The notes beneath the pieces are model-generated. The model did not search any database. It was given only the letters and a program-made list of their open reading frames with translations, and was not told the origin of the DNA. 50,761 bases of DNA, from assembly GCA_017965425.1 (NCBI GenBank), contig JAGCPY010000079.1:1-50761 (forward strand). Reading direction: 5' to 3'. Within the stretch, counting starts at the first letter, position 1. Every line of letters starts with the position of its first letter. Positions 1 to 50,761 of this stretch are shown here, one piece after another. Position numbers and translations under genes: made by a program. The stretch comes from Bacteroidaceae bacterium. GTDB lineage: Bacteria > Bacteroidota > Bacteroidia > Bacteroidales > Bacteroidaceae.

Positions 1-204
1 ACCGTACTCGGTGACAATGCTATTTATTATAGTGACAAAGATGAAGTTACAAATCTGCTGAACAAATTAGAGATACTTATCCGTGAGCGTAAACAACTAT
101 ATACAACCAACAACTTAGAGGTTATCAGAACTCAATACTCATGGGAAAAACTGGTAGAGGAACATGAGGAATACTTTATGAGTTTATTTAGCAAAATAAA
201 ATAA
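1..204 (+). CDS. Glycosyltransferase C-terminal end (partial)
   Basis: An open frame enters from the left edge and ends at TAA 202-204, giving 67 residues that end in SLFSKIK. The segment contains the pattern GDNAIYYSDKDEV followed by a helix and YSWEKLVEEHEEYF. This resembles the final helices of family-4 (DUF1972-type) sugar transferases, where the last Rossmann domain crosses back to the N-terminal one. It lies 15 bp before the Wzc-like gene on the same strand, so it is probably the last transferase of an exopolysaccharide operon. No catalytic motif is inside the window, so the sugar and acceptor are unknown and the family call rests on the tail only. Confidence 0.6.
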   Translation, partial: TVLGDNAIYYSDKDEVTNLLNKLEILIRERKQLYTTNNLEVIRTQYSWEKLVEEHEEYFMSLFSKIK

Positions 205-219
205 TAAAAAATATATCTT

Positions 220-2796
220 ATGTCAGACAAAGTGAATTTTGATTTAGAAGACCTCGACGACCTGAAAGACTTTATTGGTGACGAGAGGAAAGGTCATAAT
301 TTTGACTTCCAGAAAGTATTTGCACATCTTGTGTTGAACTGGCAGTGGTATCTGCTTTCATTAGTCATTTGTTTGGGCTGTGCTTTCCTATATCTGCGCT
401 ATGCCCTACCCATCTATCAGGTATCGGCCAGAATGTTGGTGAAGGATGAAGATAAGAAAACGGGTAGTCCTGTCAAGCAGATGATCCCAAACATGGAAGA
501 CTTCGGCATCATGAACTACTCCAACGGCTTTGACAACGAGGTGGAGATCCTTCAGTCGCCAGTGACGGTTCATGATGCTGTGAAACGCCTGAAGCTCTAT
601 ACGGAGTATCGGCAGGAAGGACGTGTCAAGGATAGGCTGATCTATCTCAACCAGCCTGTTCTTGTGGACCTCGACCCGATGTCGCTCGACTCGTTGGACT
701 ACTACATGCTGGAGGGCGTTCATTCCATACAACTGGCCATCACGAAGAAAGGAGAGAGCTATCATGCCGACATCGCACTGTTCACCAACGGGAAAAGGTG
801 GAAAGAAGAATACAGCGAGGACATTGATTCGCTTGGTACATCTATTAAGACACATTTCGGTACAATCTCCTTCATGAGCAACCCAAAGTATAAAAAAAAC
901 ATTGGCAACCCTGTGGAGAAGGAAGCAACGCTCCTTGTCACCATACGTCCGCCCATGGTGGTGGCGCTTGATTATATGCGACGTTTGAGCGTGGAACCGA
1001 CCTCGAAGAAAACTTCTATTGCTGCCATCACACTTAGCGACGAGAACGTCTCTCGGGGCATAGATTTCATCAACGCGCTCGTGCTTTGCTATAACGACCA
1101 GGCCAATATGGACAAAAACGAGATAGCATTGAAGACGGAGGAGTTCATCAACCAACGCTTGGAGAAGATTGATGCCGAGTTGGGAACGACGGAGAGCTCT
1201 TTAGAGAACTACAAGCGACGCAATGCGGTCACCCAATTGGAGGCAGACGCAGCACAGTCGCTGCAACTTTCAGCCCAATATGCGACTCGCTTGGCTGATG
1301 CCAACACCCAGCTACAGTTGATTGACTATTTGCGACAATATGTCGAGAACCCCGAAAACCGCTATAAGGTGATACCAGCCAATATTGGCATGGAGGACAG
1401 GTCGTCCGCACAGTTGATATCCGAATACAACCTAAAGGCACTAGACCGCACTCGAATGATGCGAAGTGCCAATGAACAGTCACCCCAGGTACAGATGCTT
1501 TCCGCCACACTTGACGATTTGGCATCCTCCATCAAGTTGGCACTCTCACAAGCCCACCATTCTGCCGAAATGCAGCGCAGTACCATTAAGAATGAATATA
1601 CCAGGTATCAGGGACGCATCGGCAACACGCCAGAGCAGGAGCGTGTTCTCACTCAGATAGGCCGTCAGCAGGAAGTTCGTTCTGGACTCTACCTGCTACT
1701 GCTTCAGAAACGTGAGGAAAACAGCATCTCCCTGGCAGCCACAGCAGACAAAGGCAAACTCATTGCCATGCCACTGCCCCAGGGAACAGTCAGCCCACGG
1801 AAGGGCTTCATTCTTATAACCTCGCTCCTCCTGGGGCTTCTCATCCCGTTTGCCATCTTGTTTGTCCGCGAGCTGCTGCGCTATCGCATAGAGGGCCGTG
1901 AGGATGTCGTCTCGCTCACCAAAGTGCCAATCGTGGCCGATGTGCCCGTGGCCAGCGAAAAAGTGAAGACCGCTGCGGGCATCGTGGTACAGGCCGACAA
2001 GAACAGCCAGATGGATGAGGTGTTCCGCTCTCTGCGTACCAATGTGCAGTTTATGATGAAGGAGAACGAAAAAATCATCCTCTTCACTTCGGGTACCTCT
2101 GGAGAAGGCAAGACGTTCCTCGCAGCCAACCTCGCAGTTTCGTTTGCACTGCTCGGTAAAAGGGTTATCCTTGTCGGATGCGACATCCGCAAGCCTGCAC
2201 TCGGACGGCTGTTCGGAAGGTCGAACCAGAAACAAGGACTCACGAACCTGCTCAGGGAGGAGCATGTCACGGCTGAGGACTTGCACAAAGAAACGTTCAA
2301 CTATCAACTACCCAATCAGGACTCTCAGCTCTCCATCGACCTTCTCTTGTCTGGGCCTATTCCTCCGAATCCTACGGAAATGTTGAGCCGGACTAACCTG
2401 AAGACGGTGCTCGACTTGATGAGCGAGGAGTACGACTACATCATCCTCGACACAGCTCCCGTAGGATTGGTAACCGACACGTTGCTATTGGCACACTATG
2501 CTAATGTCAGCTGCTTTGTCTGCCGTGCTGACTATACGCCAAAGGCAAACATCGAACTGCTCAACTCCTTGACCCAGGATAAAAAGCTGCCCAATGTCTG
2601 CGTGGTTCTCAACGCAGTAGATATGTCGAAGAGGAAGTATGGCTACTATTATGGCTACGGCCGTTACGGCAAATATGGTAAATATGGCTATGGTAAACAT
2701 GGTTACGGTAGGTATGGCTATGGCAACTATGGCAGTTACGGCAACTACGCTGACTCCCGTTATTCGAATAAGGATGATGACTCCATCAAGAAATAA
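220..2796 (+). CDS. Wzc-like polysaccharide co-polymerase / tyrosine autokinase
   Basis: An 858-residue inner-membrane protein controlling chain length and export of exopolysaccharide. It has a first membrane segment near residues 37-62, a periplasmic Wzz domain with long coiled coil (about 295-500), a second membrane segment near 527-548, and a cytoplasmic BY-kinase domain. The Walker A motif GTSGEGKT is at 625-632, followed by Walker A' (ILVGCDIRKP) and Walker B (YIILDTAP). The C-terminus (about 805-850) is a run of Tyr/Gly units such as YGYGRYGKYGKYGYG, the autophosphorylated tyrosine cluster of this family. Wzz and kinase are fused as in proteobacterial Wzc. It follows a transferase gene and precedes an epimerase gene, which fits an exopolysaccharide operon. 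Confidence 0.93.
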   Translation: MSDKVNFDLEDLDDLKDFIGDERKGHNFDFQKVFAHLVLNWQWYLLSLVICLGCAFLYLRYALPIYQVSARMLVKDEDKKTGSPVKQMIPNMEDFGIMNYSNGFDNEVEILQSPVTVHDAVKRLKLYTEYRQEGRVKDRLIYLNQPVLVDLDPMSLDSLDYYMLEGVHSIQLAITKKGESYHADIALFTNGKRWKEEYSEDIDSLGTSIKTHFGTISFMSNPKYKKNIGNPVEKEATLLVTIRPPMVVALDYMRRLSVEPTSKKTSIAAITLSDENVSRGIDFINALVLCYNDQANMDKNEIALKTEEFINQRLEKIDAELGTTESSLENYKRRNAVTQLEADAAQSLQLSAQYATRLADANTQLQLIDYLRQYVENPENRYKVIPANIGMEDRSSAQLISEYNLKALDRTRMMRSANEQSPQVQMLSATLDDLASSIKLALSQAHHSAEMQRSTIKNEYTRYQGRIGNTPEQERVLTQIGRQQEVRSGLYLLLLQKREENSISLAATADKGKLIAMPLPQGTVSPRKGFILITSLLLGLLIPFAILFVRELLRYRIEGREDVVSLTKVPIVADVPVASEKVKTAAGIVVQADKNSQMDEVFRSLRTNVQFMMKENEKIILFTSGTSGEGKTFLAANLAVSFALLGKRVILVGCDIRKPALGRLFGRSNQKQGLTNLLREEHVTAEDLHKETFNYQLPNQDSQLSIDLLLSGPIPPNPTEMLSRTNLKTVLDLMSEEYDYIILDTAPVGLVTDTLLLAHYANVSCFVCRADYTPKANIELLNSLTQDKKLPNVCVVLNAVDMSKRKYGYYYGYGRYGKYGKYGYGKHGYGRYGYGNYGSYGNYADSRYSNKDDDSIKK

Positions 2797-2834
2797 TCAT
2801 AAAGTCTAAATTCACAATTCATTGTTCTTTGTTC

Positions 2835-3944
2835 ATGGAAAGAATAGTATTGGATAATAAAACGATATTCATTACTGGAGTCGCAGGCTTTATCGGCTTT
2901 AACTTGGTGAAACGTCTGTTTAAGGACGTGAAGGGAGCTACTGTCATTGGTATTGACAATTTGAACGACTACTATGATGTGGCCCTGAAAGAATATCGTC
3001 TGACTGAACTGAATACTACGGTTCCAGATGGCATTGCATGGAAGTTTCTTAAAGGAGATATAGCTGATAAACAGTTTGTTGACGGAGTTTTTGAGGAGTA
3101 TAGCCCGAAGGTGGTGGTGAACCTCGCAGCACAAGTAGGTGTCCGCTATAGCATCACTAATCCTGATGCCTATATCATGAGTAACATGATAGGATTTTAC
3201 AATATCTTGGAGGCTTGTAGGCACTCACGTGATGGATTTGACAATGAACGGTTGCCGATTGACAATTATCGGGGTGTTGAACATCTTGTGTACGCCAGTA
3301 GCAGTAGTGTCTATGGTGGCAACAAGAAGGTTCCATTTAGCACTGATGACCGCGTGGACAACCCTGTGTCTCTGTATGCAGCTACAAAGAAGAGCAATGA
3401 GTTGTTTGCCCACTGCTACAGTAAGCTATATGACATACCTACAACCGGACTGCGCTTCTTCACAGTATATGGCCCTGTTGGTCGTCCTGACATGGCATAC
3501 TTCGACTTTACCAATAAATTGATGAAAGGTGAGACAATCCAAATATTCAACTATGGCAACTGCCGTCGCGACTTTACCTATGTTGATGACATTGTAGAGG
3601 GGGTGTATCGCGTAATGCAAGGTGCACCAGAGCGTAAGAAGGGTGAGGACGGACTGCCCAGCCCTCCCTACGCTGTATATAATATCGGTGGTGGTCAACC
3701 TGAGAGCCTGCTGGACTTCGTACAAATCTTGCAAGAGGAACTGGTATGTGCTGGTCTGCTCCCAATAGACTTCGACTTTGAGGCTCACAAGCAACTCGTA
3801 CCGATGCAGCCCGGTGATGTTCCCACTACCTACGCCGATACTACAGCCCTTGAACGCGACTTCGGCTTCACCCCAAAGATTACGTTACGAGAAGGCTTAA
3901 GGCATTTTGCACAATGGTATAAGCAGTTCTATAGTCATGAATGA
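2835..3944 (+). CDS. UDP-glucuronate 4-epimerase-like NAD-dependent epimerase
   Basis: A 369-residue extended short-chain dehydrogenase/reductase. The NAD-binding GVAGFIG motif is at 15-21, NLAAQVGVRYS follows, an SSSSVYGG strand carries the serine of the catalytic triad, and YAATK is at 181-185. NNLNDYYDVALK-like spacing and the RPDMAYF segment match the CapI/UDP-glucuronate 4-epimerase group, which makes UDP-galacturonate for surface polysaccharide. I chose ATG 2835; an upstream TTG at 2829 adds only two residues. It follows wzc by 38 bp and is probably co-transcribed. UDP-glucose epimerase activity is a less likely alternative. Confidence 0.87.
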   Translation: MERIVLDNKTIFITGVAGFIGFNLVKRLFKDVKGATVIGIDNLNDYYDVALKEYRLTELNTTVPDGIAWKFLKGDIADKQFVDGVFEEYSPKVVVNLAAQVGVRYSITNPDAYIMSNMIGFYNILEACRHSRDGFDNERLPIDNYRGVEHLVYASSSSVYGGNKKVPFSTDDRVDNPVSLYAATKKSNELFAHCYSKLYDIPTTGLRFFTVYGPVGRPDMAYFDFTNKLMKGETIQIFNYGNCRRDFTYVDDIVEGVYRVMQGAPERKKGEDGLPSPPYAVYNIGGGQPESLLDFVQILQEELVCAGLLPIDFDFEAHKQLVPMQPGDVPTTYADTTALERDFGFTPKITLREGLRHFAQWYKQFYSHE

Positions 3945-4127
3945 CACCTGTTGACTTCAACTCCACAGTTCAACCTCACACACCTCCACTCCTGCTCGGA
4001 ACTGGTAGCCGCTGTTCTGGCATTTATACAATTGTACACCTTTGCGTACATCAATACTTAATGGTGTGCTTACGATAGGCGTATTCTGTAAAAGGATTAG
4101 TGTCGTGAGAAAAAAAGCGATGAAAGT
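3945..4127. other. Intergenic region with a possible minus-strand coding remnant
   Basis: No gene is clear here. On the minus strand, about 4130 down to 3957, an open frame ends in TGA and encodes a plausible protein tail (for example VQLYKCQNSGYQFRAG). It runs into the V-ATPase promoter, lacks a convincing start, and could be the eroded 3' end of a secreted-protein gene or chance. Confidence 0.25.
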
Positions 4128-4158
4128 TTTGTCACGCGGTAAATTATGCGTACTTTTG
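4128..4158 (+). promoter_or_regulatory. Bacteroidetes-type promoter of the V-ATPase operon
   Basis: TTTG at 4128-4131, a 19-nt spacer, then TACTTTTG at 4151-4158, matching the sigma-ABfr consensus TTG/N19-21/TAnnTTTG. It lies 31 bp before the first ATG of the operon. No Shine-Dalgarno sequence follows, as is normal in this phylum. Confidence 0.75.
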
Positions 4159-4189
4159 CACGCAAAATCTCATACATTTTTATTATAGC

Positions 4190-4777
4190 ATGGAAAAAAT
4201 TCAAGAACTTACCGACAAAATTCGCCGTGAAGGGGTGGAAAAAGGTCAGGAAGAGGCTGCGCGTATCATTGCGGAAGCAAAAGAACAGGCGACCAAAATC
4301 GTGGCAGATGCCAAGGCTCAGGCTGAGGCGATTGGCCATCAGGCAAAGAAAGCTGCCAGAGAACTGGATCAGAACACGAAGAGTGAATTGAAGCTGTATA
4401 TGGGTCAGGCTCTGAACGCGCTCAAGAGCGAAATCACGAATGCCGTTACTGACAAGGTGGTGACACAAAGCGTTAAGAAACTGACCGACGAGAAGGATTT
4501 CCTCGGTAAGTTCACCGTTGCATTGGCCACGGAATGGGCAAAGAAGCAAGACATCATCATCAGCACGGAAGATGCCGAGGCATTGAAGACTTATTTCGCA
4601 CGTGAAGCCAAGGGGTTGTTAGACAAGGGCGTCAAGATTGAAAAGGTCAACGGAAAACAAACCCTCTTCACCGTTCAGCCTGCCGACGGCAGCTACCGCG
4701 TAGATTTTGGCAAGGAGGAACTGGAGAGCTATTTCAAGAACTTCCTGCGTCCACAACTCATTGAGATGCTGTTCTGA
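4190..4777 (+). CDS. atpE: V-type ATP synthase subunit E
   Basis: A 195-residue peripheral-stalk subunit linking the catalytic A3B3 head to membrane subunit I. Residues 1-70 form a charged, alanine-rich coiled coil (EAARIIAEAKEQATKI), followed by the mixed alpha/beta C-terminal domain. The start at 4190 gives a normal-length protein; an overlapping frame beginning at 4146 is not coding. It opens the order E, DUF2764, A, B, D, I, K, the arrangement known from Chlamydiae, spirochaetes and Bacteroidetes. Confidence 0.88.
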   Translation: MEKIQELTDKIRREGVEKGQEEAARIIAEAKEQATKIVADAKAQAEAIGHQAKKAARELDQNTKSELKLYMGQALNALKSEITNAVTDKVVTQSVKKLTDEKDFLGKFTVALATEWAKKQDIIISTEDAEALKTYFAREAKGLLDKGVKIEKVNGKQTLFTVQPADGSYRVDFGKEELESYFKNFLRPQLIEMLF

Positions 4778-4778
4778 T

Positions 4779-5624
4779 ATGGCAAATTACTATTGTCTCA
4801 TGGCAGGGTTGCCTACGGTGAAACTCACCGATGTACAGCCGTATCATACCCTGCTGCAACTGAAGGAGGAACTGGCAGACATACTCGAACCACAGGATGC
4901 GCGGTTGCTGGAACGTTATTTCTTACGTTTCGACTGCGAGAACCTTGTGGCAAGGCTTGCCGAGGAAGATGTGGAGTTGGACTGTCGAGGCAACTTCAGC
5001 GGGGAGGCTATTGACGGCCTTATTGAAGAAGCGCGTCAGACGGACAGCCCAGTCAAAGGTTTTCCTGCTTTCATGGCAGACTTCGTGCGAGAATACGACG
5101 TTCATGCGGGAGATCAGAAATGGTTTGCACGTGATGCAGCCTTGGTGGCCTACTATGATTATGCCCGCCAGTGTTCAAATACGATGATGGCTGAATGGTA
5201 TGAACTGAACTTCAATCTCCTCAATATTCTGACCGCTCTGATTGCTCGTAAACAAGGTTGGCGGTTGGAAGATTATGTCCAGGGCAGTAACGATGTGACT
5301 GATGCACTCTTGAAACAGGCCAACCAACCCGACTTCGGTCTTGGTCAGGAGCTTGACTACATGAAGACTCTCATGCAAGCTGCAGAAACGACTGACCCGG
5401 TGGAGAAGGAACGACAGATTGATGCTCTACGCTGGAACTGGTCGGAGGAAAAGACGTTCTTCGAACCCTTTGATATCACAGCGCTCTTTGCATATATCGT
5501 CCGTTCTGAAATTCTTGAACGCTGGGCTTTATTGGATCCCGAACAAGGCCGCAAACGTTTCACCGAAATCATCGAAAACCTTCGCGGTGAGGCCCGGGTG
5601 CCAGAAGAATTCATTAGAAAATAA
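4779..5624 (+). CDS. DUF2764 protein of the V-ATPase operon
   Basis: A 281-residue protein beginning MANYYCLMAGLP, a characteristic start of the DUF2764 family that always sits between subunits E and A in chlamydial/bacteroidetal V-ATPase operons. The family occupies the place of subunit C (the central-stalk socket) and is helix-rich, so a C-like role is inferred but not visible from catalytic residues. ATG 4779 begins one base after the subunit E stop; the open frame extends 24 codons upstream inside subunit E, which is overlap rather than coding. Confidence 0.8.
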   Translation: MANYYCLMAGLPTVKLTDVQPYHTLLQLKEELADILEPQDARLLERYFLRFDCENLVARLAEEDVELDCRGNFSGEAIDGLIEEARQTDSPVKGFPAFMADFVREYDVHAGDQKWFARDAALVAYYDYARQCSNTMMAEWYELNFNLLNILTALIARKQGWRLEDYVQGSNDVTDALLKQANQPDFGLGQELDYMKTLMQAAETTDPVEKERQIDALRWNWSEEKTFFEPFDITALFAYIVRSEILERWALLDPEQGRKRFTEIIENLRGEARVPEEFIRK

Positions 5625-5642
5625 AAACATAATATATAAGAT

Positions 5643-7382
5643 ATGACAAAAGGAACTGTTAGCGGTGTGATTGCGAACATGGTGACACTCCGCGTGGACG
5701 GACCGGTGAAGCAGGGCGAAATCTGCTACATCGAGACTGGTGGTGACCGCCTTATGAGCGAGGTCATCAAGGTCGTCGGCCAGGACGTTTACGTTCAGGT
5801 ATTCGAGAGTACTCGCGGTTTGAAAGTGGGTGCTGTTGCTGAGTTCACTGGCCACATGCTGGAGGTGCAGCTCGCACCTGGTATGCTCAGCAAGAACTTC
5901 GACGGTCTGCAGAACGACCTCGACAAGATGGAGGGCGTATTCCTCAAGCGTGGTCAATACACCGACCCGCTGGATCGTGAACGCATCTGGGATTTTGAAC
6001 CCATCGTGAAGTTGGGTGACAAAGTGCAGGGCAGCGACTGGCTGGGGAAGGTTGAGGAGAACTCGCAGCCGCTGAAAATCATGGCTCCATTCCAGATGAA
6101 AGGAACGGCCACAGTGAAGAAGATAGCTCCGGCAGGACAATACAAAGTTACGGACACGATTGCCACCCTCACCCTTGAGGACGGAACGGATCTCGACGTG
6201 AATATGATCCAGCATTGGCCTGTGAAGTTTGCCATGACGAACTACAAGGAGAAGCCCCGTCCCTTCAAGCTCCTTGAGACCAGCGTCCGCACCATCGACA
6301 CTTTCAACCCCATTGTCGAGGGCGGCACCGGCTTCATTCCCGGTCCTTTTGGTACGGGCAAGACGGTGTTGCAGCACGCTATCTCTAAGCAGGCCGAGGC
6401 TGACATTGTGATTATCGCTGCCTGCGGTGAGCGCGCTAACGAGGTTGTGGAAATCTTCACCGAGTTCCCCGAACTTGAAGACCCCCACACAGGTCGTAAG
6501 CTGATGGAACGCACCATCATCATCGCCAACACGTCCAACATGCCTGTGGCTGCCCGTGAGGCATCGGTCTATACCGCCATGACGATGGCCGAGTACTACC
6601 GTTCCATGGGCTTGCGTGTGCTGCTGATGGCTGACTCCACTTCCCGCTGGGCACAAGCTCTGCGTGAGATGTCCAACCGCATGGAGGAACTGCCGGGTCC
6701 CGATGCCTTCCCCATGGACCTCTCCGCCTTGATTTCCAACTTCTACGGTCGCGCTGGATATGTCTATCTGAACAACGGACAGGTGGGCAGCATCACCTTC
6801 ATTGGCACCGTGTCGCCTGCCGGTGGTAACCTGAAGGAACCCGTCACTGAGAGCACCAAAAAAGTAGCTCGCTGCTTCTACGCCCTCGAACAAGAACGTG
6901 CCGACAAGAAGCGCTACCCCGCCGTCAACCCCATCGATTCCTACTCGAAATATCTGGAATATCCCGAGTTTGCCGAGTACATCAAGGGACACATCAATGA
7001 AGAATGGATTCCAAAGGTCTTGGCATTGAAGACGCGAATGCAACGTGGTAAGGAGATTGCCGAGCAAATTAACATCCTTGGTGATGACGGTGTACCTGTT
7101 GACTACCATGTGACATTCTGGAAGAGCGAAATTATTGACTATGTCATCCTCCAGCAAGATGCATTTGACGAAGTGGATGCCGTGACACCCATTGAACGAC
7201 AGGAAGAAATCCTAAACCTCGTGACCACCATCTGCGAGCATGACTTCCAGTTCGACACCTTCCTCGACGCCACCGACTTTTTCCGTAAGCTCATCAACCT
7301 GTGCAAGCAGTGGAACTACAGCCAGTACAAGAGCGAACAATACTACGATTTTAAGAAGCAAATTGAAGAGTTCATTAAATAA
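5643..7382 (+). CDS. atpA: V-type ATP synthase catalytic subunit A
   Basis: A 579-residue catalytic subunit of the rotary ATPase head. It has an N-terminal beta-barrel, the non-homologous bulge region, and a RecA-like core with the P-loop GPFGTGKT at 234-241. The core also shows GERANEV, the ADSTSRWAQALREMS stretch, and ALISNFYGRAGYV, followed by the helical C-terminal domain. Length matches the family. It follows the DUF2764 gene by 18 bp. The long open frame on the opposite strand over this gene is a codon-bias shadow. Confidence 0.97.
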   Translation: MTKGTVSGVIANMVTLRVDGPVKQGEICYIETGGDRLMSEVIKVVGQDVYVQVFESTRGLKVGAVAEFTGHMLEVQLAPGMLSKNFDGLQNDLDKMEGVFLKRGQYTDPLDRERIWDFEPIVKLGDKVQGSDWLGKVEENSQPLKIMAPFQMKGTATVKKIAPAGQYKVTDTIATLTLEDGTDLDVNMIQHWPVKFAMTNYKEKPRPFKLLETSVRTIDTFNPIVEGGTGFIPGPFGTGKTVLQHAISKQAEADIVIIAACGERANEVVEIFTEFPELEDPHTGRKLMERTIIIANTSNMPVAAREASVYTAMTMAEYYRSMGLRVLLMADSTSRWAQALREMSNRMEELPGPDAFPMDLSALISNFYGRAGYVYLNNGQVGSITFIGTVSPAGGNLKEPVTESTKKVARCFYALEQERADKKRYPAVNPIDSYSKYLEYPEFAEYIKGHINEEWIPKVLALKTRMQRGKEIAEQINILGDDGVPVDYHVTFWKSEIIDYVILQQDAFDEVDAVTPIERQEEILNLVTTICEHDFQFDTFLDATDFFRKLINLCKQWNYSQYKSEQYYDFKKQIEEFIK

Positions 7383-7494
7383 GTGGACAAGTAAACAAGT
7401 TGGTTCTTTCAAAAGAATAACAGTATCTCGTCAGAAAGAAAAGATAATAACTCGTCAACTTGTAACTCGTCAACTCGTCAACTAAAATACAGTT
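7383..7494. repeat. AT-rich spacer with ACTCGTCAACT direct repeats
   Basis: The 112-bp gap between subunits A and B holds three or four overlapping copies of ACTCGTCAACT (7449-7485). Near 7388-7402 there is an inverse-complement relative (ACAAGTAAACAAGTTG). Similar low-complexity repeats are scattered in this phylum. I see no promoter or terminator. Confidence 0.5.
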
Positions 7495-8817
7495 ATGGCA
7501 CAAGCATTTCAAAAAATCTATACAAAGATTAGCCAAATCACGAAAGCCACCTGTTCACTGAAGGCAACAGGAGTTGGTTATGATGAACTGGCGACCATCG
7601 ACGGCAAGCTGGCTCAGGTGGTGAAGATTGTCGGCGACAATGTCACGCTGCAGGTGTTTGAGGGAACTGGTGGCATCCCCACCAACGCTGAAGTTGTCTT
7701 TCTCGGTCATTCACCCTCATTGAAAGTCAGTGACCAGCTAGCAGGTCGTTTCTTCAACGCTTACGGACAACCCATTGACGGCGGACCTGCCATTGAAGGT
7801 AAAGAAATTCCCATCGGCGGTCCCAGTGTAAACCCCGTTCGCCGCAAACAGCCCAGTGAATTGATAGCTACCGGTATCGCAGGTATCGACTTGAACAACA
7901 CGCTTGTCTCAGGTCAGAAGATTCCTTTCTTCGCCGACCCCGACCAGCCCTTCAATGAGGTGATGGCCATGGTGGCTTTGCGCGCCAAGGTGGATAAAAT
8001 CATTCTCGGCGGCATGGGTATGACCAACGATGACTATTACTTCTTCAAGAACACCTTCTCCGACGCCGGTGCTCTTGACCGCATCATATCGTTTATGAAC
8101 ACCACAGAGGATCCCGCCGTGGAACGTTTGCTGATTCCCGACATGGCCTTGACGGCTGCCGAGTACTTCGCTGTGGAAAAACATGAGACGGTGCTGGTTC
8201 TGTTGACCGACATGACTTCATATGCCGACTCTCTCTCCATTGTCAGCAACCGTATGGATCAGATTCCTTCCAAGGACTCCATGCCTGGTTCACTCTACTC
8301 CGACTTGGCTAAGATTTATGAGAAGGCAGTACAGTTCCCTGAAAGTGCTGGTGGCGGTTCCATCACCATCATCGCTGTGACGACACTTTCCGGCGGCGAC
8401 ATCACCCATGCCGTGCCTGATAACACTGGCTACATCACCGAGGGTCAGCTCTACCTACGTCGTGACTCCGATGTGGGCAAGGTCATTGTCGATCCCTTCC
8501 GCTCGCTGTCGCGCCTGAAACAGCTTGTGGCTGGAAAGAAAACCCGCAAGGATCACTCGCAGGTCATGAACGCCGCCATCCGACTCTACTCCGACGCTGC
8601 CAACGCCAAGACCAAGCTCGAGAACGGCTTCGACCTCACCGACTACGACAACCGCTGCCTCGACTTCGCGAAGGACTATGCCACGGCCATCCTCGCCATC
8701 GACGTCAACGTGGATACCACCGAGATGCTCGATGTCACGTGGAACCTCTTCCGTAAGTACTTCAAACTCGAGGAAGTCAACATCAAGAAAGAGTTCACCG
8801 ATATCTACTGGAAGTAA
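7495..8817 (+). CDS. atpB: V-type ATP synthase regulatory subunit B
   Basis: A 440-residue non-catalytic partner of subunit A in the A3B3 hexamer. It has the expected fold but no P-loop; the equivalent segment reads VSGQKIPFFADPDQPFNEV. Typical B-subunit stretches are present: VLVLLTDMTSYADSL, NRMDQIPSKDSMPGSLYSDL and TITIIAV. The arginine-containing SLSRLKQL segment contributes to the catalytic interface in the family. The length is slightly short (about 430-470 in the family). Confidence 0.96.
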   Translation: MAQAFQKIYTKISQITKATCSLKATGVGYDELATIDGKLAQVVKIVGDNVTLQVFEGTGGIPTNAEVVFLGHSPSLKVSDQLAGRFFNAYGQPIDGGPAIEGKEIPIGGPSVNPVRRKQPSELIATGIAGIDLNNTLVSGQKIPFFADPDQPFNEVMAMVALRAKVDKIILGGMGMTNDDYYFFKNTFSDAGALDRIISFMNTTEDPAVERLLIPDMALTAAEYFAVEKHETVLVLLTDMTSYADSLSIVSNRMDQIPSKDSMPGSLYSDLAKIYEKAVQFPESAGGGSITIIAVTTLSGGDITHAVPDNTGYITEGQLYLRRDSDVGKVIVDPFRSLSRLKQLVAGKKTRKDHSQVMNAAIRLYSDAANAKTKLENGFDLTDYDNRCLDFAKDYATAILAIDVNVDTTEMLDVTWNLFRKYFKLEEVNIKKEFTDIYWK

Positions 8818-8947
8818 AGGACCCTCCCCCCGTCCTCCCTTGTAGGGAGGGGTGGTCACTTTCAAGAAATGACAATAATTAATAACCAATAGCAAAAGTA
8901 CTCACTCCCCTCCCTGCAAATGAGGGGCAGGGGGTGGGTCTATATTT
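8818..8947. repeat. Pair of GC-rich REP-like hairpins between subunits B and D
   Basis: Two hairpins in opposite orientation. The first is CCTCCCT/AGGGAGG (8834-8850), nested in a larger imperfect GACC.../GGTGGTC pairing. The second is CCCCTCC with GGGGCAGGGGG (8907-8934), ending in GGTGGGTC. The same family appears at 42347-42403. They interrupt the operon and may limit or stabilise readthrough RNA. Confidence 0.6.
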
Positions 8948-9571
8948 ATGGCTATCAAGTTTCAATACAACAAGACATCGCTCCAGCAGATAGAGAAGCA
9001 GCTGAAGATGCGACAGCGTACCTTACCTATCATTAAGAACAAGGAGACCGCGTTGCGTCTGGAAGTGAAGCGCTGCAAGGAGGAGGTGGCCGCGTTGGAG
9101 GCCAAGCTGCAAGAGCAGATAGCAGGCTACGAGCGCATGTACGCCCTCTGGGGAGAGTTCGATGCCTCATTGGTCGAGCTGAAGGACGTCGAGCTAGCTG
9201 TCAAGAAGATTGCGGGCGTGCGCGTTCCCATTCTGAAGAACATCCGCCTCGAAGCACGTCCTTTTGGCATCTTCAGTGCCCCCAAATGGTATTTCGACGG
9301 TATCAATCTCCTGCACGGCCTGGCCAAGACCGCTGTCGAACGGGAGTTTGCCGTTGCCAAGCAAGACCTGCTGGATCACGCCCGTCGAAAGACCACGCAG
9401 AAAGTGAACCTCTTTGAGAAGGTGCAGATTCCGGGCTTCCAAGAAGCGGTGCGCAAAATCAAGCGATTCATGGAGGACGAGGAGAACCTCTCCAAGTCTT
9501 CACAGAAAATCCTCAAATCCTTGCAAGAGAAACGCAGGGAAGAGGAAGAAGGAAAGGAGGACGTTGCATGA
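8948..9571 (+). CDS. atpD: V-type ATP synthase subunit D
   Basis: A 207-residue central rotor-shaft subunit. Long N- and C-terminal helices (residues 5-65 and about 130-200) form the antiparallel coiled coil that turns inside A3B3. A short central domain contains GVRVPILKNIRLEARPFGIF, which resembles the family. The terminal segment is rich in K/E. It overlaps the subunit I start by 4 bp (ATGA), implying translational coupling. Confidence 0.92.
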   Translation: MAIKFQYNKTSLQQIEKQLKMRQRTLPIIKNKETALRLEVKRCKEEVAALEAKLQEQIAGYERMYALWGEFDASLVELKDVELAVKKIAGVRVPILKNIRLEARPFGIFSAPKWYFDGINLLHGLAKTAVEREFAVAKQDLLDHARRKTTQKVNLFEKVQIPGFQEAVRKIKRFMEDEENLSKSSQKILKSLQEKRREEEEGKEDVA

Positions 9572-11439
9572 TTGAAAAAATGAAAAAACTCACGTTCCTG
9601 GTTTACCATCGGGAATATGACGAGTTCTTGCATCGCCTGCAAGAACTGGGAGTCATGCATGTTGAGGGCGGAGCACTCACCGAAGGACAATCCGAAGCGG
9701 TGTCTGCCGATATGGCAGAGCTGCGACGCGTGGACTCCGTGATTAACCACCTGGCAAACCTGCCCAAACCAGACAAAGGAGCAACACCTGCCAGCGTCAC
9801 GTCGCCAGTGGCGGAGAGTGTGGTCAATGGTGCCGCCACTCCTGACCTCGCAACCATCGAAACACTTTTCACTCGCCGCGAAGCCCTTTCCAACCGCGAA
9901 AAGGAACTGACAGAGCAAATAGAGCTCCTCACTCCCTGGGGTGACTTTGACCCTGCTTACGTTCGTGAGCAAATGGACGCGGCGGCTTGTGAGATGCGTT
10001 TCTTCAAGGTCGCTTCCAAGACTTTCAACAAGGAGATTGTGCCCAATTTCCGTGTCGAGGCCATCAGCGAGAAGAAAGGCACCACCTCCTTCGTCGCTGT
10101 GTTGCAGCCAACCGATGAAGACTATGCCGAGACGCTGTCCAAGCTACAGTCCTTGGCTGTTGAGGTAATACTGCCAACCGCATCCCTTTCCGCCCTTTGC
10201 ACTGAACAGGAGCAAACCCGTGTAGAGGCTGTTGAGATGGAGTCGCAGCTTCAGTCCGTGGCTGCCAGCCAGGCCACTGCCCTCCAAGCCCTCCGCTCCT
10301 CTCTTTCCTCTCGCATGGATTTCGACACCGTGCGCGCCACAACTGCCACTGCCGCCGATGACAGCTTGATGGTGCTTCGTGGATGGATTCCGGCAAAGCG
10401 TGAAGCAGACATTCAGACGGCCTTTGAGAGCAGTGGTGCATGGTTTGAAATAGCAGATCCGAAGCCCGGCGACGATATTCCTGTCTGCCTGAAGAACAAC
10501 CGCTTCTTCCGCCTCTTCGAGATGTTCACCGAGCTCTACATGCTGCCAAAGTACTCTGAGCTGGATCTCACGCCCTTCCTCGCGCCGTTCTATATCCTCT
10601 TCTTCGGCCTCTGCTTGGGCGATTCCGGCTATGGCCTGTTCATCACTATAGCTGTGCTTGCTGTGAAGATGTTCAAGAAGAACCTGAGCCAGAGCATGAA
10701 GGCAGCCATGAACCTTCTGCTCATCTTGGGCATTTCCGCCTTCTGTTGCGGTTTGCTCTCGGGAGCTTTCTTCGGTTTCAACCTCTACACACTGGGAGTA
10801 CCGTTCTTCAATTGTCTCGGCAGTGCCGTATCTCTGGACAACAGTCAGATGTTCAACCTCTCGCTCATCCTTGGCTTCATCCAGATTATCTTCGGCATGT
10901 GTCTGAAGGCCTATAACCGCACCATCCAGTTGGGCTTCACCTATTCCCTTTCCACCATTGGATGGATGATGGTTATTCTCTCGCTGGCAGTCACGTTGCT
11001 GATGCCTGAGTACAGCGGAACCGCTAAATGGTTCACATACGCAGGCTTAGCTCTTGCCTTCTTGATGAATAGTCCCGAACGTTACCAAAAGAATCCAGTC
11101 ACAGGTCTGCTCATCAATGTCGGGTCTGGCCTTTGGGATGCCTACAACACGGCCACGGGTATGCTGGGCGACATGCTTTCCTACGTCCGCCTCTTTGCCC
11201 TCGGCCTTTCCGGTGGCATCCTGGCTACGGTCTTTGACAGCCTTGCCACGGGTCTGGCACCCGATAACGTCGTGCTTGGACCCATAGTGATGGTGCTCAT
11301 CTTCGTCTTTGGCCACGCGCTGAATATGTTCATGAACGTCCTTGGAGCGTTCGTCCACCCGATGCGTCTCACCTTTGTGGAGTTCTTCAAGAACGCAGGC
11401 TATGAGGGAGGCGGCAGCGCATACAAACCCTTTAAGTGA
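9568..11439 (+). CDS. atpI: V-type ATP synthase subunit I (membrane stator)
   Basis: A 623-residue stator subunit that provides the ion half-channels. The N-terminal half (to about 335) is cytoplasmic with coiled coil. The second half has about seven or eight membrane helices starting near LTPFLAPFYILFFGLCLGDSGYG. The motif LSYVRLFALGLSGG carries Arg541, the position of the essential arginine facing the rotor ring. The ATG overlaps the stop of subunit D; a second ATG 12 bp downstream is possible. The next gene, subunit K, starts 41 bp further on. Confidence 0.95.
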   Translation: MIEKMKKLTFLVYHREYDEFLHRLQELGVMHVEGGALTEGQSEAVSADMAELRRVDSVINHLANLPKPDKGATPASVTSPVAESVVNGAATPDLATIETLFTRREALSNREKELTEQIELLTPWGDFDPAYVREQMDAAACEMRFFKVASKTFNKEIVPNFRVEAISEKKGTTSFVAVLQPTDEDYAETLSKLQSLAVEVILPTASLSALCTEQEQTRVEAVEMESQLQSVAASQATALQALRSSLSSRMDFDTVRATTATAADDSLMVLRGWIPAKREADIQTAFESSGAWFEIADPKPGDDIPVCLKNNRFFRLFEMFTELYMLPKYSELDLTPFLAPFYILFFGLCLGDSGYGLFITIAVLAVKMFKKNLSQSMKAAMNLLLILGISAFCCGLLSGAFFGFNLYTLGVPFFNCLGSAVSLDNSQMFNLSLILGFIQIIFGMCLKAYNRTIQLGFTYSLSTIGWMMVILSLAVTLLMPEYSGTAKWFTYAGLALAFLMNSPERYQKNPVTGLLINVGSGLWDAYNTATGMLGDMLSYVRLFALGLSGGILATVFDSLATGLAPDNVVLGPIVMVLIFVFGHALNMFMNVLGAFVHPMRLTFVEFFKNAGYEGGGSAYKPFK

Positions 11440-11465
11440 ATAAATCATTAAACAATAATCTTTAA

Positions 11466-11948
<483 letters not shown>

Positions 11949-11970
11949 TCAAGTACGCGTAAATTTGTCC

Positions 11971-12004
11971 AAGAGGATGTGTCGGAACTCTGACACATCC
12001 TCTT
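11971..12004 (+). terminator. Hairpin terminator of the V-ATPase operon
   Basis: A perfect 13-bp stem, AAGAGGATGTGTC with GACACATCCTCTT, and an 8-nt loop, 22 bp after the subunit K stop. The stem ends in TCTTT but has no long U tract. Confidence 0.75.
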
Positions 12005-12007
12005 TGC

Positions 12008-12090
12008 ATACAAAGCCCTCAATCCCTTACACATAAGTTACTATAGAATAGACGGATAACTCAAAGGGTGAGGGGTTGAGGGATTTCTGA
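12008..12090. repeat. Degenerate foldback repeat related to 24191-24509
   Basis: A left part reads AAAGCCCTCAATCCCTTAC and a right part GTGAGGGGTTGAGGGATTT. They are inverted relative to each other around an AT-rich centre, the same design as the larger foldback at 24191-24509. A second AAAAAGCC follows at 12095-12102. From 12103 to 12235 I see nothing recognisable. Confidence 0.45.
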
Positions 12091-12235
12091 CTAAAAAGCC
12101 ATGTATTGAGGGGTGGGGAGTCGCGTGTTGGCAAACTATGTGCGTATGTTCACCCTATCAATAGCTCCGATCGTGGTCTTCAAGAGGAAATGGACGCTAT
12201 CTCGGTAATTCGTGGCTTGAATAGGGGTGAAAGTG

Positions 12236-13020
12236 CTATGGCAGCACCATCTTTCGGCCATTTTTAATGAAGATACCGTGGAGGGGAGCGTCGATGCGTT
12301 GTCCTGTTAGATTATATAGTCCAACGTTGTGCTTGAATACCCATGGAAGCATGACAGCGTATGAGCTGGAAGCCATGATGTCTGAGCGTTTCATGGTTTC
12401 TTCATCTGGATAATTGTCTTGCCAAGTCCAGGTTCCCTGTTGATCGCGTACATAATATTGCCAAGGGCTCAACAGATCGTGTGTCTGCGTTCGTGCCACA
12501 ACTGCCGAAGTTTCATTGACGGCATAGAGATAGCAATGCCCATCTTCATCCTCCCAAAGTGTGGAACCATAGGCTACTGAATTGTCATTGACATCATGCT
12601 TGACGCTCTCGCGATAGAGGTAGTCCCCTTCTTTGGGCAGGTAGTCGGGTAATGACGTGAGATAATAGCCTGTAGGCACCCGTCGAGGCTATATGTGGCC
12701 AAGAGTGAAGCTGGAAATATTATCAGCCGAGAAAGTGGCCACACGCGTGACCCAATCTCGGTCTTCCCGATCGAGACGGTTCAGTTTGTCGGGCGCAATA
12801 TGCCCCGCGACATAGTCAAGATAATAAGTGCCTGTGCATGACTCGGAGGTCTGTGGTGGAACGTGCGACCTGCGTCATCACGATGTCAGCCGCCACACTC
12901 CACTCGTTCGCCCCCTCACTCCGAAAAGTCCGTGTAGCGTAGTCAAGAAACAAATGCTGCCACAATGATGAGCGCTGTCACTATCGGGCAGAGGAATCCT
13001 TTATTCTCGAGACGAGTCAT
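12236..13020 (-). pseudogene. Decayed secreted protein gene (beta-propeller-like, T9SS-style tail)
   Basis: Reading from 13020 on the minus strand, an ATG opens a signal-peptide-like start (MTRLENKG, then CPIVTALIIVAAFVS), which runs into TGA. The protein then continues in other frames: SEGANEWSVAADIVMTQVA, then a further shift, then KLNRLDREDRDWVTRVATF, an in-frame TAG at about 12690-12692, and an intact 147-codon end (GTG 12679 to 12236). The last section has WEDEDGHCYLYAV, VVARTQTHDL and WQYYV, reminiscent of DUF5005/DUF4185 five-bladed propellers. It ends in GIFIKNGRKMVLP, a tail like those of the large secreted proteins further along. At least two frameshifts and one stop make it non-functional. 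The propeller assignment is tentative. Confidence 0.65.
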
Positions 13021-13050
13021 GCTTGGCAGTGTTGTGTTTGATGAATCTAT

Positions 13051-14058
13051 TTACTTCACCTCCCAGATGTCGTTGGTTTCCAGCAGCTCAGCGAAGTTGT
13101 GGTACTTCTTCTGTGCGCTGACCTCAGCGATCTGTGCGTTGACGGCTTCGTCGTAGGTGGGCGCTGGCACGTCGCGGATGACGCCGAGTGCGATGGGGAA
13201 GCCGTCGCCATCGCCCATGAGTGCGAGTTTCAGCTGGAGGGTGTTGTCCTCGCAGTGAGCGTCGTGGACGAGGATGTCCTCGAGGGTGTAGCCGTCCTTT
13301 CCGATTTCCACGACCTTGAGTCCGAAGCCCTGCTGTACGAGTCCGAACTCGTTGTTTTCTCCGAAGACCAGTCGTTCGCCGTGTCGGACGTAGATGGCAT
13401 TCTTTTTGCGTCCTTCCTTGTCATATACGCTGTCGTGTGTGCCGTTGTTGAATATGACGCAGTTTTGGAGGATTTCGCAGACGCTGGCTCCCTTGTGGTC
13501 GTGTGCAGCCTTGAGGACCTCGATGGTTCCCTGTGCGTCAGTTGCCACGGCCCGAGCGAAGAAGTGTCCTCGTGCGCCGAAGCAAAGTTCAGCGGGTCGG
13601 AAGGGGTCTTCGACGGTTCCGTATGGGCTGCTCTTGCTGACGAAGCCTCGGGGTGAGGTGGGGGAGTACTGTCCCTTCGTGAGACCGTAGATGCGGTTGT
13701 TGAGCAGGATCATGTTCAAGTCGATGTTGCGTCGGTTGGCATGGATGAAGTGGTTTCCTCCGATGGCGAGTCCGTCTCCGTCTCCGCTGACCTGCCACAC
13801 GTCGAGTTTCGGGTTTGTGACCTTTGTGCCTGTGGCGATGGCCGCGGCCCGTCCGTGGATGGTGTTCATGCCATAGGTTGCCATGTAGTGTGGGAGTCGG
13901 CTACTGCACCCTATTCCGCTGATGACGGCGACGTTGTGTGGTGCTACGCCTATTTCGGCGAGAGCCTTGTGAAGAGATGCGAGGAAGAAGTGGTCTCCGC
14001 ACCCTGGGCACCAACGCGGTTGCCCTTTCTTATAATCTTGTGCTGTAATCATAAACAT
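13051..14058 (-). CDS. korB: 2-oxoglutarate:ferredoxin oxidoreductase subunit beta
   Basis: A 335-residue thiamine-pyrophosphate subunit of a 2-oxoacid:ferredoxin oxidoreductase that makes succinyl-CoA and reduced ferredoxin in the cytoplasm. The CPGCGDH cluster motif begins at Cys17, ISGIGCSSRLP follows, and the TPP/Mg2+ motif GDGDGLAIGG with downstream NNRIYGLTKGQYSPTS is clear. ATG 14058 is used; ATG 14052 is an alternative. Its first five codons are copied twice in the upstream leader. The partner korA is upstream on the same strand but separated by an unrelated gene. Confidence 0.95.
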   Translation of the reverse strand: MFMITAQDYKKGQPRWCPGCGDHFFLASLHKALAEIGVAPHNVAVISGIGCSSRLPHYMATYGMNTIHGRAAAIATGTKVTNPKLDVWQVSGDGDGLAIGGNHFIHANRRNIDLNMILLNNRIYGLTKGQYSPTSPRGFVSKSSPYGTVEDPFRPAELCFGARGHFFARAVATDAQGTIEVLKAAHDHKGASVCEILQNCVIFNNGTHDSVYDKEGRKKNAIYVRHGERLVFGENNEFGLVQQGFGLKVVEIGKDGYTLEDILVHDAHCEDNTLQLKLALMGDGDGFPIALGVIRDVPAPTYDEAVNAQIAEVSAQKKYHNFAELLETNDIWEVK

Positions 14059-14268
14059 CTTTTTTTAACAACGAATTATACGAATTATACGAATTTCTTG
14101 GGCAGTGCTGTAATCATAAACATCTTTTTTTAACAACGAATTATACGAATTATACGAATTTCTTGGGCAGTGCTGTAATCATAAACATCTTTTTTTTAAC
14201 AACGAATGATACGCGCTCGGCGCTTGCGACGCTTCACACCTGAAGAATTATACGAATTTCTTGGGCAG
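14041..14268 (-). repeat. Triplicated 65-bp korB start/leader repeat
   Basis: Copies at 14041-14105, 14106-14170 and 14171-14268 share a 65-bp unit covering the first codons of korB, its poly-A leader and an ACGAATTATAC-rich stretch. On the minus strand, copies two and three each give a 12-codon mini-ORF, MFMITALPKKFV, starting at 14123 and 14188. The third copy is expanded by about 32 bp that includes CGCTCGGCGCTTGCGACGC. Confidence 0.9.
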
Positions 14269-14284
14269 GCAGTTATTTCCTAAA

Positions 14285-14671
14285 TCAATCGTATTTATCA
14301 AAGTTGGGGAATCTCTCATATTGCAACGACTGAGATCTGAAGTTGATCAAAAGTCCTAAATCCATATCAGCCACTTTCATGTAGTTAATGGTTTGAGAGC
14401 GATTGATGTCGTCTAACTCTTTAACCGCCTTTAGTTCCACGACCACACAATCATAACATACAAAGTCAGGAATGAACTCTGCCTTCAGTTGGTGCCCATG
14501 GTAGATGGCATGAATAGGAGTCTCGCGCTTGTATGGTATGCCTCGTTCCTGGAACTCAATCTCCAAAGCATCTTGATACACCTTTTCTGTGAATCCGCTG
14601 CCCAGTTCACGATGCACGGCCATTGCCGCCCCGAGAATCTGATAAACCTCTTCTTTGCAGATTAGTTCCAT
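14285..14671 (-). CDS. GxxExxY family protein
   Basis: A 128-residue protein of the GxxExxY family (PD-(D/E)XK nuclease-like fold). The name motif appears as GFTEKVY within HRELGSGFTEKVYQDALE. The nuclease-like residues are D in IPDFVCYD and ELK in VVVELKAV. The biological role of the family is unsettled. It sits between korA and korB on the same strand, splitting a normally contiguous pair. It is bracketed by ACGAATT-type repeats that are inverted with respect to each other, so it looks like an inserted cassette. The start at 14671 gives the full N-terminal helix. Confidence 0.88.
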   Translation of the reverse strand: MELICKEEVYQILGAAMAVHRELGSGFTEKVYQDALEIEFQERGIPYKRETPIHAIYHGHQLKAEFIPDFVCYDCVVVELKAVKELDDINRSQTINYMKVADMDLGLLINFRSQSLQYERFPNFDKYD

Positions 14672-14719
14672 GAGGAATAATTCGATAAATTCGTTAAATT
14701 CGTTGTGTTAAATATAAAC
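14672..14719 (-). repeat. AATTCG-type repeat upstream of the GxxExxY gene
   Basis: AATTCGATAAATTCGTTAAATTCGTTGTG (14678-14706, in short units of AATTCGNTAA) is the inverse of the AACAACGAATTATACGAATT units at 14069-14160. Together they flank the GxxExxY gene in inverted orientation. Confidence 0.6.
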
Positions 14720-16567
14720 TTATTTTTGAAGTAATTGTGTGAAATAGGAGGTGAGTTCGCTGACCACGAAGGGTTGTCCTTTGACCTGGTTGAACTGTTG
14801 TGGAACGAAGTTATCGACTTTCATGCGTAGGTATGCGGCGAGCTGTCCCATGTTCTGTTCTGCGACGACGACTTTCGGGTATCGTTTCAGGACGTCCTCC
14901 GTGTTGGCAGGTAGAGGGTTGATGTATCGGAACTGAGCGAGAGCGACCTTATAGCCTGTGTCACGTAGTTCATCCATGGCTGCGTGTAGGTGTCCGTAGG
15001 TGCTTCCGAATCCCACGATGAGCAGGTCGGCCTCGTCCTTGTCGCCTTCCACTTCGAGGTCGGGGACTTGTATTTTCGCAATCTTCTCTGCACGCAGACG
15101 TGTCATCAGGTCGTGGTTCTCGGGGTTCGTGGAGATGGCCCCTGTCTTGTTGTCTTTCTCCAATCCTCCGAGGATATGCGTGAAGCCTTCACGTCCCGGC
15201 ACAGCCCAGTAGCGGGTGCCGTTTTCGGCGCGCATATAAGGCGTCCATGAGCCGCGCAGTTCTTCGGGCACGTATGGCGGGTTGATGTCCGGGTAGTCTT
15301 CGAGTTTCGGAAGCTTGAAGGCCGCCGATCCATTGGCGAGGAAGGCATCTGTCAAGAGCACGACGGGCGTCATGTGTTCGAGTGCCATCTTTGCGGCCTC
15401 GTAGGCAGCGTCGAAGCAGTCAGTGGGTGAGAGTGCAGCGATGACAGGCATCGGGCTTTCGCCATTACGTCCGAAGAGCACCTGCAGTAGGTCCGTCTGT
15501 TCGGACTTAGTGGGCAGTCCTGTTGCCGGTCCTCCTCGCTGTACGTCGAGGACGACGAGTGGCAGTTCCATGATGACGGCGAGGTTCATGGCCTCGCTTT
15601 TCAGGCAGATGCCTGGTCCAGATGTCGAAGTGACCGCCAGCGCCCCTGAGAATGCCGCTCCGAGAGCCGATGCGCATCCCGAAATCTCGTCTTCGCACTG
15701 CACCGTTTTGACTCCGAGGCTTTTATGTTTCGACAGTTCGTGTAGGACGTCTGTGGCCGGGGTGATGGGATAGCTTCCCAGGTAGAGCTGTAATCCAGCC
15801 TTTTCAGCTGCAGCGATGAATCCGTATGCCGTTGCCTTGTTTCCGGTGATGTCCATATACCGTCCGGGAGTTTTCTGTTGGCTTTCGATTCGATAGACGT
15901 TCATGGCTGCTGAGTGCGTGTTGTGTCCATAGTCATACCCTGCTTGGAGGACCTTGATATTGGCCTCGGCGATGGCGGGTTTCTTGCGGAATTTCTCTCG
16001 TAGGAAGTTGAATGCCACGTCGAGGTCGCGGCTGAAGAGCCAGCATACGAGTCCGAGGGCGAACATATTTCGGCATTTGAGGATGCTTTTGACATCCATA
16101 CCCGTATCCGCAAGAGCGTCCTTCACCATCGTGGTGAGCGGGCAAGCGATGACCCTGTCTGGGTTCACGGCCATTTCGGTCAAGTAGTCGTCGGTTTTGA
16201 ATTCCGCTTTTTGGAGTTCTTTTTTTGAGAAAGCGTCGGTGTCGATGATGATTGTTGCATTCTGTTTGGCGTATCTCAGTTGTGTTTTGAAGGCAGCAGG
16301 GTTCATGGCCACGAGCACGTCGCATTGGTCTCCCGGAGTATAGACTTTTTGTGCTCCGATGTGCACTTGGAATCCTGAGACACCTGTGAGCGATCCCTGT
16401 GGTGCTCGAATGTCAGCTGGGAAGTCTGGGAACGTGGAGATGCTGTTTCCGACAGTAGCGCTGACTGTTGAGAAGATGTTGCCAGCGAGCTGCATCCCGT
16501 CTCCGCTGTCCCCTGAGAATCGTACGACGATGTTTTTTGTTTTTTTGATGGTTACATTATGTGCCAT
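14720..16567 (-). CDS. korA: 2-oxoglutarate:ferredoxin oxidoreductase subunit alpha (gamma-alpha fusion)
   Basis: A 615-residue fused subunit. Residues 1-190 are the gamma domain (RFSGDSGDGMQLAGNIF near the start). The pyrimidine-binding alpha domain begins near GYFIAAAEKAGLQ-like sequence at about 225, with YLGSYPITPATDVLHEL and ALAVTSTSGPGICLKSEAM. The C-terminal region includes LIVGFGSTYG. It pairs with KorB for CoA-dependent oxidative decarboxylation of 2-oxoglutarate (other 2-oxoacids possible). A Bacteroidetes -7 element lies 42 bp upstream, so this gene starts the transcript. Confidence 0.95.
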   Translation of the reverse strand: MAHNVTIKKTKNIVVRFSGDSGDGMQLAGNIFSTVSATVGNSISTFPDFPADIRAPQGSLTGVSGFQVHIGAQKVYTPGDQCDVLVAMNPAAFKTQLRYAKQNATIIIDTDAFSKKELQKAEFKTDDYLTEMAVNPDRVIACPLTTMVKDALADTGMDVKSILKCRNMFALGLVCWLFSRDLDVAFNFLREKFRKKPAIAEANIKVLQAGYDYGHNTHSAAMNVYRIESQQKTPGRYMDITGNKATAYGFIAAAEKAGLQLYLGSYPITPATDVLHELSKHKSLGVKTVQCEDEISGCASALGAAFSGALAVTSTSGPGICLKSEAMNLAVIMELPLVVLDVQRGGPATGLPTKSEQTDLLQVLFGRNGESPMPVIAALSPTDCFDAAYEAAKMALEHMTPVVLLTDAFLANGSAAFKLPKLEDYPDINPPYVPEELRGSWTPYMRAENGTRYWAVPGREGFTHILGGLEKDNKTGAISTNPENHDLMTRLRAEKIAKIQVPDLEVEGDKDEADLLIVGFGSTYGHLHAAMDELRDTGYKVALAQFRYINPLPANTEDVLKRYPKVVVAEQNMGQLAAYLRMKVDNFVPQQFNQVKGQPFVVSELTSYFTQLLQK

Positions 16568-16608
16568 AGGCTCCTTATTGTGTGTTAAGTTAATTGTTTT
16601 TGGGTTTG

Positions 16609-16616
16609 CAAAGTTA
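16609..16616 (-). promoter_or_regulatory. Probable -7 element of the korA promoter
   Basis: The minus strand reads TAACTTTG, a full match to TAnnTTTG, at a suitable distance before korA. The -33 region is weak (only TTTCTC-like), so the promoter is likely but not certain. Confidence 0.5.
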
Positions 16617-17020
16617 CGAAGGAAAAGTGAGAAATTGTTTTTTTGTTTTGAGAAAAAGGTCAGTTAGGGTTTTTTTCATGATATAGGGCAAGAAGCGTTT
16701 CGTTTTGTTTCGTTTTGTTTTGTCAAGGATTTTCCTTTCTTTTTTTCTTTTTTCCCCGTTTTTTCTCGGAGAGACCTCGGAGGGACCTCGGAGGGACTCC
16801 GAGGAATTATCCCTTCCGAACTCTTCCGTTTGTCACAGTTTATTACTTTTGAGCTGTGCTGAGCTCTGCTATTTGGAAGAGTTGGGAAGATTTTTGCTGG
16901 TATTAGCGCAGTGTCTGATATACGCGGGCAGCGCCCTTGGAATAGACTATTACGTGAACATGAAACTTCGTGATTCGCATCTAGATAGTAAGTGATTGTG
17001 TTTAGTTAAGGTAAATGGGG
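16617..17020. other. Intergenic region with simple repeats and a possible small RNA
   Basis: Contains CGTTTTGTTT repeats (about 16699-16722) and a GGAGGGACCTC tandem ending in its complement (16770-16803). From 16844-16851 there is a good -7 element TACTTTTG, and a terminator follows at 17021-17051, so a plus-strand RNA of about 190 nt is possible. A 96-codon frame (16705-16995) spans the element and has no family resemblance I recognise; I do not call it a gene. Confidence 0.35.
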
Positions 17021-17051
17021 AAAGGCTTCGTCGTGAGACGCGGCCTTTTTT
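17021..17051 (+). terminator. Plus-strand intrinsic terminator
   Basis: AAAGGC pairs with GCCTTT, with an inner CGTC/GACG stem and GTGA loop, followed by a run of T. No protein gene on the plus strand precedes it, which suggests an unannotated transcript. Confidence 0.6.
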
Positions 17052-17181
17052 TGTGGGGGGGTGTGGTGGTGTTGTGGCGCTACGCGGGTTTTGGAAGTTG
17101 GAATGCGATTGGTTTTGAGGTTGCTTGGCTGGAAATTATAAGAAAAATGGATTAAGAAGATTATATGAAGCGATGTTTTAT

Positions 17182-18222
17182 TTATAGGCTGTTGAGGAAT
17201 TGTTCTGCACACCAGAGCTGCCATTTCTGATTGCCTGTCAAGGTGGATATGGGTATGTCTTTGCGGAATTCGGGTCGAACGGGTCCTGTCCAATTTTTGA
17301 AGATGTGGTCAACGGGCCGTGGCATGGGGAGTTTGAAGGGTATTTGTAGTTCGGGGTATTTGGTGGCATAGAGTTGTCGAATGAGGTATTTGGGTTCTCC
17401 AGAGCGAACGCGACGCATATCCAAGGGTTCGGCCATTATTAAAGTGGCGTATGGGTCGTGATATGGCATCCAAGCTGCGCCGAAGGCGTTGAGGTAGGAG
17501 CCTGAGCTCTCAATTGAAAACACTTCATCCATAAAACGAGGTACGTCTATGCCGTCATCGCCAACGCGATAGGGTTCAAACAATGCCGATTGACTGACAG
17601 GACTGCTCAGGACGAGGTAGGGGTCGAGGAAGGTGTAGCGTTGAACAAAAGCGTCGAAGGTCCATTGAGGACTGATGAGTTTGTCCATGCCTCCGAAGAT
17701 GAGGTCTGCGCTTTCTCCGACGATCAAGAGCTGTACGCCGTCGCGGCGGGCGGTTTCGGCGGCTTTGTAGATTTGGGGTTCTATGGAATGTACGGGTGCA
17801 AACTTATGACGCATGACGATGGGAGTGTAGCGTTGATAATCTTGCATGGTGATTTGTATGAGGTGGTGTTTCAACTGCCATTTTTTGCAATAGATTTTTG
17901 CTCGTTCGATGTCGGCATCGAAGACGCCAGTAGGTGATGTGAAGGTGTAGGCGTGGCTGGAGGGACGGAGGTAGGAGGCGAGGTTGGCACTGTCGATGCC
18001 TCCAGAGAGGAGAATGCCGATGTTGTCGTACTTGTCGTAGAGTGTGTCGAATTGTTTGCGGATTTCGCGGTCGATGTCTTGGGATGTGCGGACGGGGATT
18101 CGTTGTGAGGCAGGGATGGGTTGATAGTTTTTGTGTTGGAACCCTTCGCAAAAGTCGATTCCGTCTTTCCAGATGTAACGGAATGCGATGTAAGAACTGA
18201 GGCAGAAATCTTTGTTGACCAT
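17182..18222 (-). CDS. Asparagine-synthase-like ATP-pyrophosphatase without glutaminase domain
   Basis: A 346-residue protein with the PP-loop SGGIDSA at 73-79 and an asparagine-synthase-type synthetase domain (LLIVGESADLIFGGMDKL). The usual N-terminal Ntn glutaminase domain is absent: only about 65 residues precede the loop and there is no N-terminal Cys. Family members of this shape adenylate a carboxylate and amidate it or attack it with an amine. Set among LicD, acyltransferase and glycosyltransferase genes, it probably modifies a surface sugar or amino acid, but the substrate is unknown. It lies downstream of the TagD-like gene on the same strand, across a repeat-filled gap. Confidence 0.8.
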   Translation of the reverse strand: MVNKDFCLSSYIAFRYIWKDGIDFCEGFQHKNYQPIPASQRIPVRTSQDIDREIRKQFDTLYDKYDNIGILLSGGIDSANLASYLRPSSHAYTFTSPTGVFDADIERAKIYCKKWQLKHHLIQITMQDYQRYTPIVMRHKFAPVHSIEPQIYKAAETARRDGVQLLIVGESADLIFGGMDKLISPQWTFDAFVQRYTFLDPYLVLSSPVSQSALFEPYRVGDDGIDVPRFMDEVFSIESSGSYLNAFGAAWMPYHDPYATLIMAEPLDMRRVRSGEPKYLIRQLYATKYPELQIPFKLPMPRPVDHIFKNWTGPVRPEFRKDIPISTLTGNQKWQLWCAEQFLNSL

Positions 18223-18244
18223 GATGGGGGGAGGGAGGGGGTTA

Positions 18245-18404
18245 AGGGGTTACTGAAATGTTGGTTATTTCACTCGCGGCGGGGAAACCGCCGCGCACAG
18301 TGGGGGTTTGAGGGGTTACTGAAATGTTGGTTATTTCACTCGCGGCGGGGAAACCGCCGCGCACAGTGGGGGTTGAGGGGTTACTGAAACGTTGATTATT
18401 TCAC
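18245..18404. repeat. Two GC-rich hairpins separating three copies of a gene 3' end
   Basis: A 29-bp segment (AGGGGTTACTGAAA to TTATTTCAC) occurs at 18245-18273, 18311-18339 and 18376-18404. Between the copies lie identical elements: an 8-bp stem CGCGGCGG/CCGCCGCG with a GGAAA loop (18275-18295 and 18341-18361) followed by CACAGTGG. The period is 66 then 65 bp. The third copy contains the genuine stop codon of the next gene; the other two are duplicates of it. Confidence 0.92.
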
Positions 18405-18842
18405 ATCTTCGAGGTTGTCTCCTCGCACGGCGTTGAGGGCTTTGGTGATTTGTGTGGAAGATATGCCTTTGGTATAGGGGAAATAGATGATTTTGATGCC
18501 TTGTTGAGCGAATTGTTTTTCGTAATCCTGCCATTTGGGAGTGCGGTACCAGTCATCGCCGACAAAGAGGATGGTTGCTCCGAGCTTTTTGCAGGCGGTG
18601 AGTTTGTCCATGTCGTATTGTGGCACGGCGGCGTCCACGTATTTGATGCTGCGGACGATTTCTATGCGGTCTTCGAAGGGGATCATGGAGTGCTTGCCTT
18701 TGTAGGTGACGAGTTCGTCGACGGTGACGCCGACAATGAGCTTGTCGCACATGCCTTTTGCATTTTTCAACAGATTGAGATGTCCGATGTGAAAGAGGTC
18801 ATAGACGCCTGTGGTGTATCCTATTGTCATTTTTTCTTTCAT
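18396..18842 (-). CDS. Glycerol-3-phosphate cytidylyltransferase-like nucleotidyltransferase
   Basis: A 148-residue cytidylyltransferase of the TagD/GCT type. HIGH is at 18-21 in GVYDLFHIGHLNLL, VTVDELV and FEDRIEIVRSIKYVD follow, and the second signature ISSTQI (about 127-132) replaces the usual RTxGISTT. These enzymes couple CTP to glycerol-3-phosphate or a similar alcohol phosphate. LicD, a transferase that places phospho-alcohols on glycans, is encoded divergently, so the two probably act together on a phosphorylated side group. ATG 18842 is chosen; ATG 18830 is possible. The last two sense codons and the stop lie in a repeated segment. Confidence 0.85.
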   Translation of the reverse strand: MKEKMTIGYTTGVYDLFHIGHLNLLKNAKGMCDKLIVGVTVDELVTYKGKHSMIPFEDRIEIVRSIKYVDAAVPQYDMDKLTACKKLGATILFVGDDWYRTPKWQDYEKQFAQQGIKIIYFPYTKGISSTQITKALNAVRGDNLEDVK

Positions 18843-18865
18843 GTGATGAGGTTTTTAAATCTGCG

Positions 18866-18900
18866 CAAAAGTAGGTATTTCATCTGATATTTGAGCAAAA
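18866..18900 (-). promoter_or_regulatory. Promoter of the TagD-like gene
   Basis: The minus strand reads TTTTG, a 22-nt spacer, then TACTTTTG (plus 18866-18873), ending 23 bp before the ATG. Confidence 0.6.
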
Positions 18901-18925
18901 GACGTTAATCTTTTCACGGAATTTA

Positions 18926-18955
18926 TTGCTTTTTCCTTCTTTTTCCATACCTTTG
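18926..18955 (+). promoter_or_regulatory. Promoter of the licD operon
   Basis: TTG (18926-18928), a 19-nt spacer and TACCTTTG (18948-18955) match the Bacteroidetes consensus exactly and sit 22 bp before the licD ATG, divergent from the TagD-like gene. Confidence 0.75.
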
Positions 18956-18977
18956 CAGCACAAAAACGTTCACTAAG

Positions 18978-19862
18978 ATGCTCGATGAAACTACTTTTAA
19001 TGCGCAAGAGCTGAAAGCGAGGTTCAACCGCGGCGGGGAAACCGCCGCGCACAGTGGCATTTTTAATGCGGAAGAGCTGAAGGCGAGGTTCAACCCCGAG
19101 GGTTCTGCACTGAGGCGTCAACAATTGAAGATGCTTGAGATGGTGAGGGTGTTGGATGGGATTTGCCGGAAGCATGATATTCCTTATTTCCTTTATGGAG
19201 GGACTCTGCTGGGTGCGATCAGACACGATGGCTTCATCCCGTGGGACGATGACCTTGACGTGGGCTTGCTTCGCAAGGACTATTTGCGGCTGATGAAGAT
19301 CCTGCCTGATGAGCTGCCGGAAGGTATGGCGCTGCAGACGAACGAGACGGACGCGAACTATTTTTACTTTTTTGCGAAACTGCGTGACAAGCACTCGCTG
19401 CTGGAAGAGGAGGCTCCATACGACCGTGTCTTCAAGGAACGTGGCGTCTTCATCGACATCTTTCCCTTTGAGAAGATGAGGCTTTGGACTCATCTGGTGG
19501 CGGAGCCGTTGCAAGGTCATACCTTCAAGATTTTCCGAACGGCTGTGGACGTGGAGAAGGCGATGAAGAAGATCCGTGCGCTCACGTGGTTGAACAGGCA
19601 TGTCACCTTCCCGGTCCTTCGCGCCATCAGCAGACTGACCTGCGGACGAGTGCTGACCTACGATTACGGCATCCCGTTCCATATTGTGTATGACATCAAC
19701 GACATCTTCCCGCTGACCACGCATGTCTTTGAGGGCGTTCAGCTTTCGGTGCCGGGAAATAGCCATCACATGTTAGAGACTCAGTTTGGAGACTACATGA
19801 AGCTGCCCGACCTGAATCACCTGCAAAACCATGTCCAACGACTGCAATTCTTCGATGAATAG
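18978..19862 (+). CDS. LicD-family phosphotransferase
   Basis: A 294-residue LicD protein. Members transfer phosphocholine or similar phospho-alcohols to surface glycans. The core motif reads FLYGGTLLGAIRHDGFIPWDDDLDVG, with metal/phosphate-binding Asp90, Asp91, Asp92 and Asp94. The N-terminus is unusual: residues 7-17 (FNAQELKARFN) recur at 29-39 (FNAEELKARFN), and the ten residues between (RGGETAAHSG) are encoded by the same GC hairpin found at 18275 and 18341. The insertion is 66 bp, so the frame is kept. Its 3' end overlaps the acyltransferase start by 8 bp. Confidence 0.87.
   Translation: MLDETTFNAQELKARFNRGGETAAHSGIFNAEELKARFNPEGSALRRQQLKMLEMVRVLDGICRKHDIPYFLYGGTLLGAIRHDGFIPWDDDLDVGLLRKDYLRLMKILPDELPEGMALQTNETDANYFYFFAKLRDKHSLLEEEAPYDRVFKERGVFIDIFPFEKMRLWTHLVAEPLQGHTFKIFRTAVDVEKAMKKIRALTWLNRHVTFPVLRAISRLTCGRVLTYDYGIPFHIVYDINDIFPLTTHVFEGVQLSVPGNSHHMLETQFGDYMKLPDLNHLQNHVQRLQFFDE
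18995..19094 (+). repeat. Hairpin element with 34-bp direct duplication inside licD
   Basis: A 34-bp segment at 18995-19028 is repeated at 19061-19094 with two mismatches. Between them lies the CGCGGCGG/CCGCCGCG hairpin (19029-19049) plus CACAGTGG. The arrangement and 66-bp period equal those at 18245-18404. Confidence 0.92.
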
Positions 19863-20967
19863 GACGCGGCTGCAATGGTTAGACGCTCTCCGGGGTTTCA
19901 CGATGCTGATGGTCGTCACGAACCACGTCTATGGCATGGGCTTCGTCGCAGACACAAAGCAGTCGATGTTCATGTCTCTCTGTCTTTTGTTCAGGATGCC
20001 GCTCTTTTTCTTCATCAGCGGATTCCTCGCGTACAAGGCCCACTTTGAGTGGAACAGCACGGAGACAGGACGCCTCATTGCGAAGAAATTGCGTGTTCAA
20101 GTGGTGCCGACGTTGGTTTTCATGACGGCTTTTGTTGCGCTGACCTATAAGGCACGCTATTTTTGGGAAAAGCTGGGAGAGGCTTGGCAAAGTGCGACGA
20201 AAGACGGTTATTGGTTCACACTCGTGCTGTTGCAGATGTTCCTGGTGTATTACGCGTTGTGCGGCATCTGTTCGCTCTGGAAGAGAAGCGAGAAGGGCGC
20301 AAGGGCATCACGAGTTACCCTCACGGATGGTTCGCTTATCTTTCTTTTCATCCTCTCGCTATGCGCCTACGCCACGCTCTACATGCCCTCTTGGTTCTCT
20401 TGGCAAAAGGATGAATTCTGGCAGGTCACGAGCCTCACGGAGTTCGTGCGTTTCTTCCATTTCTTCCTCTTCGGTAACCTTGTCCATCGGTTCTGGCCGC
20501 AGGTTCAAAAGCTGTTCGACTCGACATGGTTCTTCCCCTTGCTTATTGCCTTGGCCTTCGTCTGTGCTGGCGACTACCTGAAATGGCATCACCTAAGGCT
20601 TCAGTGGGCGAATCTGCCACGAACGGTATCCATGTATGCTCTGGTGATGATCATCGTCGCTTTCTTCAGAAACTATTCTCGTTGGTTTTCCAAAGAGACT
20701 CGCCTCGGAGCGACACTGCAATATATGGGTGTCCGAACGCTTGACATCTATCTCCTACACTATTTCTTTCTTCCTAAACTGCCCGATGTCGGAAAATGGT
20801 TCAAGGCACATCCTCAGAACTTCATGCTCGAAGGAACCTCAGCCATCGCCGTCGCCTTGCTGGTCGTCGCCTTCTGCATCCTCACCAGCCACATTTTGCG
20901 CGTGAGCCCATTTCTCAAGAAGTGGCTCTTCGGCAGAGAGAATACTTCCCTAACTCTTAACACCTGA
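19855..20967 (+). CDS. Membrane acyltransferase, family 3
   Basis: A 370-residue integral membrane protein with about ten helices. The N-terminus MNRTRLQWLDALRGFTM contains the family signature (Asp10, Arg13) and the catalytic-type His24 in NHVYG. Such OafA/NodX-like enzymes O-acetylate surface sugars. ATG 19855 is preferred to the in-frame ATG 19831 because it gives the signature at the expected distance. It overlaps the licD end by 8 bp, so the two are translationally coupled. The next transferase starts 4 bp after its stop. Confidence 0.86.
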   Translation: MNRTRLQWLDALRGFTMLMVVTNHVYGMGFVADTKQSMFMSLCLLFRMPLFFFISGFLAYKAHFEWNSTETGRLIAKKLRVQVVPTLVFMTAFVALTYKARYFWEKLGEAWQSATKDGYWFTLVLLQMFLVYYALCGICSLWKRSEKGARASRVTLTDGSLIFLFILSLCAYATLYMPSWFSWQKDEFWQVTSLTEFVRFFHFFLFGNLVHRFWPQVQKLFDSTWFFPLLIALAFVCAGDYLKWHHLRLQWANLPRTVSMYALVMIIVAFFRNYSRWFSKETRLGATLQYMGVRTLDIYLLHYFFLPKLPDVGKWFKAHPQNFMLEGTSAIAVALLVVAFCILTSHILRVSPFLKKWLFGRENTSLTLNT

Positions 20968-20971
20968 CCAC

Positions 20972-21997
20972 ATGCTTCCTCCTGCTAAAGTAGAAGTCGC
21001 CGTCCTCCTCCTCTTCTTCAACCGTCCCGAACAACTCTCCCTCGTCTTTGAACAAGTACGCCTCGCACGTCCCTCCCGCCTGTTTCTCTATCAGGACGGA
21101 CCACGTGGAGAACGTGATTTGCCTGGCATAGAAGCCTGCAGGAAAGTTGTCGGGCAAGTGGATTGGCAATGTCAGGTGGAAAGGCTCTATCAAGAACAGA
21201 ACTATGGCTGCGACCCTTCCGAGTTCCTCTCTCAGAAATGGGCTTTTTCACACGTCGATAAGTGCATCGTTCTCGAAGACGACGACGTGCCACACCCCTC
21301 GTTCTTCCGATTCTGTAAAGAGATGCTCGACCGATATGAGACCGACACGCGCATCACGATGATTTCGGGCTTCAATCATGAAGAACACACGCGTGACATC
21401 GGAGACGCAAGCTACTTCTTCGCCGCCACCCATACCATTTGGGGATGGGCAAGCTGGAAACGAGTCATTGACCAATGGGACGAACACTACACGTTCCTCG
21501 ACGACCCCACAGATCTGGCGCTGATGGAGGGTCTCATCAAGCAGAGAGGATTCCGCGACGACTTCCTGCTCACCTGCAGACGTCATCGGGAGTTGGGAAA
21601 GGCTTTCTACGAGAGCATTTCGGAAGCGGCCATGAGACTCAGCTCGGGACTCGCCATCGTGCCAAGAGACAATCTCATCAACAACCTGGGCGTCACCACA
21701 GACAGCACACACTTCGCAGGGTCTGTCTTCACACTTCCACATGGCTACCGACGCATCTTCACCATGAAACGTCATGAAATGCAGTTCCCGCTCACGCATC
21801 CTCGACATGTCATCGAACACGTCGCTTTCAAGGAACGTGTCTATCGTATCATGGCGTGGAACCACCCTTGGATCAAGGTCGGACGGTCTTTGGAAGAACT
21901 GTGGCTGAACCTTCGCCACGGGCAGTTCAGAACCATTCTTCATGCCGTCAGGAAACGTATTCTTAAATGGTGTAATCCGAAAGAGGCCATTCACTAA
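20972..21997 (+). CDS. GT-A type glycosyltransferase (hemolytic-protein-HlpA-like)
   Basis: A 341-residue nucleotide-sugar transferase. The sequence opens with VAVLLLFFNRPEQLSLVFEQVR and DGPRGERD. The metal-binding region is VLEDDDVPHPSFF (Asp103-Asp105), and WGWASWKR follows near residue 155. This is the GNT-I/HlpA-like clan, with no membrane segment. It is the last gene of the licD/acyltransferase/GT operon and ends 10 bp from the convergent family-2 transferase. Donor and acceptor cannot be read from sequence. Confidence 0.78.
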   Translation: MLPPAKVEVAVLLLFFNRPEQLSLVFEQVRLARPSRLFLYQDGPRGERDLPGIEACRKVVGQVDWQCQVERLYQEQNYGCDPSEFLSQKWAFSHVDKCIVLEDDDVPHPSFFRFCKEMLDRYETDTRITMISGFNHEEHTRDIGDASYFFAATHTIWGWASWKRVIDQWDEHYTFLDDPTDLALMEGLIKQRGFRDDFLLTCRRHRELGKAFYESISEAAMRLSSGLAIVPRDNLINNLGVTTDSTHFAGSVFTLPHGYRRIFTMKRHEMQFPLTHPRHVIEHVAFKERVYRIMAWNHPWIKVGRSLEELWLNLRHGQFRTILHAVRKRILKWCNPKEAIH

Positions 21998-22006
21998 CCT
22001 TCACCT

Positions 22007-22792
22007 TCAACGCCGGACGACCGCCCGCACCACGAACCAGAGGTGGGCTGCGATGGCCTTTGCCCACCCGTAGTGATGAGCCATGATGCGGAAACGTTCT
22101 AAAAGCGACTGCCGGTGGTTTCGCGTGGTCATGCCTTCCGAGAGATAATCTGTCAGCACCAGTCCCGTGTCGTGAAGCGTCAGATGACGTCGCTCTGCTC
22201 GTTGCATGACGCGAATACACCAATCATAATCTGCCGAGAAACGAAACCGGAGGTCGTAGGCTTCGGTGCGGGCAACGTCTGTGCGAACATAGAAACTCTG
22301 ATGGCAAACCATCATCCCGCCGAGGAAAGAGCTGGCTTGCAGATGTTTCGGGGCTTGCAGACGGCGATGGCGGAGGAAGCGGCCTTCGTCGTCCACGAGG
22401 TCGGTCTCACCATAGACGACAGCCGGCCGTCGTGTAGGGTTATAGCGTTCCTCTATCTGTGCGGCCACGTCAGTCAGTACGGTGTCGGAGTGGAACTTGT
22501 CACCTGCATTGAGGAAGATGATATAGTCGCCCTTGGCTTGCTGGATAGCCTTGTTCATGGCATCGTACAGACCGCTGTCTGGTTCACGCACGAGCACGAT
22601 GGCATGAGGGTGGCTTTGGTCGGTGTTGCGTTCCACATAGTGATGGATCTCCACCATCGTGTTGTCGGTGGAACAACCGTCGACAATCAGGTGTTCCACG
22701 GCTTCATGATCCTGACGCGACACGCTCTCGAGCGTGCGTCCAATGGTCTTCCCTGCATTATAGGTGACGGTGGCAACGGTAAACTTAATCAT
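22007..22792 (-). CDS. Glycosyltransferase family 2
   Basis: A 261-residue GT-A transferase. It begins MIKFTVATVTYNAGKTI, has IVDGCSTDNT at 36-45, REPDSGLYDAMNKAI, and the metal-binding FLNAGDKF (Asp98). YDWCIRVM resembles the acceptor-site region of WcaA-like colanic acid transferases. ATG 22792 is chosen: the open frame runs 125 codons further upstream but that part overlaps the GT4 gene and is arginine/serine-rich non-coding sequence. The start overlaps the GT4 stop by 4 bp (ATGA). Confidence 0.88.
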   Translation of the reverse strand: MIKFTVATVTYNAGKTIGRTLESVSRQDHEAVEHLIVDGCSTDNTMVEIHHYVERNTDQSHPHAIVLVREPDSGLYDAMNKAIQQAKGDYIIFLNAGDKFHSDTVLTDVAAQIEERYNPTRRPAVVYGETDLVDDEGRFLRHRRLQAPKHLQASSFLGGMMVCHQSFYVRTDVARTEAYDLRFRFSADYDWCIRVMQRAERRHLTLHDTGLVLTDYLSEGMTTRNHRQSLLERFRIMAHHYGWAKAIAAHLWFVVRAVVRR

Positions 22793-24024
22793 GAGGATGC
22801 ACGCTTGTTTAACAATTGTTCGTAAAGCCGTATGTGTTGACGGGCGACAGTCTCTTCCGAGAAGCGAGTGACCACGCTGTGCCGCAGCTCTTCGGCTGAC
22901 AGATGAGCAGCCAGCGCCCATCGGATGCCGGCAGCCAGGTCGCTCACGTCGTCGAAGCGAGCCAGATAGCCGTCTTCGAGGTGATGGATGATATCGACTT
23001 GACCCCCACGGTCGAAGCTTACTGGCGTGCAACCGCAGGCCATGGCTTCCACGAGGGTCTGGCCGAAAGTCTCGTAGTCGGAGCAATTCACTACCACATC
23101 TGCTGCTGAATAAAGACGACTCAGGGCGGCGGTACCGTGGACGACACCCATGTAGGTGAAAGGACAAGTGAGGCGAGAAAGCTCTGTCTTGTCCTTGACA
23201 GCTCCGAAAAGCAATAAGTGGACCTTCATGCCCTGAACGGCTGCCAACAGGCGTTGCAATCCCTTGGCAGGTTGATTGATGCGGGCAGCACCAAAGGCAA
23301 TGACAGGCATGTCGATGGGCAGACCCAGTTCACGCCGAGCTTGCAGCTTATCGATCTGGAAGAAATCTTCTAAAGGAAGCGTGTTCGGGATGACAGCCAC
23401 GGTCTGTCCCTGTGAGAGTGCACTAATTTTAGCACGATCTGCCATCCATTGACTCACGGCCACCAAGGCGATGTGACTCTGAGAATAAAGCACCGCCTTA
23501 TGACGGAAGACCTGCCACGAGAGATCGAGCTGACCGGGACATTGCAATTGCGGACAGTCGTGGCAATGGGCTTGGAAATGATCGCACTCGCCGGCGTGGT
23601 GGCAGATGCCAGTAACAGGCCACATGTCATGCAGCGTCCAAACGACAGGCTTGCCACTGCGCAGGATGCGGCCCAACTCCTCCAGCGAGAGAAAGCCTTG
23701 ATTCACCCAATGAAGATGAATGATATCCGCCTCGCGAAACTCATCAGTCGCCGTGATACGGGCACCGCCAACGCCCAAATCGACAGCAAACAAGTTCTTT
23801 TTGCTCAGTCGGTTGGCCAACCAGACACGCACCCGTTCCCACACGAACGCCCACCGCAAACGCCAGCTACGAGGCACGGCACACGTGGTGACACGACCAG
23901 TCTGCTTGTCGCGTACCAGCATCTTGGCCTTCACACCGTGGCGGTTCAAGGCATCCGTCAGACGGCTGGCCGCAATGGCCGCTCCGCCTATCGTTTCGGA
24001 AGTATTGACGATGAGAACTCGCAT
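22789..24024 (-). CDS. Glycosyltransferase family 4 (GT-B)
   Basis: A 411-residue GT-B transferase. The N-terminal domain starts MRVLIVNTSETIGGAAIAA; the middle contains VWTLHDMWPVTGICHHAGEC with a cysteine-rich DHFQAHCHDCPQLQCPG segment common in Bacteroidetes wbo-type transferases. The C-terminal nucleotide-sugar site has DYETFGQTLVEAMACG with the EX7E pattern. ATG 24024 is used; the frame's upstream TTG adds four residues. It is the first gene of a two-gene minus-strand operon with the family-2 enzyme. A TACCTTTG -7 element lies just upstream. Confidence 0.88.
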   Translation of the reverse strand: MRVLIVNTSETIGGAAIAASRLTDALNRHGVKAKMLVRDKQTGRVTTCAVPRSWRLRWAFVWERVRVWLANRLSKKNLFAVDLGVGGARITATDEFREADIIHLHWVNQGFLSLEELGRILRSGKPVVWTLHDMWPVTGICHHAGECDHFQAHCHDCPQLQCPGQLDLSWQVFRHKAVLYSQSHIALVAVSQWMADRAKISALSQGQTVAVIPNTLPLEDFFQIDKLQARRELGLPIDMPVIAFGAARINQPAKGLQRLLAAVQGMKVHLLLFGAVKDKTELSRLTCPFTYMGVVHGTAALSRLYSAADVVVNCSDYETFGQTLVEAMACGCTPVSFDRGGQVDIIHHLEDGYLARFDDVSDLAAGIRWALAAHLSAEELRHSVVTRFSEETVARQHIRLYEQLLNKRASS

Positions 24025-24034
24025 AATCGGGTGC

Positions 24035-24042
24035 AAAGGTAA
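24035..24042 (-). promoter_or_regulatory. -7 element before the GT4 gene
   Basis: The minus strand reads TACCTTTG about 11 bp before the ATG, matching TAnnTTTG. No clear -33 element is seen. The leader would be very short. Confidence 0.4.
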
Positions 24043-24190
24043 GTATTATTTGCGATTTAGCATGGATAATGGCCTTTTTTCTTCATCAAAAAACGTGTTC
24101 AAGCTCCATGATGGACGTTTTCTTCATTCGTCTTCCGCCTGAAAAAGAAGTGGTTAACTTCCAGGGGTGCGCATATACACAGAGTTTACC

Positions 24191-24509
24191 CTAAAAAAGC
24201 CTCAATCCCTCACCGAGCAGCCTATTTTACTGTCTATGAGTGGCTTGCAGGTGAGGGAATGGTGAGGGAAAGGTGAGGGATGGTGAGGGATTGGTTTTTA
24301 CGGAAGAATGATTTCAAGTTTCGGAACTATCTTCCCTTTACATGCAGGAGCTGATAATGAATCATGAAGAGCAAATATTATATCCTCATTTCCAATTGTT
24401 TAAGATAAATCCCTCACCATCCCTCACCTATCTCTCACCATTCCCTCACCTGTAAGCTGCTCATAAACAATGAAATACCCCGCATGGTGAGGGATTGAGG
24501 CTTTTTTTA
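24191..24509. repeat. 319-bp foldback element with GGTGAGGGA tandem repeats
   Basis: The left arm (24191-24292) and right arm (24408-24509) are imperfect inverse complements of about 100 bp, each opening with AAAAAAGCCTCAATCCCTCACC and holding four GGTGAGGGA-type units of 10-12 bp. The 115-bp centre is AT-rich and has no open frame. The rest of the 24025-24609 gap has no gene. Confidence 0.85.
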
Positions 24510-24530
24510 CGAAAAACACAGGGTAGAGAG

Positions 24531-24605
24531 AGGTGGTATGTCCTCTTCGTCCGGAACGTGTATACCTTCTTGCCGGAACGTGTACACCTTCTCGTTCTAA
24601 GCTGT
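24531..24605. repeat. 22-bp tandem repeat CCGGAACGTGTAYACCTTCT
   Basis: Two close copies at 24551 and 24573 (period 22 bp), flanked by weaker relatives on each side (GGTGGTATGTCCTCTTCGT and GCTGTATACTTAG). It lies directly downstream of the methyltransferase gene. Confidence 0.6.
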
Positions 24606-24609
24606 ATAC

Positions 24610-25404
24610 TTAGTTGGCTTCCTTCCGTTGTCGGACCGCTTCAAAGAGTAGAATAGCGGCAGAAACAGACACGTTGAGCGAGTCGAGACGGCCAAGCATT
24701 GGGATGCGAATGTGTGCATCAGCAGCCAGACGCCACACGTCCGTCAAGCCCGTCGATTCCGTTCCCATGACGATGGCCGTCGGGCCGGTCATGTCGGCAG
24801 CATCATACAATTTGGAGTCCTGAAGCTGAGCCGTGAGGATTTGAATATGGTGTCCATTCAAAAAAGCAATACACTCTTCCGATGTACACGCCACCGTAGG
24901 CACGGTGAAACACGCACCGATGGAGGCCCGGATGAGATTGGGGTTGTAGAGGTCTGTCAAAGGGTCGCAGACAATGACAGCATCCGCCGCCGCCGCATCC
25001 GCCGAACGCAACACGGCTCCGAGATTCCCCGGCTTCTCCACACTCTCCAACACCACGAGGAGAGGATTCTCACTCAACAACAGTTCGTCCAGTCTTCTGG
25101 AACGAGCACGAACAATGGCCACCACACCCTCCGTGCTGCCACGGTACGCAATTCGTTCATAAACAGAAGGGGACACCAAAAAACACTCGCAGCCCTTCAC
25201 CACCCCTTCCACATCAGGTGGATCTGTCTCCGTCGTCTTGCAAAAAACACTTTCAACCTCATAACCCGCCGCGATGCAGTTCAATAGCTCTCGACGCCCC
25301 TCAACCACGAAGAGGCCACTTTGACGACGCTCCGATGATTTCTGCTGAAGCGTCAACAGACGCTTGATGCGAGGATTCTGAGTGCTGGAAATAAGCTGTT
25401 CCAT
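24610..25404 (-). CDS. TrmH/SpoU-family RNA 2'-O-methyltransferase
   Basis: A 264-residue SAM-dependent ribose methyltransferase acting on rRNA or tRNA. An N-terminal substrate-binding domain (ISSTQNPRIKRLLTLQQKSSERR, like L30e/SpoU_sub_bind) is followed by the knotted SPOUT domain. The motifs are VLESVEKPGNLGAVLRSADAA (motif 1), IVMGTESTGL (motif 2) and IPMLGRLDSLNVSVSAAI (motif 3). ATG 25404 is chosen; nine upstream codons in frame lie in the promoter region. The exact target nucleotide cannot be read from the sequence; RlmB-like 23S rRNA is one option. Confidence 0.9.
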   Translation of the reverse strand: MEQLISSTQNPRIKRLLTLQQKSSERRQSGLFVVEGRRELLNCIAAGYEVESVFCKTTETDPPDVEGVVKGCECFLVSPSVYERIAYRGSTEGVVAIVRARSRRLDELLLSENPLLVVLESVEKPGNLGAVLRSADAAAADAVIVCDPLTDLYNPNLIRASIGACFTVPTVACTSEECIAFLNGHHIQILTAQLQDSKLYDAADMTGPTAIVMGTESTGLTDVWRLAADAHIRIPMLGRLDSLNVSVSAAILLFEAVRQRKEAN

Positions 25405-25428
25405 AGTTCTGTGACCGATTTTACGCCG

Positions 25429-25436
25429 CAAAATTA
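25429..25436 (-). promoter_or_regulatory. -7 element of the methyltransferase promoter
   Basis: The minus strand reads TAATTTTG, a full TAnnTTTG match, 24 bp before the ATG. Confidence 0.45.
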
Positions 25437-25510
25437 CTCATTTTTCCCAGAAAAACATGCCATGAAGAAAAAAAACATAACATGGCAATCGTCAAATCGT
25501 AAATTTTATA

Positions 25511-25518
25511 TACCTTTG
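25511..25518 (+). promoter_or_regulatory. -7 element before tRNA-Leu
   Basis: TACCTTTG ends 13 bp before the tRNA 5' end, the right place for initiation of the tRNA transcript. No convincing -33 element. Confidence 0.55.
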
Positions 25519-25531
25519 CCCCGCAATTCAA

Positions 25532-25617
25532 GCCCAGATGGTGGAATTGGTAGACACGAGGGACTTAAAATCCCTTGGCCAGTGATGGCCGTACGGGTTC
25601 GATTCCCGTTCCGGGCA
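25532..25617 (+). tRNA. tRNA-Leu (anticodon UAA)
   Basis: An 86-nt class II tRNA. The D-arm holds TGGTGGAATTGGTAGACAC, the anticodon stem GAGGGA/TCCCTT carries loop CTTAAAA with UAA, a long variable arm follows, and the T-arm is ACGGG-TTCGATT-CCCGT. The acceptor stem has one A-C mismatch at position 5-68. CCA is not encoded in full: ACCT follows the stem. The next gene starts 14 bp downstream. Confidence 0.95.
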
Positions 25618-25631
25618 CCTACCTTAATCTT

Positions 25632-26201
25632 ATGAAGAAAAGTAATGTATATACGCGCACGGGAGACACCGGCATGACCAGTCTCGTGGGCGGTCAGCGT
25701 GTGCCCAAGACACACGTGCGGCTCGAAGCATACGGCACCGTCGATGAACTGAACTCCCAACTGGGATTGTTGCTGACCTATCTTCAGGAACAAGAAGACC
25801 GTGACATCGTCATCAGCGTCCAAAACCTCCTCTTCTCCATTGGCTCCATGCTGGCCACCGACACCACTCAACGCGATGTCCGCCCAGGACGCTACGTCAC
25901 AGAAGAAGACATCACAACCCTCGAACACGCCATCGATGCTGCCGAGGATGGCCTTCCAGGATGGCGCGGCTTCATCCTTCCAGGAGGTTCGCGCGGAGCA
26001 GCCGTCGCCCATGTCTGCCGCACCGTCTGCCGGCGAGCAGAACGCTCCATTCATGCTCTCGCAGCTGTAGCACCCGTGGACTCTTTGTTGATGGCCTACA
26101 TTAACAGGCTCAGCGACTATCTTTTTGTTTTAGCTCGAAAGATCAATAAATTACAAGGAGTTGAAGAAAATATTTTGCAGAAACGAGAAAAAAGTTCGTA
26201 A
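25632..26201 (+). CDS. PduO-type ATP:cob(I)alamin adenosyltransferase
   Basis: A 189-residue enzyme transferring the adenosyl group of ATP to cob(I)alamin to make coenzyme B12. The ATP loop [19 protein letters not shown] is at residues 9-27, [13 protein letters not shown] follows, and the C-terminal half has [24 protein letters not shown] with the conserved Arg/Glu pair. The fold is a five-helix bundle. ATG 25632 is chosen although the frame is open through the tRNA. B12 is needed for methylmalonyl-CoA mutase in propionate-forming Bacteroidales. I see no cobalamin riboswitch; transcription probably continues from the tRNA. Confidence 0.93.
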
Positions 26202-26317
26202 TTTTTAACCTTAGAATCATAAATTATACGTATCTTCGCGCCCGATTTCACAAAAAGGACGTTAAACCTTTTTCTGTGGACATGCTCTAAACACTAAACT
26301 TTAAACCGAAATCCTAT

Positions 26318-26539
26318 ATGTACTGGACATTGGAATTAGCTTCAAAACTTGAAGACGCCCCCTGGCCTGCTACCAAAGAGGAGCTCATTGATTATGCTGT
26401 CCGAAGCGGTGCACCACTCGAAGTCATCGAGAACCTCAACGAAATCGAAGATGAAGGCGACATCTACGAGAACATCGAAGATGTCTGGCCCGACTACCCA
26501 ACAAAAGAAGACTTCCTCTTCAACGAGGATGAGTATTAG
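26318..26539 (+). CDS. DUF2795 small acidic protein
   Basis: A 73-residue acidic protein with the DUF2795-like pattern of a helix (MYWTLELASKLEDAPWPATKEELIDYAVRSGA), then LEVIENLNEI, then an acidic tail (EDVWPDYPTKEDFLF). It is highly conserved in Bacteroidetes, but its function is not known to me. It stands alone, 116 bp after the adenosyltransferase, and is followed by a clear terminator. A TATCTTCG element near 26230 (one mismatch to the -7 consensus) may be its promoter. Confidence 0.85.
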   Translation: MYWTLELASKLEDAPWPATKEELIDYAVRSGAPLEVIENLNEIEDEGDIYENIEDVWPDYPTKEDFLFNEDEY

Positions 26540-26573
26540 CCGCTCTTTTTAAGCGTAACTAATTGAACTTTAG

Positions 26574-26608
26574 CGAGGTGCGCAAAACATTATTTTTTGC
26601 ACACCTCG
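26574..26608 (+). terminator. Intrinsic terminator after the DUF2795 gene
   Basis: CGAGGTGCGCAAAA pairs with TTTTGCACACCTCG (one mismatch) around a 7-nt loop, followed by TTTTCTATTT. Confidence 0.85.
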
Positions 26609-26756
26609 TTTTCTATTTCCTTTTAGCCCCTTTTAGTGCCAAATAAGTAGCACAAAAGCGTGCTTTTTAGGCTTAATTAGGGGAGGAAAATGGATTATTT
26701 GCACTATAATCGCTACCTTTGCAAAATCCTCTTTTAGTGCAAATAATTATTTTGAT

Positions 26757-26888
26757 ATGGCAAGACAACAACGACAATTCCCTCAGAGAAAGTACATTTT
26801 ACGCTCACAAAACAAGTCTCAAAATTATGCTGTTTACCTCTATTACTATTGGCGTGGTACACATGTTATCTTTTTAGTGGCGGATTAG
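26757..26888 (+). pseudogene. Tyrosine recombinase N-terminal fragment
   Basis: A 43-codon frame starting MARQQRQFPQRKYILRSQ and continuing NYAVYLYYYWRGTHV. This is the start of Bacteroidetes tyrosine recombinases (arm-binding domain). After THV the sequence changes to that of a secreted protein and the frame stops at 26886-26888. No core-binding or catalytic domain is left. A -7 element TACCTTTG lies about 45 bp upstream, so the fragment kept its promoter. Confidence 0.7.
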
Positions 26889-28157
26889 AATATGAATTCG
26901 ATATCACTTTGGGTTCTAATGGTTACGACCAGACTAATGTGGATATCAGAGGATTGAACCTTATTTACGAAATCGACAACATCATATACAATTCCGCTGA
27001 TGTCAGTTGGTCTGTCGAAGGGCCGTTTAGTTTGTATTCCATCATTCTGCGTTACCGCAAGGTTAATGAAAGATTAGAGTATGAGTCAGCAGCGGCTTTT
27101 GATGGTTTGGAGAAATGGGATGCCGACGGGGATAGCCATAACTGGCAATATGAAGAGACAGGCGACGCTCATAGCGGAAAGGGTGTTTGGGCGTCATATT
27201 CTTTCGATGAGGGTAGATATGAACCTTTTTCCCCCGACAACTGGCTTCTCATGCCTAAAATAGATTTGAGAGGGAAAGCTCTCTCTTTCTGCGTTCGTTC
27301 TAAAAAGAAGGAATTTAAAGACAATTTCGGCGTGTTCTTCCTTCCTGATGGTAAAGAAAAGGTAACTGCAAATTTGGTACAGCTGGGGGGGTATATACGG
27401 AAGAGCCCAATGAATGGACGGCTTACACCATAGACCTTAGCAATTTAGGAGAAGGCCAGGTCGTCTTCCGCCATTTCAACAGCGACGACAGATGGGCTCT
27501 GTATATTGACGACGTGACCATCTTCGACCAAAATGCGGTGGATCACCCGGAACAATATAATTGGGTGAATATGCCCTATGTGAGAGACCATCCTCACCAA
27601 ATCTTCGGTTTGGAGAGTGGAACCAAATATGAAATGCAGATGCGGGTTGAGCCGGCGGACTGGGGCGAGAGCGTGTTCTTCACCACCGTCGACCCTCTCG
27701 TACTGGAAAACAATGCCGACAACTCAACCGTGCTGAGCGACAATCCGGGCTACACCGACTTTGTGAAGCTCAATGACCGCACACTCTATAAGGACGGCTC
27801 ATGGAACACGCTCTGCCTGCCGTTCGACCTCACGCTCAGCGGTTCTGTCCTCGACGGCGACGGTGTGGAACTGATAACGCTCGAGGCGTCAGAGTTCATC
27901 GCCGAGACGGGTACGCTGTATCTCGACTTTGTGAACGTAGAGAATATTGAAGACTGCGATCCCTACATCAAGAGCCCAATCAAGCGAGAGTCTTCGTGCT
28001 GAACTTCGGCAACGATGGGGCTGCAGGCATCTCCCAAAAACTCTCTCAGGGAGCGAGGAGTGCCAGCGCCTGGTATTCGGTGGATGGACGTAAGCTCAGC
28101 GGCAAGCCGACGCAGAAGGGACTGTATATACATAATGGAAAGAAGGTGGTGAAGTAA
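26849..28157 (+). pseudogene. Frameshifted choice-of-anchor-J adhesin with T9SS-style tail
   Basis: The remnant lacks a signal peptide; its N-terminus is joined to the recombinase fragment. Frame one (to 27433) has DNWLLMPKIDLRGKALSF and resembles a cleaved-adhesin/choice-of-anchor J jelly roll. A run of seven G (27385-27391) shifts the frame; the other frame continues NEWTAYTIDLSNLGEGQVVF and RWALYIDDVTIFDQ, completing that domain, then a WNTLCLPFDL module. After DPYIKSPIK (about 27984) a second shift with apparent internal deletion leads to RVFVLNFGNDG and the tail KGLYIHNGKKVVK, stop at 28155-28157. The WNTLCLPF module and tail also occur in the 1298-residue protein. Confidence 0.75.
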
Positions 28158-28188
28158 CCTCGTTCTTCAACATGCTCCGACTAAAGAA

Positions 28189-28242
28189 AACCACGGATTC
28201 CTGGGACTCAGAGGATTTTTTTAATCCTTTAAATCCGCGGTT
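28189..28242. repeat. AACCACGGATT inverted repeat (terminator-like)
   Basis: AACCACGGATT pairs with AATCCGCGGTT, with inner AGGATT/AATCCT and a poly-T loop. It is one of two relatives in this gap and probably ends transcription of the broken adhesin gene. Confidence 0.65.
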
Positions 28243-28270
28243 CTAAATAATCAAACCAGAATTACGGAAT

Positions 28271-28366
28271 CATTACAGCGGCCTTGTAATGTGTTTACAA
28301 GGCCGCTGTAATGATGTTACAAGCACGCTGTAATGTCGTTACAAAGCCCTTGTAATGATGTTACAA
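28271..28366. repeat. Four TTGTAA-N5-TTACAA dyads at exact 22-bp spacing
   Basis: Dyads start at 28284, 28306, 28328 and 28350, each YTGTAA, five bases (TGTGT, TGATG, TGTCG, TGATG), TTACAA. Spacers of five GC-rich bases separate them. The first unit and the half-site before it also form a perfect 19-bp hairpin with a TGTGT loop (28271-28313). No protein frame runs through. It lies between two convergent genes. Confidence 0.95.
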
Positions 28367-28446
28367 GAACTGTGTATTATCTCCACAACACCTCTTCTCC
28401 CCAACACCTCTATTCTAAATCGTAGTCAACTCTTTCAACTAAAGAA

Positions 28447-28557
28447 AACCATGGATTCCGAAGAATCGCGGCGCCAGTCGCTGTAATCTAGCCGCATCCC
28501 CATTGTGCAACGCCGCCTAAGGGTAAAAGAATCCTATAAATCCTTTAATCCGTGGTT
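28447..28557. repeat. Second AACCATGGATT/AATCCGTGGTT repeat overlapping a gene end
   Basis: The outer arms match the repeat at 28189-28242; the interior carries GC-rich CGGCGCC/GGCGGCG-like sequence. The right arm supplies the last codons and stop of the AraC-type gene (28534). Confidence 0.6.
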
Positions 28558-29730
28558 CTGCTCTTCTGTTTCGCGCATCCAGGAGGTGACGCTCTGGCCC
28601 ATGCGCTGTTTGAAGGCGGCGCTGAAGGTGCTGTAGCTGCGGAAGCCGCTCTCGCCGGCCAGCTGCCGGGCGGTGAAGGGACGCTGGGCAGCTACGGCCT
28701 CGCGACAGAGGTTGATGAAGTGGCGGATGCGCAGGTCGTGGATGTAGGTGTAGTAGTTGGTGCCCTGATTGGCGAAATACTGTCCGAGATAGTAGCGGTT
28801 GATGCCGATGGCTGCCGATAGCTGCGTCAGGCTCAGGTCGTGCTGCAGGTAGAGCTTCGTGTCCTCGCAGTGCTTGGTCAGCAATGGGCCAATGCGGGAC
28901 AACGCCTCAGCTCTGACTGCCTCATTCCCGGCAGTCTCTTCCTGTGAGGGAGTGCCGTCGTTGTCTTGCCCGTCCGTATTATCTGCAGGGCATTCGTTCT
29001 CCTCTTCTTCTTGGGAGGGGTTGGCGGTGAGGCTGTTCGTGAGGCTTGGCAGCGTCTCTACGCGCCACAGCAGCAGGCCGATGATCACGAAGTCGGCGAT
29101 ACGTAGCAGGTAGATCAGCGGGCCTTCGACCGAGAACCCATAGATAGCCACCAGCAGCAGGAACAGGATGAGCAGCGTATGGCTCATCCACACCTCCTTG
29201 TGCTCCAGGTCGGCGAAGTTGTCGCGCAACCACCGCTTGTATTCCATGACGGCTTTGGCCATGTAGACTGTAAAGAGGGCGTATAGCGACAGCGTATAGA
29301 TAATGATGGGGGGCACGAAATTGACAGCGGGCCAGACAAACTGCAACCCTCCGAGTATCACGATGGGGAACGTGGCTGCTACGAAGGGCCATACTGGCCT
29401 GTAGCGGTCCTGTAGCATGGAGAGCAGTGTGCCGGCGATAGTGATTGTCAGCGTCACGCAGTCGAGAACGATGAGTGGCAGGTAATTCCACGACTGTTTG
29501 TCACCCCAAAAGATATAGGCAAGTATCCACCAGATATGTCCCAGTGCTATAATGCCGAAGAGCGCTGCCGCCCATCGGCGCAGTCGCACGGGAGGAGTGA
29601 TGCTGGGCGCGATGGCCTTTCCCTTGCACAGCAGCAGGTAGAGGCAAAAAATCAGAGCCGTCGCTATCGCTCCGCCGTAGAGCACCATAAACAGTATGAC
29701 CTTTGTGGATATATGTTCAAGAGCTTCCAT
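28534..29730 (-). CDS. Membrane-bound AraC-type transcriptional regulator
   Basis: A 398-residue protein with six or seven predicted membrane helices in residues 8-240 (for example VILFMVLYGGAIATALIFCL and VWPFVAATFPIVILGGLQFV). An acidic linker (SQEEEENECPADN) follows, then a C-terminal AraC/XylS DNA-binding domain of two helix-turn-helix units: LSLTQLSAAIGINRYYLGQYF, and ARQLAGESGFRSYSTFSAAFKQRMGQS. The layout resembles the 7TM-type Bacteroidetes regulators that sense a membrane or envelope signal. ATG 29730 is chosen; 43 upstream in-frame codons overlap the promoter. It is divergent from the surface-protein operon and likely controls it. Confidence 0.85.
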   Translation of the reverse strand: MEALEHISTKVILFMVLYGGAIATALIFCLYLLLCKGKAIAPSITPPVRLRRWAAALFGIIALGHIWWILAYIFWGDKQSWNYLPLIVLDCVTLTITIAGTLLSMLQDRYRPVWPFVAATFPIVILGGLQFVWPAVNFVPPIIIYTLSLYALFTVYMAKAVMEYKRWLRDNFADLEHKEVWMSHTLLILFLLLVAIYGFSVEGPLIYLLRIADFVIIGLLLWRVETLPSLTNSLTANPSQEEEENECPADNTDGQDNDGTPSQEETAGNEAVRAEALSRIGPLLTKHCEDTKLYLQHDLSLTQLSAAIGINRYYLGQYFANQGTNYYTYIHDLRIRHFINLCREAVAAQRPFTARQLAGESGFRSYSTFSAAFKQRMGQSVTSWMRETEEQNHGLKDL

Positions 29731-29800
29731 TGTATTCACATTTTTAGTGTGTAAGGACGTTGCAAACCGAGCTTGAGCAGACTCGCACGCCTTTCTGGTG

Positions 29801-29831
29801 CAAAGGTACAACTTTTTTTGAACATCTGCAA
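29801..29831 (-). promoter_or_regulatory. Promoter of the AraC-type regulator gene
   Basis: The minus strand has TTG, a 20-nt spacer and TACCTTTG (plus 29801-29808), a full consensus match 70 bp before the ATG. The first TGCAA element of the phased array overlaps the -33 box. Confidence 0.7.
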
Positions 29832-29970
29832 TTCTGAGCCTCAAAAATTGCAATCTCAACTTTCAGCTAATGCAATTTTTACTTTCAGCTAATGCAATCG
29901 CGCTTCACGGGAGTACAAATTAAGAGCCGGCGATTTGCGGGTAATGCAAAAAATATTTCGGCTAATGCAA
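29827..29970. promoter_or_regulatory. Helically phased TGCAA array between divergent promoters
   Basis: TGCAA occurs at 29827, 29849, 29871 and 29893, an exact 22-bp period, then again at 29945 and 29966 (21 bp apart). The best copies extend to ACTTTCAGCTAATGCAAT (29859-29876 and 29881-29898) and TTTCGGCTAATGCAA (29956-29970). Paired 21-22-bp direct repeats are a usual layout for AraC-type dimers. The array fills the space between the two promoters. Confidence 0.7.
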
Positions 29971-29997
29971 AATCTTTCGTGGCGAGTTTTTTTAGGC

Positions 29998-30028
29998 TTG
30001 GCCAGATGGTAGATTTTGAGTAACTTTG
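29998..30028 (+). promoter_or_regulatory. Promoter of the surface-protein operon
   Basis: TTG (29998-30000), a 20-nt spacer and TAACTTTG (30021-30028). It lies 52 bp before the decayed fimbrillin ATG and 27 bp downstream of the last TGCAA site. Confidence 0.72.
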
Positions 30029-30079
30029 AACTCGTCATTAGGCCAATGAATAACAACTTTTATAAATAAAAAAAAGACT

Positions 30080-30540
30080 ATGATGAATCGTAAAATGAAA
30101 ACAAGCGGCATGCTGCTCTGCCTCGCGCTCTGTGCGGCATGCTCCAGTGACAATGACGAGCCAGGGGTGGCACAGCCCCCTGTGGCGTCGTATCCGCTGA
30201 CCATTGAGGTGACGGAAACAATCTTTTGAATACAGAGAAGTTGCTTGCCACTGGTTCCTTTACCCTGCTGAATGGCAATGAAACGGACTCCTACCTGTTT
30301 ATGATTCCTCAGACACTGACTCCATGGGACCCCCTTAACGACATCGCTTCAGTTACCGATAAATGCTATCTGGAGATTGAGTGCGAAATCACAAAGAATA
30401 ATAGCCCAGTTTACAGCGGCACGGCCTATATCCCCTTCGGTGCCGCCTTCACTGCCGGCAACCAGCACGACGTGAAAATCAATATAGGCAAGAATTCCCT
30501 CTACAGCGGTACAAACACTAAAGTTTTCAATGATAATTAA
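30080..30540 (+). pseudogene. Truncated, frameshifted fimbrillin-like lipoprotein gene
   Basis: The first 49 codons encode a lipoprotein start (MLLCLALCAACSSDNDEP, lipobox Cys then SSDNDE) and the opening of a fimbrillin (YPLTIEVTET). They end at TGA 30227-30229. In the next frame, from about 30220, 105 codons encode LLATGSFTLLNGNETDSYLF and IPQTLTPWD, the C-terminal part of a fimbrillin. Intact members have roughly 300 residues, so a large internal deletion as well as the frameshift is likely. It is the first gene after the operon promoter. Confidence 0.65.
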
Positions 30541-30543
30541 GTT

Positions 30544-30678
30544 ATGAAAAAGACATATCAAAATCCCCAAATACACATCGTCGCCCTGCACGGTCCTGTC
30601 GTGATGCTGGGAGGTTCTCAGCAGGTGAAAGAGTACAGGAAAGAAAACGATTTCTTCATCGGCGATGTAGATGAATAG
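30544..30678 (+). CDS. 44-residue peptide of the MKKxYxxP type
   Basis: Starts MKKTYQNPQIHIVALHGPVV and ends NDFFIGDVDE. Bacteroidales carry many short unassigned peptides with this pattern (MKK-aromatic-xxP, a hydrophobic strand, then a small/acidic tail), often next to fimbrillin or large secreted-protein genes. There is no signal peptide. It starts 3 bp after the decayed fimbrillin and 43 bp before the giant gene, so all are on one transcript. The function is unknown; a leader, regulator or ribosomally made peptide are possible. Confidence 0.6.
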   Translation: MKKTYQNPQIHIVALHGPVVMLGGSQQVKEYRKENDFFIGDVDE

Positions 30679-30721
30679 CGAATTACTCAAATTTATTTAA
30701 TCATCTTAATAAGTAACATTT

Positions 30722-33700
30722 ATGTATCATTACGAAAAAATTCGACGAGGGCGGCCGTGGCAGATACTGTTGCTGACAGCGCTCTTGGCCTGGCTGCTGC
30801 CACAGAGGGCGGCGGCGGATCTCTCGTATGAGGACGATCCCGACAACTACACAGTGGAACTGGGTGGTTCGAATGTCATCTACTTCACGGCTCCGTGCTA
30901 TGACACGCGTGGTGCGGACACGTGGATCTACGACGGCAACCTGCGGGTGTCGGTAGATGGTGCTGATCCAGTCACCATCTTTCACTGGGAGTCCAAAGCG
31001 GACATCGACAACGACAAAACAACGTTGCCGGTGAACTTCACTACCACTGCCGACGGTTTCTTCGACATTACGCTGGGTAATTCGAGGAACACCTTCCGGC
31101 TGACCAAGAACAATGGCGGATGGAAAGACGTGGTGCGCAACAGCGACGGCAAGACCTTCGGGTTCAGTGCCGAGTGGGCTGTGCCCTACAACCTGCTGGG
31201 CAAGAAGCTGAGGTTCACCTGGTATGTCAAGCGTAACGGTAACTCTGCCACTGTCTTAGACCGTGAAGTGCCAGGCCTTCAGGCGAAGGAGATCTCCATG
31301 CCGGCGGCAAGCGCAAAGATGGAGCCTTTCGTCTCGCTGCCCATGCTGAGCGCAAACAATCCAGGCAAACTGGAAGTGCCCTGGTTCTTAGCTTCCGACA
31401 GCATTGTCAGTGCCCAGTACGAATATACCGACGATACTGGCAAGCGCCATGTGGAAAAGATTGAGAACGTGAAGAGCAGTTCCATCCTGCTCGATGCCAA
31501 CGTGCCCTACCGTAACTTCCGCGTCGTTTGCAGCTACAAGGAGGCGAGCGACAAGGGGTCTTACCTCATAGAGAACCAAGGGTCTGCGGTGCAGAACATT
31601 CCCTTGATTCACGCCCCCGTCGGACTGACCGCCCGCCAATTGGACGGCCAGGACCTGAAGGTGGAAGTGAAGTGGAACATAACCTATCCTGACGATGAGG
31701 ATTTGACACCCACCGACTTCTTCGAGGTGCAGCGTTCGATTACTGGTGAGGAGAAGGACTTCGTCACCATACAACAGTTGCCTTACATCGCTGTCAGCAA
31801 GCAATCGACCTATACCTTCGTTGACAACACCCTGATGGATGACATCACTCCTGACATGCTGGTGAATGGCGGTACCTTAGACAAGCTGACCTACCGTGTG
31901 CGCCGTACCATCACCAAAGACTGGAACTGGGCCAAGAACAGTTGCTTCGCGAGCACGAAGAGCATTGTCGATAACCTGCACCTGCTGCGCATTGCCGACT
32001 ACACGGCTGATTGGGAGGACAAGAATGCCTACACCGTCCGCGTGTCGTGGAACTATGCCGACGAGCATGGGGCAGTGTGGGACGAGCGTGCCCAGATGGT
32101 GCTGCGCGTCATGTCGCGCAACCGTGCCGGCGCGGTGGTCGATAGCCTGATTTACAATCTCGACCAGAACGACCGCACACAACGCTACAAGATTGTGAAC
32201 CTCACGCGCTCGTGCGTGAACTATGACATAGAGATGTATGTGGAGAAGGGCGAGTCGCCCATCAACGACTTAGCCGATGTGACGGAATACTACTTCCCCA
32301 TCCGCACGGCTGCCGACTGGGAGACATTCCGCGACAAAGTGCAAGCTGCCGAGGGTAAGTACGACGTGAACGCCCGCCTCTATGCCGACATCCCAGAGAC
32401 TAACGTGTTTATTGGCTGGACTACAAACTTCCCCTACCGAGGAACATTCGACGGTAACGGACACACACTGACCGTCAAACAACCATACGATGAAGAGTAC
32501 ATGGCCCCCTTCCGCTATGTGGGCAATGCCACCTTCCGCAACCTGCACACGGCTGGCACCATCAGTATCAGCAATAAGTTTGAAGCAGGCCTTATTGCCT
32601 CTGTCCAGCTCAACTCGACAGTGGATATTGAGAACTGTCGCTCGTCTGTGACACTCAACAACACTATGAATGGCGATGGTAACAACGGTGGCTTCATAGG
32701 CATTGTAAATTCCAATGCTAATGTCACGTTCCGCAACTGTAAGTTCGACGGAAGCTTTGAGGCTGCTAATAGCACCAAAAACGGCGGTTACGTGAGCTAT
32801 GCCAACGGCTCTGTCACCATCGAGAACTGTCTTTTCGCCCCCGAAAGCATCAACACCAAGGCCGAAAACAGCGCAACATGGAGTCGTGGCTCTGGAACCT
32901 TGACGGTCATCAACAGCTATGCCACCCGTGGTTTTTCAGAGGTGGTAAACATCGGTACTGTCGATGACTGGAAAACGTTTGTCAAAAAGGTTGAAGAAGC
33001 CAATGGCCAGTATGACGTGAATGCCATCCTCACTGCCGACATCACTGTGACGGGTAAGGGAAAGGATTATATTGCAGGCTATACAGCCAATTATCCTTAT
33101 CGCGGCACCTTCGACGGTAATGGCCACACGCTGAACCTCAACATTTCAGACGATGCCTATCACACGGGGCTCTTCTCTCACGTGGCCAACGCCACCTTCA
33201 AGAACCTGAAACTGACAGGAACTGTTTCCTGCTCGAAAAACCGTACAGGTAGTTTGATTGGCACCGTTGATGAAAACTACACGGTCACGATAGAAAACTG
33301 CCATTCGTCAGTCACACTCAAAACTTCCGTCAGTGGCGATGGCTGTATGGGCGGCTTTATAGGCTTTATCAATCTCAATGACAAAGTGACGTTCAGCAAC
33401 TGTAAGTTCGACGGCAGTTTTGATGGAGCCAACAGCAATGATAACGGTGGTTATGTTGGCTATGCAAGAAGCCGTGTATCCTTTGAGAACTGCCTCTTCA
33501 TGCCTGCCAGTGTCAACACCGACCCCTACGGCAGCGATACATGGGCACGCGGTGAAAACTACACGACTTCGAACTGCTATGCCACCAAGGAGTTCTGCCA
33601 CCTCATCAACAACTTCAGTGACTGGGAAGAGTTCAGAACTGCGGTGGACAATCGTGGCAGTAAATCCGTCAATGCTATTCTGAATGCAGACATTTCTGCA

Positions 33701-36700
33701 AATACTTCCATATCGAACTTCAAGGGTGTGTTCGATGGCAATGCTCATACCATCACGATGAGTAATGGCCCGATGTTCGCTTCTGCCAGTGACTACACCA
33801 TCAAGAATCTGCACGTCAAGGGCAGTTACGGTGGCGACATGCACATAGCCGGACTTGTGAGCAGCAGCGGTGGCTCAGACCGCAACTACATCGAGAGTTG
33901 CTGGGTATCGGTCGGTATCCATTGTAACGCTTCACATGCCGGCGGCTTCATCGGCCACGCAAACCAAACTCCGATCAACATCAACAACTGTCTGTTCGAC
34001 GGTGCCATTAGCTGCAATAACGATGGAAAAAATGGAGATGATGCCTGGGGCGGATCATTCATCGGTTGGTCAGGCGATGCAGATCACCACGTAACCAATT
34101 GCTTGGATGACGGAAGTTTTTACTACGTGAACCACCAAGGATTCTGCTGGACGAATTGGAATTATTGGGGTAATACTGGCAACAGCTCAAATAACTATAC
34201 CTACAAAAACTGGCCCGAGGTTCATACCTCTGGCATCAGGCATAACAATATCAACTATGTTGTCGAGAAACTGGGCGATGGCTGGTATGTGGATGGCGAA
34301 AACGCGCTGCCCAAGATGACCAGACGTGACACATGGAACAACGTAGGCTCCCTGTCGGCAAACGATCTGGCCAAGAATCTGGGTTCTGACTGGAAGGTGG
34401 ATGGCAACAAAGTGGTGCCTGTGATGGGCAGTAGCATGACTGGTGCCACTGAGGCAGAATTTGCACCATACTTCACCTACGGCTGGACGAAGGAGGGTGA
34501 CAAGCTCGTTCCTGAAACCACGACGGTCGAGGAGCCCGTTTACGCCGAGATTACCAAGCCGACGCTTCCCAACTTCTACCACAAGAACACGGGTACAATA
34601 GACAAGACACTGGTGACGACGACGCGCCAGAGCAGCGTGCTGCTGGCCTGGAACACCGACGGCAACCCCATCGACTACTTCACCGTGATGCGCCGCGTGA
34701 AGGGTCAGGGCGACGATGCTTGGAAAGAGATTGCCACCTTCTTGGATGATATGAGCTATGAGGACACCAGTGTGTCGCCTCTGGCTATCTACGAATACAA
34801 GGTGCTCGGCGTGAATGACTGCGAGGGCCGTGACTCGACCGCGACCGAGGTGAAGCCGGGCGAGTGCAAGCACACGGGCCGTGTCGATGGCTATGTGCGC
34901 TTCAACGACGGCACCAGTGCTGCTGGCATTCAGGTGGACATCAACTATAAAGGTAAAAAGGTGATGAGCGTCTTCACCGACGATAGCGGACACTTCGTGG
35001 CCGACGAACTGTCGTACCAGGGCGGTACGAGCGTCACTTACGATGTGAGTGCCGTGGGCAAGAACGGCGAAGATTTCTCGCCAAAGGGCTTCAGCGTAAC
35101 CTTCGATGCCCATAGCAACGACGAGACGCTGCGCGAAATCTCCATCCTGAACGGCAAGCGCTTCTCGGGCTACGTGATGTACGACGGCACGAGCATCCCC
35201 GTGAAGGGTGCCAACTTCAAGGTGAACGGCAAGAAGGTCTATAACACGAAGGGCAAACTCTTAGAGACGGAGTACGACGGAAGCTTCTCGTTTCGCGTGC
35301 TGCCCGGCAACGACACCATCCAGGTGGTAATGGACGGCCACAACTTTACGAATGACGGCTACTTCAAGGGCGCCACTGGCCACAACTTCACCGACGACGT
35401 GGCTGGCATCTACTTCTACGACGCCACGAAGGTGAAGCTCGCTGGCCGCGTGGTCGGCGGCGAGGAGCAGGGACAGAAGCCTTTGGGCAACAACCTCTCG
35501 ACAAACAACCTGGGCGACTCGCTGACCATCGTGCTCACCTTGGAAGGTGACAATACGTCGTGGTTAGTGTTTGACAACCTGAACCCGAACAAGACGGAGC
35601 GCGAGGAGGTGGTGCGCCACCAGCGCAACGGCCAGAAGCACTTCACGTCGGTGAAGACCCAGCGCAAGCGCATGACCGTATGGCCCGACCCGACGACGGG
35701 CGAGTATGAACTGCTGCTGCCACCAGTACGCTGGAAGGTGCAGCAAGTGTATTGCACAGGCTATCCCACGCTGTTCCAGGAAGGACAGGTGAGCGAGGTC
35801 ATCGACCTGACCGACTGCCTCACCCCGAACACCACTACCTACACGGGCAGCTACAAGGATGTTGACACCATTACGGTGAAAGACCCCAAGCTGACTTACA
35901 ACGCCATCTACAATCGCATCTACCGTGCACCGGTGGAGGTGACCTACAAGCAGTTGGGCTACGACTCGTTCGACTATTTCGGCGACAAGAACTACTACGC
36001 CAGCGAACTGACGGGCGAGACGGTGGAGGTGCCTCTGGCATTCCCGAACCCCGCCGACACGACGAAGGCGGTTTACAGCTTCACGTACCCCGTGTTCAGC
36101 ATTGATCGCAAATATACCATCGAGTTGCAGGTGGGCGAGAACTATCTTTACAACAACGACCCAGCCGGCAAGGTTGACATCGTCCGACTGGGCGGCGGCA
36201 TGGCCATGATGCAGAACGGCATGAAGCCTGGTTCATACGATGAACCGGTGATGATAGACAGCCTCGGACGGGCACGCTTCACCGTACAGGCCAGCCAGAC
36301 CACCAACATGAAAAAATCGCTGAAGACGGTGACCTTCACCGTGATGCGCGACGGAACCTTCCTTGAGGCTAAGCCCCTGCAGGGCTATGTGCTCAATATG
36401 TTCCCCGTTGGCGAGAGCACAGAACTTCTGACCGATGGTCAGCCTCTGCTGTTCGATATCCTGCGTGACCCGCCTGGATCCTACAGTTCGAACACGCTGG
36501 CCAAGGGCGCTACACTGAACTATTCGTACATGATGAACCTGACGCTGATGGCAGGTATCATGATTACCTACAAGGATGGTAAGAAACTGCAAACTTTGTC
36601 TGCCACCGTGGTGGCACCTCAAGGTTCAGGTACCGCTGTCGGTCCCATCAGTGCCGGAGAAACACAGGAGGGATCTATTGACCAATTTATTTACTCAGCA

Positions 36701-39700
36701 CAGGGCAGCAAGGCCTTCTCTTATACCATGGCCATCGGCAACAACATCAGCACCAGCGGCGACCCGTCGATGGTGGGTGCCGACGCCGACCTCTACATCG
36801 GTGCGGTGCAAAACGTTGTGGTGACACCGATGTCCACCGTCCGCGCCGTGAACAAGAAGATGTTTGACGAGATAGCCGGCCGCCAGGGTGGCATCAACAA
36901 GGCATCTGAGATGACCAAGGACATCGACTATGGAACGGTGGTGAAGATTGCCGAGGGCGTTGATGCCAAGGGTGACAGCATCTACCTGATACGCGACGTG
37001 GCACTGGGCTATGGTCCGAAGATTCAGTCGCAGTTCATCTACTCGCAGAAGCAAATCCTGACGCAGATTATCCCCAACAAGGCGAAGGAGATTGTCGATA
37101 TGATGTTCTGTGGCACCAAGGCCGATGCGCAGGCGATAGCCGACAGGACTGGCAAGCCTGTCTATTGGTCGCTGCGCGAACCCACAGACTCGATGTTTGC
37201 CGTGGTGAACAAGCAATTGTCCGACCGTGCCTACAACTACAACATCGACAAAGCCGAAAAGGGCATCAACTACATGGTGGTGATACCTAATGGCACATCG
37301 CCGGATCAGTTCAACGATGAGGTGACAGAGAAGTACCAGATTATCAAGGCCTGGACGGAGATGATAGCCCAGAACGAGTATGAGAAACTGCAAGCCAGTG
37401 ACCTGCTGACCAACTATGACATAGCAGGTGCTCAAGGTGTGAACTACAGCGAGACCTTCGACAGTAACTTCTCTAACTCATGGACGCACCACTTCCCCGT
37501 TGCCACCGAGGTTGACTACTTCGGCCCCGGCATCAGTTATGCCACTTCGGCCTTCTCTATTGGTGCTACCATTGTGGGCAGTATCCTTGCTTCATTGGAA
37601 GAGATGAAATATTGGAAAAGCCCTGGAGTGGCTACATCCAAGGTGGATATTAGCAAGGACGATGGATGGAATGCGTCGCTTGATTTCGGTGGTAAACTGA
37701 GCCAGTGGACCATTACCCCTGTGGCCTTATACCAGACGGTAGGTGCCAATTCTGAGGCTAAGGCGTTCAACCGTACGGAGAGCTTTACCATTGCCACCGA
37801 CCCGATGAGCCGTCTGAGTGTGGATGTCTATCGCGTGAAGCCCCTGTATGAGTATGATAAGACCGGCTCGTTAGTCCATAACATGATCAATCCACGGTAT
37901 ATCGCTAACGATTCCGTAGGTGTTACCAACATCTTTACGAACTACCAATTCGAGAAGATGACCGATTTGGTGACAGATTTCGTGGGTAAGGAGGCTCGCG
38001 AAGATGGCCTCACAGGTCCGCGTGGCTTCGTCTTCCGTACCCGTGGCGGTGCTACTCAGAATCCGTGGGAAGACCAGCGCACGACGAAGTTCTATGAAAC
38101 GGGACGGGAACTTGATGCCCGCACGCTGAAGATTGTGAACCCGAAGATTCGCTTAGACAAGCAGGATGTGAGCGGCGTGAGCATCAACGACGCAGCCCAC
38201 TTCAAGGTGTATGTGAGCAACGAGAGCGAGAAGCTCGAGGCTACCGAGGGTCTGACTGTTCTACAGTTGTTCTCTGTTGACCAGCTGAATCCCAACGGTG
38301 CGAAGATCAGCGTCAACGGACAGGTGCTGACCACCGCCGGCATGACCATATCGGTGGTGCCGGGCTCGGAAACGGAACTCGATATGGAGGTGCGTGCCGG
38401 CCAGGGTTTCGACTTCATGGGTCTGACCATCGGCGTGATGTCGCCTACCGACGCTGTCAATACCAAGGAACTCGTCTCGTTCAACGTTCACTACCTGCAC
38501 GAGGCAGGAGGCGTGGCCATTGCCGTGCCTGGCGACAAGTGGGTGCTGAACACCAATGCGCAGATGGATTCGAAGCGCGGCTGGTACCTGCCGGTGACCA
38601 TCAACGGCTTTGACCGCCACCAGCACAACTTCGACCATATTGAGTTCCAGTACAAGGAGTCGCAGCGCGGCGATGACTCGTGGACGAACATCTGCTCGTT
38701 CTATGCCGACCCGACGCTGATGTCCAATGCCAACGGCGTGAGGGAACTGATTCCTGAGAACGGCAACATTGTGACGCAGTTCTTCGGCGAAGGTTGGGTG
38801 ATGGAACGCACCTACGACCTGCGTGCCGTGCTCTTCTGCCGCAACGGCAACGACTTCCTGACCACGTCGTCGAAGATCATCAGCGGTATCAAGGACACGC
38901 GCCGTCCGCAGCTGTTCGGCACGCCCGAACCGAAGAGCGGTCTGCTGACGCAGGGCGACGACATCGTGTTCAACTTCTCTGAGGATATTGAATATAACTA
39001 TCTGAGCGCCATCACCAATTTCGAGGTGAAGGGCGAGGTGAACAACGACAACCTCTCTGAGATGGTGAGCGTGCAGTTTGACGGCTCGACAGCCAGCGTG
39101 GAGAGCGAGGCCAAGCGCAACTTCAGCGGCAAGGACCTGACCATCGATCTGATGGTGAAGCCCGCCGAGACGGGACGCGACATGCCGCTGTTCTCGCATG
39201 GCACCAACGGCCAGGAGTTGCATCTGTGGCTGACAAGTGACTTCAAGCTAAAGGCTGTGGTGAACGACCAAACCTTCACGTCTGACGAGGCCATCGTGAA
39301 AAAAGGCTTCACACAGGTGGCTGTCAGCATCAACCAGACAGACAGCCTGCTGACGTTCTTCAACGGCGGCGTGGAAATCGGACATAACAAGCTGAAGTCA
39401 CTCTACACCGGTACCGGTCCGCTCATCTTCGGTCGCGCCAAAGAGCAGAACAGCACGGAGAGCCAGTACTATGAAGGCCGTATGATGGAGGCCCGTCTGT
39501 GGTATGCCGCCATGGACGGCGGACTCATCGGCACGACCTACGGCAGCCGCCGACTGACGGGCTACGAGAGCAACCTCGTGGACTACTATCCGATGAACGA
39601 GGGTTCGGGCGACTATGTCATTGACTACACCCAGGGTGCCAACGCTCAGCTGATAAACGCTTCGTGGGCCATCCCACAGGGCCTGTCGCTACATGTCGAT

Positions 39701-42346
39701 AAGGCCGACAAGGGTGTGCTCTTGGATAAGAACGCCATGAACCGCACCGCCGAACAGGACTACACGCTGATGTTCTGGTTCAAGACCGATAAGGACGGAC
39801 GCGGCACGCTGCTCTCCAATGGTCGCGGACTGAAGGAGGACAACGGCGCTGTGAACCAGTTCCACATCGGCTTCGAGGCCGACACGCTGAAGTACCGATC
39901 CAACGGCTTTGTCGCCAACGTTCCGGGCAACTGGAGCGACGGCAAGTGGCACAACTTCGCCATGACCATGAACCGTGCCCGCAACGTGGCCAACATCTAC
40001 GTGGATAAGGAACTGCGCACGACCTTCGAGGCCGACAGCCTCGGCGGCATCAGCGGCGGCTATCCGCTCATCGGTGCCACCCGCTACGACGTGGTGAAGG
40101 AGAATGGCGACGTGGAGGTGAAGGACGGCGACGACGCCTTGAAGGGTAACGTCGATGAACTGATGTTCTTCGCTCAGGCTCTGCCGCAGCAGCTCGTCAG
40201 CACCTATGCCTCGAAGAGTCCCAATGGCGACGAGGCCGGTCTGATGACCTACCTGAGCTTCGACCGCATCGAGCGTCAGAAGGACAACGACCTGGAACTG
40301 GTGCCCTACGTCTATAGCAAGAAGATCTATCTGGACGACAAGGGCCAGCCCCGCTATCAGCTCGACCCGGAGACGAAGGAACCCACTAATACACTGGTGC
40401 GTGATTATGTGTTCGTCGGTTCTCCCGATGAAATCCTGACGCACTTCGACAAGAAGGACGCTGCACCCGTGGTGCCTTACGAGGAAGTGAAGAACCTGAA
40501 GTTCGGCTTCATCGGACGCGGCAACCAGCTGCTGGTAGAGCTTGACGAGAATGCCGCCCGACTGAACCACCGCAACATCTACGTGACGGTGCGCGACATC
40601 GAGGACAAGAACGGCAACACGATGGTTTCGCCGCAGACGGCCTGCTACTATGTGACCAACAGCAGCCTGCAGTGGATGGTGAACCGCTTAGACGTTACGA
40701 TTAAGTATGGTAGCGGCCAGAACTGCACACTGCCGTTCTACAACAACGGCGCACAGAGCCACACCTACACCATCGAGAACTGCCCGCGCTGGCTCACACT
40801 GAACAAGTACAGCGATGTGATTGCACCCCAGTCGCTGGACTATGTCACTGCTACGGCCAGCAAGGACCTGAATGTCGGTACATATAACGAGATTCTCTAC
40901 CTGACCGACGAGGAAGGCATCACCGAGCCGTTCTACCTGAACCTGACCATCGAGGGCGATCAGCCTGACTGGGCAGAGAGCATCAACAGCGATCTGCTGA
41001 AGAACTTGATGAACATCAGCGGACAGGTGTATCTCTACGACGAGCTGGACACCGATGCACGCGACATCGTGGGCGTCTTTGACAACGAGAACCAGTGCCA
41101 CGGCTTTGCCAACATCATGCACGACACGCAGTCGGGCGAGACGGGCCTCTTCCTGACGGTCTATGACAACCAGACGAGTGGCCGCAAGCTGAACTTCCGT
41201 CTGTGGCAGTATAGCACGGGACGTGAGATTGTGCTGACACCGAAGGACAGTATCAAGTTCCAGAAAGATACCATGTTAGGCACCGACACACCCGTACGCT
41301 TCGACGGCGGCGAGGCCTTCGTCCAGAACTTCAAGTTGCAAAAGGGCTGGAACTGGGTATCGTTCAATCTGAAGAGCGACCAGCTCAGCGACGTGAACAA
41401 GCTGCTAGGCGGCATGAAGTGGAGCGACGGCGACATCCTGACCGACTTGGGCAGCGACCTGACGCTGAACTACGAGGCCGCAGAGAAGCAATGGATTGCC
41501 ACCGGCAGCACTGACACCGTGACCTTCTCGCCGAAGGCGGCGTATGCCATCAAGGTGAAGGAAGACTGCAAGTTCCCGATTGGCGGCACCGTCATCAAGG
41601 AGCAGGACGACCGCACCATCACGGTGAGCAAGGGATGGAACGCCATTGGCTACACACCGATGACCAACCTGACCGTCGAGACTGCCCTCAGCGACTACTA
41701 CGACCAGGCTGAGCCAGGCGACGTGATCAAGAGCCACACCGAGTTTGCCTACTTCACCAAGCAGGGCAACACCGGACGCTGGCGCGGCTCGCTGCAGTAC
41801 ATGAAGCCCGGCGAGGGTTACATGATGCTCCGCAAGGGTGGGACCGATACCGAGTTCACCTATCCGTACTTCGACATGAACAGCAACTTCCGTGAAGACT
41901 GGACAACAGGCGCAAGACGCGCTGCCGCTCCGGCACGAGGCCGCAGCACCATGAGCGTGAGTGCCGTGGTAGAAGGCTTCGAGCCTGAGGAGGGCGATGT
42001 GCTGGTGGCCTACGTAGATGGCGAGGTAGTAGGGGAAAGCCTCACCGCCAACCCCTCTCCGAATGGCGAGGGGAGTATATACTACCTGAGCATAGCTGGC
42101 GATGCTACCGCCAACATCTGGTTCGCCATCGAACGTGACGGTGAGATCGTTGCGGCAACCGGTGAGGTCATGGCTTACCAGGCGAATGCCGTCATCGGCA
42201 GTCCCGACCAGCCGACAGCCATCAACTTCGTGAAGACTGAATACGCAGACGGCCAGTGGTACAGCATCAACGGTATGAAGCTGCAGAAGCGCCCGACGCG
42301 CCAAGGTGTCTATATCTTCAATGGAAAGAAGATTGTCGTGAAATAA
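30722..42346 (+). CDS. Giant secreted surface protein with GLUG-like, FnIII, CNA-B-like and LamG domains
   Basis: A 3874-residue protein. The signal peptide ends near QRAAA|DL (about residue 32). Ig/FnIII-like modules span about 40-520. Three GLUG-type beta-solenoid repeats of about 210 residues start near 570, 790 and 1000 (each with FDGNGHTL or a variant, then GGFIG). An FnIII domain (about 1283-1376) and two carboxypeptidase-regulatory/CNA-B-like folds (about 1386 and 1479) follow. A long unassigned centre covers 1600-2750. Two LamG/concanavalin-like domains lie near 2799-2960 and 3011-3160. C-terminal modules include DIVGVFDNENQCHGFA, KGWNWVSFNLKSD and a tail QGVYIFNGKKIVVK like T9SS sorting signals. 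Uninterrupted over 11.6 kb, so it is under selection. Adhesion or glycan binding is inferred; no catalytic motif is seen. Confidence 0.88.
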   Translation: MYHYEKIRRGRPWQILLLTALLAWLLPQRAAADLSYEDDPDNYTVELGGSNVIYFTAPCYDTRGADTWIYDGNLRVSVDGADPVTIFHWESKADIDNDKTTLPVNFTTTADGFFDITLGNSRNTFRLTKNNGGWKDVVRNSDGKTFGFSAEWAVPYNLLGKKLRFTWYVKRNGNSATVLDREVPGLQAKEISMPAASAKMEPFVSLPMLSANNPGKLEVPWFLASDSIVSAQYEYTDDTGKRHVEKIENVKSSSILLDANVPYRNFRVVCSYKEASDKGSYLIENQGSAVQNIPLIHAPVGLTARQLDGQDLKVEVKWNITYPDDEDLTPTDFFEVQRSITGEEKDFVTIQQLPYIAVSKQSTYTFVDNTLMDDITPDMLVNGGTLDKLTYRVRRTITKDWNWAKNSCFASTKSIVDNLHLLRIADYTADWEDKNAYTVRVSWNYADEHGAVWDERAQMVLRVMSRNRAGAVVDSLIYNLDQNDRTQRYKIVNLTRSCVNYDIEMYVEKGESPINDLADVTEYYFPIRTAADWETFRDKVQAAEGKYDVNARLYADIPETNVFIGWTTNFPYRGTFDGNGHTLTVKQPYDEEYMAPFRYVGNATFRNLHTAGTISISNKFEAGLIASVQLNSTVDIENCRSSVTLNNTMNGDGNNGGFIGIVNSNANVTFRNCKFDGSFEAANSTKNGGYVSYANGSVTIENCLFAPESINTKAENSATWSRGSGTLTVINSYATRGFSEVVNIGTVDDWKTFVKKVEEANGQYDVNAILTADITVTGKGKDYIAGYTANYPYRGTFDGNGHTLNLNISDDAYHTGLFSHVANATFKNLKLTGTVSCSKNRTGSLIGTVDENYTVTIENCHSSVTLKTSVSGDGCMGGFIGFINLNDKVTFSNCKFDGSFDGANSNDNGGYVGYARSRVSFENCLFMPASVNTDPYGSDTWARGENYTTSNCYATKEFCHLINNFSDWEEFRTAVDNRGSKSVNAILNADISANTSISNFKGVFDGNAHTITMSNGPMFASASDYTIKNLHVKGSYGGDMHIAGLVSSSGGSDRNYIESCWVSVGIHCNASHAGGFIGHANQTPININNCLFDGAISCNNDGKNGDDAWGGSFIGWSGDADHHVTNCLDDGSFYYVNHQGFCWTNWNYWGNTGNSSNNYTYKNWPEVHTSGIRHNNINYVVEKLGDGWYVDGENALPKMTRRDTWNNVGSLSANDLAKNLGSDWKVDGNKVVPVMGSSMTGATEAEFAPYFTYGWTKEGDKLVPETTTVEEPVYAEITKPTLPNFYHKNTGTIDKTLVTTTRQSSVLLAWNTDGNPIDYFTVMRRVKGQGDDAWKEIATFLDDMSYEDTSVSPLAIYEYKVLGVNDCEGRDSTATEVKPGECKHTGRVDGYVRFNDGTSAAGIQVDINYKGKKVMSVFTDDSGHFVADELSYQGGTSVTYDVSAVGKNGEDFSPKGFSVTFDAHSNDETLREISILNGKRFSGYVMYDGTSIPVKGANFKVNGKKVYNTKGKLLETEYDGSFSFRVLPGNDTIQVVMDGHNFTNDGYFKGATGHNFTDDVAGIYFYDATKVKLAGRVVGGEEQGQKPLGNNLSTNNLGDSLTIVLTLEGDNTSWLVFDNLNPNKTEREEVVRHQRNGQKHFTSVKTQRKRMTVWPDPTTGEYELLLPPVRWKVQQVYCTGYPTLFQEGQVSEVIDLTDCLTPNTTTYTGSYKDVDTITVKDPKLTYNAIYNRIYRAPVEVTYKQLGYDSFDYFGDKNYYASELTGETVEVPLAFPNPADTTKAVYSFTYPVFSIDRKYTIELQVGENYLYNNDPAGKVDIVRLGGGMAMMQNGMKPGSYDEPVMIDSLGRARFTVQASQTTNMKKSLKTVTFTVMRDGTFLEAKPLQGYVLNMFPVGESTELLTDGQPLLFDILRDPPGSYSSNTLAKGATLNYSYMMNLTLMAGIMITYKDGKKLQTLSATVVAPQGSGTAVGPISAGETQEGSIDQFIYSAQGSKAFSYTMAIGNNISTSGDPSMVGADADLYIGAVQNVVVTPMSTVRAVNKKMFDEIAGRQGGINKASEMTKDIDYGTVVKIAEGVDAKGDSIYLIRDVALGYGPKIQSQFIYSQKQILTQIIPNKAKEIVDMMFCGTKADAQAIADRTGKPVYWSLREPTDSMFAVVNKQLSDRAYNYNIDKAEKGINYMVVIPNGTSPDQFNDEVTEKYQIIKAWTEMIAQNEYEKLQASDLLTNYDIAGAQGVNYSETFDSNFSNSWTHHFPVATEVDYFGPGISYATSAFSIGATIVGSILASLEEMKYWKSPGVATSKVDISKDDGWNASLDFGGKLSQWTITPVALYQTVGANSEAKAFNRTESFTIATDPMSRLSVDVYRVKPLYEYDKTGSLVHNMINPRYIANDSVGVTNIFTNYQFEKMTDLVTDFVGKEAREDGLTGPRGFVFRTRGGATQNPWEDQRTTKFYETGRELDARTLKIVNPKIRLDKQDVSGVSINDAAHFKVYVSNESEKLEATEGLTVLQLFSVDQLNPNGAKISVNGQVLTTAGMTISVVPGSETELDMEVRAGQGFDFMGLTIGVMSPTDAVNTKELVSFNVHYLHEAGGVAIAVPGDKWVLNTNAQMDSKRGWYLPVTINGFDRHQHNFDHIEFQYKESQRGDDSWTNICSFYADPTLMSNANGVRELIPENGNIVTQFFGEGWVMERTYDLRAVLFCRNGNDFLTTSSKIISGIKDTRRPQLFGTPEPKSGLLTQGDDIVFNFSEDIEYNYLSAITNFEVKGEVNNDNLSEMVSVQFDGSTASVESEAKRNFSGKDLTIDLMVKPAETGRDMPLFSHGTNGQELHLWLTSDFKLKAVVNDQTFTSDEAIVKKGFTQVAVSINQTDSLLTFFNGGVEIGHNKLKSLYTGTGPLIFGRAKEQNSTESQYYEGRMMEARLWYAAMDGGLIGTTYGSRRLTGYESNLVDYYPMNEGSGDYVIDYTQGANAQLINASWAIPQGLSLHVDKADKGVLLDKNAMNRTAEQDYTLMFWFKTDKDGRGTLLSNGRGLKEDNGAVNQFHIGFEADTLKYRSNGFVANVPGNWSDGKWHNFAMTMNRARNVANIYVDKELRTTFEADSLGGISGGYPLIGATRYDVVKENGDVEVKDGDDALKGNVDELMFFAQALPQQLVSTYASKSPNGDEAGLMTYLSFDRIERQKDNDLELVPYVYSKKIYLDDKGQPRYQLDPETKEPTNTLVRDYVFVGSPDEILTHFDKKDAAPVVPYEEVKNLKFGFIGRGNQLLVELDENAARLNHRNIYVTVRDIEDKNGNTMVSPQTACYYVTNSSLQWMVNRLDVTIKYGSGQNCTLPFYNNGAQSHTYTIENCPRWLTLNKYSDVIAPQSLDYVTATASKDLNVGTYNEILYLTDEEGITEPFYLNLTIEGDQPDWAESINSDLLKNLMNISGQVYLYDELDTDARDIVGVFDNENQCHGFANIMHDTQSGETGLFLTVYDNQTSGRKLNFRLWQYSTGREIVLTPKDSIKFQKDTMLGTDTPVRFDGGEAFVQNFKLQKGWNWVSFNLKSDQLSDVNKLLGGMKWSDGDILTDLGSDLTLNYEAAEKQWIATGSTDTVTFSPKAAYAIKVKEDCKFPIGGTVIKEQDDRTITVSKGWNAIGYTPMTNLTVETALSDYYDQAEPGDVIKSHTEFAYFTKQGNTGRWRGSLQYMKPGEGYMMLRKGGTDTEFTYPYFDMNSNFREDWTTGARRAAAPARGRSTMSVSAVVEGFEPEEGDVLVAYVDGEVVGESLTANPSPNGEGSIYYLSIAGDATANIWFAIERDGEIVAATGEVMAYQANAVIGSPDQPTAINFVKTEYADGQWYSINGMKLQKRPTRQGVYIFNGKKIVVK
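42052..42073 (+). repeat. GC hairpin inside the giant gene
   Basis: CCCCTCTCC, loop GAAT, GGCGAGGGG. Translated as NPSPNGEGS between the regular strands GEVVGES and IYYLSIAG, so a REP-like unit has become coding sequence. Confidence 0.7.
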
Positions 42347-42403
42347 AGACCCACCCCGCCCGTTGGGCACCCCTCCCGTAAAGGAGGGGAAGCCTGCGGG
42401 GTG
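42347..42403. repeat. Nested REP-like hairpin after the giant gene
   Basis: Outer CACCCCG/GCGGGGTG and inner CCCCTCC/GGAGGGG around CGTAAA; related to the hairpins at 8818-8947. It can act as a terminator or RNA stabiliser. ACGTAATAACG repeats follow (42416-42449). Confidence 0.65.
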
Positions 42404-42456
42404 ATAGTCGAAATGACGTAATAACGTAATAACGATATAACGTAATAACGAAAATT

Positions 42457-43269
42457 ATGAATAAGAATCAAGGAATAATGAATAACCTGGGGGTGGGCCT
42501 CTTCGTCTTGCTGGCAAGCCTTGTACTGGGGGCTTGCAAGGACGATGACGATAGCAACAGCAACGGCAACGGAACCAGCCCAGAAACGGCCTATACAGAG
42601 ACCGCAGTCAGTGAGGCTCCTGCGTGGCAAATAGACTGGAGCAATAACCAGGAACGCCCCAACTGGACGGAGCCCGACTTCTCGTCCATCTACGAGAACT
42701 GGACCATCCTGAAGGTGCAGATTGAGGAGGCACTGCAACCCTACGCCTCCAAGGACGACCTGATGGCACTCTTCGTGAACGGCGAACTGCGCGGACTGGC
42801 CAGCCCCGCCGTTATCGTGGGTAGCGACCTGTCGAGCAACACCAAGTATCTGCTCAAGGCTTGGGGCAACGAGGCGGGCGCAGAAACGGTGAACATGTCG
42901 CTGCAATACTACAGCCAGACGCTGAAGCACCTCTTCACGCTGACCGACGACATCACGCTGGACTCCGACGAGACGACAGGTATTGACGAGGACTTCATCC
43001 CCTTGTTCACCAGTGGCTCTGCCAAGTATCCCCTGGTGAAAACGGTGGTCGTGGAGCCGCTGCTGACAAAGGTCGGCCTCACGCCCGTCAGTGGTAACGT
43101 GGTGGGAGCCTTCGTGGGTGACGAGTGCCGTGGCACGGCATATCTCTCCGCTCATGGCAGCACGTCGTTGACTGTCTACGGCCGTAGTGCAGGTGAGTCG
43201 GTGACGCTGAAGTATTATGATGTAGCAAAGGGCCACCTGTTCACCATCCCCGATGCAGTGAAAATGTAA
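42457..43269 (+). CDS. Surface lipoprotein sharing a module with the giant protein
   Basis: A 270-residue lipoprotein. The lipobox Cys27 in LASLVLGAC is followed directly by KDDDDS, which fits the Bacteroidetes lipoprotein export signal (K/S then acidic residues), so surface exposure is expected. Two repeats of a beta module are seen: DDLMALFVNGELRGLASP, and GNVVGAFVGDECRGTAYLS, each followed by a TVYG or LKAWG strand. The same module occurs in the giant protein (DIVGVFDNENQCHGFA, and GDVLVAYVDGEVVGES). It sits 110 bp after the giant gene, so a joint role, for example anchoring or docking at the cell surface, is plausible but inferred. Confidence 0.8.
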   Translation: MNKNQGIMNNLGVGLFVLLASLVLGACKDDDDSNSNGNGTSPETAYTETAVSEAPAWQIDWSNNQERPNWTEPDFSSIYENWTILKVQIEEALQPYASKDDLMALFVNGELRGLASPAVIVGSDLSSNTKYLLKAWGNEAGAETVNMSLQYYSQTLKHLFTLTDDITLDSDETTGIDEDFIPLFTSGSAKYPLVKTVVVEPLLTKVGLTPVSGNVVGAFVGDECRGTAYLSAHGSTSLTVYGRSAGESVTLKYYDVAKGHLFTIPDAVKM

Positions 43270-43307
43270 TGGTGCTCAGTATTTATAAATAAGGTAAAAA
43301 GATGACA

Positions 43308-43338
43308 GGCGGTAATGGGTTCGACTCCCATTACCGCC
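43308..43338 (+). other. tRNA-like minihelix (acceptor stem plus T-arm)
   Basis: GGCGGTAATGGG pairs perfectly with CCCATTACCGCC around the loop TTCGACT, and ACGA follows. This equals a 7-bp acceptor stem stacked on a 5-bp T-arm with a canonical seven-base T-loop. There is no D-arm or anticodon arm and no U tract. Confidence 0.75.
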
Positions 43339-43406
43339 ACGACGTAGGAATGAAAGTTACAAACTATCGCTGATATATGACAAGAGCATAAAAAATCACA
43401 AACAAT

Positions 43407-46400
43407 ATGAAAACAAAGATTATCTTCATTCTCGCCCTGCTGTGCGCGGTCGCACAAGGGGCATGGGCTGACGACGACTACGGCTATCCGACAAAGACAA
43501 AGCCAGAGTTTCACGCCTCGTATGGCGGAAAGAGCAATGTCGTGGTCATCAACACGGCAGCCGAGCTGGCCTACATCACTGAACACTTCTACGAGGATTC
43601 GGAATTCCCTGTCGATAGGGACGACTGGTCTCAACTGGACTACTATCTGAACGCTGACATCGACATGGGTACGGAGCACTCGTGGCTACCCATGGGCGTA
43701 GATTCGAACACCGGTTACAGTGGCAAGTTCTGGGGCAACGGCCACACCATCACCTACTATATATGGGATCTCGATGAAGCGGGTCAGGGCCTGTTCTCCA
43801 CCATTCATACTTATGGGAGGGTGTATGATGTCAACGTGATTTGCAACATCTTTTCCCAGCGATCTCTTGTAGGCGGCATCGCCGGCAAAAGCTGGGGCCA
43901 CATAGAAAACTGCACGGCAACTGTCAACATCCTCTGCCACGAAGTTGATTGTGTTGGTGGCATCGTCGGCTATACTTATTCGGGTGCCTTCGTGGCAGGC
44001 TGTCATGTGATGGGCAGGATAGAATGCACAGGCCCATCAATGCAAGTAGGCGGTATCACCGGCTGTATCGGAGATGATTACATTACCACCGTACGCAATT
44101 GCTGGGTAGAGGCCGATATCATTACCGATGAAGCTCCCTCGCTCTATAATGCCGATGTGGGCGGCATTGCTGGTCAAAATGAATACTGTGTAGAGTACTG
44201 CTGCATGACGGGCAACGTGACGGTCAAAGGAAAGGAAACTAGCGTGGGCGGAATTGTTGGCAGCAACGAGGAAACAGTCAGCCACTGCACCTTCTACGGT
44301 ACCGTGTCGGTCAACAAAGACCAGAAGAATAAATACGTGGGGGGTGAAGCTCCGGCGGCTTCTAGCGACCATATGTACGACTATTACAGTGATGACGAAT
44401 ACAACGATGCCAAAAGCAAAGGCTACGACCTGTATTGCCAAGCCATCAAGTATCCCTATGCCGTCAACGTCAAAAGCTATGGCATCGGGGGACTTAATGA
44501 AATAAATCCGAGATTTCTTCCGGGGGAAACCGTCAGGCTGACTGTGACGTCTGAATCTCGCAAGTTGAAAGAGATTAGCGTGAAGACGGTTTCTGGTAGC
44601 GATATCACCGTATACTGCAATTCCCCTAGCGACTATTTTTTTATCATGCCGGCGAGGGATGTCAATGTTGTGGCCTGGTTCGACCACTTTGAGTGGCCGA
44701 CGGAAGGTGAAGGCACGGCAGAGGACCCGTACACCATCCGCAGCAGCAGCGAATGGGGCACGTTTGCCAGCATGGTCGCCACCAGTGAAGACGATAAGGG
44801 TAGCTTTGAAGGCAAGTACATCCGGCTGGAAACAGACCTTACTGTTACTGAGATGATAGGATACGATGATTTTCATCCCTTCAAGGGCACCTTCCTCGGC
44901 AACGGGCACACGCTGACATTCAATCAAAATATCTATCCAGAACATGGTGACATACCTTGGCAGGGCATATCACCATTCCACTACATAAATGGCGCCACCA
45001 TCAAGGACCTCAAGGTGGCGGGCAACATCACCTCACAGACTGTCTATACGTCAGGCCTTGTTGGCTTCGCCGAAGGTACCAATCTCATTGAGAACTGCGT
45101 CGTCACTACTACGCTCAACATCAGCAGCGACTATGCTGGCGGCATCGTAGGCAATGGCCTGAACTCCAACACCACCATCAAGAACTGCGTCTTTGCCGGC
45201 ACCATCAATGGTGTGGACGGCAACCGTGCCAACATCGGCGGCATCTTGGGATATTGCAATGGTGCCACACCCGCACTTGAGAACTGCTTAGAGAAGGGTA
45301 CCTACACCAACATCGCGTCTATGCACCCCATGGGCTTACAGGGCGGCAGCGGCACCATCACCAACTGCTATTACGTGACACCACAGATTGGTTCGCCCAA
45401 CAATGCCTGCACCGTCAGCGGCGCCCAGCAGGCCCGTACTATCAGTGCCGGCGAGGGTGTCATCATTAGTAGCCTCGGCGAGGCTACGGCTACCTCCGTT
45501 GACGGAGGCATCACGGCATACAGCAAGGGCATCAAGTATGACGGCACCTACTACGCCGGCAATGGCGAGACCGTCAGCCTCGAGCTGAGCCATGGCAGCA
45601 AGACTGGCTACGCCTTCAGCCAATATGTTGCCTCGGCCGGAACGCTGAGCGGCACCACGCTGACCATGCCCGATGCCGACGTGACCATCAGTGCAGAGTG
45701 GACGGGGTTCGCACTCAGTGGCTCAGGTACTGCCAATGATCCCTACATCATCGGCAACACAGACGACTGGAATACCTTCACTGGATGTGTCAACCAAGGC
45801 AACACCTTCACCGAAGAATATGTGAAGCTGACCGAAACCATCAGTGTGACGACGATGGCAGGCACGGACACTTCCAACTCGTTCCAGGGCATCTTCGACG
45901 GCGACAACCACACGCTGACCTTCAACATGGGTACTGCCGAGAGTCCTTTCAGCGAGCCATACTGTACCCCGTTCCGTCACGTCAAGAACGCCGCGATTAA
46001 GGACTTGCACGTCGACGGCACCATCTACACCAGCGCACAGGATGCCGCCGGCTTCGTGGGCGAGTCGCACGGTTCGCTCACCATCATGGATTGTCGCAGT
46101 TCAGTCAACATCAATAGCAGTACGAGCGGCGACGGCACCCATGGTGGATTTGTCAGCACGCTGAGCGGAGCCAGAAACACCATCATCATCGATGGCTGTG
46201 TCTTCGACGGCTCCTTTGCCACCACTGCCGGCACTACCAATTGCGCCGGCTTCATAGGTTGGCCCGTATGGAACAGACCCACCATCATGAACTCACTGAT
46301 GAAGCCCGGCAGCGTGGCTGCAGGCATGCTCAACAATACCTTCGCCCGCTGGCATACCACAGACGGTGTCTCGTACGAGCCTACCATCACCAACTGCTAC

Positions 46401-47303
46401 TACGTTGAGTCTGCCAACCTGCCCACCAACCAGGGCATGGAGGCCTTCGCCCTCGCTACCATCCCCGCTAACCTCGGTGCGCCCGCAGCAGACTATGCCG
46501 TGGTGAAGGCATACGCGACCGGCATCCTCTACGATGGCACGTACTACATGGCTCCTGCTACTGTCAGCCTGGCCAACGATGTCGACAACAGCACCGTCAT
46601 CAGCAACGCCGACGGCTATCTGGCCGACGTGACGCTTGAAGGTCGTACGCTCTACAAGGACGGTGCATGGAACACCCTGTGCCTGCCCTTCAACGTGACC
46701 ATTGCGGGAAGCCCGCTCGCTGGTGCTGAGGCTCGCACGCTCGAATCGGCCAGCATCAGCGGCTCGACGCTCAATCTGACCTTCGGCGATCTTGTCACGA
46801 CGCTTGTGGCCGGTACTCCTTATATTATTAAGTGGGAGAAGGCCGACGACTATGTGAACGACGACACCCACAACCTCGTCAGCCCTGTCTTCAACGGCGT
46901 GTTCATCGACGCAGCCGACCGCGGCTACGACAACGGCGCCGAGAGCGACCTGCGCGTCCGCTTCCTCGGCACCTGCAAGAGTACCACGTTCGGCGCTGAG
47001 GACAAGAGCATCCTGCTCATGGGCGCAGAGAATACGCTGTACTACCCGCTGAATGGTGCCAGTATCGGCGCACAGCGTGCCTACTTCAAGATTGGCGCTG
47101 ACGGCGCAACTGATGCCCGCCTGACGGCGTTCAACATCGACTTCGGCGGCGACGAGGCATCGGGAACCGTAAGCCTCTCCGCCGACCTCGTCCGAAAGGG
47201 CGAGGGGAGCATATACACCGTCGACGGCCGCAAACTCGACAAGCTGCCCAACCGCAAGGGCCTCTACATCGTGAATGGCCGCAAGGTCGTGGTACGTCAC
47301 TGA
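43407..47303 (+). CDS. Secreted GLUG-repeat protein with T9SS-style tail
   Basis: A 1298-residue secreted protein. The signal peptide ends at AWA|DDD (residue 21). GLUG-type beta-solenoid sections follow in three blocks, marked by GKFWGNGHTITYY (about 111), GTFLGNGHTLTF (about 493) and GIFDGDNHTLTF (about 830). The latter two are introduced by GTAEDPYTI or GTANDPYII. Between the blocks lie short PDADVTISAEW-type modules. The C-terminal part has GAWNTLCLPFNVTIAG and GTPYIIKWEK, then the tail KGLYIVNGRKVVVRH. It shares GLUG units with the giant protein and the WNTLCLPF module with the broken adhesin. Adhesion is the likely role; no enzyme motif is visible. Confidence 0.85.
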   Translation: MKTKIIFILALLCAVAQGAWADDDYGYPTKTKPEFHASYGGKSNVVVINTAAELAYITEHFYEDSEFPVDRDDWSQLDYYLNADIDMGTEHSWLPMGVDSNTGYSGKFWGNGHTITYYIWDLDEAGQGLFSTIHTYGRVYDVNVICNIFSQRSLVGGIAGKSWGHIENCTATVNILCHEVDCVGGIVGYTYSGAFVAGCHVMGRIECTGPSMQVGGITGCIGDDYITTVRNCWVEADIITDEAPSLYNADVGGIAGQNEYCVEYCCMTGNVTVKGKETSVGGIVGSNEETVSHCTFYGTVSVNKDQKNKYVGGEAPAASSDHMYDYYSDDEYNDAKSKGYDLYCQAIKYPYAVNVKSYGIGGLNEINPRFLPGETVRLTVTSESRKLKEISVKTVSGSDITVYCNSPSDYFFIMPARDVNVVAWFDHFEWPTEGEGTAEDPYTIRSSSEWGTFASMVATSEDDKGSFEGKYIRLETDLTVTEMIGYDDFHPFKGTFLGNGHTLTFNQNIYPEHGDIPWQGISPFHYINGATIKDLKVAGNITSQTVYTSGLVGFAEGTNLIENCVVTTTLNISSDYAGGIVGNGLNSNTTIKNCVFAGTINGVDGNRANIGGILGYCNGATPALENCLEKGTYTNIASMHPMGLQGGSGTITNCYYVTPQIGSPNNACTVSGAQQARTISAGEGVIISSLGEATATSVDGGITAYSKGIKYDGTYYAGNGETVSLELSHGSKTGYAFSQYVASAGTLSGTTLTMPDADVTISAEWTGFALSGSGTANDPYIIGNTDDWNTFTGCVNQGNTFTEEYVKLTETISVTTMAGTDTSNSFQGIFDGDNHTLTFNMGTAESPFSEPYCTPFRHVKNAAIKDLHVDGTIYTSAQDAAGFVGESHGSLTIMDCRSSVNINSSTSGDGTHGGFVSTLSGARNTIIIDGCVFDGSFATTAGTTNCAGFIGWPVWNRPTIMNSLMKPGSVAAGMLNNTFARWHTTDGVSYEPTITNCYYVESANLPTNQGMEAFALATIPANLGAPAADYAVVKAYATGILYDGTYYMAPATVSLANDVDNSTVISNADGYLADVTLEGRTLYKDGAWNTLCLPFNVTIAGSPLAGAEARTLESASISGSTLNLTFGDLVTTLVAGTPYIIKWEKADDYVNDDTHNLVSPVFNGVFIDAADRGYDNGAESDLRVRFLGTCKSTTFGAEDKSILLMGAENTLYYPLNGASIGAQRAYFKIGADGATDARLTAFNIDFGGDEASGTVSLSADLVRKGEGSIYTVDGRKLDKLPNRKGLYIVNGRKVVVRH
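47186..47205 (+). repeat. GC hairpin inside the 1298-residue protein gene
   Basis: CCTCGTCC, loop GAAA, GGGCGAGG (one wobble pair), followed by GGAGCATATAC, which closely matches the sequence after the hairpin at 42052. Translated as LVRKGEGSIYTV, just before the sorting tail. Confidence 0.55.
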
Positions 47304-47308
47304 AAATG

Positions 47309-47346
47309 AAGTATTGAGCCCGCTAAAAATAGTGGGCTCAATACTT
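47309..47346. terminator. Bidirectional hairpin terminator
   Basis: A 17-bp stem (AAGTATTGAGCCCGCTA with its complement, one G-T pair) and an AAAA loop, between the plus-strand GLUG gene and the convergent lipoprotein gene. Confidence 0.8.
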
Positions 47347-47384
47347 ACTTGTCCAACTGTTCTTAACTATAATAACAAGTCTTC

Positions 47385-48644
47385 TTATTCGTAGGCATAT
47401 ACTAACCCATACTTCTCATGCAGTTTACGAAGAGAGCCGTCGGACTTCATCAGACCGATGACATTGTTCACCATCTGCAAGAGATCCTCCTGCCCCTTCT
47501 GCATGAGGACACCGATTTCACCATGAGTAAACGGAGCATTCAATAGTGGGGCTGCGAGTCGGGTGTCAGTCTGCACATAATAAGGCGCCTCTGTAATTTC
47601 CGTTATCATCACGTCGGCCTTACCTTCAGCTACAAGAGCCGGTATTTCCTCGTTCTTTTGGTGAACCACTATTTTGGCGTGAGTCAGGTTCGCGTTGGCA
47701 AACTTTTCGTTCAGTCCCCCGGGATTCACCATTACAGTCACTTCGGGCTTGTCTATGTCAGCCAGCGACTTGTAGCGGTCTGCCTCCGAAGCCCTGCAAA
47801 GGATAGTCTTGCCGTTAGCCAGATAGCCGTCGCTCATCAGCATCGTTTCCCGTCGGGTATCTGTTATCGTTATTCCGCCAATGGCAAGGTCGAATAGCTG
47901 AGGTTCTGTAAGAACGTCGGCAGTCAATGTAGGCCATGAGGTCTTTTTGAACTCTATATTCACTCCTAACCGTCTTGCTATCTCGTTGGCAACCTCAATA
48001 CCAAAGCCCCAATATGTCCCATCGGGTTGGCTTACAGCCGACCTCAGACGCGACTCGGAAGAGTCCAAGCAAGCTTGGCTCTGCTCTCGCTGCTCCTTCG
48101 GTTCGCAGAATGATAACGGTCTGTAGTCACCGGTAGTGCCAAAGAGGATAGTGCCTCGATCCAGAATCTCTGCTACTTTGCCATTGATGGGAATATCTGT
48201 ATAGGTAGAGAGGATGAAAACGGAGTATTGGCCGTTCTCCTTTCCGAACTGTAGCGCAGCTTTCAGGTCGTTCTCCGGGAAAAGCTTTGTACTGTCGAAA
48301 TAGTAAAGGCCATCCTCGCGGTTGTACCAACCTCCGACATATCCTTCATGCTGCAAGGCATGGCTAACCACCTTGTCGAGTCGTTCACGCGAATGGCTGT
48401 TTTGTGTTGCTGCATAACTGACAGCGATTCCCTCGGTCGGCTCCGTCATCGTGCGAATGTCGACAGTGAAGCCGTCGGGGTGGGACTGACTGAAAGCCCA
48501 GACCTTATCAGCAATAATTGTGATATTGCTTTGCTCAGTTGTTGCATTGCCATCATTTGAAGAGCATGAGGCAAAACTGGCCGTTCCACAAATTGTCAGA
48601 ACAGCTATCAGAAGCCAAGTCTTTAATCTTTCCAATCTTATCAT
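47385..48644 (-). CDS. Lipoprotein with PheC-like (cyclohexadienyl dehydratase/solute-binding) domain
   Basis: A 419-residue lipoprotein: signal MIRLERLKTWLLIAVLTICG, then FASC with Cys27. Residues about 35-160 form a separate domain (GGWYNREDGLYYFDSTKLFP, NGQYSVFILST) that I cannot name. Residues about 165-415 are a periplasmic binding-protein fold closest to cyclohexadienyl dehydratase PheC. The matches are TILFGTTGDYRPLSF, TSWPTLTADV, FDLAIGGITITDTRRE, ANGKTILCRASEADRYKSL and VNPGGLNEKFANANL. PheC makes phenylpyruvate or phenylalanine from prephenate or arogenate in the periplasm. An amino-acid-binding role (SBP family 3) is the main alternative. ATG 48644 is chosen for the signal peptide. 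Confidence 0.8.
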   Translation of the reverse strand: MIRLERLKTWLLIAVLTICGTASFASCSSNDGNATTEQSNITIIADKVWAFSQSHPDGFTVDIRTMTEPTEGIAVSYAATQNSHSRERLDKVVSHALQHEGYVGGWYNREDGLYYFDSTKLFPENDLKAALQFGKENGQYSVFILSTYTDIPINGKVAEILDRGTILFGTTGDYRPLSFCEPKEQREQSQACLDSSESRLRSAVSQPDGTYWGFGIEVANEIARRLGVNIEFKKTSWPTLTADVLTEPQLFDLAIGGITITDTRRETMLMSDGYLANGKTILCRASEADRYKSLADIDKPEVTVMVNPGGLNEKFANANLTHAKIVVHQKNEEIPALVAEGKADVMITEITEAPYYVQTDTRLAAPLLNAPFTHGEIGVLMQKGQEDLLQMVNNVIGLMKSDGSLRKLHEKYGLVYAYE

Positions 48645-48673
48645 TGTTTCTGTACCGAATTTAAAAACGGCTA

Positions 48674-48707
48674 CAAAATTACTCAATTTTCAGTAGAAAA
48701 TTGCCAA
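48674..48707 (-). promoter_or_regulatory. Promoter of the PheC-like lipoprotein gene
   Basis: The minus strand reads TTG, a 23-nt spacer and TAATTTTG (plus 48674-48681), 29 bp before the ATG. Confidence 0.5.
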
Positions 48708-48730
48708 AATAACACATCTTCACTCTAGAT

Positions 48731-48763
48731 TTGAATGTTTTTCCCTATTTTTGTGTAATTTTG
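48731..48763 (+). promoter_or_regulatory. Promoter of the broken isomerase gene
   Basis: TTG (48731-48733), a 22-nt spacer and TAATTTTG (48756-48763), 24 bp before ATG 48788. It may still serve the esterase gene downstream. Confidence 0.55.
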
Positions 48764-48787
48764 TCACCAAATTGAGAGAATATAAGT

Positions 48788-49545
48788 ATGAAAGTAAAGA
48801 TTCAAACAATGCTTGGCGACATTGTAGTTCGCCTATACGACGAGACTCCCATCCACCGTGACCGCTCGGCTCTGCCGCTTGCAAAAGCAAGAACTTCCTC
48901 AAACTGGTAAAGGAGGGCTATTATGACGGTACGCTGTTCCATCGGGTTATTAAAGACTTTATGATTCAGGGCGGTGATCCTGATTCAAAGGGCGCACCTG
49001 CTGGAAAGATGCTTGGCGTGGGAGATCCTGGTTATACCCTTGAAGCCGAGATTAAGGACGGACTGTTTCATAAGCGTGGAGCTTTAGCCGCTGCAAGACA
49101 AGGTGACGAAGTGAATCCAGAACGTCGCAGTAGCGGTTCCCAATTCTATATCGTCTGGGGACAAGTGTATAATAAGGGGCAGCTTCGCCAATTCTCTAAA
49201 CAGTTGAGGAAGCAGAAGGTTCAGGCTGCTTTCAATGATCTTGCAGCAGAACATCGTGATGAAATCATGCAGATGCGCCGTGAAAGAAATCGTGCCGGGC
49301 TACAGGAATTGCAAGATAAACTGGCTGCTGAAGCAGAAAGCAAAGTGGGGAAATCAGGATTAACCGATGACTAGTTGAAGATATACTCTACTGTTGGCGG
49401 TACACCACATCTTGATGGTCAATACACTGTATTTGGTGAAGTAGAAGAAGGTCTTGACGTTGTGGAAATGATACAGGGAACAGCTACAGGTCGTGGTGAT
49501 AGACCTATCGATGACATAGAAATGCGTATTACCATTATTGAGTGA
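48788..49545 (+). pseudogene. Cyclophilin-type peptidyl-prolyl isomerase, disrupted
   Basis: The start MKVKIQTMLGDIVVRLYDET is intact to HRD. Then 26 bp beginning CGCTCGGCTCTGCCGC break the frame, after which KNFLKLVKEGYYDGTLFHRV and DFMIQGGDP resume. The cyclophilin core continues (RRSSGSQFYIVWG) with the usual Bacteroidetes insertion helix rich in K/E/R. An in-frame TAG at 49372-49374 precedes the last part (STVGGTPHLDGQYTVFGEVE), which ends at TGA 49543-49545. Two independent lesions indicate loss of function. The stop overlaps the start of the next gene. Confidence 0.85.
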
Positions 49546-50210
49546 TGAAGGGTACTGGTGTTAACATATCAGGAAGAGAATGCTATCTATGCAAAGATTC
49601 CAATGCTGAATTCTTGTTGGTTCAGCCTATAGACGAACATGACTTGGAAGTATTGGATCAGGAAGTAGAGATAATAAAAAAACTATCCGAAAAGCCATTT
49701 TCCCTTGTTGCATTTATGATTAAGGACTGGAATAAGGAACTCACCCCTTGGCCAGCACCTCCAGTATTCGGTAAGATTCCTTTTGGCAATGGGGCTACTG
49801 ATACTTTGAATTTTATCGTAAGCCAACTGTTGCCTTTGGTTCAAGAGGAAATACCTCATGTAATACTTGGCGGTTATTCTCTGGCAGGACTATTCGCACT
49901 ATGGGCATCCTATCAGACAGAAAAGTTTGAGGGGATAGTTGCTGCTTCTCCATCGGTCTGGTTCCCCAAGTGGATTGAATATGCTACAGACAACAAACCT
50001 TTTGCTAAATCCATCTATCTCAGTCTTGGGGATAAGGAGGAAAAGACAAAGAATCCTGTGATGGCCCAAGTAGGCAATGCTATACGTAAGTTAAATGAGC
50101 TGTTAGCAGAGCAGATTGGCAACACAATACTAGAATGGAATCCTGGCAACCATTTCATCGATTCAGAAAAGAGAACGGCGAAGGGTTTTGCATGGGTAAT
50201 GAACAAATGA
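49545..50210 (+). CDS. Alpha/beta-hydrolase, esterase-like
   Basis: A 221-residue hydrolase. The nucleophile elbow GYSLAGLFALWAS (about residues 108-120) gives the catalytic Ser, ASPSVWFPKWIEY follows as in the putative esterase (EstD/IroE-like) family, and NPGNHFID near the end supplies the likely His. There is no signal peptide, so it is cytoplasmic. ATG 49545 overlaps the stop of the broken isomerase by one base; GTG 49542 is also possible. The substrate is unknown. Confidence 0.8.
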   Translation: MKGTGVNISGRECYLCKDSNAEFLLVQPIDEHDLEVLDQEVEIIKKLSEKPFSLVAFMIKDWNKELTPWPAPPVFGKIPFGNGATDTLNFIVSQLLPLVQEEIPHVILGGYSLAGLFALWASYQTEKFEGIVAASPSVWFPKWIEYATDNKPFAKSIYLSLGDKEEKTKNPVMAQVGNAIRKLNELLAEQIGNTILEWNPGNHFIDSEKRTAKGFAWVMNK

Positions 50211-50515
50211 TGATGGCACTACCGAAGTTCATAATAACAATGGATGGTTACTTCCGCCTTGGCATGGTCAACCAGCATAAAGACTTGCTGAAACCTGGTG
50301 ATTCATGTTTAGGTGGTGGCTACTATCATTTCGATTATACCGCTAATCGAATCATCCTTGACCGCTCATCGTATGATTTCGGCAAGCCCAAATGGCATCT
50401 GCTAGAAGTTCTGAAGGTTCCGTCAGTTTATCGTGGACTCAGATTGGTTTATTTCTACGATGATGACCGCGAGTTTGATGTCGGTCAGGAACTGCAAATA
50501 GAATACTATGACTGA
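50207..50515 (+). CDS. Small hypothetical protein
   Basis: A 102-residue protein beginning MMMALPKFIITMDGYFRLGM, with GGGYYHFDYTANRIILDRSS and a C-terminal IEYYD. It looks like a compact beta-rich domain. I do not recognise a named family. ATG 50207 overlaps the esterase stop by 4 bp (ATGA), so the pair is translationally coupled; the longer frame from 50135 overlaps the esterase and is not needed. Confidence 0.65.
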   Translation: MMMALPKFIITMDGYFRLGMVNQHKDLLKPGDSCLGGGYYHFDYTANRIILDRSSYDFGKPKWHLLEVLKVPSVYRGLRLVYFYDDDREFDVGQELQIEYYD

Positions 50516-50641
50516 CTATGACACCATAATCTTATATTTCATTGCTATCTTGATAATATGATACTCTTCTTCTACTAGAAAGATGATGCTCATCTTCTTC
50601 GGCGAGGATCTTTTATGATATTATTCAAGTTTCGCAAGTTC
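50516..50641. other. Intergenic region with short hairpins
   Basis: AGATGA-TGC-TCATCT (50581-50595) and GCAAGTT-CCT-AACTTGC (50634-50650) are short perfect hairpins. The second overlaps the stop of the minus-strand gene to the right and may be part of its terminator. Confidence 0.4.
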
Positions 50642-50761
50642 CTAACTTGCCAGTTTTAATTGATAGATTTCAATAAAATGAGAGAGTTTGTCCGACCTGT
50701 TCACGAGCATATCAAGGATCTGTTCATCCTCGATATTGAAGCACTCTGCGATTTCGCGGAC
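50642..50761 (-). CDS. C-terminal fragment of an unidentified protein
   Basis: The minus-strand frame enters from the right edge and stops at TAG (plus 50642-50644). The 39 residues start VREIAECFNIEDEQILDML and end QLKLAS. Codon use is normal and the frame is open to the edge, so a real gene end is likely, but nothing in it identifies a family. Confidence 0.5.
   Translation of the reverse strand, partial: VREIAECFNIEDEQILDMLVNRSDKLSHFIEIYQLKLAS

Follow-up and report, generated by a model that had tools for sequence, protein, structure and literature searches.

What do the phased TGCAA repeats between two divergent genes in a Bacteroidaceae genome do, and which protein reads them? The repeats lie in a window of 50,761 nucleotides, the whole stretch of DNA that we analysed, between a regulator gene on the minus strand and an operon on the plus strand that includes the gene for a giant protein. 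The initial annotation had placed a promoter-like sequence on each side of the repeats, and we found both. That of the regulator occupies 29801..29831 on the minus strand (TTG-N20-TACCTTTG, running from 29831 to 29801), and that of the target operon occupies 29998..30028 on the plus strand (TTG-N20-TAACTTTG), each as read from the sequence. We think it likely that the adjacent regulator, a membrane protein of the AraC type, uses the array as its operator and thereby activates the giant-protein operon.

The target operon begins with a 49-aa open reading frame (30080..30229, plus strand) that has a lipoprotein-like start and is perhaps a fragment; it had no Pfam match when tested from 30083. It is followed on the same strand by a 104-aa frame (30226..30540) with no Pfam or NCBIfam match, by a small frame of 44 aa (30544..30678) and by the giant protein of 3,874 aa (30722..42346). 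The giant protein contains a LamG-like domain (Laminin_G_3 in Pfam, at 3.8e-23), would be located at the cell surface and is the predicted main target. The first target gene seems broken across 30080-30540, where the 49-aa and 104-aa frames are read in different frames and overlap at 30226. Decay or an assembly error could account for this.

TGCAA was present at all six positions claimed for it (29827, 29849, 29871, 29893, 29945 and 29966), with successive spacings of 22, 22, 22, 52 and 21 bp. Each copy can be described as a 17-bp half-site on the plus strand. Half-site 1 (29817..29833; TTTGAACATCTGCAATT; 10.3 bits), which lies over the regulator's -33 box, and half-site 2 (29839..29855; CCTCAAAAATTGCAATC; 12.1 bits) are weak, and half-sites 3 (29861..29877; TTTCAGCTAATGCAATT; 18.7 bits) and 4 (29883..29899; TTTCAGCTAATGCAATC; 17.9 bits) are strong. 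Half-site 5 (29935..29951; TTGCGGGTAATGCAAAA; 11.7 bits) and half-site 6 (29956..29972; TTTCGGCTAATGCAAAA; 20.9 bits) lie at a lag of 21 bp and form the distal and promoter-proximal halves of a conserved pair. The longer motif proposed for the copies, TTTCRGCTAATGCAA, is exact in three of them (starting at 29861, 29883 and 29956) but not in the others. Within the window, 17-bp sites of at least 14 bits occurred only at three of the six array places, as scored with a matrix built partly from the window's own sites. A possible seventh site, TACAA at 29914, was rejected with a score of -7 bits.

The array occupies a unique place in the assembly. Exact TTTCRGCTAATGCAA was found only at those three copies in all 3,728,598 bases. 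Allowing up to two mismatches gave 14 matches in the genome and 13 for a reversed control pattern, so the motif is at chance level outside the array cluster, and this search of the whole assembly gave no motif excess that would point to a wider regulon. CTAATGCAA with up to one mismatch occurred 10 times in the window, compared with 10.5 expected. When the 400 bp in front of the regulator were scanned de novo for self-repeats, a lag of 22 bp emerged with z = 13.6, and none of 60 shuffles scored as high. The word count of the array is ordinary; its clustering and phasing are not.

The regulator (28534..29730, minus strand; 398 aa) consists of seven hydrophobic segments, a linker and a C-terminal AraC-type double helix-turn-helix (HTH). 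The AraC-type domain named in the initial annotation was borne out by Pfam scores above cut-off for HTH_18 (residues 304-386; 38.1 bits, cut-off 33.6) and HTH_AraC (33.2 bits, cut-off 26.6), and the protein has the two HTHs of AraC/XylS regulators. Every NCBIfam match was named an AraC-type regulator, all of them below cut-off. AraC-type HTH families were the only Pfam matches at E values up to 0.001, and neither a histidine kinase nor a receiver was among them. Seven hydropathy peaks span residues 11-221. In the predicted model, a disordered linker joins seven helices to a well-predicted double-HTH AraC fold, at a mean pLDDT of 58 and a pTM of 0.37, with a membrane part of low confidence. A fold search with this model returned no match at E 0.001 or better, and its top ranks were AraC-type DNA-binding domains at E 0.03 or worse. 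Searching solved structures by sequence gave no match at E 0.001. We found no pertinent description of seven-helix AraC regulators in the open-licence literature that we searched, and the passages of PMC12125979 and PMC1183210 that we consulted have no bearing on such proteins. The window's genome encodes a second regulator of the same family (L081, G000:C63:69998-71179; 41% identical), which has its own diverged pair, TGGCAAAATTTACAAAA and AGGCAGAATTTACAAAA, with a lag of 21 and a gap of 49.

We compared the array with the surroundings of related regulators. At E <= 1e-20, 28 of the 101 genus genomes had relatives; at E <= 1e-25, so did 46 of the 399 genomes from the family and 3 of the 119 from the order, the window's genome being counted each time. 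The 105 regulator starts gave 94 distinct loci once identical upstream stretches had been removed. Not all of these loci hold full regulators: the second hits of L020 and L023 are HTH-less paralogs, and some stretches are cut by contig or fetch ends (e.g. L050, L051 and the second hits of L052 and L085); five have fewer than 60 bases of downstream sequence. Fragments and hits lacking the N-terminus, such as G051:C53, G098:C162 and G419:C44, were left out. Pairs were sought at lags of 18-24 bp on both strands, over 450 bp ahead of each gene and over 600 bp spanning its end, with 20 shuffles per region to set the expectation.

A direct-repeat pair of 17-bp sites, 19-22 bp apart, was found near 58 of the 94 loci, compared with 0.25 expected from shuffles, with a matrix derived from sites upstream of regulators in part of these same loci. 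At 22 loci the pair is upstream of the regulator and points towards a divergent target, at 34 it is downstream in a tandem arrangement, and at two it precedes HTH-less paralogs. The 34 downstream pairs are a fair test because the matrix came from upstream regions only. Thus the link between AraC-type direct repeats and the adjacent regulator, first proposed for this one locus, recurs beside related regulators. Among 53 non-redundant pairs the lag was 21 bp in 32, 20 bp in 14, 22 bp in four and 19 bp in three, within a scan that covered only 18-24 bp; such a spacing, about two helix turns, is the one expected of direct-repeat half-sites in the AraC/XylS family.

The distance from the pair to the promoter is nearly constant. 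A -7 box of the form TAnnTTTG lies 46-49 bp past the promoter-proximal repeat in 37 of the 53 pairs. With the distance unconstrained, its start fell at 46, 47, 48 and 49 bp in 2, 23, 10 and 2 pairs, and all other places within 90 bp gave five occurrences. The exact box is absent at 46-49 bp from the remaining 16, several of which have, by eye, a near variant in the same place (TATCTTCG in L101; TACCTTAG in L019 and L043). In the window, 48 bp separate the end of half-site 6 from the target -7 box, the same as in relatives. The expectation that the spacing would be conserved upstream of orthologous operons therefore survived its test. Once the rule had been fixed, two further loci were fetched from other families of the order, and both fit it: L126 has a lag of 21 with TATCTTTG at 47 bp, and L125 has a lag of 21 with TAACTTCG, counted at 48 bp. 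At 36 of the 94 loci, close relatives L053 and L054 included, the matrix found no pair. Seven of these (L030, L033, L077, L078, L080, L082 and L085) have variant repeats at 47-50 bp and L052 has variant repeats visible by eye; others show not even variant repeats.

Of the spacers between pair and -7 box, 10 of the 29 in tandem loci and 3 of the 17 in divergent loci contained hairpins with z below -2, in an analysis restricted by design to pair-to-box distances of 46-50 bp; the unrestricted histogram of distances was made separately. In tandem loci such as L033, L068, L078 and L032, terminator-like hairpins of differing sequence lie between the pair and the target -7 box. We rejected hairpins as a part of the system, as those in tandem loci fit ordinary terminators of the regulator gene.

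The conserved unit is the promoter-proximal pair, to which the window adds four copies further upstream. Of 46 loci, 8 carried more than two scored sites, and the largest number, six, was that of the window; a long phased array is not what these loci conserve. A register of -72 or -71, -50, -21 and 0 is common to L023, L037, L059, L065 and L066, and L125 has the same 22/29/21 spacing. The window's sites fall at -139, -117, -95, -73, -21 and 0. From these few loci, its 52-bp gap looks like 23 + 29, as if the shared register had lost its -50 site and gained three copies upstream. Apart from a third copy in L056, the distal copies have no counterpart in relatives with the GCTAATGCAA site.

The pair belongs to the target promoter, wherever the regulator gene lies. 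We placed 43 regulators on a tree and in a table of HTH residues, these being the proteins of at least 340 aa in one frame among the 50 with a placed pair. The orientation of regulator and target switched at least five times on this tree, and the pair stayed at the target promoter. Between L045 and L050 the regulator gene is flipped, yet the pair and promoter are nearly identical.

One other possibility is that the array is an autoregulated switch like that of araC-araBAD, linking both promoters, with the site on the -33 box repressing the regulator and looping or spreading coupling the two directions. The overlap of half-site 1 with the regulator's -33 box, also noted in the initial annotation, is real, and 22-bp steps connect half-site 1 to the strong sites. 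However, half-site 1 is the weakest copy, the pair lies downstream of the regulator in 34 loci, and the overlap is not conserved. A regulator -7 box could be recognised in 17 of the 22 divergent loci, and the window is the only one of the 17 with a scored pair over the -33 region; at the other 16, between 5 and 114 bp separate the pair from the regulator -33 region. The overlap is thus peculiar to the window among the sampled loci, and autoregulation did not hold up as a general feature: no conserved site over the regulator's own promoter, of the araC-araBAD type, was found in these divergent loci. In compact divergent loci the pair does come near the start of the regulator gene. At four loci (L081, L086, L095 and L106) it is only 5-7 bp clear of the -33 region and could act on the regulator promoter too. 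We regard a switch of this kind as unlikely for the window, though with a real chance of being correct.

Alternatively, the pair could be a repressor operator, with the regulator keeping the target operon off until it is relieved by a signal. A location near a promoter fits either sign of regulation, but the proximal site of the window ends about 25 bp short of the target -33 box, a position that would suit an activator better than a blocker, and 37 of 53 pairs end 46-49 bp from the -7 box, so that the core promoter is left free. A repressor would also contrast with the AraC-type hybrid two-component systems (HTCS) of Bacteroides, which, in the passages of PMC11253607 on this subject, regulate polysaccharide genes through DNA binding that is released from inhibition. 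Repression is accordingly improbable.

The sequence classes of the pairs bear on which protein would bind them. Doubled GCTAATGCAA with a gap of 4-14 bp occurred in 6 of 139 genus genomes, once in each (reversed control, 0), and all six pairs adjoin a relative of the window's regulator. The AAAATNTGC class comprised 8 pairs in 7 of 399 family genomes. The exact doubled TCAGAATCGTAA class was absent from the 399; one such pair is present in L077, whose genome (G094) came from a separate genus search. On the regulator tree, sites of the GCTAA class correspond to a single clade. The C and T of GCTAA, at site positions 7-8, are associated with regulator residues Y327 and H331, both within a modelled helix (326-347). 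We rejected this as a residue-site code, since the class arose once on the tree and so counts as one event, which is no proof.

These classes also weigh on the idea that another AraC-type protein, such as an HTCS, binds the array and that the neighbouring regulator is a bystander. The motifs of HTCS are direct repeats that average 21 bp (PMC3878776, in its passages on these motifs), and pairs without an adjacent regulator exist: 4 of the 8 AAAATNTGC pairs had none within the 1.5-3 kb fetched, and in G336 a regulator is about 13 kb away on the same contig. These four pairs indicate that control is mostly, not always, local. Yet every GCTAATGCAA pair has a relative of the window's regulator next to it, and site class follows the regulator tree, so a bystander role is very improbable. 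That the repeats are neutral local duplications with no regulatory role is hardly credible: the three equal 22-bp steps do resemble duplication, and near-perfect 21-23 bp tandem runs with no known role, unlike the half-sites, lie upstream of the regulator in L045, L064, L065, L066, L079, L092 and L094, but diverged loci, and loci of different families, have the core, the spacing and the promoter distance in common. Neutral duplication could still be the source of the window's extra distal copies.

We therefore favour activation by the adjacent regulator. The protein would be a one-component factor in which a seven-helix membrane part, the presumed receiver of the signal, is joined to an AraC-type DNA-binding domain. 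One AraC domain would occupy each 17-bp repeat. A dimer would place its two domains head to tail, along one helix face, at the promoter-proximal pair (29935-29972). Contact with RNA polymerase would be made from there at a fixed distance, activating the giant-protein operon. The four upstream copies may raise occupancy or seat further dimers.

Genes behind the pairs, named by eye, include lipoproteins, giant proteins and efflux adaptor-like, antiporter-like, amidohydrolase-like and esterase-like proteins. We examined 57 target stretches, of which 13 are shorter than 300 bases, for relatives of the giant protein. Outside the window these were found in L016, L045, L056, L063, L071, L099, L117, L118, L120 and L121, and two short related pieces came from L026 and L104. 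The target operons of L037, L023, L119, L121 and L126 share a family of small membrane proteins. The first target gene is a seven-helix paralog too short to hold an AraC domain in the second hits of L020, L023 and L125 (open frames of 257, 243 and 238 aa). Such paralogs could be dominant-negative partners.

Taken as a whole, a broader reading is possible but tentative: an undescribed Bacteroidales family of membrane AraC activators with seven helices, whose half-sites have diverged from member to member under one rigid promoter code (repeats about 21 bp apart, the proximal end 47-48 bp before TAnnTTTG). This family would control giant surface proteins, efflux and other envelope functions. The HTH-less paralog found in first-target position in some operons could pair with the regulator and damp it, and arrays in the -72/-50/-21/0 register, a remnant of which the window may keep, would seat two dimers. 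If true, regulator-target links and operator positions could be read from sequence in uncultured relatives of Prevotella, and the giant-protein family would be placed under a predicted membrane sensor. The loci would also serve as a natural experiment on the way in which an AraC-type protein bound to the membrane gets to the RNA polymerase of Bacteroidetes, since dozens of them differ in half-site sequence, in spacing and in gene orientation but hardly at all in promoter distance.

We compared the window's regulator with known systems. AraC of Escherichia coli is a soluble arabinose-binding sensor whose araI half-sites lie about 21 bp apart between divergent promoters, with sites that reach into the -35 box. 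The two share an AraC-type domain, direct-repeat half-sites about 21 bp apart and divergent promoters. They differ in the roughly 25 bp that separate the site from the -33 box here, and in the seven-helix membrane part that stands in place of a soluble sensor. The SusR-like regulators of Bacteroides, as described in passages of PMC3878776, sense in the periplasm and activate neighbouring operons. Like SusR, the window's protein would be a membrane regulator with a cytoplasmic DNA-binding end, a direct-repeat motif and neighbouring operons as targets. Its repeats are about 21 bp apart, in contrast to 67 or 77 bp for SusR-like regulators, whose DNA-binding domain is unlike that of other known regulators in the same account (PMC3878776).

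For the AraC-type HTCS of Bacteroides, motif similarity follows the HTH tree and targets are often adjacent, according to the passages of PMC3878776 on their motifs. HTCS carry a periplasmic sensor, a histidine kinase and a receiver, none of which was matched in the window's regulator, and the HTCS passages of PMC3878776 and PMC11253607 describe no fixed distance to the -7 box such as we see here. Because a kinase and a receiver were not found, the regulator appears to work like an HTCS but not to be one. By analogy with what these two sources report, AraC-type HTCS appear to be the nearest published case: they share with the window's regulator a membrane anchor, an AraC-type DNA-binding domain and a direct-repeat motif near 21 bp (PMC3878776, PMC11253607).
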